Virus record (IMG/VR): IMGVR_UViG_3300032268_000470
Coordinates: 1 to 45,809 of that record
Direction: 5' to 3' (one strand)
Source: a virus
Length of the DNA: 45,809 nucleotides
Part shown: positions 1 to 45,809 of the stretch, one piece after another
How positions within the stretch are numbered: position 1 is the stretch's first letter
How the letters are laid out: each line of letters begins with the position of its first letter
Position numbers and translations under genes: made by a program
Notes under the pieces: model-generated
Told to the model about the DNA's origin: nothing
What the model saw: only the letters and a program-made list of their open reading frames with translations
Database searches by the model: none

Positions 1-2007
1 ATTAATATTTTGAATTGAGCCTTCGTTTATAATAATTTCATTTTTCAAATCCTCACACCAAACACCAATCTTTTCAAAATCATTAATCAAATACTTGTTA
101 ACAATCATAATTTCACCACCAACAACTCTTCTATTAAATAAAGCTGAGTGAGCTGGTTCTGTCATTTCAAATGAACCTGTAATTTTAGCTGAAGATGCAA
201 CTGGCATTTGAGCAGTAAATAATGAATTACAAACTCCATATTCTTTAACTTCTTCTTTTAACTTCTCCCAATTTAAAAATAAATCAGATTCATCTAATCC
301 CCACATATCAAATTGGAAAATACCTTTTGACATTGGTGACCCTTTAAAGAACTTATATGGTTCTCTAATACCTTTCTTACACAAGTCATTACTTTCAGTA
401 ATTGCCGCAAAATAGATAGCTTCAAATATATTCTTGTTTAAAGACTTAGCTTCTTCAGATGTAAAAATATAATCCATCAAATAAAATACGTCCGCTAATC
501 CTTGAGTTCCAATTGCAATCGCTCTTTGTTCAAGACCTCCTTTTAATCCTTTTTGAGTTGAGTAGTTATTCTTGTCGATAACATTATTTAAAGCCCTTAC
601 AGCCTTTCTAACTTCTTCAATTAATAATTTATAATCAAACTTACCGTCAATAATAAAGTTTTTTAATACTATAGAAGACAATGTACAGATTGCTGTTGTC
701 TCTTCATCAGTGTATTGATAAATCTCATTACATAAGTTTGATTGTTTAATCACTCCTATGTTTTGGTGGTTAGTTTTCTTATTGGCACTATCTTTAGCGC
801 ATAAATAAGGAACTCCTGTTTCTACTTGAGATTCAATAATTTTTGACCAAATCTCTTGAGCTTTAACTTTTCTACCAATACCTAAATCAATCGCCTTTTG
901 ATAGTTTTTCTCATACTCATCACCAAAACATTCTTGTAATGGTTTGATACCAGCTTTAATAATTTCGTTAGGACAGAATAAGTACCAATCTTGATTGTCT
1001 TTAACCGCTCTCATAAAGTTATCAGGAATCCACAATGCGGTAAATAAATCTCTAGCTCTTAACTCTTCAGCACCTGTATTCTTTTTAATCTCTAATAGGT
1101 CCATGATATCTCTGTGCCACGGTTCTAAATAGATAGCGGCACTACCAGGTCTTCTTCCTTGTTGGTTAAAGAATCTTAGTGACTCGTTAACTATTTTTAA
1201 GTACTTCAACAATCCACCAGCAAATCCTCCTGATGATTTAATTCTACTTTCTTTACTACGAATGTTAGACATTGATAGTCCAATACCCGCAGCGTCTGAA
1301 GAATAGGTTGAGATGTCATTCAAGGTTTTCAATAAACCTTCTCTCGAGTCAGAGTTGTTGTAATGTAACACGCAAGACGCTAATTGAGGTACTCTTGTAC
1401 CTGCATTAATCATGATAGGTGTTGCTTTTGATATACGTTGGTTTGATAATGAATTATAATATTCTACAGCTTCGTCAAATGTGTTAGTCACCCATAGAGC
1501 GACTCTCATGTACATGTGTTGTGGTCTTTCAATAACTTTACCTTCAGGTGTCTTTAACAAGTACATTTCTTGTAATGACCTCCAAGCAAAATAATCGAAG
1601 TTATAATCATTTTCATGATTAATTACCTCATCAATTTTATTCGGACCGTATTTTTCAATAATTGACATTAGTTCATCATGTACAATACCATCAACGTGTA
1701 ACGTATGCATTGTATTTGAGAAACTTGTATCAGTTTCTTTGTGATAAGAAGAAATCGCAACTGATGAAGCAAGTCTTGAATAGTCATGGTGACTACCTGT
1801 ATAAGCTGCAGCAATTTCATATACAAGCTTATCTAATTCTTTAGTTGTAATAATACCTTCCGTTGGAACTGACGTAATAACTTTAATAAAGATTTCATCT
1901 GAATTTACATTCAAACCTTTAGCAGCTCTTTTAATTCTGTTATATATTTTTTGCGGATTAAAGGACGCGTCTTCCCCGTCTCTTTTTTTAATTTTTAGTG
2001 ACATCAT
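1..2007 (-). CDS. nrdA: Ribonucleotide reductase class Ia, large (alpha) subunit, 3' end cut off by the window edge
   Basis: Reduces ribonucleoside diphosphates to deoxy forms, feeding phage DNA synthesis; works with the NrdB homologue encoded directly upstream (18-nt gap). My translation gives 669 residues, open to the left edge; E. coli NrdA has about 760, so roughly 90 C-terminal residues, including the radical-transfer tyrosines and the C-terminal cysteine pair, lie outside. Residues about 1-90 resemble an ATP-cone (KKRDG near the start). The active site is intact: C212 in NAGTRVPQLASCVL, N424/C426/E428 in SNLCNEI, and C441 in ICTLSS, matching E. coli C225, N437/C439/E441 and C462. Two adjacent ATGs (2007, 2004) could serve as start; no Shine-Dalgarno is present. 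Frame is continuous across the window, so no intron or intein interrupts this part. Confidence 0.97.
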   Translation of the reverse strand, partial: MMSLKIKKRDGEDASFNPQKIYNRIKRAAKGLNVNSDEIFIKVITSVPTEGIITTKELDKLVYEIAAAYTGSHHDYSRLASSVAISSYHKETDTSFSNTMHTLHVDGIVHDELMSIIEKYGPNKIDEVINHENDYNFDYFAWRSLQEMYLLKTPEGKVIERPQHMYMRVALWVTNTFDEAVEYYNSLSNQRISKATPIMINAGTRVPQLASCVLHYNNSDSREGLLKTLNDISTYSSDAAGIGLSMSNIRSKESRIKSSGGFAGGLLKYLKIVNESLRFFNQQGRRPGSAAIYLEPWHRDIMDLLEIKKNTGAEELRARDLFTALWIPDNFMRAVKDNQDWYLFCPNEIIKAGIKPLQECFGDEYEKNYQKAIDLGIGRKVKAQEIWSKIIESQVETGVPYLCAKDSANKKTNHQNIGVIKQSNLCNEIYQYTDEETTAICTLSSIVLKNFIIDGKFDYKLLIEEVRKAVRALNNVIDKNNYSTQKGLKGGLEQRAIAIGTQGLADVFYLMDYIFTSEEAKSLNKNIFEAIYFAAITESNDLCKKGIREPYKFFKGSPMSKGIFQFDMWGLDESDLFLNWEKLKEEVKEYGVCNSLFTAQMPVASSAKITGSFEMTEPAHSALFNRRVVGGEIMIVNKYLINDFEKIGVWCEDLKNEIIINEGSIQNIN

Positions 2008-2025
2008 AGATTTAAAAATAGTAAA

Positions 2026-2973
2026 TTAGAAATCAGAATCAAATGATAATGTTTCGTTTAGTTTTGCTTTTTGGTACTCCATCGTTCTTGACTCAAAGAA
2101 GTTACCCTTTGTTTCAACTGCGATTTGTTCCATAAACTTAAATGGTTGTTCGACGTTAAATTCTTTTTTACAACCAAATTTAACTAATAACCCATCGGTT
2201 ACAAATTCAAGATATTGTTTCATTAAATTTGAGTTCATACCGATTAGGGAAACAGGTAAAGATTCTGTGATAAATTCTTTTTCAATTTCAAGTGCAGATA
2301 ATAAGATTTCTCTAATTCTTTTTTCAGTTGGTTTGTTTTCTAAATGATTGTTTACCAAATGGATTGCGAAGTCACAATGTAAGTTTTCATCTTTAAAAAT
2401 TAAAGTATTTGCATTACATAGTCCTTGCATGATTCCTCTTGATTTCAACCAAAAGATTGAACAAAATGACCCTGAGAAGAATATTCCTTCAACCGCAGCA
2501 AATGCCACAAGTCTATCTTGGAAAGATGCGTTATCAATCCAATCAAGAGCCCATTTTGCTTTCTTTTGTACTGCAGGTAGGTTATCTAAGGCAGTGAAAC
2601 ATAAGTGTTTCTCTTCTTCGTTTGAGATGTACGTATCAATTAATAAAGAATACATCAAACTATGAATATTCTCCATCATCAATTGGAACCCGTAGAAGAA
2701 CTTAGCTTCAGGGTATTGTACTTCTCTATAGAAGTTTTCGGCAAGATTTTCGTTAACAATACCATCCGATGCCGCAAAGAATGATAATATATTTTTAACG
2801 AAATATTGTTCGTTTTCAGTAAGATTATTCCAATCTCTAATGTCGTTTGTTAAGTCAACCTCTTCCGCTGTCCATAACGCCGCTTGGTGGTTCTTATAGA
2901 ACTCCCAAATATCATCGTGCTGAATTGGAAATATTACGAACCTGTTAGGGTTCTCTACTAAAATTTTTTCCAT
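2026..2973 (-). CDS. nrdB: Ribonucleotide reductase class Ia, small (beta, radical-bearing) subunit
   Basis: Holds the di-iron/tyrosyl radical cofactor used by the NrdA subunit. 315 residues, a little shorter than typical R2 proteins. Metal ligands and radical site are all visible: D40 (EEVDL), E101 and H104 with radical tyrosine Y108 (ENIHSLMY), E162 (VEGIFF), and E196/H199 (DENLH). The last residues, SFDSDF, resemble the acidic-aromatic tail by which R2 docks onto R1. The gene sits 21 nt after the helicase gene and 18 nt before nrdA, so the three are probably co-transcribed. The leader is A/T-rich without a Shine-Dalgarno. The presence of the tyrosine indicates a conventional tyrosyl-radical class I enzyme rather than the tyrosine-less class Ic type. 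Confidence 0.97.
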   Translation of the reverse strand: MEKILVENPNRFVIFPIQHDDIWEFYKNHQAALWTAEEVDLTNDIRDWNNLTENEQYFVKNILSFFAASDGIVNENLAENFYREVQYPEAKFFYGFQLMMENIHSLMYSLLIDTYISNEEEKHLCFTALDNLPAVQKKAKWALDWIDNASFQDRLVAFAAVEGIFFSGSFCSIFWLKSRGIMQGLCNANTLIFKDENLHCDFAIHLVNNHLENKPTEKRIREILLSALEIEKEFITESLPVSLIGMNSNLMKQYLEFVTDGLLVKFGCKKEFNVEQPFKFMEQIAVETKGNFFESRTMEYQKAKLNETLSFDSDF

Positions 2974-2994
2974 AATTAATTGTGTTTTTTTGTA

Positions 2995-4380
2995 TTAAGA
3001 TTTTTGTTTCTGTTCTTCTTCTTTTTGTTTTCTTTTCTCCATTAACTCTTTTACTCTGTCTCGTTTTCTTTCTTCTTGTTGTTCTTCAAATCCTAAGAAT
3101 GTAACTGAACTTTCAGTATCAATTTCAAGTAACTCATTGTTAAATTTACAATTCTCAAAAACTACTCCGTCTTTACCTAAACGAGATTTTGTTATTGCAA
3201 TAGTTGCGAGATTCATTTCTTTCTGTTGGAGGGTCTTAGCAATAGAGATGATTACGTGACCAACCTGAGCCTTTTTAATTGAGCCTCCCATTTGGTCGGT
3301 TGTCACTACTTCAGCTGAAATTGAAGACCTATTACCCTGTGTGGCAGTCCATCCAACTAAGTCTAGCTCATGACACATTGCTTCAAATCCTCTCATTACA
3401 GAACCTTCAGCTTTCCACTCATCTTTACTTGTTGATTCAGGTAATATACAATCGATATAATCTAACATGATTAAATCAATTTTGTTTCCGTCTGCAATCA
3501 TTTTTCTTACTTGACCTTTGATTTGATTCATAGTCATAGTATCAGATGCCAACTTTTTAAGAACCAATTTGTTTTTCATAGTCTCTTGAATCTCAGTGAC
3601 CTTTGACATTACCTCATCTCTATTTTTCACCAAATTGTCTGGTTCAATTCCTGTCCAAAGTGTGAAGTGTTTTCTCTGAATAATCTTAGGGTTATCCTCA
3701 AAAAATACTTGAAGGACATTGTATCCTAAGTTAAATGCAGTGTTTGCAATCTTGGTTAAGATAGTAGTTTTACCAACACCAGTTGGTGCAAGGATTACAC
3801 CTATCTCACCCTTAGCTAAACCACCTTTAAGTAGTCTGTCAATTCCCGCAATCCCCATTGGAATTGGATGTCTATAATCTTCTTCTAATACGGTATCCAA
3901 GTTATCAAAAATATCCGTTTGTCCTTTGTCAATTTCACCAACTTGTAACGCGTTTCTCACTAATCCCTCAACTTTATCATAAGACTCAAAATCACCCTCA
4001 GTAATAATCTTCTGAGCTTTGTCCATCGCCTTTTGAAGTTCTTGTTGTTTACAGAACTTTAAAGCCTTCTCCTGAACAAATACGGTTCCTTCAAAAGGTG
4101 CGTCTTTTATTTGCTTTAAAGTGTCTAAAACTACTTTTGCAACAATTTCTTGTGTAATTTCTGATTTAACAATTTGGTCAAGAGTTTCAAAATTAGGAGT
4201 TGATTCATACTTTACATAGTATTCTTTTATCATCTGCAAGATGATTTTAAAGTACTTGTTGTCAAAGTACGATGACTCAATCACGTCCATAATAGACGAT
4301 GAAAAGTCTTTGTCTACAACTATCTGATTCAGTAGTTGTATCTGAAATGTATTACCTAAATAATCGAAATTTTTGTTCAT
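2995..4380 (-). CDS. DnaB-like replicative DNA helicase (T4 gp41-type)
   Basis: Hexameric helicase expected to unwind DNA at the phage fork. 461 residues, close to T4 gp41. The N-terminal ~165 residues fit the DnaB N-terminal helical domain plus linker; the RecA-like domain carries Walker A APTGVGKT (198-205), Walker B LIMLDYID (D307) and a sensor glutamine Q348 in TATQGNR. The C-terminus is a charged Lys/Glu-rich tail. It lies in the replication operon between a 150-aa protein and nrdB. No primase gene is in the window, and no primase domain is seen in this protein. No Shine-Dalgarno; start chosen at the first ATG, which gives the usual N-terminal length. Confidence 0.93.
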   Translation of the reverse strand: MNKNFDYLGNTFQIQLLNQIVVDKDFSSSIMDVIESSYFDNKYFKIILQMIKEYYVKYESTPNFETLDQIVKSEITQEIVAKVVLDTLKQIKDAPFEGTVFVQEKALKFCKQQELQKAMDKAQKIITEGDFESYDKVEGLVRNALQVGEIDKGQTDIFDNLDTVLEEDYRHPIPMGIAGIDRLLKGGLAKGEIGVILAPTGVGKTTILTKIANTAFNLGYNVLQVFFEDNPKIIQRKHFTLWTGIEPDNLVKNRDEVMSKVTEIQETMKNKLVLKKLASDTMTMNQIKGQVRKMIADGNKIDLIMLDYIDCILPESTSKDEWKAEGSVMRGFEAMCHELDLVGWTATQGNRSSISAEVVTTDQMGGSIKKAQVGHVIISIAKTLQQKEMNLATIAITKSRLGKDGVVFENCKFNNELLEIDTESSVTFLGFEEQQEERKRDRVKELMEKRKQKEEEQKQKS

Positions 4381-4418
4381 ATATTGTTTTAAAATTATCC
4401 CTCGTATTAATTAAATAG

Positions 4419-4871
4419 TTACTTGCTAAGGTCAAATTCCAAATATTCGTAAGTTAATTTGTTGTTTGAAAAAATGTCAGTTAACTCGCGAAGAACCTCT
4501 TTTAAAAATGGTCTTACGTCCACTGTATAACGAACTTTTGGTGGATAAAATTTTCCGTCAAAAACTCTATGACAAATTGTCTGTTCTCCAACTTTAACAT
4601 AAATGTTAAAAATTTCAGGACCATCCGTATAAGATGTGTTCATAATTGATGGGTCATGCTCAATTGCATCTCTGTTGTCCATCATGTAAATTACTGTCTT
4701 CATTTTCAAGGCATATTGTAATTCATTTTTCAAACTCAGGATGAATTCATATAACTCCATCGAGTTTTTCGCTTTCGGGGTATACCCTCTAACGTTGAAG
4801 AATCTTTGAACTACAATGTTGTCATTCAATGTCAAAAGAAATTCCATTTTTGTGCTGTCTTGCTCTCTCAT
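4419..4871 (-). CDS. Conserved-looking 150-aa protein of unknown function in the replication operon
   Basis: I do not recognise the family. The protein is soluble, without membrane segments or cysteine clusters, and reads as an alternating alpha/beta fold; aromatic residues are frequent in the C-terminal half (KFYPPKVRYTVDVRPF). It begins 3 nt after the stop of the 5' nuclease gene and ends 38 nt before the helicase gene, so it is translated with replication proteins. A helicase loader or other fork accessory factor would suit the position, since T4-type phages encode such small proteins nearby, but the sequence shows no feature that proves this. Confidence 0.8.
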   Translation of the reverse strand: MREQDSTKMEFLLTLNDNIVVQRFFNVRGYTPKAKNSMELYEFILSLKNELQYALKMKTVIYMMDNRDAIEHDPSIMNTSYTDGPEIFNIYVKVGEQTICHRVFDGKFYPPKVRYTVDVRPFLKEVLRELTDIFSNNKLTYEYLEFDLSK

Positions 4872-4874
4872 GTT

Positions 4875-5876
4875 TTAATTTTTGTTTGTATTGCGTTTTT
4901 CTTTTCGTGTTAATTTCATAAATGGTTTGAGGAAATTTACCCAAGCCTCATCATTCTTGGGGAGGTACTTAAAGAGTCCATCCTCCATCATCATTCTCAT
5001 TAAGTTTTTGTATCCTCTATCTGTAGGGTCAATTGTATCGGTGTGTATTTGTTTTACGAGTTCTTTACCCTCGTCTGTTATAAGTGGGGTTTCAAGGTCT
5101 ACAATCTTTTTATTTGTATTATAGAACTCCTCACCAAGTATACCGTTTTTTGTCTTACCAGTCAAAATATTCTCAAGAGCTTTTGGTTTTTTCTTTTGCT
5201 CGTTATTTCGTGCAATATAGAGCAATTCTTCCATAGTACAGGGTTTTTTATACAATTCAGGAAAGAACTTTAATAAAGTCTTTTCCCCCAACCCTTCAAT
5301 ACCATCGATATTATCAGACTTGTCTCCTGTGAAAATTTTAGTAACTAAAACATTATAATGTGGTATATCAACCTTATTGATAGTTATCATATCTCCGTTC
5401 TTGAAGTATTGTTTTGAAATTGGAGAATATATGGTAACTCTTTCTGATATGAGTTGTGTTAAGTCTTTATCGGCAGAGAAGATAATGATATCCTCTTCAT
5501 TCGATACTTTACAGTAGTAAGCTATCAAGTCATCAGCCTCGTTGTTTATCATTTCAACTTGGCGTACGAATATCTCCTCAAGATATTGTTTAACTCGAGA
5601 TTTTTGTTGAAGGTATGACTCGTACTTATACTCGTTCATGTCCCTCCTTCTATTCGCCTTGTATTGTGGATAAATCGATTTCCTGATAGATGAGTTCGAG
5701 TCTCCGTCCCAAAAGACAACAACTTTATCCAAGTTATGTTCTTCAAGAAACTTTTTTATGATGTTAATGAAGTGGTAGATGCCACCTAAGTGGTCACCCC
5801 CATCATACATCCCTCTAACTCCGTGAAATCCAATTTTAAACAGATTGTCTCCGTCTACTAATAATGTCTTAATCAC
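4875..5876 (-). CDS. FEN-type 5'-3' exonuclease / flap endonuclease (T4 RNase H-like)
   Basis: Predicted to remove RNA primers and 5' flaps on the lagging strand. 333 residues, similar to T4 RNase H. Acidic metal-binding residues are visible in order: D8 and D10 (LLVDGDN), D57/D59 (FWDGDS), E113/D115/D116 (NNEADDLIAYY), D136/D138 (SADKDL), and D185/D188 in FTGDKSDNIDGIEGLGEKT, which is also the helix-3-turn-helix DNA-binding signature. The start is GTG at 5876: an in-frame TAA lies four codons upstream and no in-frame ATG is available, while MIKTLLVDGDN is the normal family N-terminus. It is 31 nt downstream of uvsX and 3 nt upstream of the 150-aa gene, in the same operon. Confidence 0.93.
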   Translation of the reverse strand: MIKTLLVDGDNLFKIGFHGVRGMYDGGDHLGGIYHFINIIKKFLEEHNLDKVVVFWDGDSNSSIRKSIYPQYKANRRRDMNEYKYESYLQQKSRVKQYLEEIFVRQVEMINNEADDLIAYYCKVSNEEDIIIFSADKDLTQLISERVTIYSPISKQYFKNGDMITINKVDIPHYNVLVTKIFTGDKSDNIDGIEGLGEKTLLKFFPELYKKPCTMEELLYIARNNEQKKKPKALENILTGKTKNGILGEEFYNTNKKIVDLETPLITDEGKELVKQIHTDTIDPTDRGYKNLMRMMMEDGLFKYLPKNDEAWVNFLKPFMKLTRKEKRNTNKN

Positions 5877-5907
5877 ATCCGTGATTTAAATTGTGAAACA
5901 ATATATA

Positions 5908-6909
5908 CTAATCTTCTTTTTCTTCTTTCAAATCAAAATCGCCATCGGTTCCAATGATATCTTTCCAATAGTCTGCGTATTCTTTTTTGTATTTTTCAAT
6001 CGAAGTTTTCTCTTCCGTAGCCTCTTTACCTGCAATGAATCCGTGTGGTGTAACAATAATCTTTCCATCTTCATAACCCAATCCATTGATGTGGTTTTTC
6101 ATTACAGAAACTTTTGTTCTTGATGCAAACTTAATAGTTCTCTTATCTTTTGTTGCAGTAATTTTAGTTGTACCAGCACCTTTTTGGTTTCCGAATAAGA
6201 ATACTAATGATGAGTTTAACCAAATGGCCTCACCACCTTTAGCTTTAATCTTTGGTTGTCCGAATGGATTGTCAGGTAATTCTACCCATGGTTGGTTAAC
6301 AATAACCAAAGTGTTTTCATACTTTGAATCTGATTTACGAGACCCTGAAATTCTTTGGTTAATACCCATACCAATCTTGTCGGCTAAAGTACTTGCATTG
6401 TGTTGTTTACCACCTTTACCTTCGAATGTCATCTTACATGGTACAGAACCAACTGAGTCCCATAAGAATAACAAACTATAATCAAGGTTACCTTTCTCTT
6501 GTTCGTCTAACAAGTTGTTAATGTAGTCGGTGATTTGTTCGATGTAGTTGAAGTTATTGTTGAAGATGTAAAAACCATCCCAATCTAACTCACCCGTTTC
6601 TTCATCAACTACTTCATTACAATCAAACCCCATTAATTTGGCATGTTCAAATGACCATTTTTGTTCTGTAATAATAAACACAGGAAGAATACCTTTCTTT
6701 TGAGCATCAACTGCAGTTTTTACAAGTGCTGTTGTCTTACCTGTATCTGAGTGACCAAGTAACATATTCAAGTGTCCTACTGCAGGACCTGGTAGACCAA
6801 CTGCGTCTAAGAAATCAGGTCCTAAGTCAAAAAACCTTTGAGGTTTATATTTTGCTGAAGTTGAGAATTTGTCTTTAATAGACTTAAAATCGTTTTTCTT
6901 AATTGCCAT
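5908..6909 (-). CDS. uvsX: UvsX/RecA-like recombinase
   Basis: Forms filaments on single-stranded DNA for strand exchange, repair and recombination-dependent replication, expected to act with gp32. 333 residues; T4 UvsX has about 390. Walker A is GHSDTGKT (52-59), followed by the TEQKWSFEHA stretch that corresponds to the catalytic glutamate region, and Walker B is LLFLWDSVGSVP (D151). A RecA-type L2/strand region reads TLVIVNQPW. The C-terminus is acidic and Lys/Glu-rich, as in RecA and UvsX. The start codon overlaps the end of the 97-aa gene upstream by 11 nt, indicating translational coupling. No UvsY homologue was recognised. Confidence 0.94.
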   Translation of the reverse strand: MAIKKNDFKSIKDKFSTSAKYKPQRFFDLGPDFLDAVGLPGPAVGHLNMLLGHSDTGKTTALVKTAVDAQKKGILPVFIITEQKWSFEHAKLMGFDCNEVVDEETGELDWDGFYIFNNNFNYIEQITDYINNLLDEQEKGNLDYSLLFLWDSVGSVPCKMTFEGKGGKQHNASTLADKIGMGINQRISGSRKSDSKYENTLVIVNQPWVELPDNPFGQPKIKAKGGEAIWLNSSLVFLFGNQKGAGTTKITATKDKRTIKFASRTKVSVMKNHINGLGYEDGKIIVTPHGFIAGKEATEEKTSIEKYKKEYADYWKDIIGTDGDFDLKEEKED

Positions 6910-7192
6910 TTTCTATTCTTTTAATGTTGGGTAATTTATTTGCCTTTGTTTTATTATAGAAAAAATTATCTTCTTCATATAAAACTCCTATCTCCTCTTC
7001 GTGAAAAGTTACTAATCTTAGATTTAATTTTCCTTCTTCACTTTCCTCTTTTAACATACCAAACAAAACAGTATCACCGATTTGTTTACCCCTACCTGAG
7101 AAGTATCCTTTGTCTTTTAGTTGACTCAAGATTTCATAGGACAATACTTTATTGTCTTTCAACTGTAAGTCAATTTCTTCTTTAAACGTCAT
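6899..7192 (-). CDS. 97-aa protein of unknown function, translationally coupled to uvsX
   Basis: First gene of the replication operon after the gp32 terminator. The protein is rich in Lys and Glu, with a basic patch YFSGRGKQIGD (about residues 32-42) followed by a strand-rich half; no catalytic motif is seen. Its 3' end overlaps uvsX by 11 nt, so the two are probably translated together. The position would suit a recombination mediator or small DNA-binding protein, but the resemblance to UvsY is not convincing and I leave function open. Confidence 0.75.
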   Translation of the reverse strand: MTFKEEIDLQLKDNKVLSYEILSQLKDKGYFSGRGKQIGDTVLFGMLKEESEEGKLNLRLVTFHEEEIGVLYEEDNFFYNKTKANKLPNIKRIENGN

Positions 7193-7208
7193 GTTATAAA
7201 AAAATTAA

Positions 7209-7231
7209 AGGGTGGGGGATTCCCACCCTTG
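7209..7231 (-). terminator. Rho-independent terminator after the gp32 gene
   Basis: Perfect 9-bp stem AAGGGTGGG / CCCACCCTT with a 5-nt loop, followed on the minus strand by a T-rich run. It lies 7 nt beyond the gp32 stop codon and just in front of the 97-aa gene, so it separates abundant gp32 mRNA from the replication operon. Confidence 0.9.
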
Positions 7232-7238
7232 TTATAAA

Positions 7239-8099
7239 TTAGAACGGTAAATCTCCGTCTGGTTCGTCATCCGATTGTGGGTCTAAAGTTACAGCTGGTG
7301 TAGATTTAGAAGTTCCACCACCAAAAGACTCGGTAGCCACTGAATTACTTTCGTAAACATATCCACCCTTTTCAGTATCCCATTTTGGAGTCTCTCCACG
7401 AGCAATCGCTTCAAGGTAGTCAATAGGTTTTTTAGAATAAACATCTAACCAAGTTAACTCATTACTAATCCATGCACTTGCTTGTGCGGCGTCTGTATGA
7501 ACAGGAGCTGGGTCGTCGTACATAATTGTAGATACAGTTGTGTACTCCTTACCTTTTGGAGTTTTAGCTTTAGATAACTCAATGATTAAGTCACGGCCCT
7601 TTTCAGCGTCGGTAATATCACCTTTGTTTCTCCAAATTGGAATGATTTTATCTAAGATACCATCATTCTTGTAATTGTGTTTGAATCTCCAAAATTTTGG
7701 ACCATCTTCTTCGTGGTCTCTGTCGATAACCTTAACGATATAAAATTTACGAGAACGGTATTGAGCTGCTAACAATTTGTCAGACTCTTTACCTGTTGCA
7801 ATTAACTCTTCGTAAACCTCGTTTAAAGGTGAACGTTCGTTATCGTTCTTACCTGGGTCGTAGAACTTTTGCCATTGTCCACCTACTTGGATTTCGTGGT
7901 ACCATGCTTCTTTAAATGGTGAAGAACCATCTGTGGTAGGAAGAATTCTTACTCTTCTCTGACCTGACTTCTCTTTATCCCCAAGGATTAAAGCGAAATA
8001 CCTTTTCATTCTTTCGTCTTGCGACATTTTACTTTGGGCCCCGCCCGATGCATTTTGTGTTTTTTCGTACTGTGCCAATACGGCGTCTAATGAACTCAT
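7239..8099 (-). CDS. Single-stranded DNA-binding protein, T4 gp32-like
   Basis: Coats single-stranded DNA during replication and recombination. 286 residues (T4 gp32 has 301). The N-terminal segment (1-30) is polar with basic residues, like the cooperativity arm. The core contains the gp32-family pattern RVRILPTTDGSSPFKEAWYHE and an aromatic-rich stretch ending FWRFKHNYKNDGILDKI. Unlike T4 gp32, the protein contains no cysteine, so the zinc-binding loop of the T4 core domain is missing. The tail is acidic and ends DDEPDGDLPF, closely matching the C-terminal tip of bacterial SSB (DDDIPF). It is a single-gene unit: a consensus promoter lies 37 nt upstream and a terminator follows directly. No Shine-Dalgarno precedes the ATG. 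Confidence 0.93.
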   Translation of the reverse strand: MSSLDAVLAQYEKTQNASGGAQSKMSQDERMKRYFALILGDKEKSGQRRVRILPTTDGSSPFKEAWYHEIQVGGQWQKFYDPGKNDNERSPLNEVYEELIATGKESDKLLAAQYRSRKFYIVKVIDRDHEEDGPKFWRFKHNYKNDGILDKIIPIWRNKGDITDAEKGRDLIIELSKAKTPKGKEYTTVSTIMYDDPAPVHTDAAQASAWISNELTWLDVYSKKPIDYLEAIARGETPKWDTEKGGYVYESNSVATESFGGGTSKSTPAVTLDPQSDDEPDGDLPF

Positions 8100-8135
8100 G
8101 TTTTTTAAGTTTTAAATTATTAAATGTGTTATACA

Positions 8136-8164
8136 ATTATAGGTGAGTCTATGCGTTTTGTCAA
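8136..8164 (-). promoter_or_regulatory. Consensus sigma70-type promoter of the gp32 gene
   Basis: On the minus strand: TTGACA (8164-8159), exactly 17 nt spacer, TATAAT (8141-8136). Both hexamers are perfect matches to the bacterial housekeeping consensus. Transcription should start near 8129, giving a leader of about 30 nt. It lies directly behind the terminator of the upstream 234-aa gene. Confidence 0.85.
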
Positions 8165-8169
8165 ATAAA

Positions 8170-8191
8170 AAAGGTGTCTTTCGACACCTTT
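8170..8191 (-). terminator. Rho-independent terminator after the 234-aa gene
   Basis: Nine-bp stem AAAGGTGTC / GACACCTTT with a TTTC loop, 3 nt beyond the stop codon of the 234-aa gene; the minus strand continues with TTTTATTTGA. It closes the tail transcription unit before the gp32 promoter. Confidence 0.88.
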
Positions 8192-8194
8192 AAA

Positions 8195-8899
8195 TTATTT
8201 AAATGAAGTTTTGTATGTGTCCGTTTCGGGAGCTCCTCCAGGTTGAAATGAACTTTTAATGTCTGCTACGTTAATGTCTTTGACCTCGTCAGCTGTTAAA
8301 ACATAATCATTTTTTCCTGTCTTTTCCATTTCTTCTGATTTATCATCAAAAAATTGTGAAAGTTTTTGATTGAATGGATATGAGTCGTAAGTTCTTAATT
8401 CTAATTTTTCTTGTGGAGTTTTTTCTCTGTATTTTTCAATCTTAGCTTCAAGTGAATTTAACTTATTCATGATGTTATCCATCTCTCCAAGTCTTGATTG
8501 TAAATCATTTAATTGTCCAAATAGATTGTTAAAATATTCTTCTTGTTTTGTTTCAATACTTTTTTGTGAGTCTACTAATTCTGTAATATCAAGTTCTTCA
8601 GATTCACCTTCACCTTTATCTGTTTTTTCTTCAGACTCTCCATCGTCGTTAAGTTTCTCAACGTCAGGGTCGTTTTCAACATCTATAGGTTCTCCACCTG
8701 CTGGTGCTGGCACTGGGGGTGGTACCGCTCCTGCTTCCGCTGGAGGTGGTGGAGCTCCCGCTCCTACGTCTCCTGGTAATGGTGCCAATGCCCCTAAATC
8801 TTGTTCAGGTGCAGCAACGTCAGCCGCTTGTTCCATGATATATTGATTGATACTTTTGTATCTATCAATCTCACTTAATATTTTTTTATCTAAACTCAT
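8195..8899 (-). CDS. 234-aa Ala/Pro-rich, coiled-coil protein, possibly virion-associated
   Basis: Function not recognised. Residues 1-25 are a short helix with IDRYKSINQYIMEQA; residues about 26-75 are Ala/Pro/Gly-rich low complexity with runs of proline; residues about 76-110 are strongly acidic (Glu/Asp/Ser); residues about 113-165 form a likely coiled coil (NDLQSRLGEMDNIMNKLN); the C-terminal third is mixed. No signal peptide or membrane segment. It is the last gene of the tail transcription unit, 5 nt after the 74-aa gene, and is followed by a terminator. A structural, scaffold or assembly role would fit the composition and place, but nothing in the sequence is diagnostic. Confidence 0.75.
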   Translation of the reverse strand: MSLDKKILSEIDRYKSINQYIMEQAADVAAPEQDLGALAPLPGDVGAGAPPPPAEAGAVPPPVPAPAGGEPIDVENDPDVEKLNDDGESEEKTDKGEGESEELDITELVDSQKSIETKQEEYFNNLFGQLNDLQSRLGEMDNIMNKLNSLEAKIEKYREKTPQEKLELRTYDSYPFNQKLSQFFDDKSEEMEKTGKNDYVLTADEVKDINVADIKSSFQPGGAPETDTYKTSFK

Positions 8900-8904
8900 T
8901 TGTT

Positions 8905-9129
8905 TTATCCGTTTAATAGTTGTTTAATTCCTCTTGATGTTTCTACTCTAACTTTTCTGTTAACGTTAACTTGATGACCTGCTCTTTCGATAAGTCCATC
9001 TCTTTCTCTAACGGTGTAACAATCCCCTGTGTCTAAGTCACATACTTGTTTTGTTCCGTCTCCGTTATCTTCTTCAGAATATCTTGTAGATTTTCCTAAG
9101 TAGTTGTCTAATGCTGTTTTTATGTTCAT
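8905..9129 (-). CDS. 74-aa small protein of unknown function
   Basis: Not recognised. Compact and charged, with two cysteines in CDLDTGDCY (residues about 30-38) that could form a small turn or metal/disulfide pair, and a basic C-terminal half (VNVNRKVRVETSRGIKQ). It lies between the giant hub gene (31 nt) and the 234-aa gene (5 nt). A TATTTATA motif stands upstream of the ATG, so it may head a small late unit with the 234-aa gene. Confidence 0.7.
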   Translation of the reverse strand: MNIKTALDNYLGKSTRYSEEDNGDGTKQVCDLDTGDCYTVRERDGLIERAGHQVNVNRKVRVETSRGIKQLLNG

Positions 9130-9142
9130 AAGAATCTTTCTA

Positions 9143-9150
9143 TATAAATA
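9143..9150 (-). promoter_or_regulatory. Candidate late promoter motif TATTTATA before the 74-aa gene
   Basis: Sense-strand TATTTATA 13 nt upstream of the ATG, inside the short gap after the 2618-aa gene. One of a recurring set of TATTTAT motifs in front of structural genes. Confidence 0.45.
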
Positions 9151-9160
9151 TGTTGTTATG

Positions 9161-12100
9161 CTATAAAGTGAAAATTGGGCTATATACCGTTTGTGTTAAC
9201 ACTTGACCTCCTATTGGTCCAGTATAACCATAAGGTCGATAGTCTACTCTTAGTTTAAAACTTCCTAAACTGTTTACCGTTACTACATTGGTATATTTGG
9301 TGTCATCACCTCCACTTGAACTATATGAAACTAAATCATTATTCAAATCAACAACATATTTGCTACCATAATTAGCAGTACTAAATTCAGGTGCATCAAA
9401 TTTAAATGTTATGTACCCACCCGCTGGCTTCTTAACGTTAAAATATTGCCATCCATCACCTTGTAATGAATCATACTCTCCAACTTTAATTATTGAAATT
9501 GTTTTTTGAGCAAATGTTCTTCCTGTTGTTGTCCCTGTTGTTGATGATGTAACAGTATTTGAAATTGCATCTCCAACATTTCTATCTGTTAAAAATAAGT
9601 TGAAATTATATGTTTGAATAACATCTTTAGGATTTTTAACTTTATCTGTAGGTCTCACATAAAGTTCAATACTTGTATAAATTTTAGAATTTTCTAATTC
9701 TTCATCGTCAAGATTTTGTCTAAGTTCATCCAACATTTGGATTCTATTAATTGAGAACTGTTGTTGGTCAGCAGAAACATATCCTAACAATCTACTTCCA
9801 CTTGCGGTTGTAATTCTTTCACCTTTATATTTTCCATCAGGTCCAGGTGTAATTTGAATAACTTTGTAATTGAACTCTGGTTGTGTGTCGATTTTCCAAG
9901 CTCCTGCATCAGGTCCGACTTGTACCGTTAACTGTGTATTACTTCCAATTGAATCTTTAGTATCTGTCACCGCGCTAAGAATGATAGGACCTGTATTTTG
10001 TGGGTTAAGATTAGACGACACAAGTTTTGTGTCAGTAGTTCCTGTTGTTGCAGAATATGGTGGTATCTTATTTGCCGCTGCTGGATTCGTATATGAACCT
10101 GGCGACGATGATGTAACACCACTTAAGGCTGGATTATAATTAAACAATACTGCCCCTGTAAATGTTCCATGGTCAGTTTTAATCTCAATTTTACCTGAAG
10201 CCGCAACAGTTCCTGTTGCAATCGTAGGTACAATAAATCTCAATGTTTCATCATTATAGATTGTTACATCTTTAAACGGAACAACTTTATTCATAAGTTT
10301 AAGTTCTTTAGTTGTTGATAGATATCTACCATTAACTTGAACAATTGTTCCTGTATATCCTGATAACGGAGCAAATGATGTAAATACTGGCGGAGGACAT
10401 AAATTGGTTGAGGTAGCACCCGAAGATGATACAAGTGGAGTAACTGTCGTAGTCCCTAATGATGATGTTGTAGTTGCTGTTATTGTTAACGCGGCTTTTA
10501 TTTTATTAATGTTTTGTTGGATGGTAGATTTTAAATCTTTAGAAGCATTTAAACTTGACAACCCAACATTGACTGCAGAATCTAAAGCCTTATATAAGGT
10601 ATCCGTTGTTGGTTTAAATTCAGTAGTATTTGCGTCGTAATACTCAGGACTAACATTAGAACCTGGCCAATCACAAATATAATATTTTGCCAATCCTCCT
10701 GTTAAAATTCTTGGAATATTTGGTTCAATTCTAGCTCCCATAAATCTAACATATGAGTCAAGAGTGTCAAAATGTGTCACAGGGTGTGATATGTTTGTTG
10801 ACGCATTACTTTTAGACTTAACACAACTATATACCGTCGATAATTGAGTTGTTTGAGACCCCCAATCAACATCTAAAGAAATCATACCTAAGTTATTATT
10901 CCATCCGTTAAACGCTCCATTTTTACTACTTGAGTTTTGTTGGAAAGTTTTAAGATACGACATACAATACACAATTGTTTGAAGACTTTCATTATTTGGA
11001 AATAATCTTTTTAAAGTATCCGCCAATGTTTTCTCATTTATTGGAATTAAATCACCTTTAACAGAAACATATTTACCAGGTGTATTAACAGGATTATATA
11101 CTTTAAGAACATTACCTTCACAAGAATTAGTAGTGTCTAAAGTATTATCCGCCTTTTGAGAAATTTGGTTTGCTTTAATAGCGTTTGTTGTTCCAGATAC
11201 TGTCACACTATCTTTATTGATTTTAAGAAGTTCTTCTAACTTAGTAATAAGATTTTGGTTAATACTCTGTAAGAAAGTATCAATTGCCGGCAAGTCATAA
11301 ATACCCTGTCTAACCCCTGTAAATGTTGTTTGAAAATTTCCAGGTTGTATAGTATGTTGTACATCTTGAATCATGTACGGGCCATTAAACATTGGAACAT
11401 GTCTTAAGTTAAAATACATTGTTGGTTGTAATAAGGCGTTACCTAAACAAACAACGCTACACTTATAACTTCTTTGTTTATAAAGATTATATAAACTTAC
11501 GTTTTGTGTTGCGGTTTGTCTACCTGACGATTGGTCAACCATATTCAATTGAGTATTAATTGATTCTGATGTTGCGCTACCATTGTCTTGACTAACACTA
11601 AACGAGTAGAATATATTTTGATTTCTAATGCCAATATCCACGTTGAATCCAACACATTTATTTGATACCGCCCAATCTTTTTTACCTTTTTGGTCTTCAA
11701 TTAATGGGTTTTCAGAAGCTCTTCTCATTTCAAACGCATCGTCTCTAAACTTGAAATTTCCCTTAGGTAGGTCTAAATATTGTGAAGGTTTACCTGCATA
11801 AAAACAAACCATTTTTGGGCCTGATTTTCTATAATCAACATCCAAATATGTACCCCACATACTATTCGCAAAATCTAACGAACCTTCAGCCTTTGGAATT
11901 GTGGTTCCGTCAACATCTTGTACGTTATAAAAATTAACGTATGCTGGCAGGTTCATAACATTAAAGTTATTCTTAATAAGAATACCACTAATAAAAGTAT
12001 AAACACTCATGGCTTGGTTAAGAGAGTATTCTCCATTACCTTTACCTCCTCCAAACATATATTTTAAATCAAAAATATCTAATAAGATAGTATCACCAAT

Positions 12101-15100
12101 ATTTCTTGAGGCTCTATCTAAAAACATAATATCCTCAAATAGTGTTTTAGTTTTGTAATCACCTCCAGAAATCCATTTATCGTTTAACGCCTTAAATACT
12201 TCGTAGTTCTCAACTTTACTTTGTTCTCCACTAATAACACTTTGTACCGTACTAGAAGGAATTTGTTGTTGATTTGGTAGAGCGGCTCTAACACCTGATA
12301 ATACTCCATTTAAGAAATTATTTTGTAAATCTGTTTCTAAACCAAGATATTGAGTAAGGTTATTTTTAAATTGTGCAACAGTCATTGTTGGACTCTTTAA
12401 CTTTTGAGTTGCAAACATTTTAATCAATGGTGTCAATAATACCACGTTTTGAGCAGTGAACTCAATGTTATTATCAATAAAGAAATCCGTAATATATGAA
12501 CCATTAGATGTATAGGTAACTCCACTAATTGTGGAGAATCCAACATTAGTTTCAAGTGCGTTCCAAGCTGTAGGATTTAATAATTTAGATTGAGTTAGTG
12601 TTAACGTTCCCCCGTTAATTGGTAAAGTTCCTTTAACGTAAGGATTAAATGTTATTGGGTCAACAACTAATTGTTGTCCGTTATATGACAGGTAGGAATT
12701 AAAAATTCTGTAATCATAATTAGATGGATTGCCATACCTAAAAATAATATCGTATTCCATAAACGCTCTAACTCCATTTTGAAATACGTCATATTGTGAT
12801 TGGATTGTCCCATTAAAATAATCAGTGTCTGTTTGTCCTTTAGATTGAGCAGGTACCATCATTAATGTTTTAAATAACGATTGAAAGTTTTTGTAATTGG
12901 CATTTATATTAACGGGACTTTGTCCAAAAGTAACAGTATAGTCACTAACATCCGTGTTACTCATAGACTTTGAGAAATTTAAAAACTCTTGTTCAAAAGT
13001 ATCTAAAATTCTTTTTTCAAAAACCGAAAATACTTCTTCAATTTTTGAATATGAATTTGTACTTAAAAAATGAACAGGTGTTTGAGTGTTTCCTGTATTA
13101 ATAAAATTAAGATATGAATCAGGATTTGGGTATGCTATTTGATTATTATCGTAATATCCAAAATTTGGGGCTGACCATAAACATCTAACTGAACCATTAT
13201 ATACACTATTATTTGATGTTAAATTTACTTTGGTTCCAACAGAAGTTGTAACACCTGTTATACATGCTCCTACTGTTTGGTTTAATGGTGTACCAAAAGA
13301 TGGTATAACAAAATATTGTTCTCCCTTTGTATTATCTTTAGGGTCACAATCTACAGATATTTCAGGTGTTAAATCAGGTACTAAAACAGACCATGTAATT
13401 AATCTTAAATTTTTAGTTCCTTGGGTAGCATTATTAATGTTTGAATCCAAAAAGTTATACATTTTTAATCCACCATTAACACTTTCTTGTATCTCTTGAT
13501 TAGTATATCCACTATACAAATTATACCCATTATAAAAAATATTAAAATCATTAACTAACTTAGGGTAGAATCCAACTTGCATATTTGCGTCAGTCGTTGT
13601 TTCATCTTGTAATACAACAGTTCTATCAACACCACTATATTTGAATACATACGGTTTTGTAGTACTCCCTGAAATTGGGTCGTAGTTTAAACTATAGTCA
13701 AAGTTTTTCCAAACATCTGTTAAAATATCAACACCAGTATCTTTATATTTTTTATATCTATGCCAAACGGAACCATACTTTATCATCCAAGCGTATGGTA
13801 TTTTATGTATTGCACCAAATTTATTAAAACACGAAGCAATATAATCTAAATCAGTTATTTTTGGGCCGTCAGTTGTTATTGTACCGTCAGTTGTTGTTTT
13901 ATATTTTTCTCTTAAACTCGCTAATGGTAATGAATTAAGAAAAAGATACGCCGCTTGAACATAAGGGTATTGGTCGTTAGTTTTTGAATTGGCAACCCCG
14001 TTTTGAATTGCATTAACAAAGTATGGTGTATTCAACATTGATGTTGTTGTTCTCGGTCCTAAAAACCCTGTTGGTGTTGTATAGTCACAATAACCCTCAG
14101 TTGCAATAAAATTATTAGGTGTCCTTGTTGTATAAAATGATGATAACCCTGGTATTGCACCTGGATAAATTCCTGAAGCTATAGCAACTAAAGTTGGGTT
14201 TTGTCTTAACAAATAAGAAAAGTTAGTTACAGGTCTATTTGTTTTATAGTCATTTACGTCACTAAAGTTTGAGATAATCTTTCTTGGTTCAAAAACTTTT
14301 AATGTTTTTTTAGTATCATAAACTTGAGTACCAAAAGATGTCGAACTTTGATTTAAATTATTTAAACACCATGATGAGTCAGTAAATGGTAAGGTATCAA
14401 CAACCATAGGTTCGTTAGACGCGTTCGCAATTAATTTTGCAAGAGCTTCGGACTTGGTACTAAGTTGTGGTATTTTACCTAAGTCATTAATACTTAATAC
14501 ACTATACGAATTATTAGTGATAGATTTAATATATGGTGTTACAAAGAAATCTCTAATATGGTCTTGATATGCTCTACCTGTACCCATATTTGATATGGTA
14601 CTCAAAAATTGTTCGTAGTTAGATGCGTTTAACCCATAATTTTTTAATTTGAACGTAATATATGGTGAACTCACCCCTAAACTTGTTGTAATATTGCTAA
14701 CCTCAGTTTCAATATTAAGTTTAAGTAAGTCATTAATTTGACCTAAGTTAGCCCTAACTAACCCTGAATAGTGTGAAGTTAAAAATTGTCTCTCCCATAT
14801 TTCATAATAAAATTTAATTTCTTCTTTATTCTCATAGGCAATTCCTAATGACGGAAATTCAATTGGGTTAATATTAATAATATTTGTATCTCTTTGATTT
14901 GCCAATGGAGGGGCGGCAGTAGGGTTTTGAAACTTCATTGTAAGTCCTTTCATATACTCTTCCACAAATTGTACCTCAGGCCATTTAGAATAATCGCCTC
15001 CTTTTGTTCTATCAATAACTGTTGGGTCCGCAATATACTTTAATTGGAACCTACCCTTTTTGTCTTCGGGTGTTTCTACAAAAAATTGTGGCCAAGGATA

Positions 15101-17017
15101 TACAGGAATTTGTGCGTTCTCAGCTGCGGTATTACCTAATAAAGAACCTTGTGTTTGTTTCACATGGTCTCTAGTTTCAGAACTTGGTGCTGAGGCGTCA
15201 TTATCTAAAATTGCCGCTTTTCTAACAGGGTCGTATTTTACATTCCAAGCCTTAGTATGAACATCATCCATTAATCTAATAAAACCTTCTGCTGACGCCA
15301 TGACAACCGCAATCATATTTCTAACCGTAGGCTTAAACCCAAGTCCAGTATCTTTATCTTCAATCTTTCTTAATAAAGCCTCGGTTATTATTGACTCATA
15401 TTCTGATAATTTTTTATTTGCCGTTGTTTCTAAAGATGATATTGTTGCATCAAATTTACCCTCTCCTTCAAACACAAACCATTTTTCTTTTGATAAAGTA
15501 TAACTATTTCTTCCATTAACATCCGTTACTTCAATATTATTAACGATTCCAATAAATTTAGATTGAACCGATTCTATTGATTCACGAGTTGGTGTTATAA
15601 TCCCTGTCTGAGCTCTTGTAGTCTCAACCCAATCAATTTGAGAGTCACTTGGAGCTTCAATTACAATCATGTCCAATTTAATTGGATTTGGGATTGGGGA
15701 TGCTCCTTTAGCTCCAAGGGTTGTATTCCCAGCAAGTGCATCATTAAATTTTTTGATGTTACTATCTAATAATGATAGTGCCTCTGTCTTAGTAGTTTCA
15801 TTTGTGGTATTAAAAACATAAACTTTTTTATTATCCTTTAAATAAATTGGTTTTGGGTTCAAATATGTATTAAACCATGAACTATTTGAATTTCTAATAT
15901 TTGTAAAATATTGGGTTAAAATATCCTTATAATTTCTAATATTAGTTAAAGGTTCAACATCAGCTTTAGGAAAAGAATTTGTAATGTTTTGTTCAAATGT
16001 ATCCAATTTTGCCATTAATTGAATTAGCGTAAGCTCGGGTAAGTCTTTAGGTATTAAACCTTTGGCTTTGTATTCACTATAAACTTCAACAATTTTTTGA
16101 TATCCAATTTCCGTAACTAATTCAGTAACAACAGCGTCACTACTATTACTACTATTAGCTCCAATTGTAGCTTGTACTTTTGATTGAGACTCATTTGATT
16201 TATTTGACGCTTGAGGTGTTACTGGTGTTTGTGAAAAATTAAACCTTTGAGAATACATGTGTGGTGTTGCTAATAAGTGTCCCATAGCAATCTCATTCAA
16301 TATGTTAAATTTATAACCTTTGAATGTTAAACTGATTTGATAGTTTCCACTAAATGAGTTGAACGCAGCATGAAATTTTTCTAAATTAAGTTGGTATCTT
16401 ACCGCTTGTCCGTAAAACCCTTTAAGAGTTAAGTAAAATGGTGGATAAGGTAAATTAAAAAAGGCTGAGTATGGTGAATTGTTTCCTAATTGAAACAATG
16501 CTTTACCCTGAACATCTTCCAATTGCATTGTTACCGATGGTATAAACGAACTATTGGTTGTAATATTAATACTTGTAATACCTAATAATCCGTTATCAAT
16601 TACATTCGTCTCATTGGCAACACTATTTGTAAAAAACGGTTTTGCTCCTCCACTAGGTTGTTGCCCTATTTGAGCAGGTTGATTAGTTCCATCAAATTTA
16701 GTAGTATTTTGTCCCGTTAATTCATCATAATATCCTGTCCCTAAATAATTATTTTTACTTGGTTTAAGAAAATTAAGTTTTGCAACAGAAATTGTTCTTA
16801 TTCCACTATCTTCAGGGCTAATACCAACCGCTAATTTTGTTCTTGGTAAAACATCGGCCTCTAAATTAGCATACATAACTAAGTTTTCATGGTCAACTAA
16901 TCTTTCTTGAATTTTTCCATTACTAATTGTTTTGTTTGGGTCGACTAAAATGAGGTTATTATAGTCAAACTCAACATATATGTCTCCACTCTTGTCTGGT
17001 GATAAGTTACCTGCCAT
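9161..17017 (-). CDS. Giant baseplate hub/spike protein (gp27-like parts, IPT/TIG domain)
   Basis: 2618 residues, by far the largest product here; T4 gp27 has 391. Residues about 145-245 resemble an N-terminal hub domain, with LEDVQGKALFQLG and PPFYLTLKGFYG. Residues about 1780-1940 look like the matching C-terminal hub half (QRSYKCSVVCLGNALLQPT, FNGPYMIQDVQHTI, FTGVRQGIYDLPAI), typical of gp27/VgrG-type proteins; the stretch between would be a huge Asn/Thr/Tyr-rich insertion of about 1500 residues. Residues about 1980-2150 may hold a lysozyme/glucosaminidase-like domain (NNNLGMISLDVDWG), a weak assignment. Residues about 2205-2290 are an IPT/TIG immunoglobulin-like fold (VFTSFAPLSGYTGTIVQVNG), followed by further beta domains. 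It follows the LysM/gp53-like gene with an 11-nt overlap. Expected in the baseplate, at the tail axis. Confidence 0.72.
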   Translation of the reverse strand: MAGNLSPDKSGDIYVEFDYNNLILVDPNKTISNGKIQERLVDHENLVMYANLEADVLPRTKLAVGISPEDSGIRTISVAKLNFLKPSKNNYLGTGYYDELTGQNTTKFDGTNQPAQIGQQPSGGAKPFFTNSVANETNVIDNGLLGITSINITTNSSFIPSVTMQLEDVQGKALFQLGNNSPYSAFFNLPYPPFYLTLKGFYGQAVRYQLNLEKFHAAFNSFSGNYQISLTFKGYKFNILNEIAMGHLLATPHMYSQRFNFSQTPVTPQASNKSNESQSKVQATIGANSSNSSDAVVTELVTEIGYQKIVEVYSEYKAKGLIPKDLPELTLIQLMAKLDTFEQNITNSFPKADVEPLTNIRNYKDILTQYFTNIRNSNSSWFNTYLNPKPIYLKDNKKVYVFNTTNETTKTEALSLLDSNIKKFNDALAGNTTLGAKGASPIPNPIKLDMIVIEAPSDSQIDWVETTRAQTGIITPTRESIESVQSKFIGIVNNIEVTDVNGRNSYTLSKEKWFVFEGEGKFDATISSLETTANKKLSEYESIITEALLRKIEDKDTGLGFKPTVRNMIAVVMASAEGFIRLMDDVHTKAWNVKYDPVRKAAILDNDASAPSSETRDHVKQTQGSLLGNTAAENAQIPVYPWPQFFVETPEDKKGRFQLKYIADPTVIDRTKGGDYSKWPEVQFVEEYMKGLTMKFQNPTAAPPLANQRDTNIININPIEFPSLGIAYENKEEIKFYYEIWERQFLTSHYSGLVRANLGQINDLLKLNIETEVSNITTSLGVSSPYITFKLKNYGLNASNYEQFLSTISNMGTGRAYQDHIRDFFVTPYIKSITNNSYSVLSINDLGKIPQLSTKSEALAKLIANASNEPMVVDTLPFTDSSWCLNNLNQSSTSFGTQVYDTKKTLKVFEPRKIISNFSDVNDYKTNRPVTNFSYLLRQNPTLVAIASGIYPGAIPGLSSFYTTRTPNNFIATEGYCDYTTPTGFLGPRTTTSMLNTPYFVNAIQNGVANSKTNDQYPYVQAAYLFLNSLPLASLREKYKTTTDGTITTDGPKITDLDYIASCFNKFGAIHKIPYAWMIKYGSVWHRYKKYKDTGVDILTDVWKNFDYSLNYDPISGSTTKPYVFKYSGVDRTVVLQDETTTDANMQVGFYPKLVNDFNIFYNGYNLYSGYTNQEIQESVNGGLKMYNFLDSNINNATQGTKNLRLITWSVLVPDLTPEISVDCDPKDNTKGEQYFVIPSFGTPLNQTVGACITGVTTSVGTKVNLTSNNSVYNGSVRCLWSAPNFGYYDNNQIAYPNPDSYLNFINTGNTQTPVHFLSTNSYSKIEEVFSVFEKRILDTFEQEFLNFSKSMSNTDVSDYTVTFGQSPVNINANYKNFQSLFKTLMMVPAQSKGQTDTDYFNGTIQSQYDVFQNGVRAFMEYDIIFRYGNPSNYDYRIFNSYLSYNGQQLVVDPITFNPYVKGTLPINGGTLTLTQSKLLNPTAWNALETNVGFSTISGVTYTSNGSYITDFFIDNNIEFTAQNVVLLTPLIKMFATQKLKSPTMTVAQFKNNLTQYLGLETDLQNNFLNGVLSGVRAALPNQQQIPSSTVQSVISGEQSKVENYEVFKALNDKWISGGDYKTKTLFEDIMFLDRASRNIGDTILLDIFDLKYMFGGGKGNGEYSLNQAMSVYTFISGILIKNNFNVMNLPAYVNFYNVQDVDGTTIPKAEGSLDFANSMWGTYLDVDYRKSGPKMVCFYAGKPSQYLDLPKGNFKFRDDAFEMRRASENPLIEDQKGKKDWAVSNKCVGFNVDIGIRNQNIFYSFSVSQDNGSATSESINTQLNMVDQSSGRQTATQNVSLYNLYKQRSYKCSVVCLGNALLQPTMYFNLRHVPMFNGPYMIQDVQHTIQPGNFQTTFTGVRQGIYDLPAIDTFLQSINQNLITKLEELLKINKDSVTVSGTTNAIKANQISQKADNTLDTTNSCEGNVLKVYNPVNTPGKYVSVKGDLIPINEKTLADTLKRLFPNNESLQTIVYCMSYLKTFQQNSSSKNGAFNGWNNNLGMISLDVDWGSQTTQLSTVYSCVKSKSNASTNISHPVTHFDTLDSYVRFMGARIEPNIPRILTGGLAKYYICDWPGSNVSPEYYDANTTEFKPTTDTLYKALDSAVNVGLSSLNASKDLKSTIQQNINKIKAALTITATTTSSLGTTTVTPLVSSSGATSTNLCPPPVFTSFAPLSGYTGTIVQVNGRYLSTTKELKLMNKVVPFKDVTIYNDETLRFIVPTIATGTVAASGKIEIKTDHGTFTGAVLFNYNPALSGVTSSSPGSYTNPAAANKIPPYSATTGTTDTKLVSSNLNPQNTGPIILSAVTDTKDSIGSNTQLTVQVGPDAGAWKIDTQPEFNYKVIQITPGPDGKYKGERITTASGSRLLGYVSADQQQFSINRIQMLDELRQNLDDEELENSKIYTSIELYVRPTDKVKNPKDVIQTYNFNLFLTDRNVGDAISNTVTSSTTGTTTGRTFAQKTISIIKVGEYDSLQGDGWQYFNVKKPAGGYITFKFDAPEFSTANYGSKYVVDLNNDLVSYSSSGGDDTKYTNVVTVNSLGSFKLRVDYRPYGYTGPIGGQVLTQTVYSPIFTL

Positions 17018-17330
17018 AATAATAAAAATGATTTTCTAACGCCGCTTTATAGTCCTGTAAAGATGGTAGTAATGGGAAAGGAATAGTCAACACCGCTCCA
17101 TCATATATATTGTTTTCAAGTCCTCCAAATTGTGGATTTGCTTGAAGTATTAACCACCCAAATACAGGTGAGCTATAATATTCTTGTGATACCTTATCTA
17201 ATCTACTTTGAGCAATTTTATATATGTAAGATACATCGGTTGCCTTTTGAGGCATATAAACATACGGGACAACTGTTTGCTCTCCATTAATTAAAAAATC
17301 ACTATATCTATTCCAATATTGAAATGCCAT
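17007..17330 (-). CDS. LysM-type baseplate protein (gp53-like)
   Basis: 107 residues. The pattern DVSYIYKIAQSRLDKVS, then YYSSPVFGWLILQANPQ and DGAVLTIPFPL, is that of LysM-like phage baseplate proteins (T4 gp53 and tail protein X relatives) that bind other baseplate parts rather than cell wall. The gene overlaps the end of the 1680-aa gene by a single base (TAATG type) and the start of the 2618-aa gene by 11 nt, so the three are co-translated. Small size and conserved aromatic residues fit a structural adaptor. Confidence 0.75.
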   Translation of the reverse strand: MAFQYWNRYSDFLINGEQTVVPYVYMPQKATDVSYIYKIAQSRLDKVSQEYYSSPVFGWLILQANPQFGGLENNIYDGAVLTIPFPLLPSLQDYKAALENHFYYYGR

Positions 17331-20300
17331 TAGTTTAATTTTGCTTTAGATATGTATGCACCTGTTGAATTTCCATTAGTATCATTCCAAGTGTTGTTAT
17401 TTGTGTTTTGATTTGTTGTTGCACCCAATCCTTTAATCATATTTTGTTGTGATGTTTTAACTTGAGCAACAGCCGCGTTTTCAATAGTGTACGTAAAGAC
17501 TCTTTCTTTTTTATCAAACGGTGTATATACCAAGAAGTTTTTTAACTTTGTTTTTTCCATATTTTCAATAAACGCCTTAGTAATGTTATTCTCACTTAAA
17601 AATACTGGCTTAGCAGTTTGTTGCCAATAGGCATCAAATACCGCTTCAATATTATCAGCACCTTTTCCAATGATAGATGCATTACCAATGATATTACCAA
17701 TTAGTGCTTTTTTAAATGTTTCATATTTTTTTTCATCAAGAACATCTTCAGACATAATCATATATTCTCTTCTAAATGGATAATTTTCAACATTATTACT
17801 AAATGATGGGTTTGTACTAAAAGGTAAAAAAACTTGTTCAACCGTAACCTCTTTAGACACTCCATTATTTGTTTGGAAAACTAACTTACCTTCATATTCA
17901 GTCGCATTATAAGTAAATTTTGTGTTTGACCATATCGCCTCATTAAACTCTTCAATATTTTTTTGTATCTTTTGAACGTCTTGCACTAATTCTTGTAATG
18001 TATTTGTTGCTGTAGAACTTGTTGAAGCTGAAGAAGTTCCAAGTGTTACATATACTTTAGCATTACCTGTTTTACCTTGTAATCCATCTGTACCTGTGTT
18101 AGGTGTACCAGGGAATGTTATAAGATTAACTCTACCTAAACGTTGAATGTACTTTTGTTCTTCGGTTGTAAGGTCCTGTATTATTTTTGATACTGCGTTT
18201 TGGAAAGAACTTCTTTTATTTTTAACAAAATTAAAATAGTTCTCTTGAACTGTTCCTGTTAACCTTGGCGAGAAATCTCTAACCTTTGCGGCAATGAATT
18301 GTAAAAATGGCTCGTCACCGTTTTTAATATTTTTTTCAAACGTGCCAAAAATTTCATCAAATCTTTTTTCAACATTAGCAGGTTTACCAAACAATGATAC
18401 TGTTGACGCACTCACACTAAGATTTCCTTGAGTGTATGAACGTTGTAACATCCATTGTTGTCTTACCGCGTTGTTATATTGATTAACAGTTTCTTTTGTT
18501 TTGTTAACAATAGTTGTAAAGTATGTTTGTGTGTCGGTAACAGTTTGTGACATGAAATCAGAATAACTTAATGTACCAGTTTCTCCACTTGCAGTTATAA
18601 CATTAGTAAGAATTGTACCCACAGTTCCATTATTGTTTTGACCCGCATTAGGTACTGCTTGATTTATTGCTGGTGCTGATACCGTATCTTGTTTCCAAAA
18701 TTCTTCATCTAATACTTTTAAGAAATCTTCGTTAGCAGTAACAGTAGACCTATCGTCATAAATTTCAGTGTTTGCGTAGTAATTAAAGGTTAAAGCATTT
18801 TGTAATCTATCTACTGATTCTTTTAATCCACTACCTCCAACAAAGTTAAATCCCATTGTTACGTTGGCAATCATTGGTTGTACACCAATACCTTCAGGAT
18901 TAAGGTCTAATTCCTCATAAGTTAATCCTAATGATGTTGGAATAATTTTAGTGTTATAAAAATCTCCAATTCTTAATACTAAGACTGGTGGCGCTCCAAA
19001 TGCTGTATTAACAGCATTGTTATATTCTAACACAGGTTTTCCACTTGGGGTACTCTTTTTAATTGTTGGTATTGTATTACCAGGCCTCATGCATTGTTGT
19101 AAGAAAGTAAGTCTTGTATTCAATCCTTCAGGTGTTGTTGAGTGAAACGCTGGTTGGAAAAATTTCAACTTATCTTTTAAATTGTCATAGACCATTGGTG
19201 TTTCCGTTTTAATTGTTTCAAAGTAATCACACTCAGATAACAAATTTCTTAACACTCTCTTGGTAATATTATCTCTTCTAATTCGTTGTTCAACAACTTC
19301 TTCAGTTCTAACTGTAGTTGTTACTACATTTCCAACTAATACCTCAGTATAGTTTGGTGGCGGTGGTAATATTGGGGCAGATAATGTAGATTCGATTTGT
19401 GAGATATAAGCTCTTCTACAAGCCATTGAAGGTACAGTATAAATATCTTTTGACCCTGATTGAGTATCTCCTCCTGGTGTATTAACATCCTTATCTCCAC
19501 AATTATAGGTTTGTCCCGCAGTTTTAACATTATCAGCAGTATATGGTCCTGTATCCGCACTTGCCATAAGTGGTTGAGCGGCAGCTTGATTTTCACCAAA
19601 CGGTTTTCCTTGTTTAATTAGTAATCTTTTGTTAATAAATGGAGCTGTATTGGGGTCTTCTTCAAAAAACTTAACAAGTGATGCGATTCTTCTTTTAGAT
19701 AACTCAATATTATAAGTTTGAGTTGCTGGAGCAGAACAACTTGAGTCAATAACAATCGTTACACTACCATCAGGGTATTGTGTAAGTTGATTTTTTAAAT
19801 CTAACGTCATTCCTGTTAAGACATGATAGTTTGGTGTAACAGCTTTATTAAAGAAGTTACCTAATGCCGCGCCGTTATTTTTTTGAGTATATAAATTAAC
19901 GTTACTTGGACTGGTATATCTAACATACTCTGTTGTGTAGTTTGGTGCGGTGTTTGGTTTTGGGTAATCATTTCCAAAGTACGCGCCAATATTTATATAC
20001 TTTCCAAAATAATCTTTACCTAACGAATTAGATTGAGCAACAACTGTTCCACCTTTATTTGGAGCATCTTTACCTGTTTGAATAGTTTCTTTAATAAATT
20101 GAAGTTCTTCTTTTGTTGCCTCTTTAGAAGTTATAACATCTTGTAAGTAAGATAACTCGCCAGGAGGAATTGTATAATATTTTTTAGCAAGTTCATATAG
20201 GTCATACTTTCTACAGCCAGCAAAGAATGAATCTAAAATACCATCAATCCTAACTTTATTAGTTTCATTGTTTAATACTTTATTAACAATAACATTCAAT

Positions 20301-22372
20301 ACAGACGGATGGTCAACAACAATTTTCCATGTTAAAGTTCCACTTCTTTGTGTATTTTTATAAGTGTAAATAGGTTCAGGTCTTCCTAAGAAGTCTGAAC
20401 TGTTCCAGTTAGCCGATACAGACTCACTAAAGGTCAATCCGTAAGGAGGGAACCACATTACTCGTCCACCATTTGGACCTCTCTCACAGACCGCTAAATC
20501 CGATACAGAGTTACCTGGCGCACCTGTTCTCCAAGCCAAATTCTCCAATGAGAACATATATTTTTTGGCGTAACCCGTATTACCCGCTCCGCCTATTATG
20601 TTAGTAGAACTATGTCCTCCCTCCATCTTATTTGGTGCAATGTTAAGGTTGTATGTATTATCTAATACCGAATCAGAGAATCTTCTACCACTAACCGTAA
20701 TACCATCAACTTTTTGAAGGTCATTGTATTGTAGGTAAGGTATGTCTTTAGCAAATACTCTACAGTATTCAGTTCCAACTTCTTGACCAATAGCTCCAGT
20801 GTATTTATAAACTCTTGAACCCTTAGTCATTTCTTTATACCCGTCGTTAAATACTTTACTTACTTGGTCAATCGCATTACCTACGTGTTGTAGTCTTTTA
20901 CCTCCTTGAGGTTGGCTATCAATTATTCTTTGTGTTTGGTCTAAGATTGAACCTTGTTTAAATGTTCTTTCAGTTGACTCAGTTGAATTGTATGATGATG
21001 GTTTAAAGTCTTGGTCCTCATTAACAATCAATCCTCCGATACCAACTGTCTTACCAGCATTACCCTTATACTTAGGTGATACCCACGTAAATCCACCTTC
21101 AATACCTCCACCATTTGAATATGTAGGTCCATTAGCTCCTAACTTAATTTCTTTACTTGGTCCTTCATATAGTTGAGCTAACTCAGATGGTCCATAAACA
21201 GGAGATTGTTGTTCAATACCATAAGCGTTAACAGGTACCTCACCAGCTGGTGAAAAAACTTGTGAAGGATTAGAACTTATACTACCTACATAGAAATTAC
21301 TATTATCCGATTGAGTACCTGTAAGTACTCCAGCAGCTCTATCAATAAACGTTCTTGGAAAGTTTGGTTTGTATCTGTTGTAATCAATGTTTTTGAATAG
21401 TCTTGACCTTTGTCCTGCTCCCATGTTATTAAACATGATTTGAGAACCAGTGTCTCCACCACCCATAAGTCTATTAAAAAATTTACCAACCCCACTACGT
21501 CTAAACGCATTGGACATTTGTTGTATTGTCGTCTGTGGTCCTGGATTAGTATTTGGGTCAAAATAAGAACCAGGTATTGTTGAAGTTGGTAATATACTTC
21601 CTCCTAATCTTAACGCAAAATTGGCTGCAGCAAGTATTGGGTTTGCAGTAATGGTAATTGTATAGTTTGGTTCAATTAACGGAACATTACCTGTAATGAT
21701 ATTAACCAAATCAGTACCACTATTAACATTTAAAATGTTAGCTCTTCCAATAGTATCTTGTCTAATTTGAGTGGCAATTCTTTGTTCAAACTCATGTCTA
21801 AGTGTTTGAGCGCCTAATTTGGCAATAAATGAATCCTGACTTAATAAACCATTACTTCCACCAGGGTCTTGGGAAAGTAATATTGATAACGGACTATAGT
21901 TTGACGGTACAAACGTTGTTGGGTATGGTTGGTTGTTGTAGTTGTTTGTTGTTTGAGGTTTGTCTAACGAACCAAAGAACTCAGCACTATCTAATTGTAT
22001 TTGTCCACCATTAGAGAATACGTTAAGTGGTTTCCACTTTTGTGACTCAGGTAATGATTGAGCAACAATGTTGGCATCTTGAAATCCGTACTCACCGTCG
22101 TTTGACTTAGTATTCATTAACCCGCCTGGGTCAGGAACTTGTTTGTAACCACCTTCATTACCCCATTGATTAAGTGGGAATAATTTGTTTGCAAAAGATG
22201 GCTCATCAATTAATTGGTCAGGACTATCTTGAACTGATGTATCTGATTGAATGTATTCAGTATTAATAGGTTGCGTAGGTCTGTTAGGGGACTTAGCATA
22301 AGGCGTTAAGTTCCTAGTTATAAGTTTCTTTCTAAAACCATCCGAATTTATAAAATCTAAAGGACTTCCCAT
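17330..22372 (-). CDS. 1680-aa baseplate/tail protein with an internal OmpA-like domain
   Basis: A multi-domain tail protein placed after the tape measure and before the LysM/gp53-like gene, where T4-type phages carry tail-tube initiator and baseplate genes. Residues about 610-700 (MWFPPYGLTFSES, FLGRPEPIYTYKNTQRSG, WKIVVDHPSVL) resemble the beta-rich domain of baseplate proteins at the tube base (gp48/gp54 type). Residues about 820-930 resemble an OmpA C-terminal peptidoglycan-binding domain: VTIVIDSSCSAPAT followed by YNIELSKRRIASLVKFFE, which has the N-x-x-LS-x-x-R pattern. The acidic residue usually found in the preceding loop is not evident. The N-terminal 400 residues are Asn/Pro/Gln-rich and the C-terminal third is helical. 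Specific function is inferred from position and these segments. Confidence 0.65.
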   Translation of the reverse strand: MGSPLDFINSDGFRKKLITRNLTPYAKSPNRPTQPINTEYIQSDTSVQDSPDQLIDEPSFANKLFPLNQWGNEGGYKQVPDPGGLMNTKSNDGEYGFQDANIVAQSLPESQKWKPLNVFSNGGQIQLDSAEFFGSLDKPQTTNNYNNQPYPTTFVPSNYSPLSILLSQDPGGSNGLLSQDSFIAKLGAQTLRHEFEQRIATQIRQDTIGRANILNVNSGTDLVNIITGNVPLIEPNYTITITANPILAAANFALRLGGSILPTSTIPGSYFDPNTNPGPQTTIQQMSNAFRRSGVGKFFNRLMGGGDTGSQIMFNNMGAGQRSRLFKNIDYNRYKPNFPRTFIDRAAGVLTGTQSDNSNFYVGSISSNPSQVFSPAGEVPVNAYGIEQQSPVYGPSELAQLYEGPSKEIKLGANGPTYSNGGGIEGGFTWVSPKYKGNAGKTVGIGGLIVNEDQDFKPSSYNSTESTERTFKQGSILDQTQRIIDSQPQGGKRLQHVGNAIDQVSKVFNDGYKEMTKGSRVYKYTGAIGQEVGTEYCRVFAKDIPYLQYNDLQKVDGITVSGRRFSDSVLDNTYNLNIAPNKMEGGHSSTNIIGGAGNTGYAKKYMFSLENLAWRTGAPGNSVSDLAVCERGPNGGRVMWFPPYGLTFSESVSANWNSSDFLGRPEPIYTYKNTQRSGTLTWKIVVDHPSVLNVIVNKVLNNETNKVRIDGILDSFFAGCRKYDLYELAKKYYTIPPGELSYLQDVITSKEATKEELQFIKETIQTGKDAPNKGGTVVAQSNSLGKDYFGKYINIGAYFGNDYPKPNTAPNYTTEYVRYTSPSNVNLYTQKNNGAALGNFFNKAVTPNYHVLTGMTLDLKNQLTQYPDGSVTIVIDSSCSAPATQTYNIELSKRRIASLVKFFEEDPNTAPFINKRLLIKQGKPFGENQAAAQPLMASADTGPYTADNVKTAGQTYNCGDKDVNTPGGDTQSGSKDIYTVPSMACRRAYISQIESTLSAPILPPPPNYTEVLVGNVVTTTVRTEEVVEQRIRRDNITKRVLRNLLSECDYFETIKTETPMVYDNLKDKLKFFQPAFHSTTPEGLNTRLTFLQQCMRPGNTIPTIKKSTPSGKPVLEYNNAVNTAFGAPPVLVLRIGDFYNTKIIPTSLGLTYEELDLNPEGIGVQPMIANVTMGFNFVGGSGLKESVDRLQNALTFNYYANTEIYDDRSTVTANEDFLKVLDEEFWKQDTVSAPAINQAVPNAGQNNNGTVGTILTNVITASGETGTLSYSDFMSQTVTDTQTYFTTIVNKTKETVNQYNNAVRQQWMLQRSYTQGNLSVSASTVSLFGKPANVEKRFDEIFGTFEKNIKNGDEPFLQFIAAKVRDFSPRLTGTVQENYFNFVKNKRSSFQNAVSKIIQDLTTEEQKYIQRLGRVNLITFPGTPNTGTDGLQGKTGNAKVYVTLGTSSASTSSTATNTLQELVQDVQKIQKNIEEFNEAIWSNTKFTYNATEYEGKLVFQTNNGVSKEVTVEQVFLPFSTNPSFSNNVENYPFRREYMIMSEDVLDEKKYETFKKALIGNIIGNASIIGKGADNIEAVFDAYWQQTAKPVFLSENNITKAFIENMEKTKLKNFLVYTPFDKKERVFTYTIENAAVAQVKTSQQNMIKGLGATTNQNTNNNTWNDTNGNSTGAYISKAKLN

Positions 22373-22386
22373 TAATATCTTTAATT

Positions 22387-22394
22387 AATAAATA
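22387..22394 (-). promoter_or_regulatory. Candidate late promoter motif TATTTATT before the 1680-aa gene
   Basis: Sense TATTTATT 14 nt upstream of the ATG, in the 42-nt gap after the tape-measure gene. Confidence 0.45.
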
Positions 22395-22414
22395 GGTTAA
22401 GGGCTATTTTTTGT

Positions 22415-24283
22415 TTATCTTGTTACTGTTTTTCCAATAGGTGCCTTTGTTGGGTTATTTGGCGTATTAACCTCAATCATATATTGTTTCATATCCGTAC
22501 TATTCATTTTTTCAATAAGCATTTTGGTAATCTCTTCTTTTTGAGCACTTGTTAAATTTTCGGCACCTCCATTGAAGTTGACATCAATTTTAATCCCTCC
22601 TCCAAAATCTACTTGTGATTTATTTCCTCCACCAAATGGCCCACCGTTACTACTAACAACGTCTTTAACTTTAGATGTAGCGTTGGTACCTTCAATTAAA
22701 CTTGAAATTGGTTTGTTTCCATCACCAGTATTTCTAGTTGTTTGGGTTTTAGTTTCACCTAACATTTGGTCAATAAAACTTCTGGCGTTTCTATCAATTG
22801 CATTTTTATCACCTAACTGTGAACGTGTTTCCTGTAATGTTTTTATTATATTTGCTTGAGCATCCTTACTTAAATCTTGTAATTGAACTCCCGCTTTAGT
22901 TAAATAATTTGATAACGCGTCTGTTGTTGAAACGTCTTTATTTGCAATATCTTTAAATAATGATTTTACGTCGTCAAAAGAGTCGGTAAGTGTATCTCTA
23001 ACTTTTTGTGGAGAACTAAAGTTTTTAGATAATGCTCCCGTTAAACTTGAAGATAATTTTCTAATAGCTTCTGAACCAGTTAAGACATCTTTTTGTGTTA
23101 CCGCTCCCCCTAAAACTGCAGACTTAATTGCTGAAACATTACCAGCAATATCCGCACTAATAGTCATTTGAGATTTTGCAATCTCTTCCATTGTTTTAGG
23201 ACCTTCTTTTTGTTCTTTAATTAACTTGTCAAATTCGTCTTGAGTAAGTTCAGAAAGTTTTCTTGTTTCTAATTCTCCTTTTTCATTTGTAAGTTTAACT
23301 TCATACTGTCCACCTTCACCCATTTTAGCAATGTTTGCTAAATATTGTTTGTCTTCTTCACTTCCAAGTTTAAGTCCTGCAGCGTTAATAGATGAAAGTC
23401 TTTGGTCTAACTCAGCAGCCGCTAATCCCATTTTACTCATCTCTTTAGCACTAACCCCCGTTTGTTGTTCCATCTCTCTAAGAGTTAATACACCTTGTGG
23501 GTTAATCTTGAAAGTTTTTGTTTTTTCGTCAAAATAGGTAAATTGTTTTGCAACATCTGCCAAACTATTTTGAAGTCCTGATGGGTCATTAATCGACTGG
23601 TTCATTAATTGGAATGGGTCAGCAAGGGCACCAGCACTAACCCCTAATCTTTGAAAGGCTGCCGCTACTTCAATAGCTCCTTCAGGATTTAATACTTTAT
23701 CCGCAAGTCTAAATGTTTCTCCCATATCAAACCTCAACATTGAAGCTTGAGCTGCCATTTTGGTTAAACCTTGAACCCCTCCCTCAAATTGGTAACGATT
23801 CATTTGTTCCATGTTACTTCTAACATCTCCCATCACTTGTTTGGTGTTTCCACCTATACTACGAACATAGTTAACCGAATCTTCTAATTGTTTACCAACT
23901 TGTTCAATTCCAACACCAACATTTAAAAATCCATCCGCAATTTCTTTAACACTTCCACCAATTACTTTAGTACTGGCATATAACTTCTGAACGTCTTCAG
24001 TATTAGCAACAACGTTTCTTCTTGAGGCTTCAGCAATTTGACCAATAGTTTCACCAACAGCCCCTAAATCTCCACCTAATCTAACAACATTGGGAAGGGC
24101 ATCTGTAAGAGCAACTTTAACTTCATTAATTCGTTCTCTACTCTGTCCAAAAGTATTATTAACTTCACGAGCAACTGAACCAACTCTTTCAAACGCTTCA
24201 GCAAAATCTGCGGCATTAATTGTTGTCGCTTTTTTCATCATGTCAGCATATTCTGCTGGGGTTTTTGGGGTTTCTTCTGCCAT
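22415..24283 (-). CDS. Tape measure protein (gp29 counterpart)
   Basis: Sets tail length by spanning the tube lumen and is expected to be ejected or to touch the membrane at infection. 622 residues (T4 gp29 has 590). Mostly helical and Ala/Gln/Lys/Ser-rich with few aromatics or cysteines, and long amphipathic segments (about 40-120 and 330-480). It ends in a Gly/Asn-rich stretch (about 540-580) and a short conserved-looking end. It follows the gp26-like gene and its overlapping 59-aa frame, exactly where tape-measure genes lie in tailed phages. No membrane-spanning run is obvious. A TATTTATA motif and a hairpin lie just upstream. Confidence 0.78.
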   Translation of the reverse strand: MAEETPKTPAEYADMMKKATTINAADFAEAFERVGSVAREVNNTFGQSRERINEVKVALTDALPNVVRLGGDLGAVGETIGQIAEASRRNVVANTEDVQKLYASTKVIGGSVKEIADGFLNVGVGIEQVGKQLEDSVNYVRSIGGNTKQVMGDVRSNMEQMNRYQFEGGVQGLTKMAAQASMLRFDMGETFRLADKVLNPEGAIEVAAAFQRLGVSAGALADPFQLMNQSINDPSGLQNSLADVAKQFTYFDEKTKTFKINPQGVLTLREMEQQTGVSAKEMSKMGLAAAELDQRLSSINAAGLKLGSEEDKQYLANIAKMGEGGQYEVKLTNEKGELETRKLSELTQDEFDKLIKEQKEGPKTMEEIAKSQMTISADIAGNVSAIKSAVLGGAVTQKDVLTGSEAIRKLSSSLTGALSKNFSSPQKVRDTLTDSFDDVKSLFKDIANKDVSTTDALSNYLTKAGVQLQDLSKDAQANIIKTLQETRSQLGDKNAIDRNARSFIDQMLGETKTQTTRNTGDGNKPISSLIEGTNATSKVKDVVSSNGGPFGGGNKSQVDFGGGIKIDVNFNGGAENLTSAQKEEITKMLIEKMNSTDMKQYMIEVNTPNNPTKAPIGKTVTR

Positions 24284-24304
24284 AATTCTATTGTGTTAGA
24301 TTTA

Positions 24305-24312
24305 TATAAATA
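24305..24312 (-). promoter_or_regulatory. Candidate late promoter motif TATTTATA before the tape-measure gene
   Basis: Sense TATTTATA 21 nt upstream of the ATG, immediately after the hairpin that ends the upstream unit. Confidence 0.45.
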
Positions 24313-24313
24313 C

Positions 24314-24339
24314 AAAAGGACTGATTTTTCAGTCCTTTT
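24314..24339 (-). terminator. Hairpin between the gp26-like/T-like unit and the tape-measure gene
   Basis: Eleven-bp perfect stem AAAAGGACTGA / TCAGTCCTTTT with a 4-nt loop. The U-run is part of the stem on the minus strand. The TGA of the 59-aa frame lies inside the stem. Likely terminator or attenuator. Confidence 0.75.
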
Positions 24340-24508
24340 TATTGTCTTCAATCCATTTATCTAATAAATACTTTCTCATAAAGAGTGGCATAATCAGAAA
24401 ATCTTGATACGATATGTTTAATAATGTCGATAAATAGTAATACTCATCGAGCTGACTTTTCCTATAATCAGAAGAAAGGACGAAAAAAGTCCACCCCAAA
24501 ACCGACAT
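24329..24508 (-). CDS. Overlapping 59-aa frame: candidate tail assembly chaperone extension (T-like)
   Basis: Short open frame in the +1 frame relative to the gp26-like gene, overlapping its end by 41 nt and stopping in the hairpin before the tape-measure gene. The product (ATG at 24508) starts MSVLGWTFFVLSSDYRKSQL and ends in a helix containing YQDFLIMPLFMRKYLLDKW, a pattern typical of the C-terminal parts of phage tail assembly chaperones. It could be made from its own ATG, or by frameshifting at TTT TTT C (24488-24482), which would join 243 residues of the gp26-like protein to the last 50 residues here. Position between a tube/gp26 pair and the tape measure is where frameshifted chaperone pairs (G/GT) are found in many phages. 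Expression is inferred. Confidence 0.65.
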   Translation of the reverse strand: MSVLGWTFFVLSSDYRKSQLDEYYYLSTLLNISYQDFLIMPLFMRKYLLDKWIEDNKKD

Positions 24509-25211
24509 TAACTGTCAATCTATCTCCTGATGGGGTCATTACTACTCTTGTCATATCCAATCTTGGCTCATTCTCACTCATAAAGTTTCTTATAAATTTT
24601 GAATCAGCGATTGGCATCTGCTCTATAAATTTGGCGATTTCGCCTTTATCGGTTGAACCGTTTGCTTCAACAATTTCTTTTTGAAGTCTTAATGTAACCT
24701 TTGGGGCTACTCTGCCTACAGGGTATGAATCGGCAATTCTTTGGTTTTCTAAAATTTCACCATAAGTCATTGGTTTTAACTTAACCGTTGTTTGCGATTT
24801 TGGTAAAGTCGTAATAAATGTACCATCTTCATTTGGAGTTTGTCCTTGTAAAATTGATAATTGTTCTAATGATACAGTTGTCTTAAATGATTTTCTTGTT
24901 GTCGGGTCAGTTAATGTAACTTCCATTTCAGGTCCAAACGCAGTGTTTCTTAAAAAGATTAAGATAGCCTCAACATCACCTTCTAACATTTCCTCAACTC
25001 GTAAGTCAGGTTCGTAAATTTTAGTTCTTAAAAGGTTTGGTGTCATATCTTCACCACCAGCCATTAATAAGTTCTCGTCATTGGCAGTAAGATAACCGAC
25101 TTTGACTGATTTCTTTTTGTTTTTGTAGAATATACCTTGAGATGGTAATGGTACCACGTCATGGGGAAGGGAGAAGTTTGCCTGTCCGTATTCTTTTGAT
25201 TGATTATCCAT
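24468..25211 (-). CDS. gp26-like baseplate/tail assembly protein
   Basis: 247 residues. The order LPSQGIFYKNKKKSVKVGYLTANDENLL (read in parts at about 22-50), then a DVEAILIFLRNTAFG helix (about 79-93), then a two-strand segment and VSLEQL, is that of the T4 gp26 family, annotated as baseplate hub/tail assembly factors. Many relatives carry a Cys zinc knuckle after this helix; here there are no cysteines. The C-terminus ends VNVGFGVDFFRPFF. The gene follows the tail tube gene after a strong hairpin with a U6 run that ends 2 nt before the ATG, which should lower its expression relative to the tube. It overlaps the 59-aa T-like frame at its 3' end. Confidence 0.72.
   Translation of the reverse strand: MDNQSKEYGQANFSLPHDVVPLPSQGIFYKNKKKSVKVGYLTANDENLLMAGGEDMTPNLLRTKIYEPDLRVEEMLEGDVEAILIFLRNTAFGPEMEVTLTDPTTRKSFKTTVSLEQLSILQGQTPNEDGTFITTLPKSQTTVKLKPMTYGEILENQRIADSYPVGRVAPKVTLRLQKEIVEANGSTDKGEIAKFIEQMPIADSKFIRNFMSENEPRLDMTRVVMTPSGDRLTVNVGFGVDFFRPFF
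24482..24488 (-). other. Candidate translational slip site TTT TTT C
   Basis: In the gp26-like frame two TTT codons (F242, F243) are followed by CGT. A +1 slip lets tRNA-Phe re-pair from TTT to TTC; a -2 slip along the T run would reach the same frame. Either joins the protein to the 59-aa overlapping frame. No experiment or pseudoknot supports it yet. Confidence 0.4.
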
Positions 25212-25219
25212 ATAAAAAA

Positions 25220-25251
25220 TTAACCGTAAAGTTTATGTGCTTTACGGTTAA
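25220..25251 (-). terminator. Strong terminator after the tail tube gene
   Basis: Perfect 12-bp stem TTAACCGTAAAG / CTTTACGGTTAA with an 8-nt loop, followed on the minus strand by TTTTTTAT and then directly the ATG of the gp26-like gene. Likely a partial terminator that separates high tube output from low assembly-factor output. Confidence 0.88.
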
Positions 25252-25272
25252 ATATAATAGTTCTAAATTTTT

Positions 25273-25280
25273 TATAAATA
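25273..25280 (-). promoter_or_regulatory. Candidate late promoter motif TATTTATA after the tube stop codon
   Basis: Sense TATTTATA just beyond the tail tube stop codon, 61 nt upstream of the gp26-like gene but ahead of the strong hairpin. If it is a promoter, its transcripts must read through that hairpin. Confidence 0.3.
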
Positions 25281-25283
25281 GTA

Positions 25284-25772
25284 TTAGTAAACTAACACAC
25301 ATCTATCCATTCTTAAAGTTGCTGCGATTGTCGCTAAAGCATCTGTATTGTAGGCCAATGCGTTGAAGTTAACATCTGTCAAGAATGTTCCATAAAGAAT
25401 CCATTTCTCAACAACAACTCCTGTTGGGTCTAACATCTCAAGGTCAATGTCTTTCTTATAACCTGCTGCGTATCCCATACGACCTGTTACTGATTCCGCA
25501 TGTAAACGTACCCACTCCATAAGAGCTTGTGACGCAGAAGGACCAATTGGGTCTCTAAAGACTACGTTAATTGTTTGCCAGTTGAATCTACCTGCAACAA
25601 AAGTTGAGGTGTTCAAAAACGGAATTTCCGTTGCTGCGATTGTGATATGCGGTCTAGATGCAGATTCTACAAACCACTCATTAATTCCTAAACTCGATGG
25701 AAACCTTAAAATGAATCGGTTTTGACGTTTCGGTTCATAAGGAATCGGCATTTTCATCAGTAAATCAGCCAT
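25284..25772 (-). CDS. Tail tube protein (gp19-like)
   Basis: Builds the inner tail tube through which DNA passes. 162 residues, against 163 for T4 gp19. The pattern EPKRQNRFILRFPSSLG near the N-terminus, VVFRDPIGPSASQALMEW in the middle and LEMLDPTGVVVEKWILYG later is typical of T4-type tube proteins, followed by a beta-strand stretch. It lies downstream of the sheath gene, separated by the HAD-like gene, and is followed by a strong terminator. A TATTTATC motif lies 31 nt upstream, giving it its own putative late promoter. Confidence 0.92.
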   Translation of the reverse strand: MADLLMKMPIPYEPKRQNRFILRFPSSLGINEWFVESASRPHITIAATEIPFLNTSTFVAGRFNWQTINVVFRDPIGPSASQALMEWVRLHAESVTGRMGYAAGYKKDIDLEMLDPTGVVVEKWILYGTFLTDVNFNALAYNTDALATIAATLRMDRCVLVY

Positions 25773-25803
25773 ATTATTTAAATTTTGTTTCTATGTTTAT
25801 AAC

Positions 25804-25811
25804 GATAAATA
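25804..25811 (-). promoter_or_regulatory. Candidate late promoter motif TATTTATC before the tail tube gene
   Basis: Sense TATTTATC 31 nt upstream of the tube ATG. Confidence 0.5.
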
Positions 25812-25868
25812 TATCCTGTTTCAAAAATTTTTCTATTTACTTAAATTTTTAAAAATTGTATTCTTTAA

Positions 25869-26696
25869 CTAGACTTCTTTTTTAACGCCTCCAGTTGTAG
25901 AATATGTTCTTACTATATTATCTGGTTTATCTTTAAAATGTTTTTTCATTACTTCTATATTCTTTGGGTCATCGTCTGAAAAGCCTATAGATGGTTCTTT
26001 AGGTATAAAGTTATTATTAACATCATTCTTTAAAAAAGCCTTTTTGTTTAATACTGCGGCCATTCCTTTAATATAACTTACAAAATCATCCATTGCACGG
26101 ACCTTTGCCTCTTCAGGATTTTGGGCTCCTCCTTCGTCACCGAAAGAAACGGGGTGGTACTTATTAAGTTCTAAATATGACTTGATTAGTTCATCATCAC
26201 TCATTTCATCCTCGTCAGTAAACGACCTATATTTTTTAAGATTTTTAAGAAGTTCTTCTTTATTTATCCCATTATAATCATTTATAATGTAGTTATAAAC
26301 TGCTTGCTTTAAAGTATTTGGATTATGTCCTCTTGCGGTAATAATTGAAAATATTGAACCATTATTAATTGCTTCTCTAAAATCATCAAAAGCTGGTCCT
26401 TCTTTGGCTCTCATTGAGTCGATTAAAAAATCTTTGTCCCCCTCAGTTCTAAAGTTTCTAAATGGGTCGTTAGCAAACCCAACGATTTTCTCACCTTTAT
26501 ATTCAAAAGGTTCCTTACCTAAATGGTGTCTATGTTCCGCAAAGTCATCAGTTGACATACCCACTTCATCACCGTCTTCTGTTTTAACAATGATTTTTGT
26601 TGGCATGTGTACAATATTATCGTCCCAATCAAACGCATAATATTTCATGTCTGGTGAACCCTTATCCTTAAACCCCTCTATTAATTTTTCTCTCAT
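25869..26696 (-). CDS. HAD-like phosphatase-fold protein between sheath and tube genes
   Basis: 275 residues. The haloacid dehalogenase motifs can be followed: motif I FDWDDN (D23, D25), motif II SIITARG (T120), a lysine candidate around K198 or K219, and motif IV GFSDDDPKN (D241-D243). All catalytic acids appear kept, so a Mg-dependent phosphatase or phosphotransferase is likely; substrate unknown (a polynucleotide 3'-phosphatase-like or nucleotide role is possible). Residues 40-100 and 140-190 are acidic insertions that would form cap elements. The ATG at codon 17 would also give a complete domain (MKYYAFDWDD). It is enclosed by the sheath and tube genes, an odd place for an enzyme, so a virion or assembly role is possible. 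Confidence 0.72.
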   Translation of the reverse strand: MREKLIEGFKDKGSPDMKYYAFDWDDNIVHMPTKIIVKTEDGDEVGMSTDDFAEHRHHLGKEPFEYKGEKIVGFANDPFRNFRTEGDKDFLIDSMRAKEGPAFDDFREAINNGSIFSIITARGHNPNTLKQAVYNYIINDYNGINKEELLKNLKKYRSFTDEDEMSDDELIKSYLELNKYHPVSFGDEGGAQNPEEAKVRAMDDFVSYIKGMAAVLNKKAFLKNDVNNNFIPKEPSIGFSDDDPKNIEVMKKHFKDKPDNIVRTYSTTGGVKKEV

Positions 26697-26705
26697 TTGG
26701 CTAAA

Positions 26706-26726
26706 GGGGGGAATTTAACTCCCCCC
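26706..26726 (-). terminator. Hairpin after the sheath gene
   Basis: GC-rich stem GGGGGGA / TCCCCCC with a 7-nt loop, between the sheath stop and the HAD-like gene. The T run after it is short (TTTAG), so it may be a partial terminator or mRNA 3'-end stabiliser. Confidence 0.65.
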
Positions 26727-26736
26727 ATAATTTTTA

Positions 26737-29700
26737 TTAGATATTTTCAAACGAAGCTCCTGTTGGAGTGATAAAGAATTCGATATCAATGAATTCTAAC
26801 GCCTTCGTAGGTTTTAAGTAGATTTTACCTGTTAAAGTGTTTCTATCTAAGTCTTCAGGTGTTGAAGAAACTGTTACACGGAAATCGTATAAACCTCTGT
26901 CTCTTCTGATTGAATCTAAAATAGGGTTAACACTATCTAAGAATTGTTGTCTAACGATTTGGTCGTTTTGTTCAAACAATAATCTTACCGCTACCGCTGA
27001 AATTAATTTACGAGCTTGTAATAACAATCTTCTTACGTTCAATCTGTTCAATGCTGAATCAGCTACTTGTAATGTTTTGTTACCCCAAATTACTGTACCA
27101 ACATCTGCAAATGTTGCGATTGGGTTGATTCTACCTTGATAAAGAGTATCTCTATCTTCTTGAGTCAACTTAACTCTCGCCTTGATTGAATTTACAAGAC
27201 CTCTTGTGTAACCCGCTGATGCGAACCAAGGGAATGCAATATTATCAGTCAATGCTAAGTTTCTACAAACTTCACCTGTTGGAGGTAAGTAGATTTGTGT
27301 ATTATTAACAGTATCTCTTACCAAAATCCATGGGTAATAAGTTGCTGTATAGTTTGAGTCAATTCCTGTGTTATCTAAGTTATCAACCGCCTCTTGTGGA
27401 TAAATAATATCTAAAGAGTTAGTTCCATCTGGAGTATACATTAAGTAGTCAGGAGTTGTTGCGATATAAACAGAGTCAGCTCTTGCGTATTGAACCATAT
27501 CGATAGCTTCTTCAACAAGATTTGAGTTATTAACATAATCTATACTTGAAGTTGCAAATATGTTAATGTTTGTTGCTTCAGGATTAGCGAATGTTAATAT
27601 ACCAAGTAAGTAAGCGTAGTAATCGGTGTTAGCAAAATCTTGAGTATTGTTTGCGACAACAATTCTTTTAAATAAACCATCACCTGTTGCTGTTGGATAT
27701 CTTGTAGAAGACGAAGCTCCCGCTAAATAACCTGTTGCTCCTAATTGGAATCTATCTTGGTTAGTTCTAAATTCTCTATAAACATCCCATCCGTCAAATC
27801 CACCCGCGAAACATAATGTATATTTTCTTGAATAGATAAAGTAGTAAGGGTTTTCTTGAGTTTCAGGGTCGAATCTGAAATCTGCAACACCACACTCAAA
27901 TGCTGTTTGACCACTTGTTTGGAATGAATTTGCAATTGTAACTACAGTTGCTCCTGAGTCCATGTGGAATCCTTTACTTAAATAATTCCAAGGTTCACCT
28001 GCAATAGGTAATGCTGAAGTAACCCAGTTAGGTGGATTTTGTCTACCTTTAAATTGTAAAAACGCATCATCAATTCCAAATTGAGAAGAGAAACCTAAGT
28101 AAGCTCTTCTAACAATATCTCCCGCAGATTCAGTTGCGTTTGTTGTTGAACCAAATGGAGGGTTATAAATAACCTCACCTGGAAAATAGTATTTAGTTTT
28201 GAATTTAGGTACTGGTGAAATATTAGCAGTTGATTCATATTCTCTTTGAGTGTAACCGTAGAATCCACAAGGGATAGCATCTATCGGAGCCTCATCAGCT
28301 AATTCAATCATTACATACTTTGAAATTAAAGCAAATTCACCGTTAGATGAACCAATTTTCTTAGCAACAAAGTTGTTTGAAGCTGGGTCCATATTACAGT
28401 TTGTGAATTTCTCAATTACAACAGGGTTAGCATCTGTATCAAAGAAGTTTCTAACTAATACGTCAAATGTCATATTGTTAAATGATAAGTTTGCAATTGA
28501 AACTTTAACTTCTGTGTTAGCTGCGTCACCATCAGAAATTGAAATGAATTTAAATAATCTATAAACTTTATTACCTCTTAACTCAGATACTAAGAACGGA
28601 GTTTCAGGTGATTGATATTTTTCAACTTTATAAGCGATTGATTGTGTATTTTCGCTTCTTGCATCTTCTAACGCAACTAACTCAGGATTAATTCCTTTAA
28701 TATAACCTTGGTTATATGCGTAGTTTAAAGAACCAGGATATATTTCTTCAACATATAATGGAACTTCATTTCTTGATTTTCCAAAATTATCCGCTCCTAA
28801 CACTTTAGTTATATACTTAGGAGAAGCGGCAGATAATGAAGTTTCAAAAGAGAAAGTATCAAAATCTTTAGTAATACCTGAAAGTAAGAATCCTTCATAT
28901 GGTGAATTTGTAATACCTGAATATTGTCCTGTTGCAACTAAATTAACATCAGTTAATCCACTTACTTCGTATATAGGACCGTGTTGACCAAGGTCTGCGT
29001 TGTTTGAGTATAATGAAACACCTCTTGAACGTAAAGTTGCTACAACCATGTTGTTATATTCACTATATGCAGTTCCTGAGAAGTTGAATACATCACCTTC
29101 AATAGTACCTGTGTAAGTTGCTCCACCGTCAGTTGTTGTTAAAGACGATACAGTATAATAAAATGAATAACCTGCGTAGTTGTTATTAACATTAGCATCA
29201 TTGTCAAATGTTGCGTAATACCAAGGGTCGTTTAAATCTGCACTTAAATCGTTAGTATCAAGATTGTTTGAACTAGACCCAAATACATTTAACTGATTTG
29301 AATATTGACTAACTAATCCCCAATATGTTGTTGAAGGTACCGAACCATAAAATGCAACTGTTGTTGCAGAAAACGATGGGTTATCAATAATATTACCTAA
29401 GTTAGAATTAAAATCATCTTGATATGTAGAAGTACTACCATCAGATAATCTATATTGTACGTTTAGGTTATTTTGAACATCTGTAGGTAATCCACTTATC
29501 ATATCAATAGTACTACCTGAAGTAGCACCTGTGAATATTGCAGTAAATGCGGTTCCACCTGTTGGGGGGATTATACCAATAGTTAATGGGTCAACATTGG
29601 CAGTAACTCTAATACTCCAAGATGGTCCCGCGTCGTATCCCGACAACCCTAATACTCTTGTAACAAACAATTGGTTAGATTGTTGTAAGTATGACTTGGC

Positions 29701-29949
29701 AATGTATGCCGCTTCATATTTTGGGATTTGTGTGTTTACAAATTTTACTGGTTCCGTTCCGCCAAAATAAGCTTGGAACTCGTCGTAGTTAGTTATAAAA
29801 ACAGGTTCGAATGCAGGGCCCTTTATTGTTTCCCCTACTAAACCTAAGGTAGTAACACCGACACTCTGTGCTACGAACGAAAGGTCCGTTTCAGATGTGT
29901 ATACTCCAGGTGATACAAAAACTTTTTGATTTGCTTGTGCTGTTGCCAT
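26737..29949 (-). CDS. Contractile tail sheath protein (gp18-like)
   Basis: Forms the contractile sheath around the tube. 1070 residues, much longer than T4 gp18 (659). The N-terminus VFVSPGVYTSETDLSFVAQS and the nearby GLVGETIKGPAFEP are diagnostic of sheath proteins, as is the C-terminal region (about 880-1070) with NNTQIYLPPTGEVCRNLALTD (read in part), an arginine-rich helix stretch (LNVRRLLLQARKLISAVAVR) and the terminal beta segment ending LEFIDIEFFITPTG. The extra length lies in the middle (about residues 110-750), probably surface domains. A TATTTATC motif lies 35 nt upstream, and a GC-rich hairpin follows the stop. First gene of the tail unit, expected at high copy number. Confidence 0.93.
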   Translation of the reverse strand: MATAQANQKVFVSPGVYTSETDLSFVAQSVGVTTLGLVGETIKGPAFEPVFITNYDEFQAYFGGTEPVKFVNTQIPKYEAAYIAKSYLQQSNQLFVTRVLGLSGYDAGPSWSIRVTANVDPLTIGIIPPTGGTAFTAIFTGATSGSTIDMISGLPTDVQNNLNVQYRLSDGSTSTYQDDFNSNLGNIIDNPSFSATTVAFYGSVPSTTYWGLVSQYSNQLNVFGSSSNNLDTNDLSADLNDPWYYATFDNDANVNNNYAGYSFYYTVSSLTTTDGGATYTGTIEGDVFNFSGTAYSEYNNMVVATLRSRGVSLYSNNADLGQHGPIYEVSGLTDVNLVATGQYSGITNSPYEGFLLSGITKDFDTFSFETSLSAASPKYITKVLGADNFGKSRNEVPLYVEEIYPGSLNYAYNQGYIKGINPELVALEDARSENTQSIAYKVEKYQSPETPFLVSELRGNKVYRLFKFISISDGDAANTEVKVSIANLSFNNMTFDVLVRNFFDTDANPVVIEKFTNCNMDPASNNFVAKKIGSSNGEFALISKYVMIELADEAPIDAIPCGFYGYTQREYESTANISPVPKFKTKYYFPGEVIYNPPFGSTTNATESAGDIVRRAYLGFSSQFGIDDAFLQFKGRQNPPNWVTSALPIAGEPWNYLSKGFHMDSGATVVTIANSFQTSGQTAFECGVADFRFDPETQENPYYFIYSRKYTLCFAGGFDGWDVYREFRTNQDRFQLGATGYLAGASSSTRYPTATGDGLFKRIVVANNTQDFANTDYYAYLLGILTFANPEATNINIFATSSIDYVNNSNLVEEAIDMVQYARADSVYIATTPDYLMYTPDGTNSLDIIYPQEAVDNLDNTGIDSNYTATYYPWILVRDTVNNTQIYLPPTGEVCRNLALTDNIAFPWFASAGYTRGLVNSIKARVKLTQEDRDTLYQGRINPIATFADVGTVIWGNKTLQVADSALNRLNVRRLLLQARKLISAVAVRLLFEQNDQIVRQQFLDSVNPILDSIRRDRGLYDFRVTVSSTPEDLDRNTLTGKIYLKPTKALEFIDIEFFITPTGASFENI

Positions 29950-29984
29950 TATTTAATTTAATTCTATTGCAGATTTATTTTAAT

Positions 29985-29992
29985 GATAAATA
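29985..29992 (-). promoter_or_regulatory. Candidate late promoter motif TATTTATC before the sheath gene
   Basis: Sense TATTTATC 35 nt upstream of the sheath ATG in an otherwise A/T-rich leader. Confidence 0.5.
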
Positions 29993-30071
29993 TTCGTTAC
30001 TACCACAAAAAACTTGACTTTTGAATATGTATTTGTAAACGGTATGAATAAATTCTGCCTTTTTTCTACCT

Positions 30072-30239
30072 ATGAAAACTAAGAAGGAAATAAAGAACAT
30101 TAAAATAGACCCAGAAGTACACGAGATATTAAAAAAGTACTGTGAGAATCGTGGAATGAAGATTTATAAATTTTTGGAAAATTTGATACTTGAGAAGTGT
30201 AAAGAAAAAAAAGATATCTACGGAGAAAAATTAAACTAA
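30072..30239 (+). CDS. 55-aa ribbon-helix-helix-type small protein
   Basis: Small plus-strand gene between the oppositely oriented sheath and 346-aa genes. The product reads as a ribbon-helix-helix (CopG/Arc-like) domain: a short basic N-terminal strand (KNIKIDPEVHEIL), helix 1 (about 14-26, HEILKKYCENRG), a turn, and helix 2 (KIYKFLENLILEK). Such dimers bind DNA with the strand and often repress promoters, including their own. It overlaps the 3' end of the minus-strand 346-aa gene by 8-9 nt. A possible promoter TTGAAT-16-TATGAA lies upstream (30019-30046), but it is weak. It might control the nearby late unit; this is inference. Confidence 0.65.
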   Translation: MKTKKEIKNIKIDPEVHEILKKYCENRGMKIYKFLENLILEKCKEKKDIYGEKLN

Positions 30240-31271
30240 GATATTATCAAACTCAATATTTGCTTCTAAAGAGTTATCTTCCTTAACAACTTGAATCCTT
30301 AAAACATCGTTAGTTGTTATTTGAATTTTTTGAACATCGGTACCATAGTAGTCACCATTAATATAAACATCATATGATTCAACGTTGACTGAATTAGCCC
30401 AAGTTAAATTTGCGGTATAAGCAACAACATCACTTAATGTATTGTTACCAACAACATAATAAAAGTTAGATAAAAATTCGTCAGGGTTTTTGGGACTTTT
30501 ATTTCTTCTTTGTTTTAAACTTGAAGTATCTATCTCCATAATTTGAGAAACTCTTGCAATTGCGGGTTTAACTTCAAACTCATCTTCATCAATAAGATAT
30601 CCTAACATTGTAAAATCATATGATTGAACATAATATTTTCTTGACTCCAAACTCATCTGAGATTCATCAGAAATGTTATTCAATATGATTGGAACATATT
30701 GTCCTTTAATAAAAGTATATGCCTGTCTTGATGAGAATTTTTGCATAATAATTTTATTTAATTCGTTAAGCTCCCTCATTCTATTACAAATAATTTTTAC
30801 ACTATAGTTAATATCTACAGGTACTGGCTGTGGTATTGTGTATATATCCATACCTTGCTCGTTACCATTCCAAGTTGGAACAGATGCATAATAAAATTGT
30901 TTTCTATTAGGTATTGTATATAGAAGAGCGGGATTAGTTCCAAATTTAACTTCAGGACTTCTTACCACCGTAATGAATGGTGGAGAAGGGTTATAATCTA
31001 AATCAACAAATAAAGCGGTCTCAACATATTGAGTCCAGTTTTGAGTTGTAATAATAATATCAACCATAGGTACTACCTTACCTGCGGTTATAACTTCTAA
31101 ATCCCCCTTAACAAAATCAAGCATACCTCTATCCAAGTCGGCATGTAATACTGACTTAGGTAGATAAGTTCCATCTTTGTTAATGTATTCCAACAACTGC
31201 TCTCTACGAGCAGACAAAGTTTTTTTAGGAACTAACGGCAATGTTGGTTTAACTTGTTTTGGTAATGGCAT
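30231..31271 (-). CDS. Probable tail completion / sheath-stabiliser protein (gp15-like)
   Basis: 346 residues. The middle of the protein (about 75-235), with DIIITTQNWTQYVET, IPQPVPVDINYSVKIICNRMRELNELNKIIMQKF and a long strand-rich end, resembles T4-type tail completion/sheath terminator proteins, in which an IxYxLxI strand is followed by a helix and FxxR. The gene is upstream of the sheath gene in the same orientation, as in T4 (15 before 18). The C-terminal 75 residues (from about 272) look like an extra FN3/Ig-like domain (VESYDVYINGDYYGT). The start is 2 nt after the stop of the 176-aa gene, so they are coupled. The assignment is by position and pattern, not by a diagnostic motif. Confidence 0.5.
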   Translation of the reverse strand: MPLPKQVKPTLPLVPKKTLSARREQLLEYINKDGTYLPKSVLHADLDRGMLDFVKGDLEVITAGKVVPMVDIIITTQNWTQYVETALFVDLDYNPSPPFITVVRSPEVKFGTNPALLYTIPNRKQFYYASVPTWNGNEQGMDIYTIPQPVPVDINYSVKIICNRMRELNELNKIIMQKFSSRQAYTFIKGQYVPIILNNISDESQMSLESRKYYVQSYDFTMLGYLIDEDEFEVKPAIARVSQIMEIDTSSLKQRRNKSPKNPDEFLSNFYYVVGNNTLSDVVAYTANLTWANSVNVESYDVYINGDYYGTDVQKIQITTNDVLRIQVVKEDNSLEANIEFDNILV

Positions 31272-31273
31272 TA

Positions 31274-31786
31274 TTAAATTCCTCTAAATTCATTTTCACT
31301 AACATAAGTGGCAACAATAGTTCTATAAAAAGGTTTGTATCCACCGTAAGTGTGTTTATTGTCTGACTTAACATATCCATCATCAGACACTACATAATAT
31401 CTAACCCTATCTTCAGATTCATAATATCCAATATAATCACCTTGGAATATCTCAACTTCCAAATCTACAAGAGTTTTTTGATAAATAGAAAATTTCATAT
31501 TACCAGGTTCCTGTTGTTCAACTTTAGAATTACCTAATAATTTATGTGCAGGTGCCATAATTTGCACCAACCCTTTAAGTTCAACAGGTGCCAAGAATTG
31601 GATTCCGTCTTCAAGTACCTCACCATAAACATCATCTATTTTTGTTTTTTGTCTATCTACTCTATAAAGAACAATAGTAAAATTCATATCACCTAGCAAC
31701 CACTCCTCACCCATACCAATGTCGAGCGAATAATCCTCAGCTCCGAAGAACTTACCTAATCTTGTAATTGGGACTAACTTTTGCAT
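31274..31786 (-). CDS. Probable neck / head-tail joining protein (gp14-like)
   Basis: 170 residues from the ATG at 31786. The pattern VLYRVDRQKTKIDDVYGEV near residue 35-55 and FQGDYIGYYESEDRVRYYVV near 115-135 recalls neck proteins of T4-type phages, in which a YGE strand and a 'GD.I.Y' strand are conserved. A longer form from TTG at 31804 is possible, but the TATTTATC motif (31792-31799) would then lie inside the coding region, so I prefer the ATG. The gene is 2 nt before the 346-aa gene. Divergent from the SNF2 helicase gene across a 55-nt gap. Confidence 0.5.
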   Translation of the reverse strand: MQKLVPITRLGKFFGAEDYSLDIGMGEEWLLGDMNFTIVLYRVDRQKTKIDDVYGEVLEDGIQFLAPVELKGLVQIMAPAHKLLGNSKVEQQEPGNMKFSIYQKTLVDLEVEIFQGDYIGYYESEDRVRYYVVSDDGYVKSDNKHTYGGYKPFYRTIVATYVSENEFRGI

Positions 31787-31791
31787 ATATT

Positions 31792-31799
31792 GATAAATA
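31792..31799 (-). promoter_or_regulatory. Candidate late promoter motif TATTTATC at the start of the 176/170-aa gene
   Basis: Sense TATTTATC only 5 nt upstream of the preferred ATG at 31786. If it acts as a -10 element the transcript would be nearly leaderless. Confidence 0.4.
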
Positions 31800-31841
31800 C
31801 TCAAACATTAACTATATTTAAATCAAATATTTTTCCTATTA

Positions 31842-33593
31842 ATGGATGCTAGTTTAGAATCAAAGGCAATGTCTCTCTTGGAGGCTTATGAAGGAGGGAA
31901 TAACTACCTTATTGAGCTTAAAAGAAAGTCTCAAATAAATAGAAGATTTTACCCTACAAGGAGTCAGTCTGAGTATATTATTAATAACCACGACAAACAA
32001 CCAAAGGTTGCAAAGAAGTGGGTGATACTTGATGCATATTTCGCACAGAAACTTGCAGACGATAAACTTATGACCGAAATTCCCGAAAAGGTTTGGGTAG
32101 AAAAACTATTAGCAGAAAAAGAAAAGGCGTTCCATATTTGGGGTAAGATAACCGAATCAGAACAACTACATGATTTTTGGTTACCTAAAGCAGCAATTAT
32201 TAAAGACAACACAGTTAAAAACGTTGTAATAAACTATGAAAAATATTCTCATCGTCCTCCTCTTGAACATCAAAAAGAAGCTATCCAAAAATTGGTTGAA
32301 AATAAAAAATTCATACTTGCAGATGATATGGGTCTTGGAAAGACTACTTCTACTATTATAGCAGCATTAGAATCAGGTTCCAAGAAAGTATTAATTATTT
32401 GTCCAGCAACTTTAAAAATTAACTGGAAAAGAGAGATTGAAAATTATTCAGACAAACCAGTTTATATCGCTGAAGGTAAAAACTTTAGTACGGATGCTGA
32501 CTTTGTAATAATAAACTATGATATTATAAAAAATTTCCATGATACAAAAAAGAAAGGCGAATCGCAAATTCTTGATGCCAATTTTGATTTGGTGGTCGTT
32601 GATGAAGCACACTATATCAAAAACGCTACAGCCCAAAGAACAAAATTAATTAACGACCTCGTTAAGAAAGTAGACCGACTTTGGTTACTAACAGGAACAC
32701 CAATGACATCAAGACCAATTGATTATTTCAATTTGTTAAGTTTAATTGAATCTCCTGTGGCAAAAAACTGGATGGCTTACGCTATCAGATATTGTCAAGG
32801 ATACCAATTCAATGTTGGTGGAAGAAAAGTGTGGAATGTTATGGGAGCTTCAAATCTTGAAGAATTAAGAGACAGGACCACAGGACTTACATTAAGAAGA
32901 CTTAAAGAAAATGTTCTTGATTTACCAGATAAAATAATCACACCAGTATATCTTAGATTAAAATCTAAAATGTATGAAGAAATAATGGGTGAGTATTATG
33001 ATTGGTATGATAAAAATCCAGAAGAATCAAAATCACTTACAGTTCAATTTACCAAACTAACTAAGATACGACAAGTTATTGCCGACGAGAAGATTGCTCA
33101 AACAATAGAACTTGCGGAAAACATTGTTGAACAGGGAAAGAAAGTAATCATCTTTTGTAACTTTACTGACTCACTTAATAAGATATGTGAACACTTTGGT
33201 AAAACTGCGGTTAAGTTAGATGGGTCAATGTCAAAACCCGAAAGACAACATAGCGTTGACGGATTCCAAGAAAATGATAAAGTTAAAGTATTTGTTGGTA
33301 ATATTAAAGCGGCAGGTGTCGGACTTACTCTCACCGCTGGTGAGGCAGTTATTATGAACGACTTATCATTCTTACCATCAGACCACGCCCAAGCAGAAGA
33401 CCGAGCTTACAGATACGGTCAAAAAAACAATGTATTAGTTTACTACCCCATATTCGAAAACACAATCGAAGGAATTATCTACGACATATTAAATAATAAA
33501 AAACAAGTGATTGCCACAGTTATGGGGGACAATCAAAATACGGCCGATGCTGCCGAAGAAATTTTGAATAGAATTAATGAAATGCGTCGTTAA
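31842..33593 (+). CDS. SNF2-family DNA helicase/translocase
   Basis: ATP-driven double-strand DNA translocase. 583 residues. Motifs are in order: Q-region HRPPLEHQKEAIQ (137-149), motif I ADDMGLGKTTST (160-171), motif Ia ICPATLKINWKREI, motif II VVDEAHYIKN (DEAH 254-257), motif III LLTGTPMTSRP (283-292), motif V AAGVGLTLTAGEAVIMND and motif VI QAEDRAYRYGQ near residue 520. The order and wording are those of SNF2/SMARCAL1-like proteins rather than T4 UvsW. The N-terminal 130 residues form a separate domain of unknown kind. Likely role: fork remodelling, branch migration or removal of bound proteins. It starts the plus-strand block and is not preceded by a TATTTAT motif. Confidence 0.92.
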   Translation: MDASLESKAMSLLEAYEGGNNYLIELKRKSQINRRFYPTRSQSEYIINNHDKQPKVAKKWVILDAYFAQKLADDKLMTEIPEKVWVEKLLAEKEKAFHIWGKITESEQLHDFWLPKAAIIKDNTVKNVVINYEKYSHRPPLEHQKEAIQKLVENKKFILADDMGLGKTTSTIIAALESGSKKVLIICPATLKINWKREIENYSDKPVYIAEGKNFSTDADFVIINYDIIKNFHDTKKKGESQILDANFDLVVVDEAHYIKNATAQRTKLINDLVKKVDRLWLLTGTPMTSRPIDYFNLLSLIESPVAKNWMAYAIRYCQGYQFNVGGRKVWNVMGASNLEELRDRTTGLTLRRLKENVLDLPDKIITPVYLRLKSKMYEEIMGEYYDWYDKNPEESKSLTVQFTKLTKIRQVIADEKIAQTIELAENIVEQGKKVIIFCNFTDSLNKICEHFGKTAVKLDGSMSKPERQHSVDGFQENDKVKVFVGNIKAAGVGLTLTAGEAVIMNDLSFLPSDHAQAEDRAYRYGQKNNVLVYYPIFENTIEGIIYDILNNKKQVIATVMGDNQNTADAAEEILNRINEMRR

Positions 33594-33606
33594 AGAAAAT
33601 CTGGAT

Positions 33607-33614
33607 TATTTATA
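33607..33614 (+). promoter_or_regulatory. Candidate late promoter motif TATTTATA before the SOD-fusion gene
   Basis: Sense TATTTATA 21 nt upstream of the ATG, in the loop region of a weak hairpin (GGATTAT at 33603 / ATAATCC at 33623). Confidence 0.4.
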
Positions 33615-33635
33615 TGAAATGGATAATCCAAAATT

Positions 33636-35174
33636 ATGAAAAAAATAAAAGAGAAAATCCAACAACTCGAAACACAAATACTTGAAAACCACATCACAAA
33701 AGAAAAAGAGTTGTTGATTAACGAAATGAAAAAAATAGGAATAGAAAAATTACCCTATTCTTACTCAGCCCTGAAACAGTTTATTGACCCCGAGACAATG
33801 AACTTTCACTATAACAAACATTATAAGGGATATGTGGATAAATTGAATGACGCTTTAAATAAAAAGAAATACGGGGATTTAGAGTTAGAACAAATAATCA
33901 AAACAATAAGTCGTTTTGATAAAACAATAAGAAACAACGCAGGAGGAGCATTTAACCACGCATTGTTTTGGAATATGTTAACACCAACTCCAAAGAAATT
34001 AGAAGGAGAATTACTTAAAAAAATCACAAAACAATTCGGAAGTTTCACTGCGTTCAAGAAACAATTTGATACTGTTGCCAAAGATAGATTCGGTTCAGGG
34101 TGGGTATGGTTAGTCCTTACTGCCAAGAACACATTAAAGATTATGTCGACTCCAAATCAAGACAATCCTTTAATGAATGTGATTGAAGGTGGTGGGTTTC
34201 CAATATTAGGGTTAGACTTATGGGAACACGCTTACTACTTGAAGTATAGAAACAAGCGAGACGAATATATTGTTAACTTTTGGAAAGTTGTAAACTGGGA
34301 ATTTGTTTCCAAGTTATATGAAATGAAAACGGAAACTAAATTAGTAGAATCCGTTAAGTTAGAAAAGTTGATAACAGAATCCAAAGAGGCAAAATTTTGT
34401 GACGCCAAGGAAGTTCAATTCTACAGAGAACTTATTAATAATTCAAACATTAAGAGAATATACCAAGACGGAGTAACTAATGCTTTAAAAGAAGTGTTTA
34501 GTCAATTTTGGGTTGATAGTACAAATAAAGAAATGTCAGGGTTTTATGGATTAGAGTCTAAAGAAGGAAGGTCTATTTTAAATAACCTAAACACAAACTT
34601 CAACACTTTTTGTTTATTAACCAAAGCAATTAATACTCAAATTGAAAAAATAGGTAGACCTGAAAAGAAATTTGATTTTTCTAAAAAAGAAAATAGAACC
34701 ATTAAAGAGATTAACAGATTAATGAATGCGTTGTATCATTTCAAAACAGAAATATTCACAAAAAACAACGAGGAGTTTATTAACATAATTAAAGTATTAA
34801 AAAAATTGTGGGATAGAGGACAAAAATCTGAAGATGATGTTTTAATTAAAATTGAAAAATATTTTGGGGATTCCGCAAAACTTGAAAAGACTGGAGGACA
34901 TGGTCAAAAAACCGACGCACTCCTTGGTGTTGATTTAACAATTACTTTAAATGAAACAAGATATACCGCTCAGGTTAAACCATTTTCAAGAATAATAAAC
35001 GAAGATGGAAAAATTACTGTAAAAGATACAGGAAATGTTAAACCGTACGATGTTGATTGGTTGATATTTATTAATACAAAATCAAACGAGATTTTGATTT
35101 TTGAAAACAACCCGATTAAAAATCATAATCAATATGTGTTTAATGAGAGTTCATTAATTCATAAAATAGAATAG
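33636..35174 (+). CDS. Fe/Mn superoxide dismutase fused to a PD-(D/E)XK-like C-terminal domain
   Basis: 512 residues. Residues 1-35 form a charged helix. Residues about 38-232 are a complete iron/manganese superoxide dismutase: LPYSYSAL, ligand H58 with H62 (MNFHYNKHY), H108 in NNAGGAFNHALFW, and D194/H198 in LDLWEHAYY, followed by YRNKRDEYIVNFW and VNWEFV. The Gly-Gly before NH and Q175 in NQDNPLM point to the manganese (or cambialistic) type. Residues 240-400 are helical and unrecognised. Residues about 400-500 resemble a PD-(D/E)XK nuclease: E407, D427/D433 in TDALLGVDLTI, and Q446-V-K448 in YTAQVKPF, then a DWLIFIN strand. A usual SOD has about 200 residues, so the fusion is unusual. The frame is continuous. 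It precedes the gp13-like neck gene by 17 nt. Confidence 0.85.
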   Translation: MKKIKEKIQQLETQILENHITKEKELLINEMKKIGIEKLPYSYSALKQFIDPETMNFHYNKHYKGYVDKLNDALNKKKYGDLELEQIIKTISRFDKTIRNNAGGAFNHALFWNMLTPTPKKLEGELLKKITKQFGSFTAFKKQFDTVAKDRFGSGWVWLVLTAKNTLKIMSTPNQDNPLMNVIEGGGFPILGLDLWEHAYYLKYRNKRDEYIVNFWKVVNWEFVSKLYEMKTETKLVESVKLEKLITESKEAKFCDAKEVQFYRELINNSNIKRIYQDGVTNALKEVFSQFWVDSTNKEMSGFYGLESKEGRSILNNLNTNFNTFCLLTKAINTQIEKIGRPEKKFDFSKKENRTIKEINRLMNALYHFKTEIFTKNNEEFINIIKVLKKLWDRGQKSEDDVLIKIEKYFGDSAKLEKTGGHGQKTDALLGVDLTITLNETRYTAQVKPFSRIINEDGKITVKDTGNVKPYDVDWLIFINTKSNEILIFENNPIKNHNQYVFNESSLIHKIE

Positions 35175-35180
35175 TTAAGA

Positions 35181-35188
35181 TATTTATT
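35181..35188 (+). promoter_or_regulatory. Candidate late promoter motif TATTTATT before the gp13-like gene
   Basis: Sense TATTTATT 3 nt upstream of the ATG at 35192; very close to the start, as also seen at 31792 and 39908. Confidence 0.4.
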
Positions 35189-35191
35189 GAC

Positions 35192-36316
35192 ATGGCAGTA
35201 TTACCAGAACCAGAAAGAAGTAGGATATATACGAGAATCAAACATCAGTTAGGTGCACCACTAAGAAGTGTTGAACTTGAAGATGAAATGATGGATTCGT
35301 TAATGGAGTTAGCAATTGGGGATTACGAAGAGTATATCCTACAATGGTTAATTGATTCTCAATGGGTTAACTTAGTTAACTTGAATATGAATGAAAGGTC
35401 TGTTGCAAGAGCGTTAGTTACAAGAACTATGGATTTTGAACAACAGTTTAGTTACGCATATTCTAAAATTGTGGGTCTTCAAACTGAAGGTCCTTGGGTT
35501 TTAAAGAAAGATTATTTTGTTCTTGAAAAGAACGTTCAAACATATGAAATTCCTGCAGGTAGAGAAGTTAACGAGCTATTATGGTTTAGTGACCAACCTT
35601 GGACTGCGTTTGGAATTGGTGGAATGGCTGGTGGTTTTGGTGGTATCGGATTAGGTGCCGACCAAGCGGGATTTGCTCAAATGGGTAATCAAGGTTCTTA
35701 TTTTATGATGTCAGGTTTTGATTATTTAATCAGAATGCAAGAATCAAATATTCTTAATAGAATATTAGGAGGTTCAATGACATATAGAATAACAGGATTA
35801 CCTGACGGTAAAAAGTTAATTCACTTAATGAATACACCTGGTGGTAAATTTAACTGGTCAAGTTATAGTCAATACGTGGGTAAAGCCGTATGGTATTGGT
35901 ACTATGATGTTGAACCTGATAGTAGAGCTGATTGTCTCAAAAACAATCCTGATATTATTAAACTACCTACAGATGTTCCAATCGAATCACTTAGTTGGGA
36001 GGACTTAAACGTACCTGGTCAACAATGGGTAAGAAGATGGTTTACAGCCTATTGCAAAGAAACTTTGGCAAGAGTCAGAGGTAAATATAGTGGTAACTTA
36101 AAGACACCTGATTCTGAAATTATAATGGATTATCAGAGTTTACTTACTGAGGCTAAAGACGAAAAGACCAAATTAATAGACGAACTAACAGGAGCTGAAG
36201 GATGGTTGACAAGAATGAGACCCGATAAAGTAATGGAACGAGAAGCATTAATTGCGGAAAACTTGAACAAGCAAATGAAGTTCAGAGCAATGCCTCGTCA
36301 AATATATGTAATTTAA
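35192..36316 (+). CDS. Neck protein (gp13-like)
   Basis: 374 residues (T4 gp13 has 309). The opening RIYTRIKHQLGAPLRSVELEDEMMDSLMELA (read as parts around residues 12-42) is the hallmark of T4-type neck proteins: a helix, a LGAP turn, then a helical acidic stretch. Residues 137-170 are a Gly-rich loop (GGMAGGFGGIGLGAD) that is probably a surface insertion. The C-terminal half is helical with many charged residues. Expected to join the DNA-filled head to the tail. It sits on the plus strand, while tail genes are on the minus strand, with the 111-aa gene next. Confidence 0.72.
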   Translation: MAVLPEPERSRIYTRIKHQLGAPLRSVELEDEMMDSLMELAIGDYEEYILQWLIDSQWVNLVNLNMNERSVARALVTRTMDFEQQFSYAYSKIVGLQTEGPWVLKKDYFVLEKNVQTYEIPAGREVNELLWFSDQPWTAFGIGGMAGGFGGIGLGADQAGFAQMGNQGSYFMMSGFDYLIRMQESNILNRILGGSMTYRITGLPDGKKLIHLMNTPGGKFNWSSYSQYVGKAVWYWYYDVEPDSRADCLKNNPDIIKLPTDVPIESLSWEDLNVPGQQWVRRWFTAYCKETLARVRGKYSGNLKTPDSEIIMDYQSLLTEAKDEKTKLIDELTGAEGWLTRMRPDKVMEREALIAENLNKQMKFRAMPRQIYVI

Positions 36317-36320
36317 TTTT

Positions 36321-36656
36321 ATGGCAATACTAAAAACAATACCATCAAGAAAAGTAATTAATGGGTTTGTCGTAGATACCTCAGAAATTTCTATAGTATC
36401 TGAAAAAGATTATACAACAAACGGAGAGTCTTGTATTGTAATTAAAGATGTTTCTGAATCTACAGTTATTTTAAATTCTAAAACAACAGACCATATTGTG
36501 GTTAAATCAATGACAAGACTTACAATCAAACCAGACATCGGTAAAATCGATGAAGACTATGATGAAATAGTTGCTGATAAGTATGCTTGTATTGAATTTA
36601 GATTTATGAGTGGAAATTGGTATATCCTATCTTCAGACGGATTGAAGCAATCCTAA
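36321..36656 (+). CDS. 111-aa probable structural protein of unknown function
   Basis: Not recognised. Strand-rich and acidic, with many Val/Ile/Thr; NGESCIVIKDVSESTVILNS and DHIVVKSMTRLTIKP look like repeated beta-hairpins. It begins 4 nt after the gp13-like gene, so it is part of the same late unit; a small virion or decoration protein is possible. Its last 24 nt overlap the end of the convergent DNA polymerase gene, so neither gene can have an independent terminator here. Confidence 0.72.
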   Translation: MAILKTIPSRKVINGFVVDTSEISIVSEKDYTTNGESCIVIKDVSESTVILNSKTTDHIVVKSMTRLTIKPDIGKIDEDYDEIVADKYACIEFRFMSGNWYILSSDGLKQS

Positions 36657-39431
36657 TTTTTCTTCCCAACCTTCTTCGGCTAAATCATACATATAATCTG
36701 GTTTAAGACCTCGTCTTTCCCAATAGTTTAATTCTTGTTCAGTTATATCTAAGACATCTTCTTGTAACTTATCTTGAGAACCCTCATCCAATGGGTGTCC
36801 ATTAATAAGTTCACACTGAGTTGTTGTAAAGATTCCTCTATCTTGAGGATTATCAACAATTAAACCATTTCTAACTTCGTCTTTAAATACAACCATCAAA
36901 GGTTCAATTCTTTTATTGAATGTTGCAATTGCTCTTGGTACATTATAATCACCAGTTAAGTCAGGGTCGTTATCCAATATATCTTTATCCAACATATAAC
37001 AGTTTACCATAACACCATCAGTTACAGGTTTTGACTTAGGATTCATAAGGGAGTTATATGCATTCGTATCTTTAATTTGCTTTACAGTCATCTTTTGAAC
37101 ATCACCCTGAGACGCCTTAGTTCCATTGTTAACATACAAAATAACATCACCTAAATTCACATTTAAATTATTTTTTAATGCTAATTCCATGTGAGCCATT
37201 CTACTCATACTGTTACCAGATTTAGTCTTTGTGGTTAACCTTTTATTATAGTCATCAAGACTTAATTTAACTTTAGCTCTTTGGGCAATCTTACTTAATG
37301 GAATTTTTTTATCAAATATGATTTGAAGGTATTCATAATAATATTCAACGAAGGCCTTACCATTACCTTGTAATAACATTTTAATACCCTTATCTAAAAA
37401 CGCCTCAATATATAATGGAAGTTTCTTTGACTTAATACTATTACCCGTTAACTTAATTTTACCCTTGGAATCCATAACAGCATAATTCTTACGAGCCAAG
37501 TTAATACAAGATGGCCATACCCCATCGGTATCAAGAGCCATCTCACCTCTCATAAAGATATCGTTATACTCAGCAACATCAGCTTCAGGTCCATAATATT
37601 TTTTACCTAATTCAACCTTCCAATTCAATCCACGTCCAACATAAACTCTGTCGTTCGCCTCATCAGGAGTAGAAAAGTTCACACCATCCGTATCCATTAC
37701 CAATGGAACATAACCTTTAGTCATAAAGAATCTAATCATTTGACGAAGGTATTGTCTACCTGTACAAGTGATTTGTTCCCCCATATACATGTCACCCCAA
37801 GCATAAACCTGAGGAGCTGATAAAGCACCGAACATCGAGTTAATGAAAATTTTAATTGGCAATTGTTTATTACCATATGATTCAGACTTCTTACGGTCAA
37901 CATTATAAAACTCTTCGGCAAGTTGTTTGTATTTGATACGAGTGTTACGGAAGTAACTCAACATACCTTTCATCGCACCTGTTACATCACAATCAGGAAA
38001 TACATCATGTACTAATTGAATAGAAGGGTATAGAGACGAGAAATCGAGCTTAAGTACGTTCTTACTATAACCAACTTTAAGTAGTCGAGAAAGACCTCCT
38101 ACGAAGTCTGTCTTGGATTCTTTTGCAGGTATTGCAAGTCCGTGTTTATAAGACCAAGCTAACATTAACATTTTCCATAATGTTGCAGTACCCATTGTGG
38201 ATACTCTTTCATAAGTTGTTGGAATCATCGCAGCCAACAAGAACGAGCCTTGATTAAACTCTTGGTCAACCTTTAGAGTTTCGTCTAAGTCATCATCAAG
38301 ATACATCTCGACTAACTTATCACCAGCAATCTGATTATAAACATCTGAACGTTTAGAACAGGCGTCATCAATCTTAGAATCAACACCGACTTTCTTATAC
38401 TTACCATTCTGAATGTTTAACCAATAGTTTTCTTTCTTTGTGTAGAATGGACCAATATCTGAATGGTCAATATATACACGGTCAGGAGCTTCAGCGTTAA
38501 TGAATTGGGTAATGTATTTCAAACCCGCAGCTTTAATACTTGAGTTAATAGCTTGAGCTCTACGAACGGCATGAATAATATCAATTACATTGTAACCCCA
38601 AATAGAAGTTTGAGTAAAGTTCTCAACCTCATTTGCAAGTTTCAACATACTATCTTTTCTTGTGAAAGAATGTTCGGGGTGTAATGATTTACAAATCTTC
38701 TTTGGGTCGATACCTAAGATTCTACATCTTTCGAATATCCAATGCCAGTCGAAGTTCGCTGAGTTATAACCACCAATAATACTTGGCTTAAGTTCATTGA
38801 TTACCTTGAAGAATTCTATGATGGCATTTCTCTCTTCAGATTCATCCATACATTCGATTACTCTGTGGTAACCTTTATTGGTTTTAATTCCAATCATGAA
38901 GATACGACCGTCCTTAGGTTCAAGTGCAGTCGTCTCTAAGTCAAATACAAGACGAGTAACCTCTTCATAGTTTTCAAAACCTTTGAATAGTCTTTTTTCT
39001 TTTGAAATTAAATATTGTTCTACGGGAGGTAGAACCAAAACCTTATCTTTAGTCTTATCACCCCACGGGTCACATCCACCTTCTCTAAAGAATTGGATTA
39101 GTTCTCTGTAACCTTTTAAGGATTTAACCATGAAAGTCATACCCTTTTGTAATCTCTCATTACCATGGGTTTCTAACTTTTCAATCATGATACCATGTTT
39201 GGTCATAGCATCTTTCTGAGCTGCTTTTGAACCATTATAAAAGTTAATCTCACGCAAGTCACCAACCCACGCAAATGGTGTGAATGTATCTTTTCGGATT
39301 TCTTTTCCTTTACCAGGGATTTCTTTGATTTTGTAAATGCAGTTCTCGCGATAGTCGTATTCGATAGCGACTATAAATTCTTCGGGGTCGTTTCCATGTA
39401 GGAACGATTCAATATCTTGGTCTGTAAACAT
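36633..39431 (-). CDS. Family B DNA polymerase (gp43-like)
   Basis: Replicative polymerase with proofreading. 932 residues (T4 gp43 has 898). Exonuclease motif I is VFDLETTALEP (D164, E166) and motif II GGYNSANFDWHW (D228). Polymerase motifs are A: LKLDFSSLYPSIQ (D463, 461-472), B: KIFINSMFGALS (527-538), C: VMDTDGVNFSTPD (D580, D582). The N-terminal 150 residues fit the usual N-terminal domain. It converges with the 111-aa gene (24-nt overlap) and is read apart from the replication operon at the left end. The C-terminus ends EKLGLLQSV, which could be the clamp-binding tip. Third exonuclease motif not assigned with certainty. Confidence 0.96.
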   Translation of the reverse strand: MFTDQDIESFLHGNDPEEFIVAIEYDYRENCIYKIKEIPGKGKEIRKDTFTPFAWVGDLREINFYNGSKAAQKDAMTKHGIMIEKLETHGNERLQKGMTFMVKSLKGYRELIQFFREGGCDPWGDKTKDKVLVLPPVEQYLISKEKRLFKGFENYEEVTRLVFDLETTALEPKDGRIFMIGIKTNKGYHRVIECMDESEERNAIIEFFKVINELKPSIIGGYNSANFDWHWIFERCRILGIDPKKICKSLHPEHSFTRKDSMLKLANEVENFTQTSIWGYNVIDIIHAVRRAQAINSSIKAAGLKYITQFINAEAPDRVYIDHSDIGPFYTKKENYWLNIQNGKYKKVGVDSKIDDACSKRSDVYNQIAGDKLVEMYLDDDLDETLKVDQEFNQGSFLLAAMIPTTYERVSTMGTATLWKMLMLAWSYKHGLAIPAKESKTDFVGGLSRLLKVGYSKNVLKLDFSSLYPSIQLVHDVFPDCDVTGAMKGMLSYFRNTRIKYKQLAEEFYNVDRKKSESYGNKQLPIKIFINSMFGALSAPQVYAWGDMYMGEQITCTGRQYLRQMIRFFMTKGYVPLVMDTDGVNFSTPDEANDRVYVGRGLNWKVELGKKYYGPEADVAEYNDIFMRGEMALDTDGVWPSCINLARKNYAVMDSKGKIKLTGNSIKSKKLPLYIEAFLDKGIKMLLQGNGKAFVEYYYEYLQIIFDKKIPLSKIAQRAKVKLSLDDYNKRLTTKTKSGNSMSRMAHMELALKNNLNVNLGDVILYVNNGTKASQGDVQKMTVKQIKDTNAYNSLMNPKSKPVTDGVMVNCYMLDKDILDNDPDLTGDYNVPRAIATFNKRIEPLMVVFKDEVRNGLIVDNPQDRGIFTTTQCELINGHPLDEGSQDKLQEDVLDITEQELNYWERRGLKPDYMYDLAEEGWEEKLGLLQSV

Positions 39432-39493
39432 ATGTAATATACGAGTGGTTTATTGGCAATCACATTGTTGTGAAGTTTACCTTACTCATCTTA

Positions 39494-39501
39494 CATAAAT
39501 A
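39494..39501 (-). promoter_or_regulatory. Candidate TATTTATG motif before the DNA polymerase gene
   Basis: Sense TATTTATG 62 nt upstream of the ATG, in the 95-nt gap after the 125-aa gene. It ends in G, unlike the others, and lies further away, so it is the weakest of the set. Confidence 0.25.
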
Positions 39502-39526
39502 TAGAAAATTAAATTGGTTAATCAAA

Positions 39527-39904
39527 TTAACAACAAGCAGTTTCTGAAATAAAACTATCTTGAACATTAATATAAAGTTCTTCTCTGATTGGAAGAATTA
39601 AATTTCCTTCGTCGTTTTTAATTAAAAATTGACCTTGGTATCTACCAGGAGTATTTGTATCTCTTGCAGAGAATTTAAAATAAATGTAATACTCGGGGTC
39701 TGCACCCTCAGGTAAAATTAGATTAACAATTTCAGCAGGAGCTGAAACAATTTTAGGAATCCCTGTTTCTACCTCAATCATAGTAAAAAATATAGTAGAA
39801 ACTTCCAAGTCTTGCATAAGTTGCAAATAACCAGACCTTCCGTCTTTTACAACCTGCATTTTTAATACAGGTAAAGTTGCGTTCTTTTTAATATAAAATT
39901 CCAT
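39527..39904 (-). CDS. 125-aa protein of unknown function, probably beta-rich virion protein
   Basis: Not recognised. The product is strand-rich: LPVLKMQVVKDGRSGYLQLMQ, YYIYFKFSARDTNTPGRYQGQFLIKN and LPIREELYINVQDSFI look like an Ig-like or jelly-roll fold. It ends in a pair of cysteines. It has its own TATTTATT motif 3 nt upstream of the ATG and follows the glycosyltransferase operon by 16 nt. A minor tail or capsid decoration role would fit but is not shown by the sequence. Confidence 0.7.
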   Translation of the reverse strand: MEFYIKKNATLPVLKMQVVKDGRSGYLQLMQDLEVSTIFFTMIEVETGIPKIVSAPAEIVNLILPEGADPEYYIYFKFSARDTNTPGRYQGQFLIKNDEGNLILPIREELYINVQDSFISETACC

Positions 39905-39907
39905 AAC

Positions 39908-39915
39908 AATAAATA
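39908..39915 (-). promoter_or_regulatory. Candidate late promoter motif TATTTATT before the 125-aa gene
   Basis: Sense TATTTATT 3 nt upstream of the ATG, within the gap after the 557-aa gene. Confidence 0.4.
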
Positions 39916-39920
39916 TACTG

Positions 39921-41594
39921 TTATGATTCTTTACGCAACTCTCTGTTATAATGTTCGAATCTATCGTGTTCTGTTGGTGTCATAAGTAATAAACCAGGGT
40001 ATAGTTCATCTTTTTTAACCAATTGGTACATATGACTCATCCATGTTTGTTCAAACGGGTGTGCCCATGTTGTATCTAAGAACATTTTTTTATTTCCTGG
40101 TCTACTAACAATCTGAGGCCAATTACAATAATAAACGTCACCAACCGCATATGGAACACCCTTGTGAGATAACACAGCATTGAATTCTGTTTTTGGAGCA
40201 TTAGGGTCAAGTCCCATTTCTGGAAGTCTTGGTTTACCTGGCCAAAACTCATCTCTTACATGTTGAGGAACATTGTACCAAGCCCACTGAGTTCCATTGT
40301 CCCCATAAAACTCAGAATAATTCATCTTTAAAAAATCAAAATTTTCTTTCTTAATAATTTCTAAAGACTTTGTATATAAATTGGAAACATATCGATTGAA
40401 TCCATTCCTACAAGATGTCCCTTCATTTGGAAAGAAGAACATATCATCCTCAAAGAATAAATAATAATCTAAATCGGTTTTATCAAAATGTTCGGCAATC
40501 CATTGTCTACCACCACATATACCTAAATTATCTTTCTTAATATGTTCAAATCCAAATTCTTCACAAATTGTTAAGTACTCTTCGGTAGTTGATAAGTCAC
40601 TTGAATTATCTAACAAAAACTTTTTAGTTTTTAATATGTAGTCCTTATCATATGCCAACATAGAATCAATAAGAGTTCTAAATTGTTTTGGACTATTGAA
40701 TGTAATAACATACAATCCAACTTTGTTTGGGTCCAAAGTATTACTAACTTTTTCTGTATTTTCACTTTTAACTTTGAGCTCATCGTTTTTTAAATTTTCA
40801 AAAAATGTTCCGATTAAACCATTTGATTCAATTTCAAAATAGTTAATCATATCCGAATGTTTATAAGTCATAATACTGAAAATTGATTCTTCAGTACCCA
40901 TGTATCCATCTTCTAATGTGGATTTAAGTAACCCATAATAAATTCCATTGATGTCTCCTATTGTATGTTTTGGTCCACCAAAAAATCCTCCTCTAGAAAC
41001 TTTGGTGACTTTGGCTCCAGCAAGAGCATTTAATTTAGGATAATTGAATCCGTGTATTTCAGTCTCAGCACCATATGGAAAACTAACAAATGAAAATTTT
41101 GAAATATATTTTGATAAATTATTTAATACTTTATCATGAGTAAAGTATCCTGGATGAACTGTATTTGTTAAACCACCATCAATCCAAAACATATATTCTG
41201 AATCAAATTGGTCCATTATTTTGGCGTCATGTAATAAAAAAACTTTAGACATAACCAATGGATTGTAGTTATCTAATCTTGCTTGAGTAGATTCTTTTAA
41301 CCAACCAACTTGATTATACCATTCTGAATTTGTTCTTATTTTTTGAATCATTGGAAAAAACTCTGAATTAGTAAACCAACTTAATGGCCTTACAATAAAC
41401 TGAGTGGTTTTAGAACTTCTTCTTTCAAAAACAAATTCTTTTAATTCTTCGTCTCCAAAGATTATTAAGTTTTCTTCAACCTCTAAAAGTTTTTCAAACT
41501 TATCTAAATAATGTTGATAAGGTCTTGACCATCCTTCGGTCAATTCACCTCTTCCAATATCCCAAATACCTGTTACTAATGTTATATTACTCAT
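39921..41594 (-). CDS. Two-domain glycosyltransferase (HtrL/YibB-like plus GT-A)
   Basis: 557 residues. The N-terminal ~285 resemble the HtrL/YibB (WlaTC) family: LVTGIWDIGRG at the start, WYNQVGWLKESTQAR, NPLVMSKVFLLHDA and FWIDGGL. The C-terminal part from about residue 300 is a GT-A-like transferase: VGLYVITFNSPKQF, DNSSDLSTT, DNLGICGGRQWIAEHF and DYYLFFEDDMFFF (EDD metal/nucleotide-sugar site near residue 385). Both halves are complete, so it may add two sugars or act as a fused pair. It overlaps the upstream 293-aa gene by 8 nt. Target (lipopolysaccharide, virion protein or DNA) unknown; the nearby repeat protein is a candidate. Confidence 0.78.
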   Translation of the reverse strand: MSNITLVTGIWDIGRGELTEGWSRPYQHYLDKFEKLLEVEENLIIFGDEELKEFVFERRSSKTTQFIVRPLSWFTNSEFFPMIQKIRTNSEWYNQVGWLKESTQARLDNYNPLVMSKVFLLHDAKIMDQFDSEYMFWIDGGLTNTVHPGYFTHDKVLNNLSKYISKFSFVSFPYGAETEIHGFNYPKLNALAGAKVTKVSRGGFFGGPKHTIGDINGIYYGLLKSTLEDGYMGTEESIFSIMTYKHSDMINYFEIESNGLIGTFFENLKNDELKVKSENTEKVSNTLDPNKVGLYVITFNSPKQFRTLIDSMLAYDKDYILKTKKFLLDNSSDLSTTEEYLTICEEFGFEHIKKDNLGICGGRQWIAEHFDKTDLDYYLFFEDDMFFFPNEGTSCRNGFNRYVSNLYTKSLEIIKKENFDFLKMNYSEFYGDNGTQWAWYNVPQHVRDEFWPGKPRLPEMGLDPNAPKTEFNAVLSHKGVPYAVGDVYYCNWPQIVSRPGNKKMFLDTTWAHPFEQTWMSHMYQLVKKDELYPGLLLMTPTEHDRFEHYNRELRKES

Positions 41595-42468
41595 AAATTC
41601 TATTAAATTCTTCTAATATTCTATAGAAGCTTTTATTGTTTAAGAAGAGTTCTTCATCAACTCCTCTAGGTGCGTTGTCCCTACACCACCAAATATCGAA
41701 ATGTTTTCTAACAAATAAATCTAAATGGTTAAAATACATTAAAGTCATAACGTGTTCTTCGTGAGGGATTCCTTTATCCTCAGATATTATTTTTTGAATA
41801 TAGTCTTCAAATAAATTAACAACCTCGTCCCACTTATCTCTGTGTCCACCAAACATACCACCAATCACATGAATACTTCTATCGTATTCAGTATACCATT
41901 TTCTATCTACAGTACCTGACCAATAGTTTCTATCATTTTCTTTACCTAAAATTAAAAACTTATCACTCGTATCCTCAATAAGATTCTTTAAAAAATCATT
42001 ATTAAACAAACTACTTTCATAATATCTTTGTTGGATATGTTCATTTGTTAGATATTTTAAAGGAATCAATCCACAATGGGATAATCCAGCATCAATCCAA
42101 TAATAATAATCATAAGATTTATCTTCGTTCCACCACCAATGGAACTTACTGTATTGAACTTCAACACACCTGTCTCCATTTTTAGTTTCCTCAATATTTT
42201 TATATTGATTAATTAAATCTTTAAATTTTGTATTTCCAATATCAAAAACTTGAAACTTAAGTTTATCTTTTGGAATTGAGTATTCGACATAAAAAAACTC
42301 TTCTAATGAAGGTAATTCTCTATCTGAAGTATAACATAGGAAATCCGCATCTGTCATCTTTAAAAGTGACAACAAACTATACCTATAATGTCCCCCTCTA
42401 TTTGGTCTACCTCCGAATTCAGTACCATATAGGTCACTGTAAATTGATGTTATAAATTTAACTGACAT
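41587..42468 (-). CDS. HtrL/YibB-like glycosyltransferase-family protein
   Basis: 293 residues. The N-terminal half opens FITSIYSDLYGTEFGGR and continues with SLLSLLKMTDADFLCYTSD, then YYYWIDAGLSH (a D-x-G type metal/substrate site at about residue 127), a stretch also found in the N-terminal domain of the neighbouring 557-aa protein (YMFWIDGGL). So the two are related and may have arisen by duplication. The C-terminal half is Trp/Tyr/Asp-rich. It overlaps its neighbours by 8 and 11 nt, which argues for coupled translation in a glycan operon. No membrane segment. Donor and acceptor sugars cannot be read from sequence. Confidence 0.7.
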   Translation of the reverse strand: MSVKFITSIYSDLYGTEFGGRPNRGGHYRYSLLSLLKMTDADFLCYTSDRELPSLEEFFYVEYSIPKDKLKFQVFDIGNTKFKDLINQYKNIEETKNGDRCVEVQYSKFHWWWNEDKSYDYYYWIDAGLSHCGLIPLKYLTNEHIQQRYYESSLFNNDFLKNLIEDTSDKFLILGKENDRNYWSGTVDRKWYTEYDRSIHVIGGMFGGHRDKWDEVVNLFEDYIQKIISEDKGIPHEEHVMTLMYFNHLDLFVRKHFDIWWCRDNAPRGVDEELFLNNKSFYRILEEFNRIYE

Positions 42469-43207
42469 AATAAAATTCTTTATGTTCCCCGTTATCTTTC
42501 ATTTCTTGGACTTTATATTGGTCCATAAATTCTCCAGGGATTTTAGTTGGGCACCACCTATTCCAGTTATAGGTTTGCATATACCAATTACTATACATAC
42601 CTTCAGATATGTTTGAGTAACCAACTTTTTGAGGCGCTATTGGTAATATTGGACAATAACTTTGATGTTTTTGTACAATAAATTTAAATGTATAATCGTC
42701 TAACGCATGGAAATAATCTCCACTGGTAAATGCCGTCAAACCAATATCAAAGATATCATCGTAAATTGATTGGTCATAAATTACCATATTTGCAGCATAG
42801 ATACCACGAGCATTTTCACCTTCACTAGGTTCAGGTAAGTTAGTCATGTCTAATAATAAATCATATTCCTTGCTAACAGAAATTTCTCTATTTTGAGTTG
42901 GTGCCAAATTAAACATTGCAAATTCTAAATTAGGATAACTATCTTCTATTTTTTGAAGTAAATCTTTTGCATATGGCATAAAACCACAATCATCCTCAAT
43001 AATCATAACACGAGGATATTTTTTTTCTTTTGCAATTTTAATGATTTCAAAAGTTGATTTGGTAATACCCATATAAGAATTAGTATCTATCGCAGGAAAT
43101 CTTTCAAAATCCCATCCGAGATATTCCATTTCCTTTGTAATTTCTTCTAACCTATCAGGTCGTCTATCCAAATTTACAATAAACTTAGGGATTTCATTAA
43201 ATTTCAT
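42458..43207 (-). CDS. Glycosyltransferase family 25-like protein
   Basis: 249 residues. The opening IPKFIVNLDRRPDRLEEI with ERFPAIDT after it, and VMIIEDDCGFM (EDD around residue 72), are the signature of GT25 enzymes (LPS galactosyltransferase LgtB type and collagen galactosyltransferase relatives). The C-terminal half holds an aspartate/histidine loop FTSGDYFHALDDYTFKF typical of the acceptor side. It overlaps the 421-aa gene by one base (TAATG) and the 293-aa gene by 11 nt. Donor is probably UDP-galactose or a similar sugar, by family only. Confidence 0.85.
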   Translation of the reverse strand: MKFNEIPKFIVNLDRRPDRLEEITKEMEYLGWDFERFPAIDTNSYMGITKSTFEIIKIAKEKKYPRVMIIEDDCGFMPYAKDLLQKIEDSYPNLEFAMFNLAPTQNREISVSKEYDLLLDMTNLPEPSEGENARGIYAANMVIYDQSIYDDIFDIGLTAFTSGDYFHALDDYTFKFIVQKHQSYCPILPIAPQKVGYSNISEGMYSNWYMQTYNWNRWCPTKIPGEFMDQYKVQEMKDNGEHKEFYYVS

Positions 43208-44472
43208 TAACTAATAACATTGTGATTTAATTGGCCAGTTATCCTATCACACCATCCTTTTGATTCTGAGTGAGGCCAAACTACCCAATAAGAAGGTAAT
43301 TCTGTTGTTGGGAATTCTCTCCAAACTTTACAATACTTATCAGGGTCTCTCATAAATCCTGCAATTTCATTCTTGTCGGCATCTTTTCTATATAATGTTT
43401 CGTCAGAACCATTGTGGAATGCGACAACCCAAAAGTCATAATCAGTTTCAGTAACTTGTGTATATCCAATATCAATACAATGTTTGAATATTGTTGAGAA
43501 TGAATTTTTCCAATCTTCTTCAGTTTCAAAATTATAAGGACTTGGTGGATATTGTTTGTCTAAACAATGTTTGTCTACTGCTCTTTTTTCAAATAATAAA
43601 CCCGAATATTTTTCATAATCTTTTAAACTTCTAACAGTACCAAATCCGTATTGTCCATCATGTCCTTGTTGAGTTTCACCATCCATACCAAATAATTTTC
43701 TATTTGTTAAGTGAGAGTGAGTATTTTTTTGACCCCAAGTTTTATCATCATCCCATTGTTTAGTTCTACCTTTACGAGTATACTCGTGATAAACAACAGG
43801 AATGTGTGGGTGAAATAAATCATAACCCCATGTATAAGCTCTTGCTGCAATTGAAATCTCTTCTCCGTGGAAATAATATTCAGGGTTGTGTTGAACTTCT
43901 TTTGAAAATTCTCCTAAAGTAAAACAGAAGTGAGCAGAATAGAATCTTGATGTAACAGGTTTTTTCATTTCTCTCCAACCTGGAATTGTTTCAGGTAAGA
44001 AGAATACCGCACCTTCAGGAATGAATCTATCGAAGGCCATTCTCCAAGCATCTTGCGCTCTACCTGCTGGTTCATTTTCAGGGTCGAAAGATGGGACATA
44101 GCCCGTAAGTAGAGGTTTCTTGTACCCATCCTTTTGTAGACCCTTTATCATCTTGATTAAGATATCATCCCAATCTTTGACAAATCTCATATGAGAGTCA
44201 ATTTGTAGTGTATATGATTCTCCATCATAAAGTTGCTGTGTTAGGTTTCTTGCCCAACAAACACCTTTTGCATCTTGATAAGGAATGTCTAAGATTTTAA
44301 ATCTTTTGTCATCTCTATATTCATCTAAGTTATCAAACCCATCTTCTTCTGCGAATTGTCTTGCAATTGAGAATACTAAATTTTTAGGTTTCTTGGCGTT
44401 TTCCAACATGTCTTTTATTGTTGGTATTAACTGTGGGTCTCTGTAGGACGCAATTTGAACGAATATTTTCAT
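43207..44472 (-). CDS. GT60-like (GlcNAc-transferase type) glycosyltransferase
   Basis: 421 residues. The opening IFVQIASYRDPQLIPTIKDML, then FSIARQF, GVCWARNLTQQLYDGE and LQIDSHMRFVKDWD (D92-S-H94 as the metal/nucleotide-sugar site), match the Skp1-type polypeptide GlcNAc-transferase family (GT60). Later features FYSAHFCFTLGEFSKEV and FHGEEISIAARAYTWGYD also agree. In eukaryotes the family adds GlcNAc to hydroxyproline or threonine residues of proteins; bacterial and viral members are less known. It is the first gene of the four-gene operon, directly downstream of the terminator of the Pro/Thr repeat gene. Target protein is inferred only. Confidence 0.87.
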   Translation of the reverse strand: MKIFVQIASYRDPQLIPTIKDMLENAKKPKNLVFSIARQFAEEDGFDNLDEYRDDKRFKILDIPYQDAKGVCWARNLTQQLYDGESYTLQIDSHMRFVKDWDDILIKMIKGLQKDGYKKPLLTGYVPSFDPENEPAGRAQDAWRMAFDRFIPEGAVFFLPETIPGWREMKKPVTSRFYSAHFCFTLGEFSKEVQHNPEYYFHGEEISIAARAYTWGYDLFHPHIPVVYHEYTRKGRTKQWDDDKTWGQKNTHSHLTNRKLFGMDGETQQGHDGQYGFGTVRSLKDYEKYSGLLFEKRAVDKHCLDKQYPPSPYNFETEEDWKNSFSTIFKHCIDIGYTQVTETDYDFWVVAFHNGSDETLYRKDADKNEIAGFMRDPDKYCKVWREFPTTELPSYWVVWPHSESKGWCDRITGQLNHNVIS

Positions 44473-44496
44473 TAATGTCTATTTTGTATTAAAAAT

Positions 44497-44528
44497 AAAA
44501 AACCCTCCACAAAAGTAGAGGGTTTTTT
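44497..44528 (-). terminator. Rho-independent terminator after the repeat-protein gene
   Basis: Eleven-bp stem AAAAAACCCTC / GAGGGTTTTTT with a 10-nt loop, followed on the minus strand by a run of T. It closes the 203-aa gene before the glycosyltransferase operon. Confidence 0.88.
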
Positions 44529-44551
44529 GAAATATATTATTTTTAATTTTA

Positions 44552-45163
44552 TTAACTATGTGTCGGTGTATTAGTTGGTGTTTCGGTGTTAGTTGGAGTT
44601 TGAGTATTTGTTGGCGTTTGTGTATTAGTTGGTGTTTGTGTATTAGTTGGTGTTGGAGTGTTTGTAGGAGTCGGTGTATTAGTTGGTGTTTCGGTGTTAG
44701 TTGGAGTTTGAGTATTTGTTGGTGTTTGTGTATTAGTTGGTGTTTGTGTATTAGTTGGTGTTGGAGTGTTTGTAGGAGTTTGTGTGTTAGTTTGGGTTTG
44801 TGTTGGAGTTTCGGTGTTAGTTGGAGTTGGTGTTGAAGTTTCAGTGTTAGTTGGAGTTGGTGTTGGAGTTGATGTGTTTGATGCAGTTATACTTACTGTT
44901 GGTGTATTAGTCGGAGTTTGAGTATTTGTTGGTGTCGGAGTCGCAGTCTCACTAATTGGAGGGAAAGACCCCTGATTAATCAAAGAAACTGAACTAGTAT
45001 AAACAGGAGAAATTGTATACGTCCCGTTAATTACCCAAATATTCTTTGTTTGATTTGGATTTAATTCAACTTGATACTCCCAAAGAGAGTCATCACATCT
45101 TCTATAATTAAAGTTCACAATTGTGGAACCTGTATTTGTTAAGGTATATTTGCTACATGCCAT
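44552..45163 (-). CDS. Pro/Thr/Asn repeat protein (mucin-like tail), likely virion surface protein
   Basis: 203 residues in two parts. Residues 1-72 form a small beta domain ([40 protein letters not shown]) with two cysteines. Residues about 73-203 are almost only Thr, Pro, Asn and Gln in six-residue units such as TPTNTQ and TPTNTE, over 18 copies with Q/E/P alternating at the sixth position. Such stalks are found in phage surface proteins and are rich in possible O-glycosylation sites. The neighbouring operon encodes four glycosyltransferases, one of the GT60 type. The gene has a TATTTATT motif upstream and a terminator downstream. No signal peptide. Function is inferred from composition and place. 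Confidence 0.8.
44566..44945 (-). repeat. 18-nt tandem repeat encoding Thr-Pro-Thr-Asn-Thr-(Gln/Glu/Pro)
   Basis: About 20 imperfect copies of an 18-nt unit in the coding strand, identical over long stretches, including a near-identical block repeated with a spacing of about 108 nt (44578-44640 versus 44686-44748). The near identity at DNA level suggests recent slippage or recombination. Confidence 0.85.
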
Positions 45164-45181
45164 CTTAAATGTTATTTATTT

Positions 45182-45189
45182 AATAAATA
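45182..45189 (-). promoter_or_regulatory. Candidate late promoter motif TATTTATT before the repeat-protein gene
   Basis: Sense TATTTATT 18 nt upstream of the ATG. Confidence 0.45.
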
Positions 45190-45216
45190 CTACGATTTTC
45201 TCTAATTTTATAAAGT

Positions 45217-45244
45217 AATCTTATTTTATTTCTTAAATAAGATT
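45217..45244 (-). terminator. AT-rich hairpin between the right-edge gene and the repeat-protein gene
   Basis: Perfect 10-bp inverted repeat AATCTTATTT / AAATAAGATT with an 8-nt loop. No clear T run follows it on the minus strand and the stem is weak, so this is a possible terminator only. Confidence 0.35.
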
Positions 45245-45306
45245 TATGTTGTTGTAGTGGTTTGAGTATTAGTTGGAGTTTCCGTATTTGTTGAGGTTGT
45301 TATTGG
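45244..45306 (-). pseudogene. Relic of the Pro/Thr/Asn repeat, without start codon
   Basis: An open stretch of 20 codons reads [17 protein letters not shown] before TAA, the same repeat as in the 203-aa protein. Two in-frame TAA codons stand immediately upstream and there is no start codon; the frame differs from that of the right-edge gene. It is best explained as the cut-off tail of an older repeat protein. Confidence 0.55.
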
Positions 45307-45341
45307 TTATTATAAAATAATTACAATCTGTTGAACACATA

Positions 45342-45809
45342 TTAACTCAATAATCCCGAAAGATAATCAGAAGTTAAATCAGTCCAAGTACCTGCGGATG
45401 TTACACTATTCCATGTCCACGCAGAAAATCCATCAACTTGAACATAAGATTCATAACCATAGTCTGTGTTTATAAAAATACCGTTACACAAATATACTGG
45501 ATTTTCACTAACATATCCTAAAGCAGATAATGTTCCTCCTGTAACTGCAGCTGGTAAATAATCATATAAAAATTGGTTAGCATTATTTCTAATAACTCTT
45601 GTAGCATGTACCATACTCTCACCATATGTCATTGCCGATAAAGTTGCTCTTTCAGGCCATAACATATCTTGAAGATAATAAAATTCATAATCTCCAGTTC
45701 CTGACCAAGATGGAAAGATTGGTTGTGTTGCACCTGATGCAATAACTTGAGCGATTGCTCCAGCAACTGCACCGCAAGTTGTTGACAAAGTAGTACCACT
45801 AACATTACC
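45342..45809 (-). CDS. Partial gene of unknown function, 5' end beyond the right window edge
   Basis: 155 codons are visible, open to the window edge (the frame has no ATG start in view; a TTG at 45788 lies internally and is not a convincing start). The visible part is Ala/Gly/Ser/Thr/Tyr-rich and includes AGAIAQVIASGATQPIFPSW, a Met/Trp-rich helix with YGESMVHATRVIRNNANQFL, and a strand-rich end with WTWNSVTSAGTWTDL. It resembles the C-terminal region of a phage surface or tail-fibre protein in composition, but I do not recognise the family. The repeat relic lies directly downstream. Confidence 0.65.
   Translation of the reverse strand, partial: GNVSGTTLSTTCGAVAGAIAQVIASGATQPIFPSWSGTGDYEFYYLQDMLWPERATLSAMTYGESMVHATRVIRNNANQFLYDYLPAAVTGGTLSALGYVSENPVYLCNGIFINTDYGYESYVQVDGFSAWTWNSVTSAGTWTDLTSDYLSGLLS

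Follow-up and report, generated by a model that had tools for sequence, protein, structure and literature searches.

A superoxide dismutase fused to a predicted PD-(D/E)XK-type nuclease module in a lineage of large T4-type phages

What does a superoxide dismutase (SOD) do at the front of a 512-residue phage protein whose other half matches, by sequence, nothing of known function, and do the two halves belong together at all? Phage SODs are classed as auxiliary metabolic genes, which aid the host in coping with reactive oxygen species (ROS). Freshwater phages commonly carry ROS-defence genes, SODs included, and 'phage-mediated ROS defence' has been proposed (PMC6802176). The gene considered here lies in a stretch of viral DNA of 45,809 nucleotides (IMG/VR record IMGVR_UViG_3300032268_000470), hereafter the window, and its parts and neighbours are listed in Table 1. 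A preliminary description, made from the letters of the window alone, had read the gene as an Mn-type SOD followed by an unrecognised helical region and a nuclease-like segment. Our analysis leaves us highly confident that the protein is a conserved fusion of an intact SOD with a nuclease module of PD-(D/E)XK fold, and suggests that it may be made late, as a two-enzyme precursor associated with the head.

Table 1. The SOD-nuclease gene, its parts, its upstream signals and its neighbours, in window coordinates
Feature	Coordinates	Strand	Basis
SOD-nuclease fusion gene, 512 aa	33636..35174	+	ATG to TAG; fused in 296/296 fetched loci
N-terminal helix, residues 1-33; [IL]15-x-E17 (E 61/64), L27-[IL]28-x-E30 (64/64)	33636..33734	+	conservation
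Fe/Mn superoxide dismutase domain, residues 34-232; H58, H108, D194, H198; Mn-type Gln Q175	33735..34331	+	Pfam PF00081/PF02777, PDB phmmer, conservation, dN/dS
Inter-domain linker, residues 233-252; L236-x-E238-S239, [IL]246-x-E248-S249	34332..34391	+	conservation; first residues pLDDT < 50
Helical region, residues 253-395, part of nuclease module	34392..34820	+	model helical; collinear with 290-aa LR756501.1 protein
PD-(D/E)XK nuclease-like domain, residues 396-512; E399, D427, D433, Q446, K448 invariant	34821..35171	+	model, Foldseek, conservation, dN/dS
Inverted repeat GGATTAT(13 nt)ATAATCC, 5' of SOD-nuclease start codon, contains TATTTAT	33603..33629	+	covariation in orthologous leaders
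TATTTAT, late-promoter-like element	33607..33613	+	enriched within 50 nt upstream of window genes
SNF2-type helicase/translocase, upstream neighbour	31842..33593	+	PF00176 1.9e-28, PF00271 3.5e-18; syntenic in relatives
Neck / head-tail adaptor protein, downstream neighbour	35192..36316	+	phrog_211 head-tail adaptor Ad2 1.3e-9; syntenic

Scans of IMG/VR gave 296 loci with the C-terminal half, as overlapping fetches from about 130 contigs, and 64 distinct proteins were aligned. Every locus fetched has the SOD upstream of this half and in frame with it, with no stop between, and the relatives are 57-100% identical from end to end, with hardly any indels. As far as their contigs extend, the 80 loci inspected share the order p346-p176-SNF2-SODnuc-neck-p111-polB; together with the domain matches, this synteny bears out the SNF2 and neck genes that the preliminary description had named as neighbours. 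An assembly join or chimera, which that description had named as a refuting outcome, is ruled out as a matter of negligible probability, since the same in-frame fusion recurs in many independent assemblies and in orthologues 57% to 100% identical, and nothing was found in its favour. Judged by dN/dS medians, all parts of the protein are under purifying selection (SOD 0.03, helical part 0.067, nuclease 0.108), the SOD being the most conserved. Phage SODs are already known; we found neither a SOD-nuclease fusion nor a virion SOD described for phages in a literature search with subscription journals mostly outside its reach.

The first half is a full SOD domain, as had been proposed. A Pfam search with the protein returned PF00081 at 78 bits (gathering cut-off 27; E 6.5e-22) and PF02777 at 136 bits (gathering cut-off 20.9; E 5.3e-40), and the best phmmer match in the PDB is the MnSOD 6gsc (E 6e-59, over residues 38-230), the top-ranking solved structures being MnSODs (E about 1e-58). 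The metal ligands H58, H108, D194 and H198 are invariant in all 64 aligned relatives, and so are the gateway pair H62 and Y66, the second-shell Q175 and the dimer-bridging E197. Q175, within STPNQDNP, stands invariant at the Gln position of MnSODs, with Gly at the Gln position of FeSODs. By its residues the pattern is Mn-type, although metal use is not certain from sequence. The nearest cellular SODs are about 46-57% identical and come mostly from Bacteroidota. The whole domain, the ligands, the H/Y gateway and the second-shell Gln and Glu are alike in bacterial Fe/Mn SODs (6gsc; Chitinophagales and other Bacteroidota), whereas the phage SOD is one part of a 512-aa protein, preceded there by a helix and followed by the nuclease module. 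Other phages, including several jumbo phages, have SODs that stand alone (Vibrio 2.275.O; Pseudomonas PA5oct, Callisto and Paride; freshwater MW462191); these are likewise phage-borne, but they have about 180-200 aa, are unfused and 28-39% identical, and lie among other neighbours.

The C-terminal region of 277 aa (residues 236-512) gave no match of known function in Pfam, the PDB or PHROGs, whether searched as a single sequence or as a profile, and no relatives in the cellular genomes searched. Its sole sequence-family match is phrog_5018, of unknown function, found by 26 of 31 members (best 7.6e-5); in a superfamily as divergent as PD-(D/E)XK such a match is a supporting and not a defining test. 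The AlphaFold2 model of the region, built from 31 aligned members (pLDDT 84.5, pTM 0.73), has seven helices followed by an alpha-beta core. Against the PDB, Foldseek placed I-Ssp6803I (2ost, E 3.9e-3) and Hjc (1gef, E 3.3e-2) with probability 1.0, and the SPARDA nuclease subunit and NhoI also stand at or near the top of the list; these matches to solved structures are modest, with a best E of 3.9e-3 and TM-scores of about 0.4-0.55 on the target. According to the model, the region is of PD-(D/E)XK type, with its motif residues in the order expected for that fold: E399 lies in a long helix, D427/D433 (G-x-D) precede a strand, and Q446-x-K448 is on the strand after it. All five residues are invariant in 64 of 64 members, though the nuclease domain diverges to 35% identity. 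The predicted core and the residue order (helix E, strand D, strand QxK) are shared with I-Ssp6803I, the Hjc resolvase, the SPARDA subunit and NhoI; the phage domain differs from these endonucleases in having no sequence-level match and an extra helical part of about 140 residues.

Structure prediction of the C-terminal half, which the preliminary description had proposed as a check, thus agrees with the nuclease spacing that it had read by eye. Its D427/D433 and Q446-x-K448 stand, but its E407 does not: this position is Glu in only 53 of 64 members, which rules it out as a catalytic residue, and the invariant acid of the first helix is E399. Active-site roles for H422 and K425 were likewise set aside as not required, these residues being substituted in a few members. 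The full-length AlphaFold model is poor in the SOD part (mean pLDDT 62) because the family alignment is too uniform, and it was not used for domain arrangement or the dimer.

When the C-terminal model was compared with viral structure models, it matched A0A6J5L953 (E 4.5e-15, 282 columns), a 501-aa protein that BFVD/UniProt lists as 'superoxide dismutase', from an uncultured Caudovirales phage; it is 29% identical in the aligned part and annotated as SOD alone. Since the nuclease model matches an entry named SOD, A0A6J5L953 most probably represents a diverged form of this fusion, which would then already be in UniProt under the name of SOD alone. A 1113-aa marine phage protein (A0A8D9CCA0) was also matched.

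The nuclease half can also be found by itself. A stand-alone protein of 290 aa in the 735-kb megaphage LR756501.1 (692651-693520; PMC7162821 describes a genome of this size) aligns collinearly to residues 253-512, with an identity of about 25-28%, and retains the active-site columns. PF02777 matches nothing anywhere in that record, so that no SOD accompanies it; its neighbours differ (PhoH-like and unknown proteins), and no close relatives of it were found in IMG/VR. The preliminary description had treated the helical region as a separate part, a division that falls because the helical part and the nuclease occur together in this stand-alone protein. On our reading, the SOD was fused onto a separate phage nuclease module consisting of the helical part and the PD-(D/E)XK core.

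Divergent fused members were found by a scan in which the megaphage protein was placed first in the alignment. Between contig L442 and the window, the SOD and SNF2 are each 87% identical, the neck protein 85% and polB 84%, whereas the helical part is 36% and the nuclease 35% identical. Over residues 216-239, which end in ...MKTETKL-x-ES, 22 of 24 positions are identical, and the identity then collapses immediately. It is most likely, from this alignment, that another allele has taken the place of the nuclease half, with the join in the linker. An exchange of the nuclease beside a constant SOD speaks against tight catalytic coupling of the halves and argues that they work independently, with the target or partner of the nuclease changing. 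The two alleles compared are L442:3110-4645 and window 33636-35174, which differ in the C-terminal half alone with unchanged flanks; contig L513 carries an allele of the L442 type (74%).

The preliminary description had also pointed to a candidate late promoter, and this is borne out as an enriched motif: TATTTAT occurs within 50 nt upstream on the coding strand of 9 of the 29 window genes, against 1.0 expected. It precedes the genes for tail tube, tail sheath, neck and SOD-nuclease and not those for DNA polymerase, helicase or ribonucleotide reductase, and we infer it to be a late-type promoter element. The consensus late promoter of T4, TATAAATA, is not enriched on the coding strand (0/29 window genes). 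Around the TATTTAT of the SOD-nuclease gene a 7-bp stem is kept in 98.4% of cells among 18 distinct orthologous leaders, with compensatory changes at two pairs (11 cells), a level reached in 0 of 500 shuffles; this inverted repeat may act as a site in the DNA or as a hairpin in the RNA. Examples of TATTTAT in the window lie at 25812 (-), 29993 (-), 33607 (+), 35181 (+) and 39916 (-). Elsewhere in the window, the tail sheath protein (26737-29949, -; 1070 aa) matches sheath proteins over residues 853-1068 only and thus has a very long N-terminal part beyond that match, and a 557-aa protein (39921-41594, -) has an HtrL/YibB-type domain (PF09612, 7.7e-21) with a weak match to phage glucosyltransferases.

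The phages are of T4 type. Related contigs reach 326 kb, and, on these contigs and outside the 45.8-kb window, the T4 Gp23 capsid protein was found in 11 of 12 tested and a gp21-type prohead protease (PF03420) in 8 of 8. The group is one of widespread, very large freshwater phages, probably of Bacteroidota, a host that the nearest cellular SODs fit without proving it. At the position of the T4 gp23 cleavage site, the capsid protein of these phages has the putative site (H/F)LINE|ASSTSD. Head proteases of T4, phiKZ and SPN3US cut C-terminal to Glu in short motifs, and that of SPN3US favours Ser at P1' (PMC9026906, PMC5694885, PMC10052503).

Motifs resembling the form of this capsid site flank the SOD, namely L27-[IL]-x-E30, L236-x-E238-S and [IL]246-x-E248. 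The one just before the SOD, L27-[IL]28-x-E30, is kept in 64 of 64 members; in the one just after it, L236 and E238 are kept in all 64 and position 239 is Ser in 61 and Thr in 3. E248 is present in 61 of 64 and lost in three, and E17 of [IL]15-x-E17 is also lost in 3/64. Across all of them P3 is L or I only and P1 is E, with a variable residue in the middle. Conserved [LI]xE occurs outside the folded domains five times in 66 residues as against once in 446 (Fisher P 1.7e-4, with segments chosen post hoc). The motif is short and makes up 1.2% of residues genome-wide, so that single occurrences mean little; what is striking is the invariance of L-x-E-S in a linker modelled at low confidence and probably flexible. 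These conserved prohead-protease-like motifs, a point absent from the preliminary description, are in line with the possible entry into the virion that it had raised. Other observations weigh against packaging and cleavage: the N-terminus of the SOD-nuclease has no clear 'LTESDL' tag of the kind seen in other proteins of these phages, that of the LR756501.1 homologue has no prohead-protease-like motif, and some 45-55 kb separate the SOD-nuclease gene from the cluster of capsid and protease genes.

As to the tag itself, about 20 otherwise unrelated proteins in each of the 317- and 326-kb relatives (G001 and G004; L382-L398, L403-L419) share this N-terminal type, of which MKKIIRLTESDLxRLVKxVIxE and MKYIITESRLExxxxKFLD are examples (e.g. 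L368:2569-2967). In these two genomes [LI]xES is over-represented about 3-fold within the N-terminal 30 residues (P 2e-6 and 3e-6). To judge by its sequence the tag looks like a capsid-targeting or propeptide tag. A second PD-(D/E)XK-like protein of the same phage, 423 aa long (L368:1249-2520; G001:C1:176194-177465; nuclease profile E 1.5e-7), has an N-terminal LIES motif and adjoins two LTESDL-tagged proteins. In the window, a Pro/Ala-rich acidic protein of 234 aa (8195-8899, -) starts MSLDKKILSEIDRYKSINQYIMEQ, carries [LI]-x-E motifs, ending in Glu, within residues 1-24 and is a possible head core protein.

The explanation that we favour is that the SOD-nuclease precursor would be made late in infection and taken up during assembly into the head or the head core, and that a gp21-type protease would cut it at the L-x-E|S linker sites into SOD and nuclease. 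The freed halves would act independently: the nuclease, with a putative active site of E399-D433-Q446xK448 and the also invariant D427, may act on host DNA after injection or on branched or phage DNA at packaging, and the SOD may remove superoxide near DNA or virion proteins. Enzyme activities, late expression, packaging, cleavage and substrates are inferred here, and the roles floated in the preliminary description, protection from the host oxidative burst or redox-linked DNA processing, are likewise conjectural. The explanation as a whole, in which a T4-type jumbo phage lineage makes two enzymes late as one precursor that is packaged in the head and split by a protease, is put forward tentatively, its chances being somewhat short of even, and the mechanism of head-packaging and protease cutting, taken by itself, is the more doubtful. 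It would be comparable to the T4 internal head proteins and gp21 substrates (IPI-III, Alt, gp23), in that T4-type capsid and protease occur in the same phages and Glu-terminated motifs lie at domain boundaries; none of the T4 head proteins, however, is a SOD or a PD-(D/E)XK nuclease, and packaging and cleavage of the SOD-nuclease are putative. That the head-packaged polyprotein is further ejected with the genome, so that the new host would receive an antioxidant enzyme together with an exchangeable effector that cuts DNA, we consider unlikely; a SOD delivered in this way would be, to our knowledge, the first from a phage particle.

Fe/Mn SODs dimerise through a conserved Glu-His bridge, and the protein may instead remain uncut as a bifunctional cytoplasmic enzyme, in which the SOD dimer joins two nuclease domains that process branched or host DNA late. 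The SOD would then be a dimerisation scaffold, perhaps also an Mn source or redox sensor. E197 and H198 of the bridge are indeed invariant (64/64), Hjc and I-Ssp6803I, to which the nuclease comes closest in fold, are multimeric, and a search of four 317-326 kb contigs for Endonuclease VII (PF02945), run without a positive control, gave no match. We nevertheless hold such an enzyme to be rather improbable, as the nuclease half is exchanged or present independently of the SOD, the conservation of the SOD active site (dN/dS 0.03) exceeds the needs of a mere scaffold, and the conserved L-x-E-S in a flexible linker is left unexplained.

Another possibility, also with a low probability in our view, is that the SOD is what matters, as an auxiliary ROS-defence gene protecting the infected host, phage DNA or proteins (for example inside grazing protists), and that the C-terminal module has an unrelated role in DNA repair, recombination or packaging. 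The frequency of such genes, SODs included, in freshwater phages (PMC6802176) is in line with this, as are the stand-alone SODs of other jumbo phages (Vibrio 2.275.O, Pseudomonas PA5oct/Callisto) and of freshwater MW462191 and the rank of the SOD as the most conserved part of the protein. In this lineage, however, the SOD never occurs without the nuclease (296/296 fetched loci fused), the nuclease half is itself under purifying selection with invariant catalytic residues, and a late-type promoter motif would be odd for a gene protecting the host throughout infection.

Inactive PD-(D/E)XK proteins exist, and the Gln that replaces the third acidic residue is a variant motif, so the C-terminal fold might be a non-cleaving DNA-binding domain that places the SOD on DNA against radicals. 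This is very improbable, however, given that E399, D427, D433, Q446 and K448 stay invariant in 64/64 despite divergence to 35% identity and that Q-x-K motifs are known in active Mrr-like members.

In summary, a lineage of large T4-type phages has kept a SOD in permanent fusion with a nuclease module. Selection on the fusion is strong and its expression signal is of late type, while a diverged allele can take the place of the nuclease half. A gene listed as 'superoxide dismutase' in an aquatic virome can have a nuclease concealed in it, and counting such genes as plain ROS-defence genes is incomplete. If the head-packaging proposed here is true, the SOD-nuclease would offer a testable case of a virion-carried antioxidant enzyme and of a polyprotein split by a protease.
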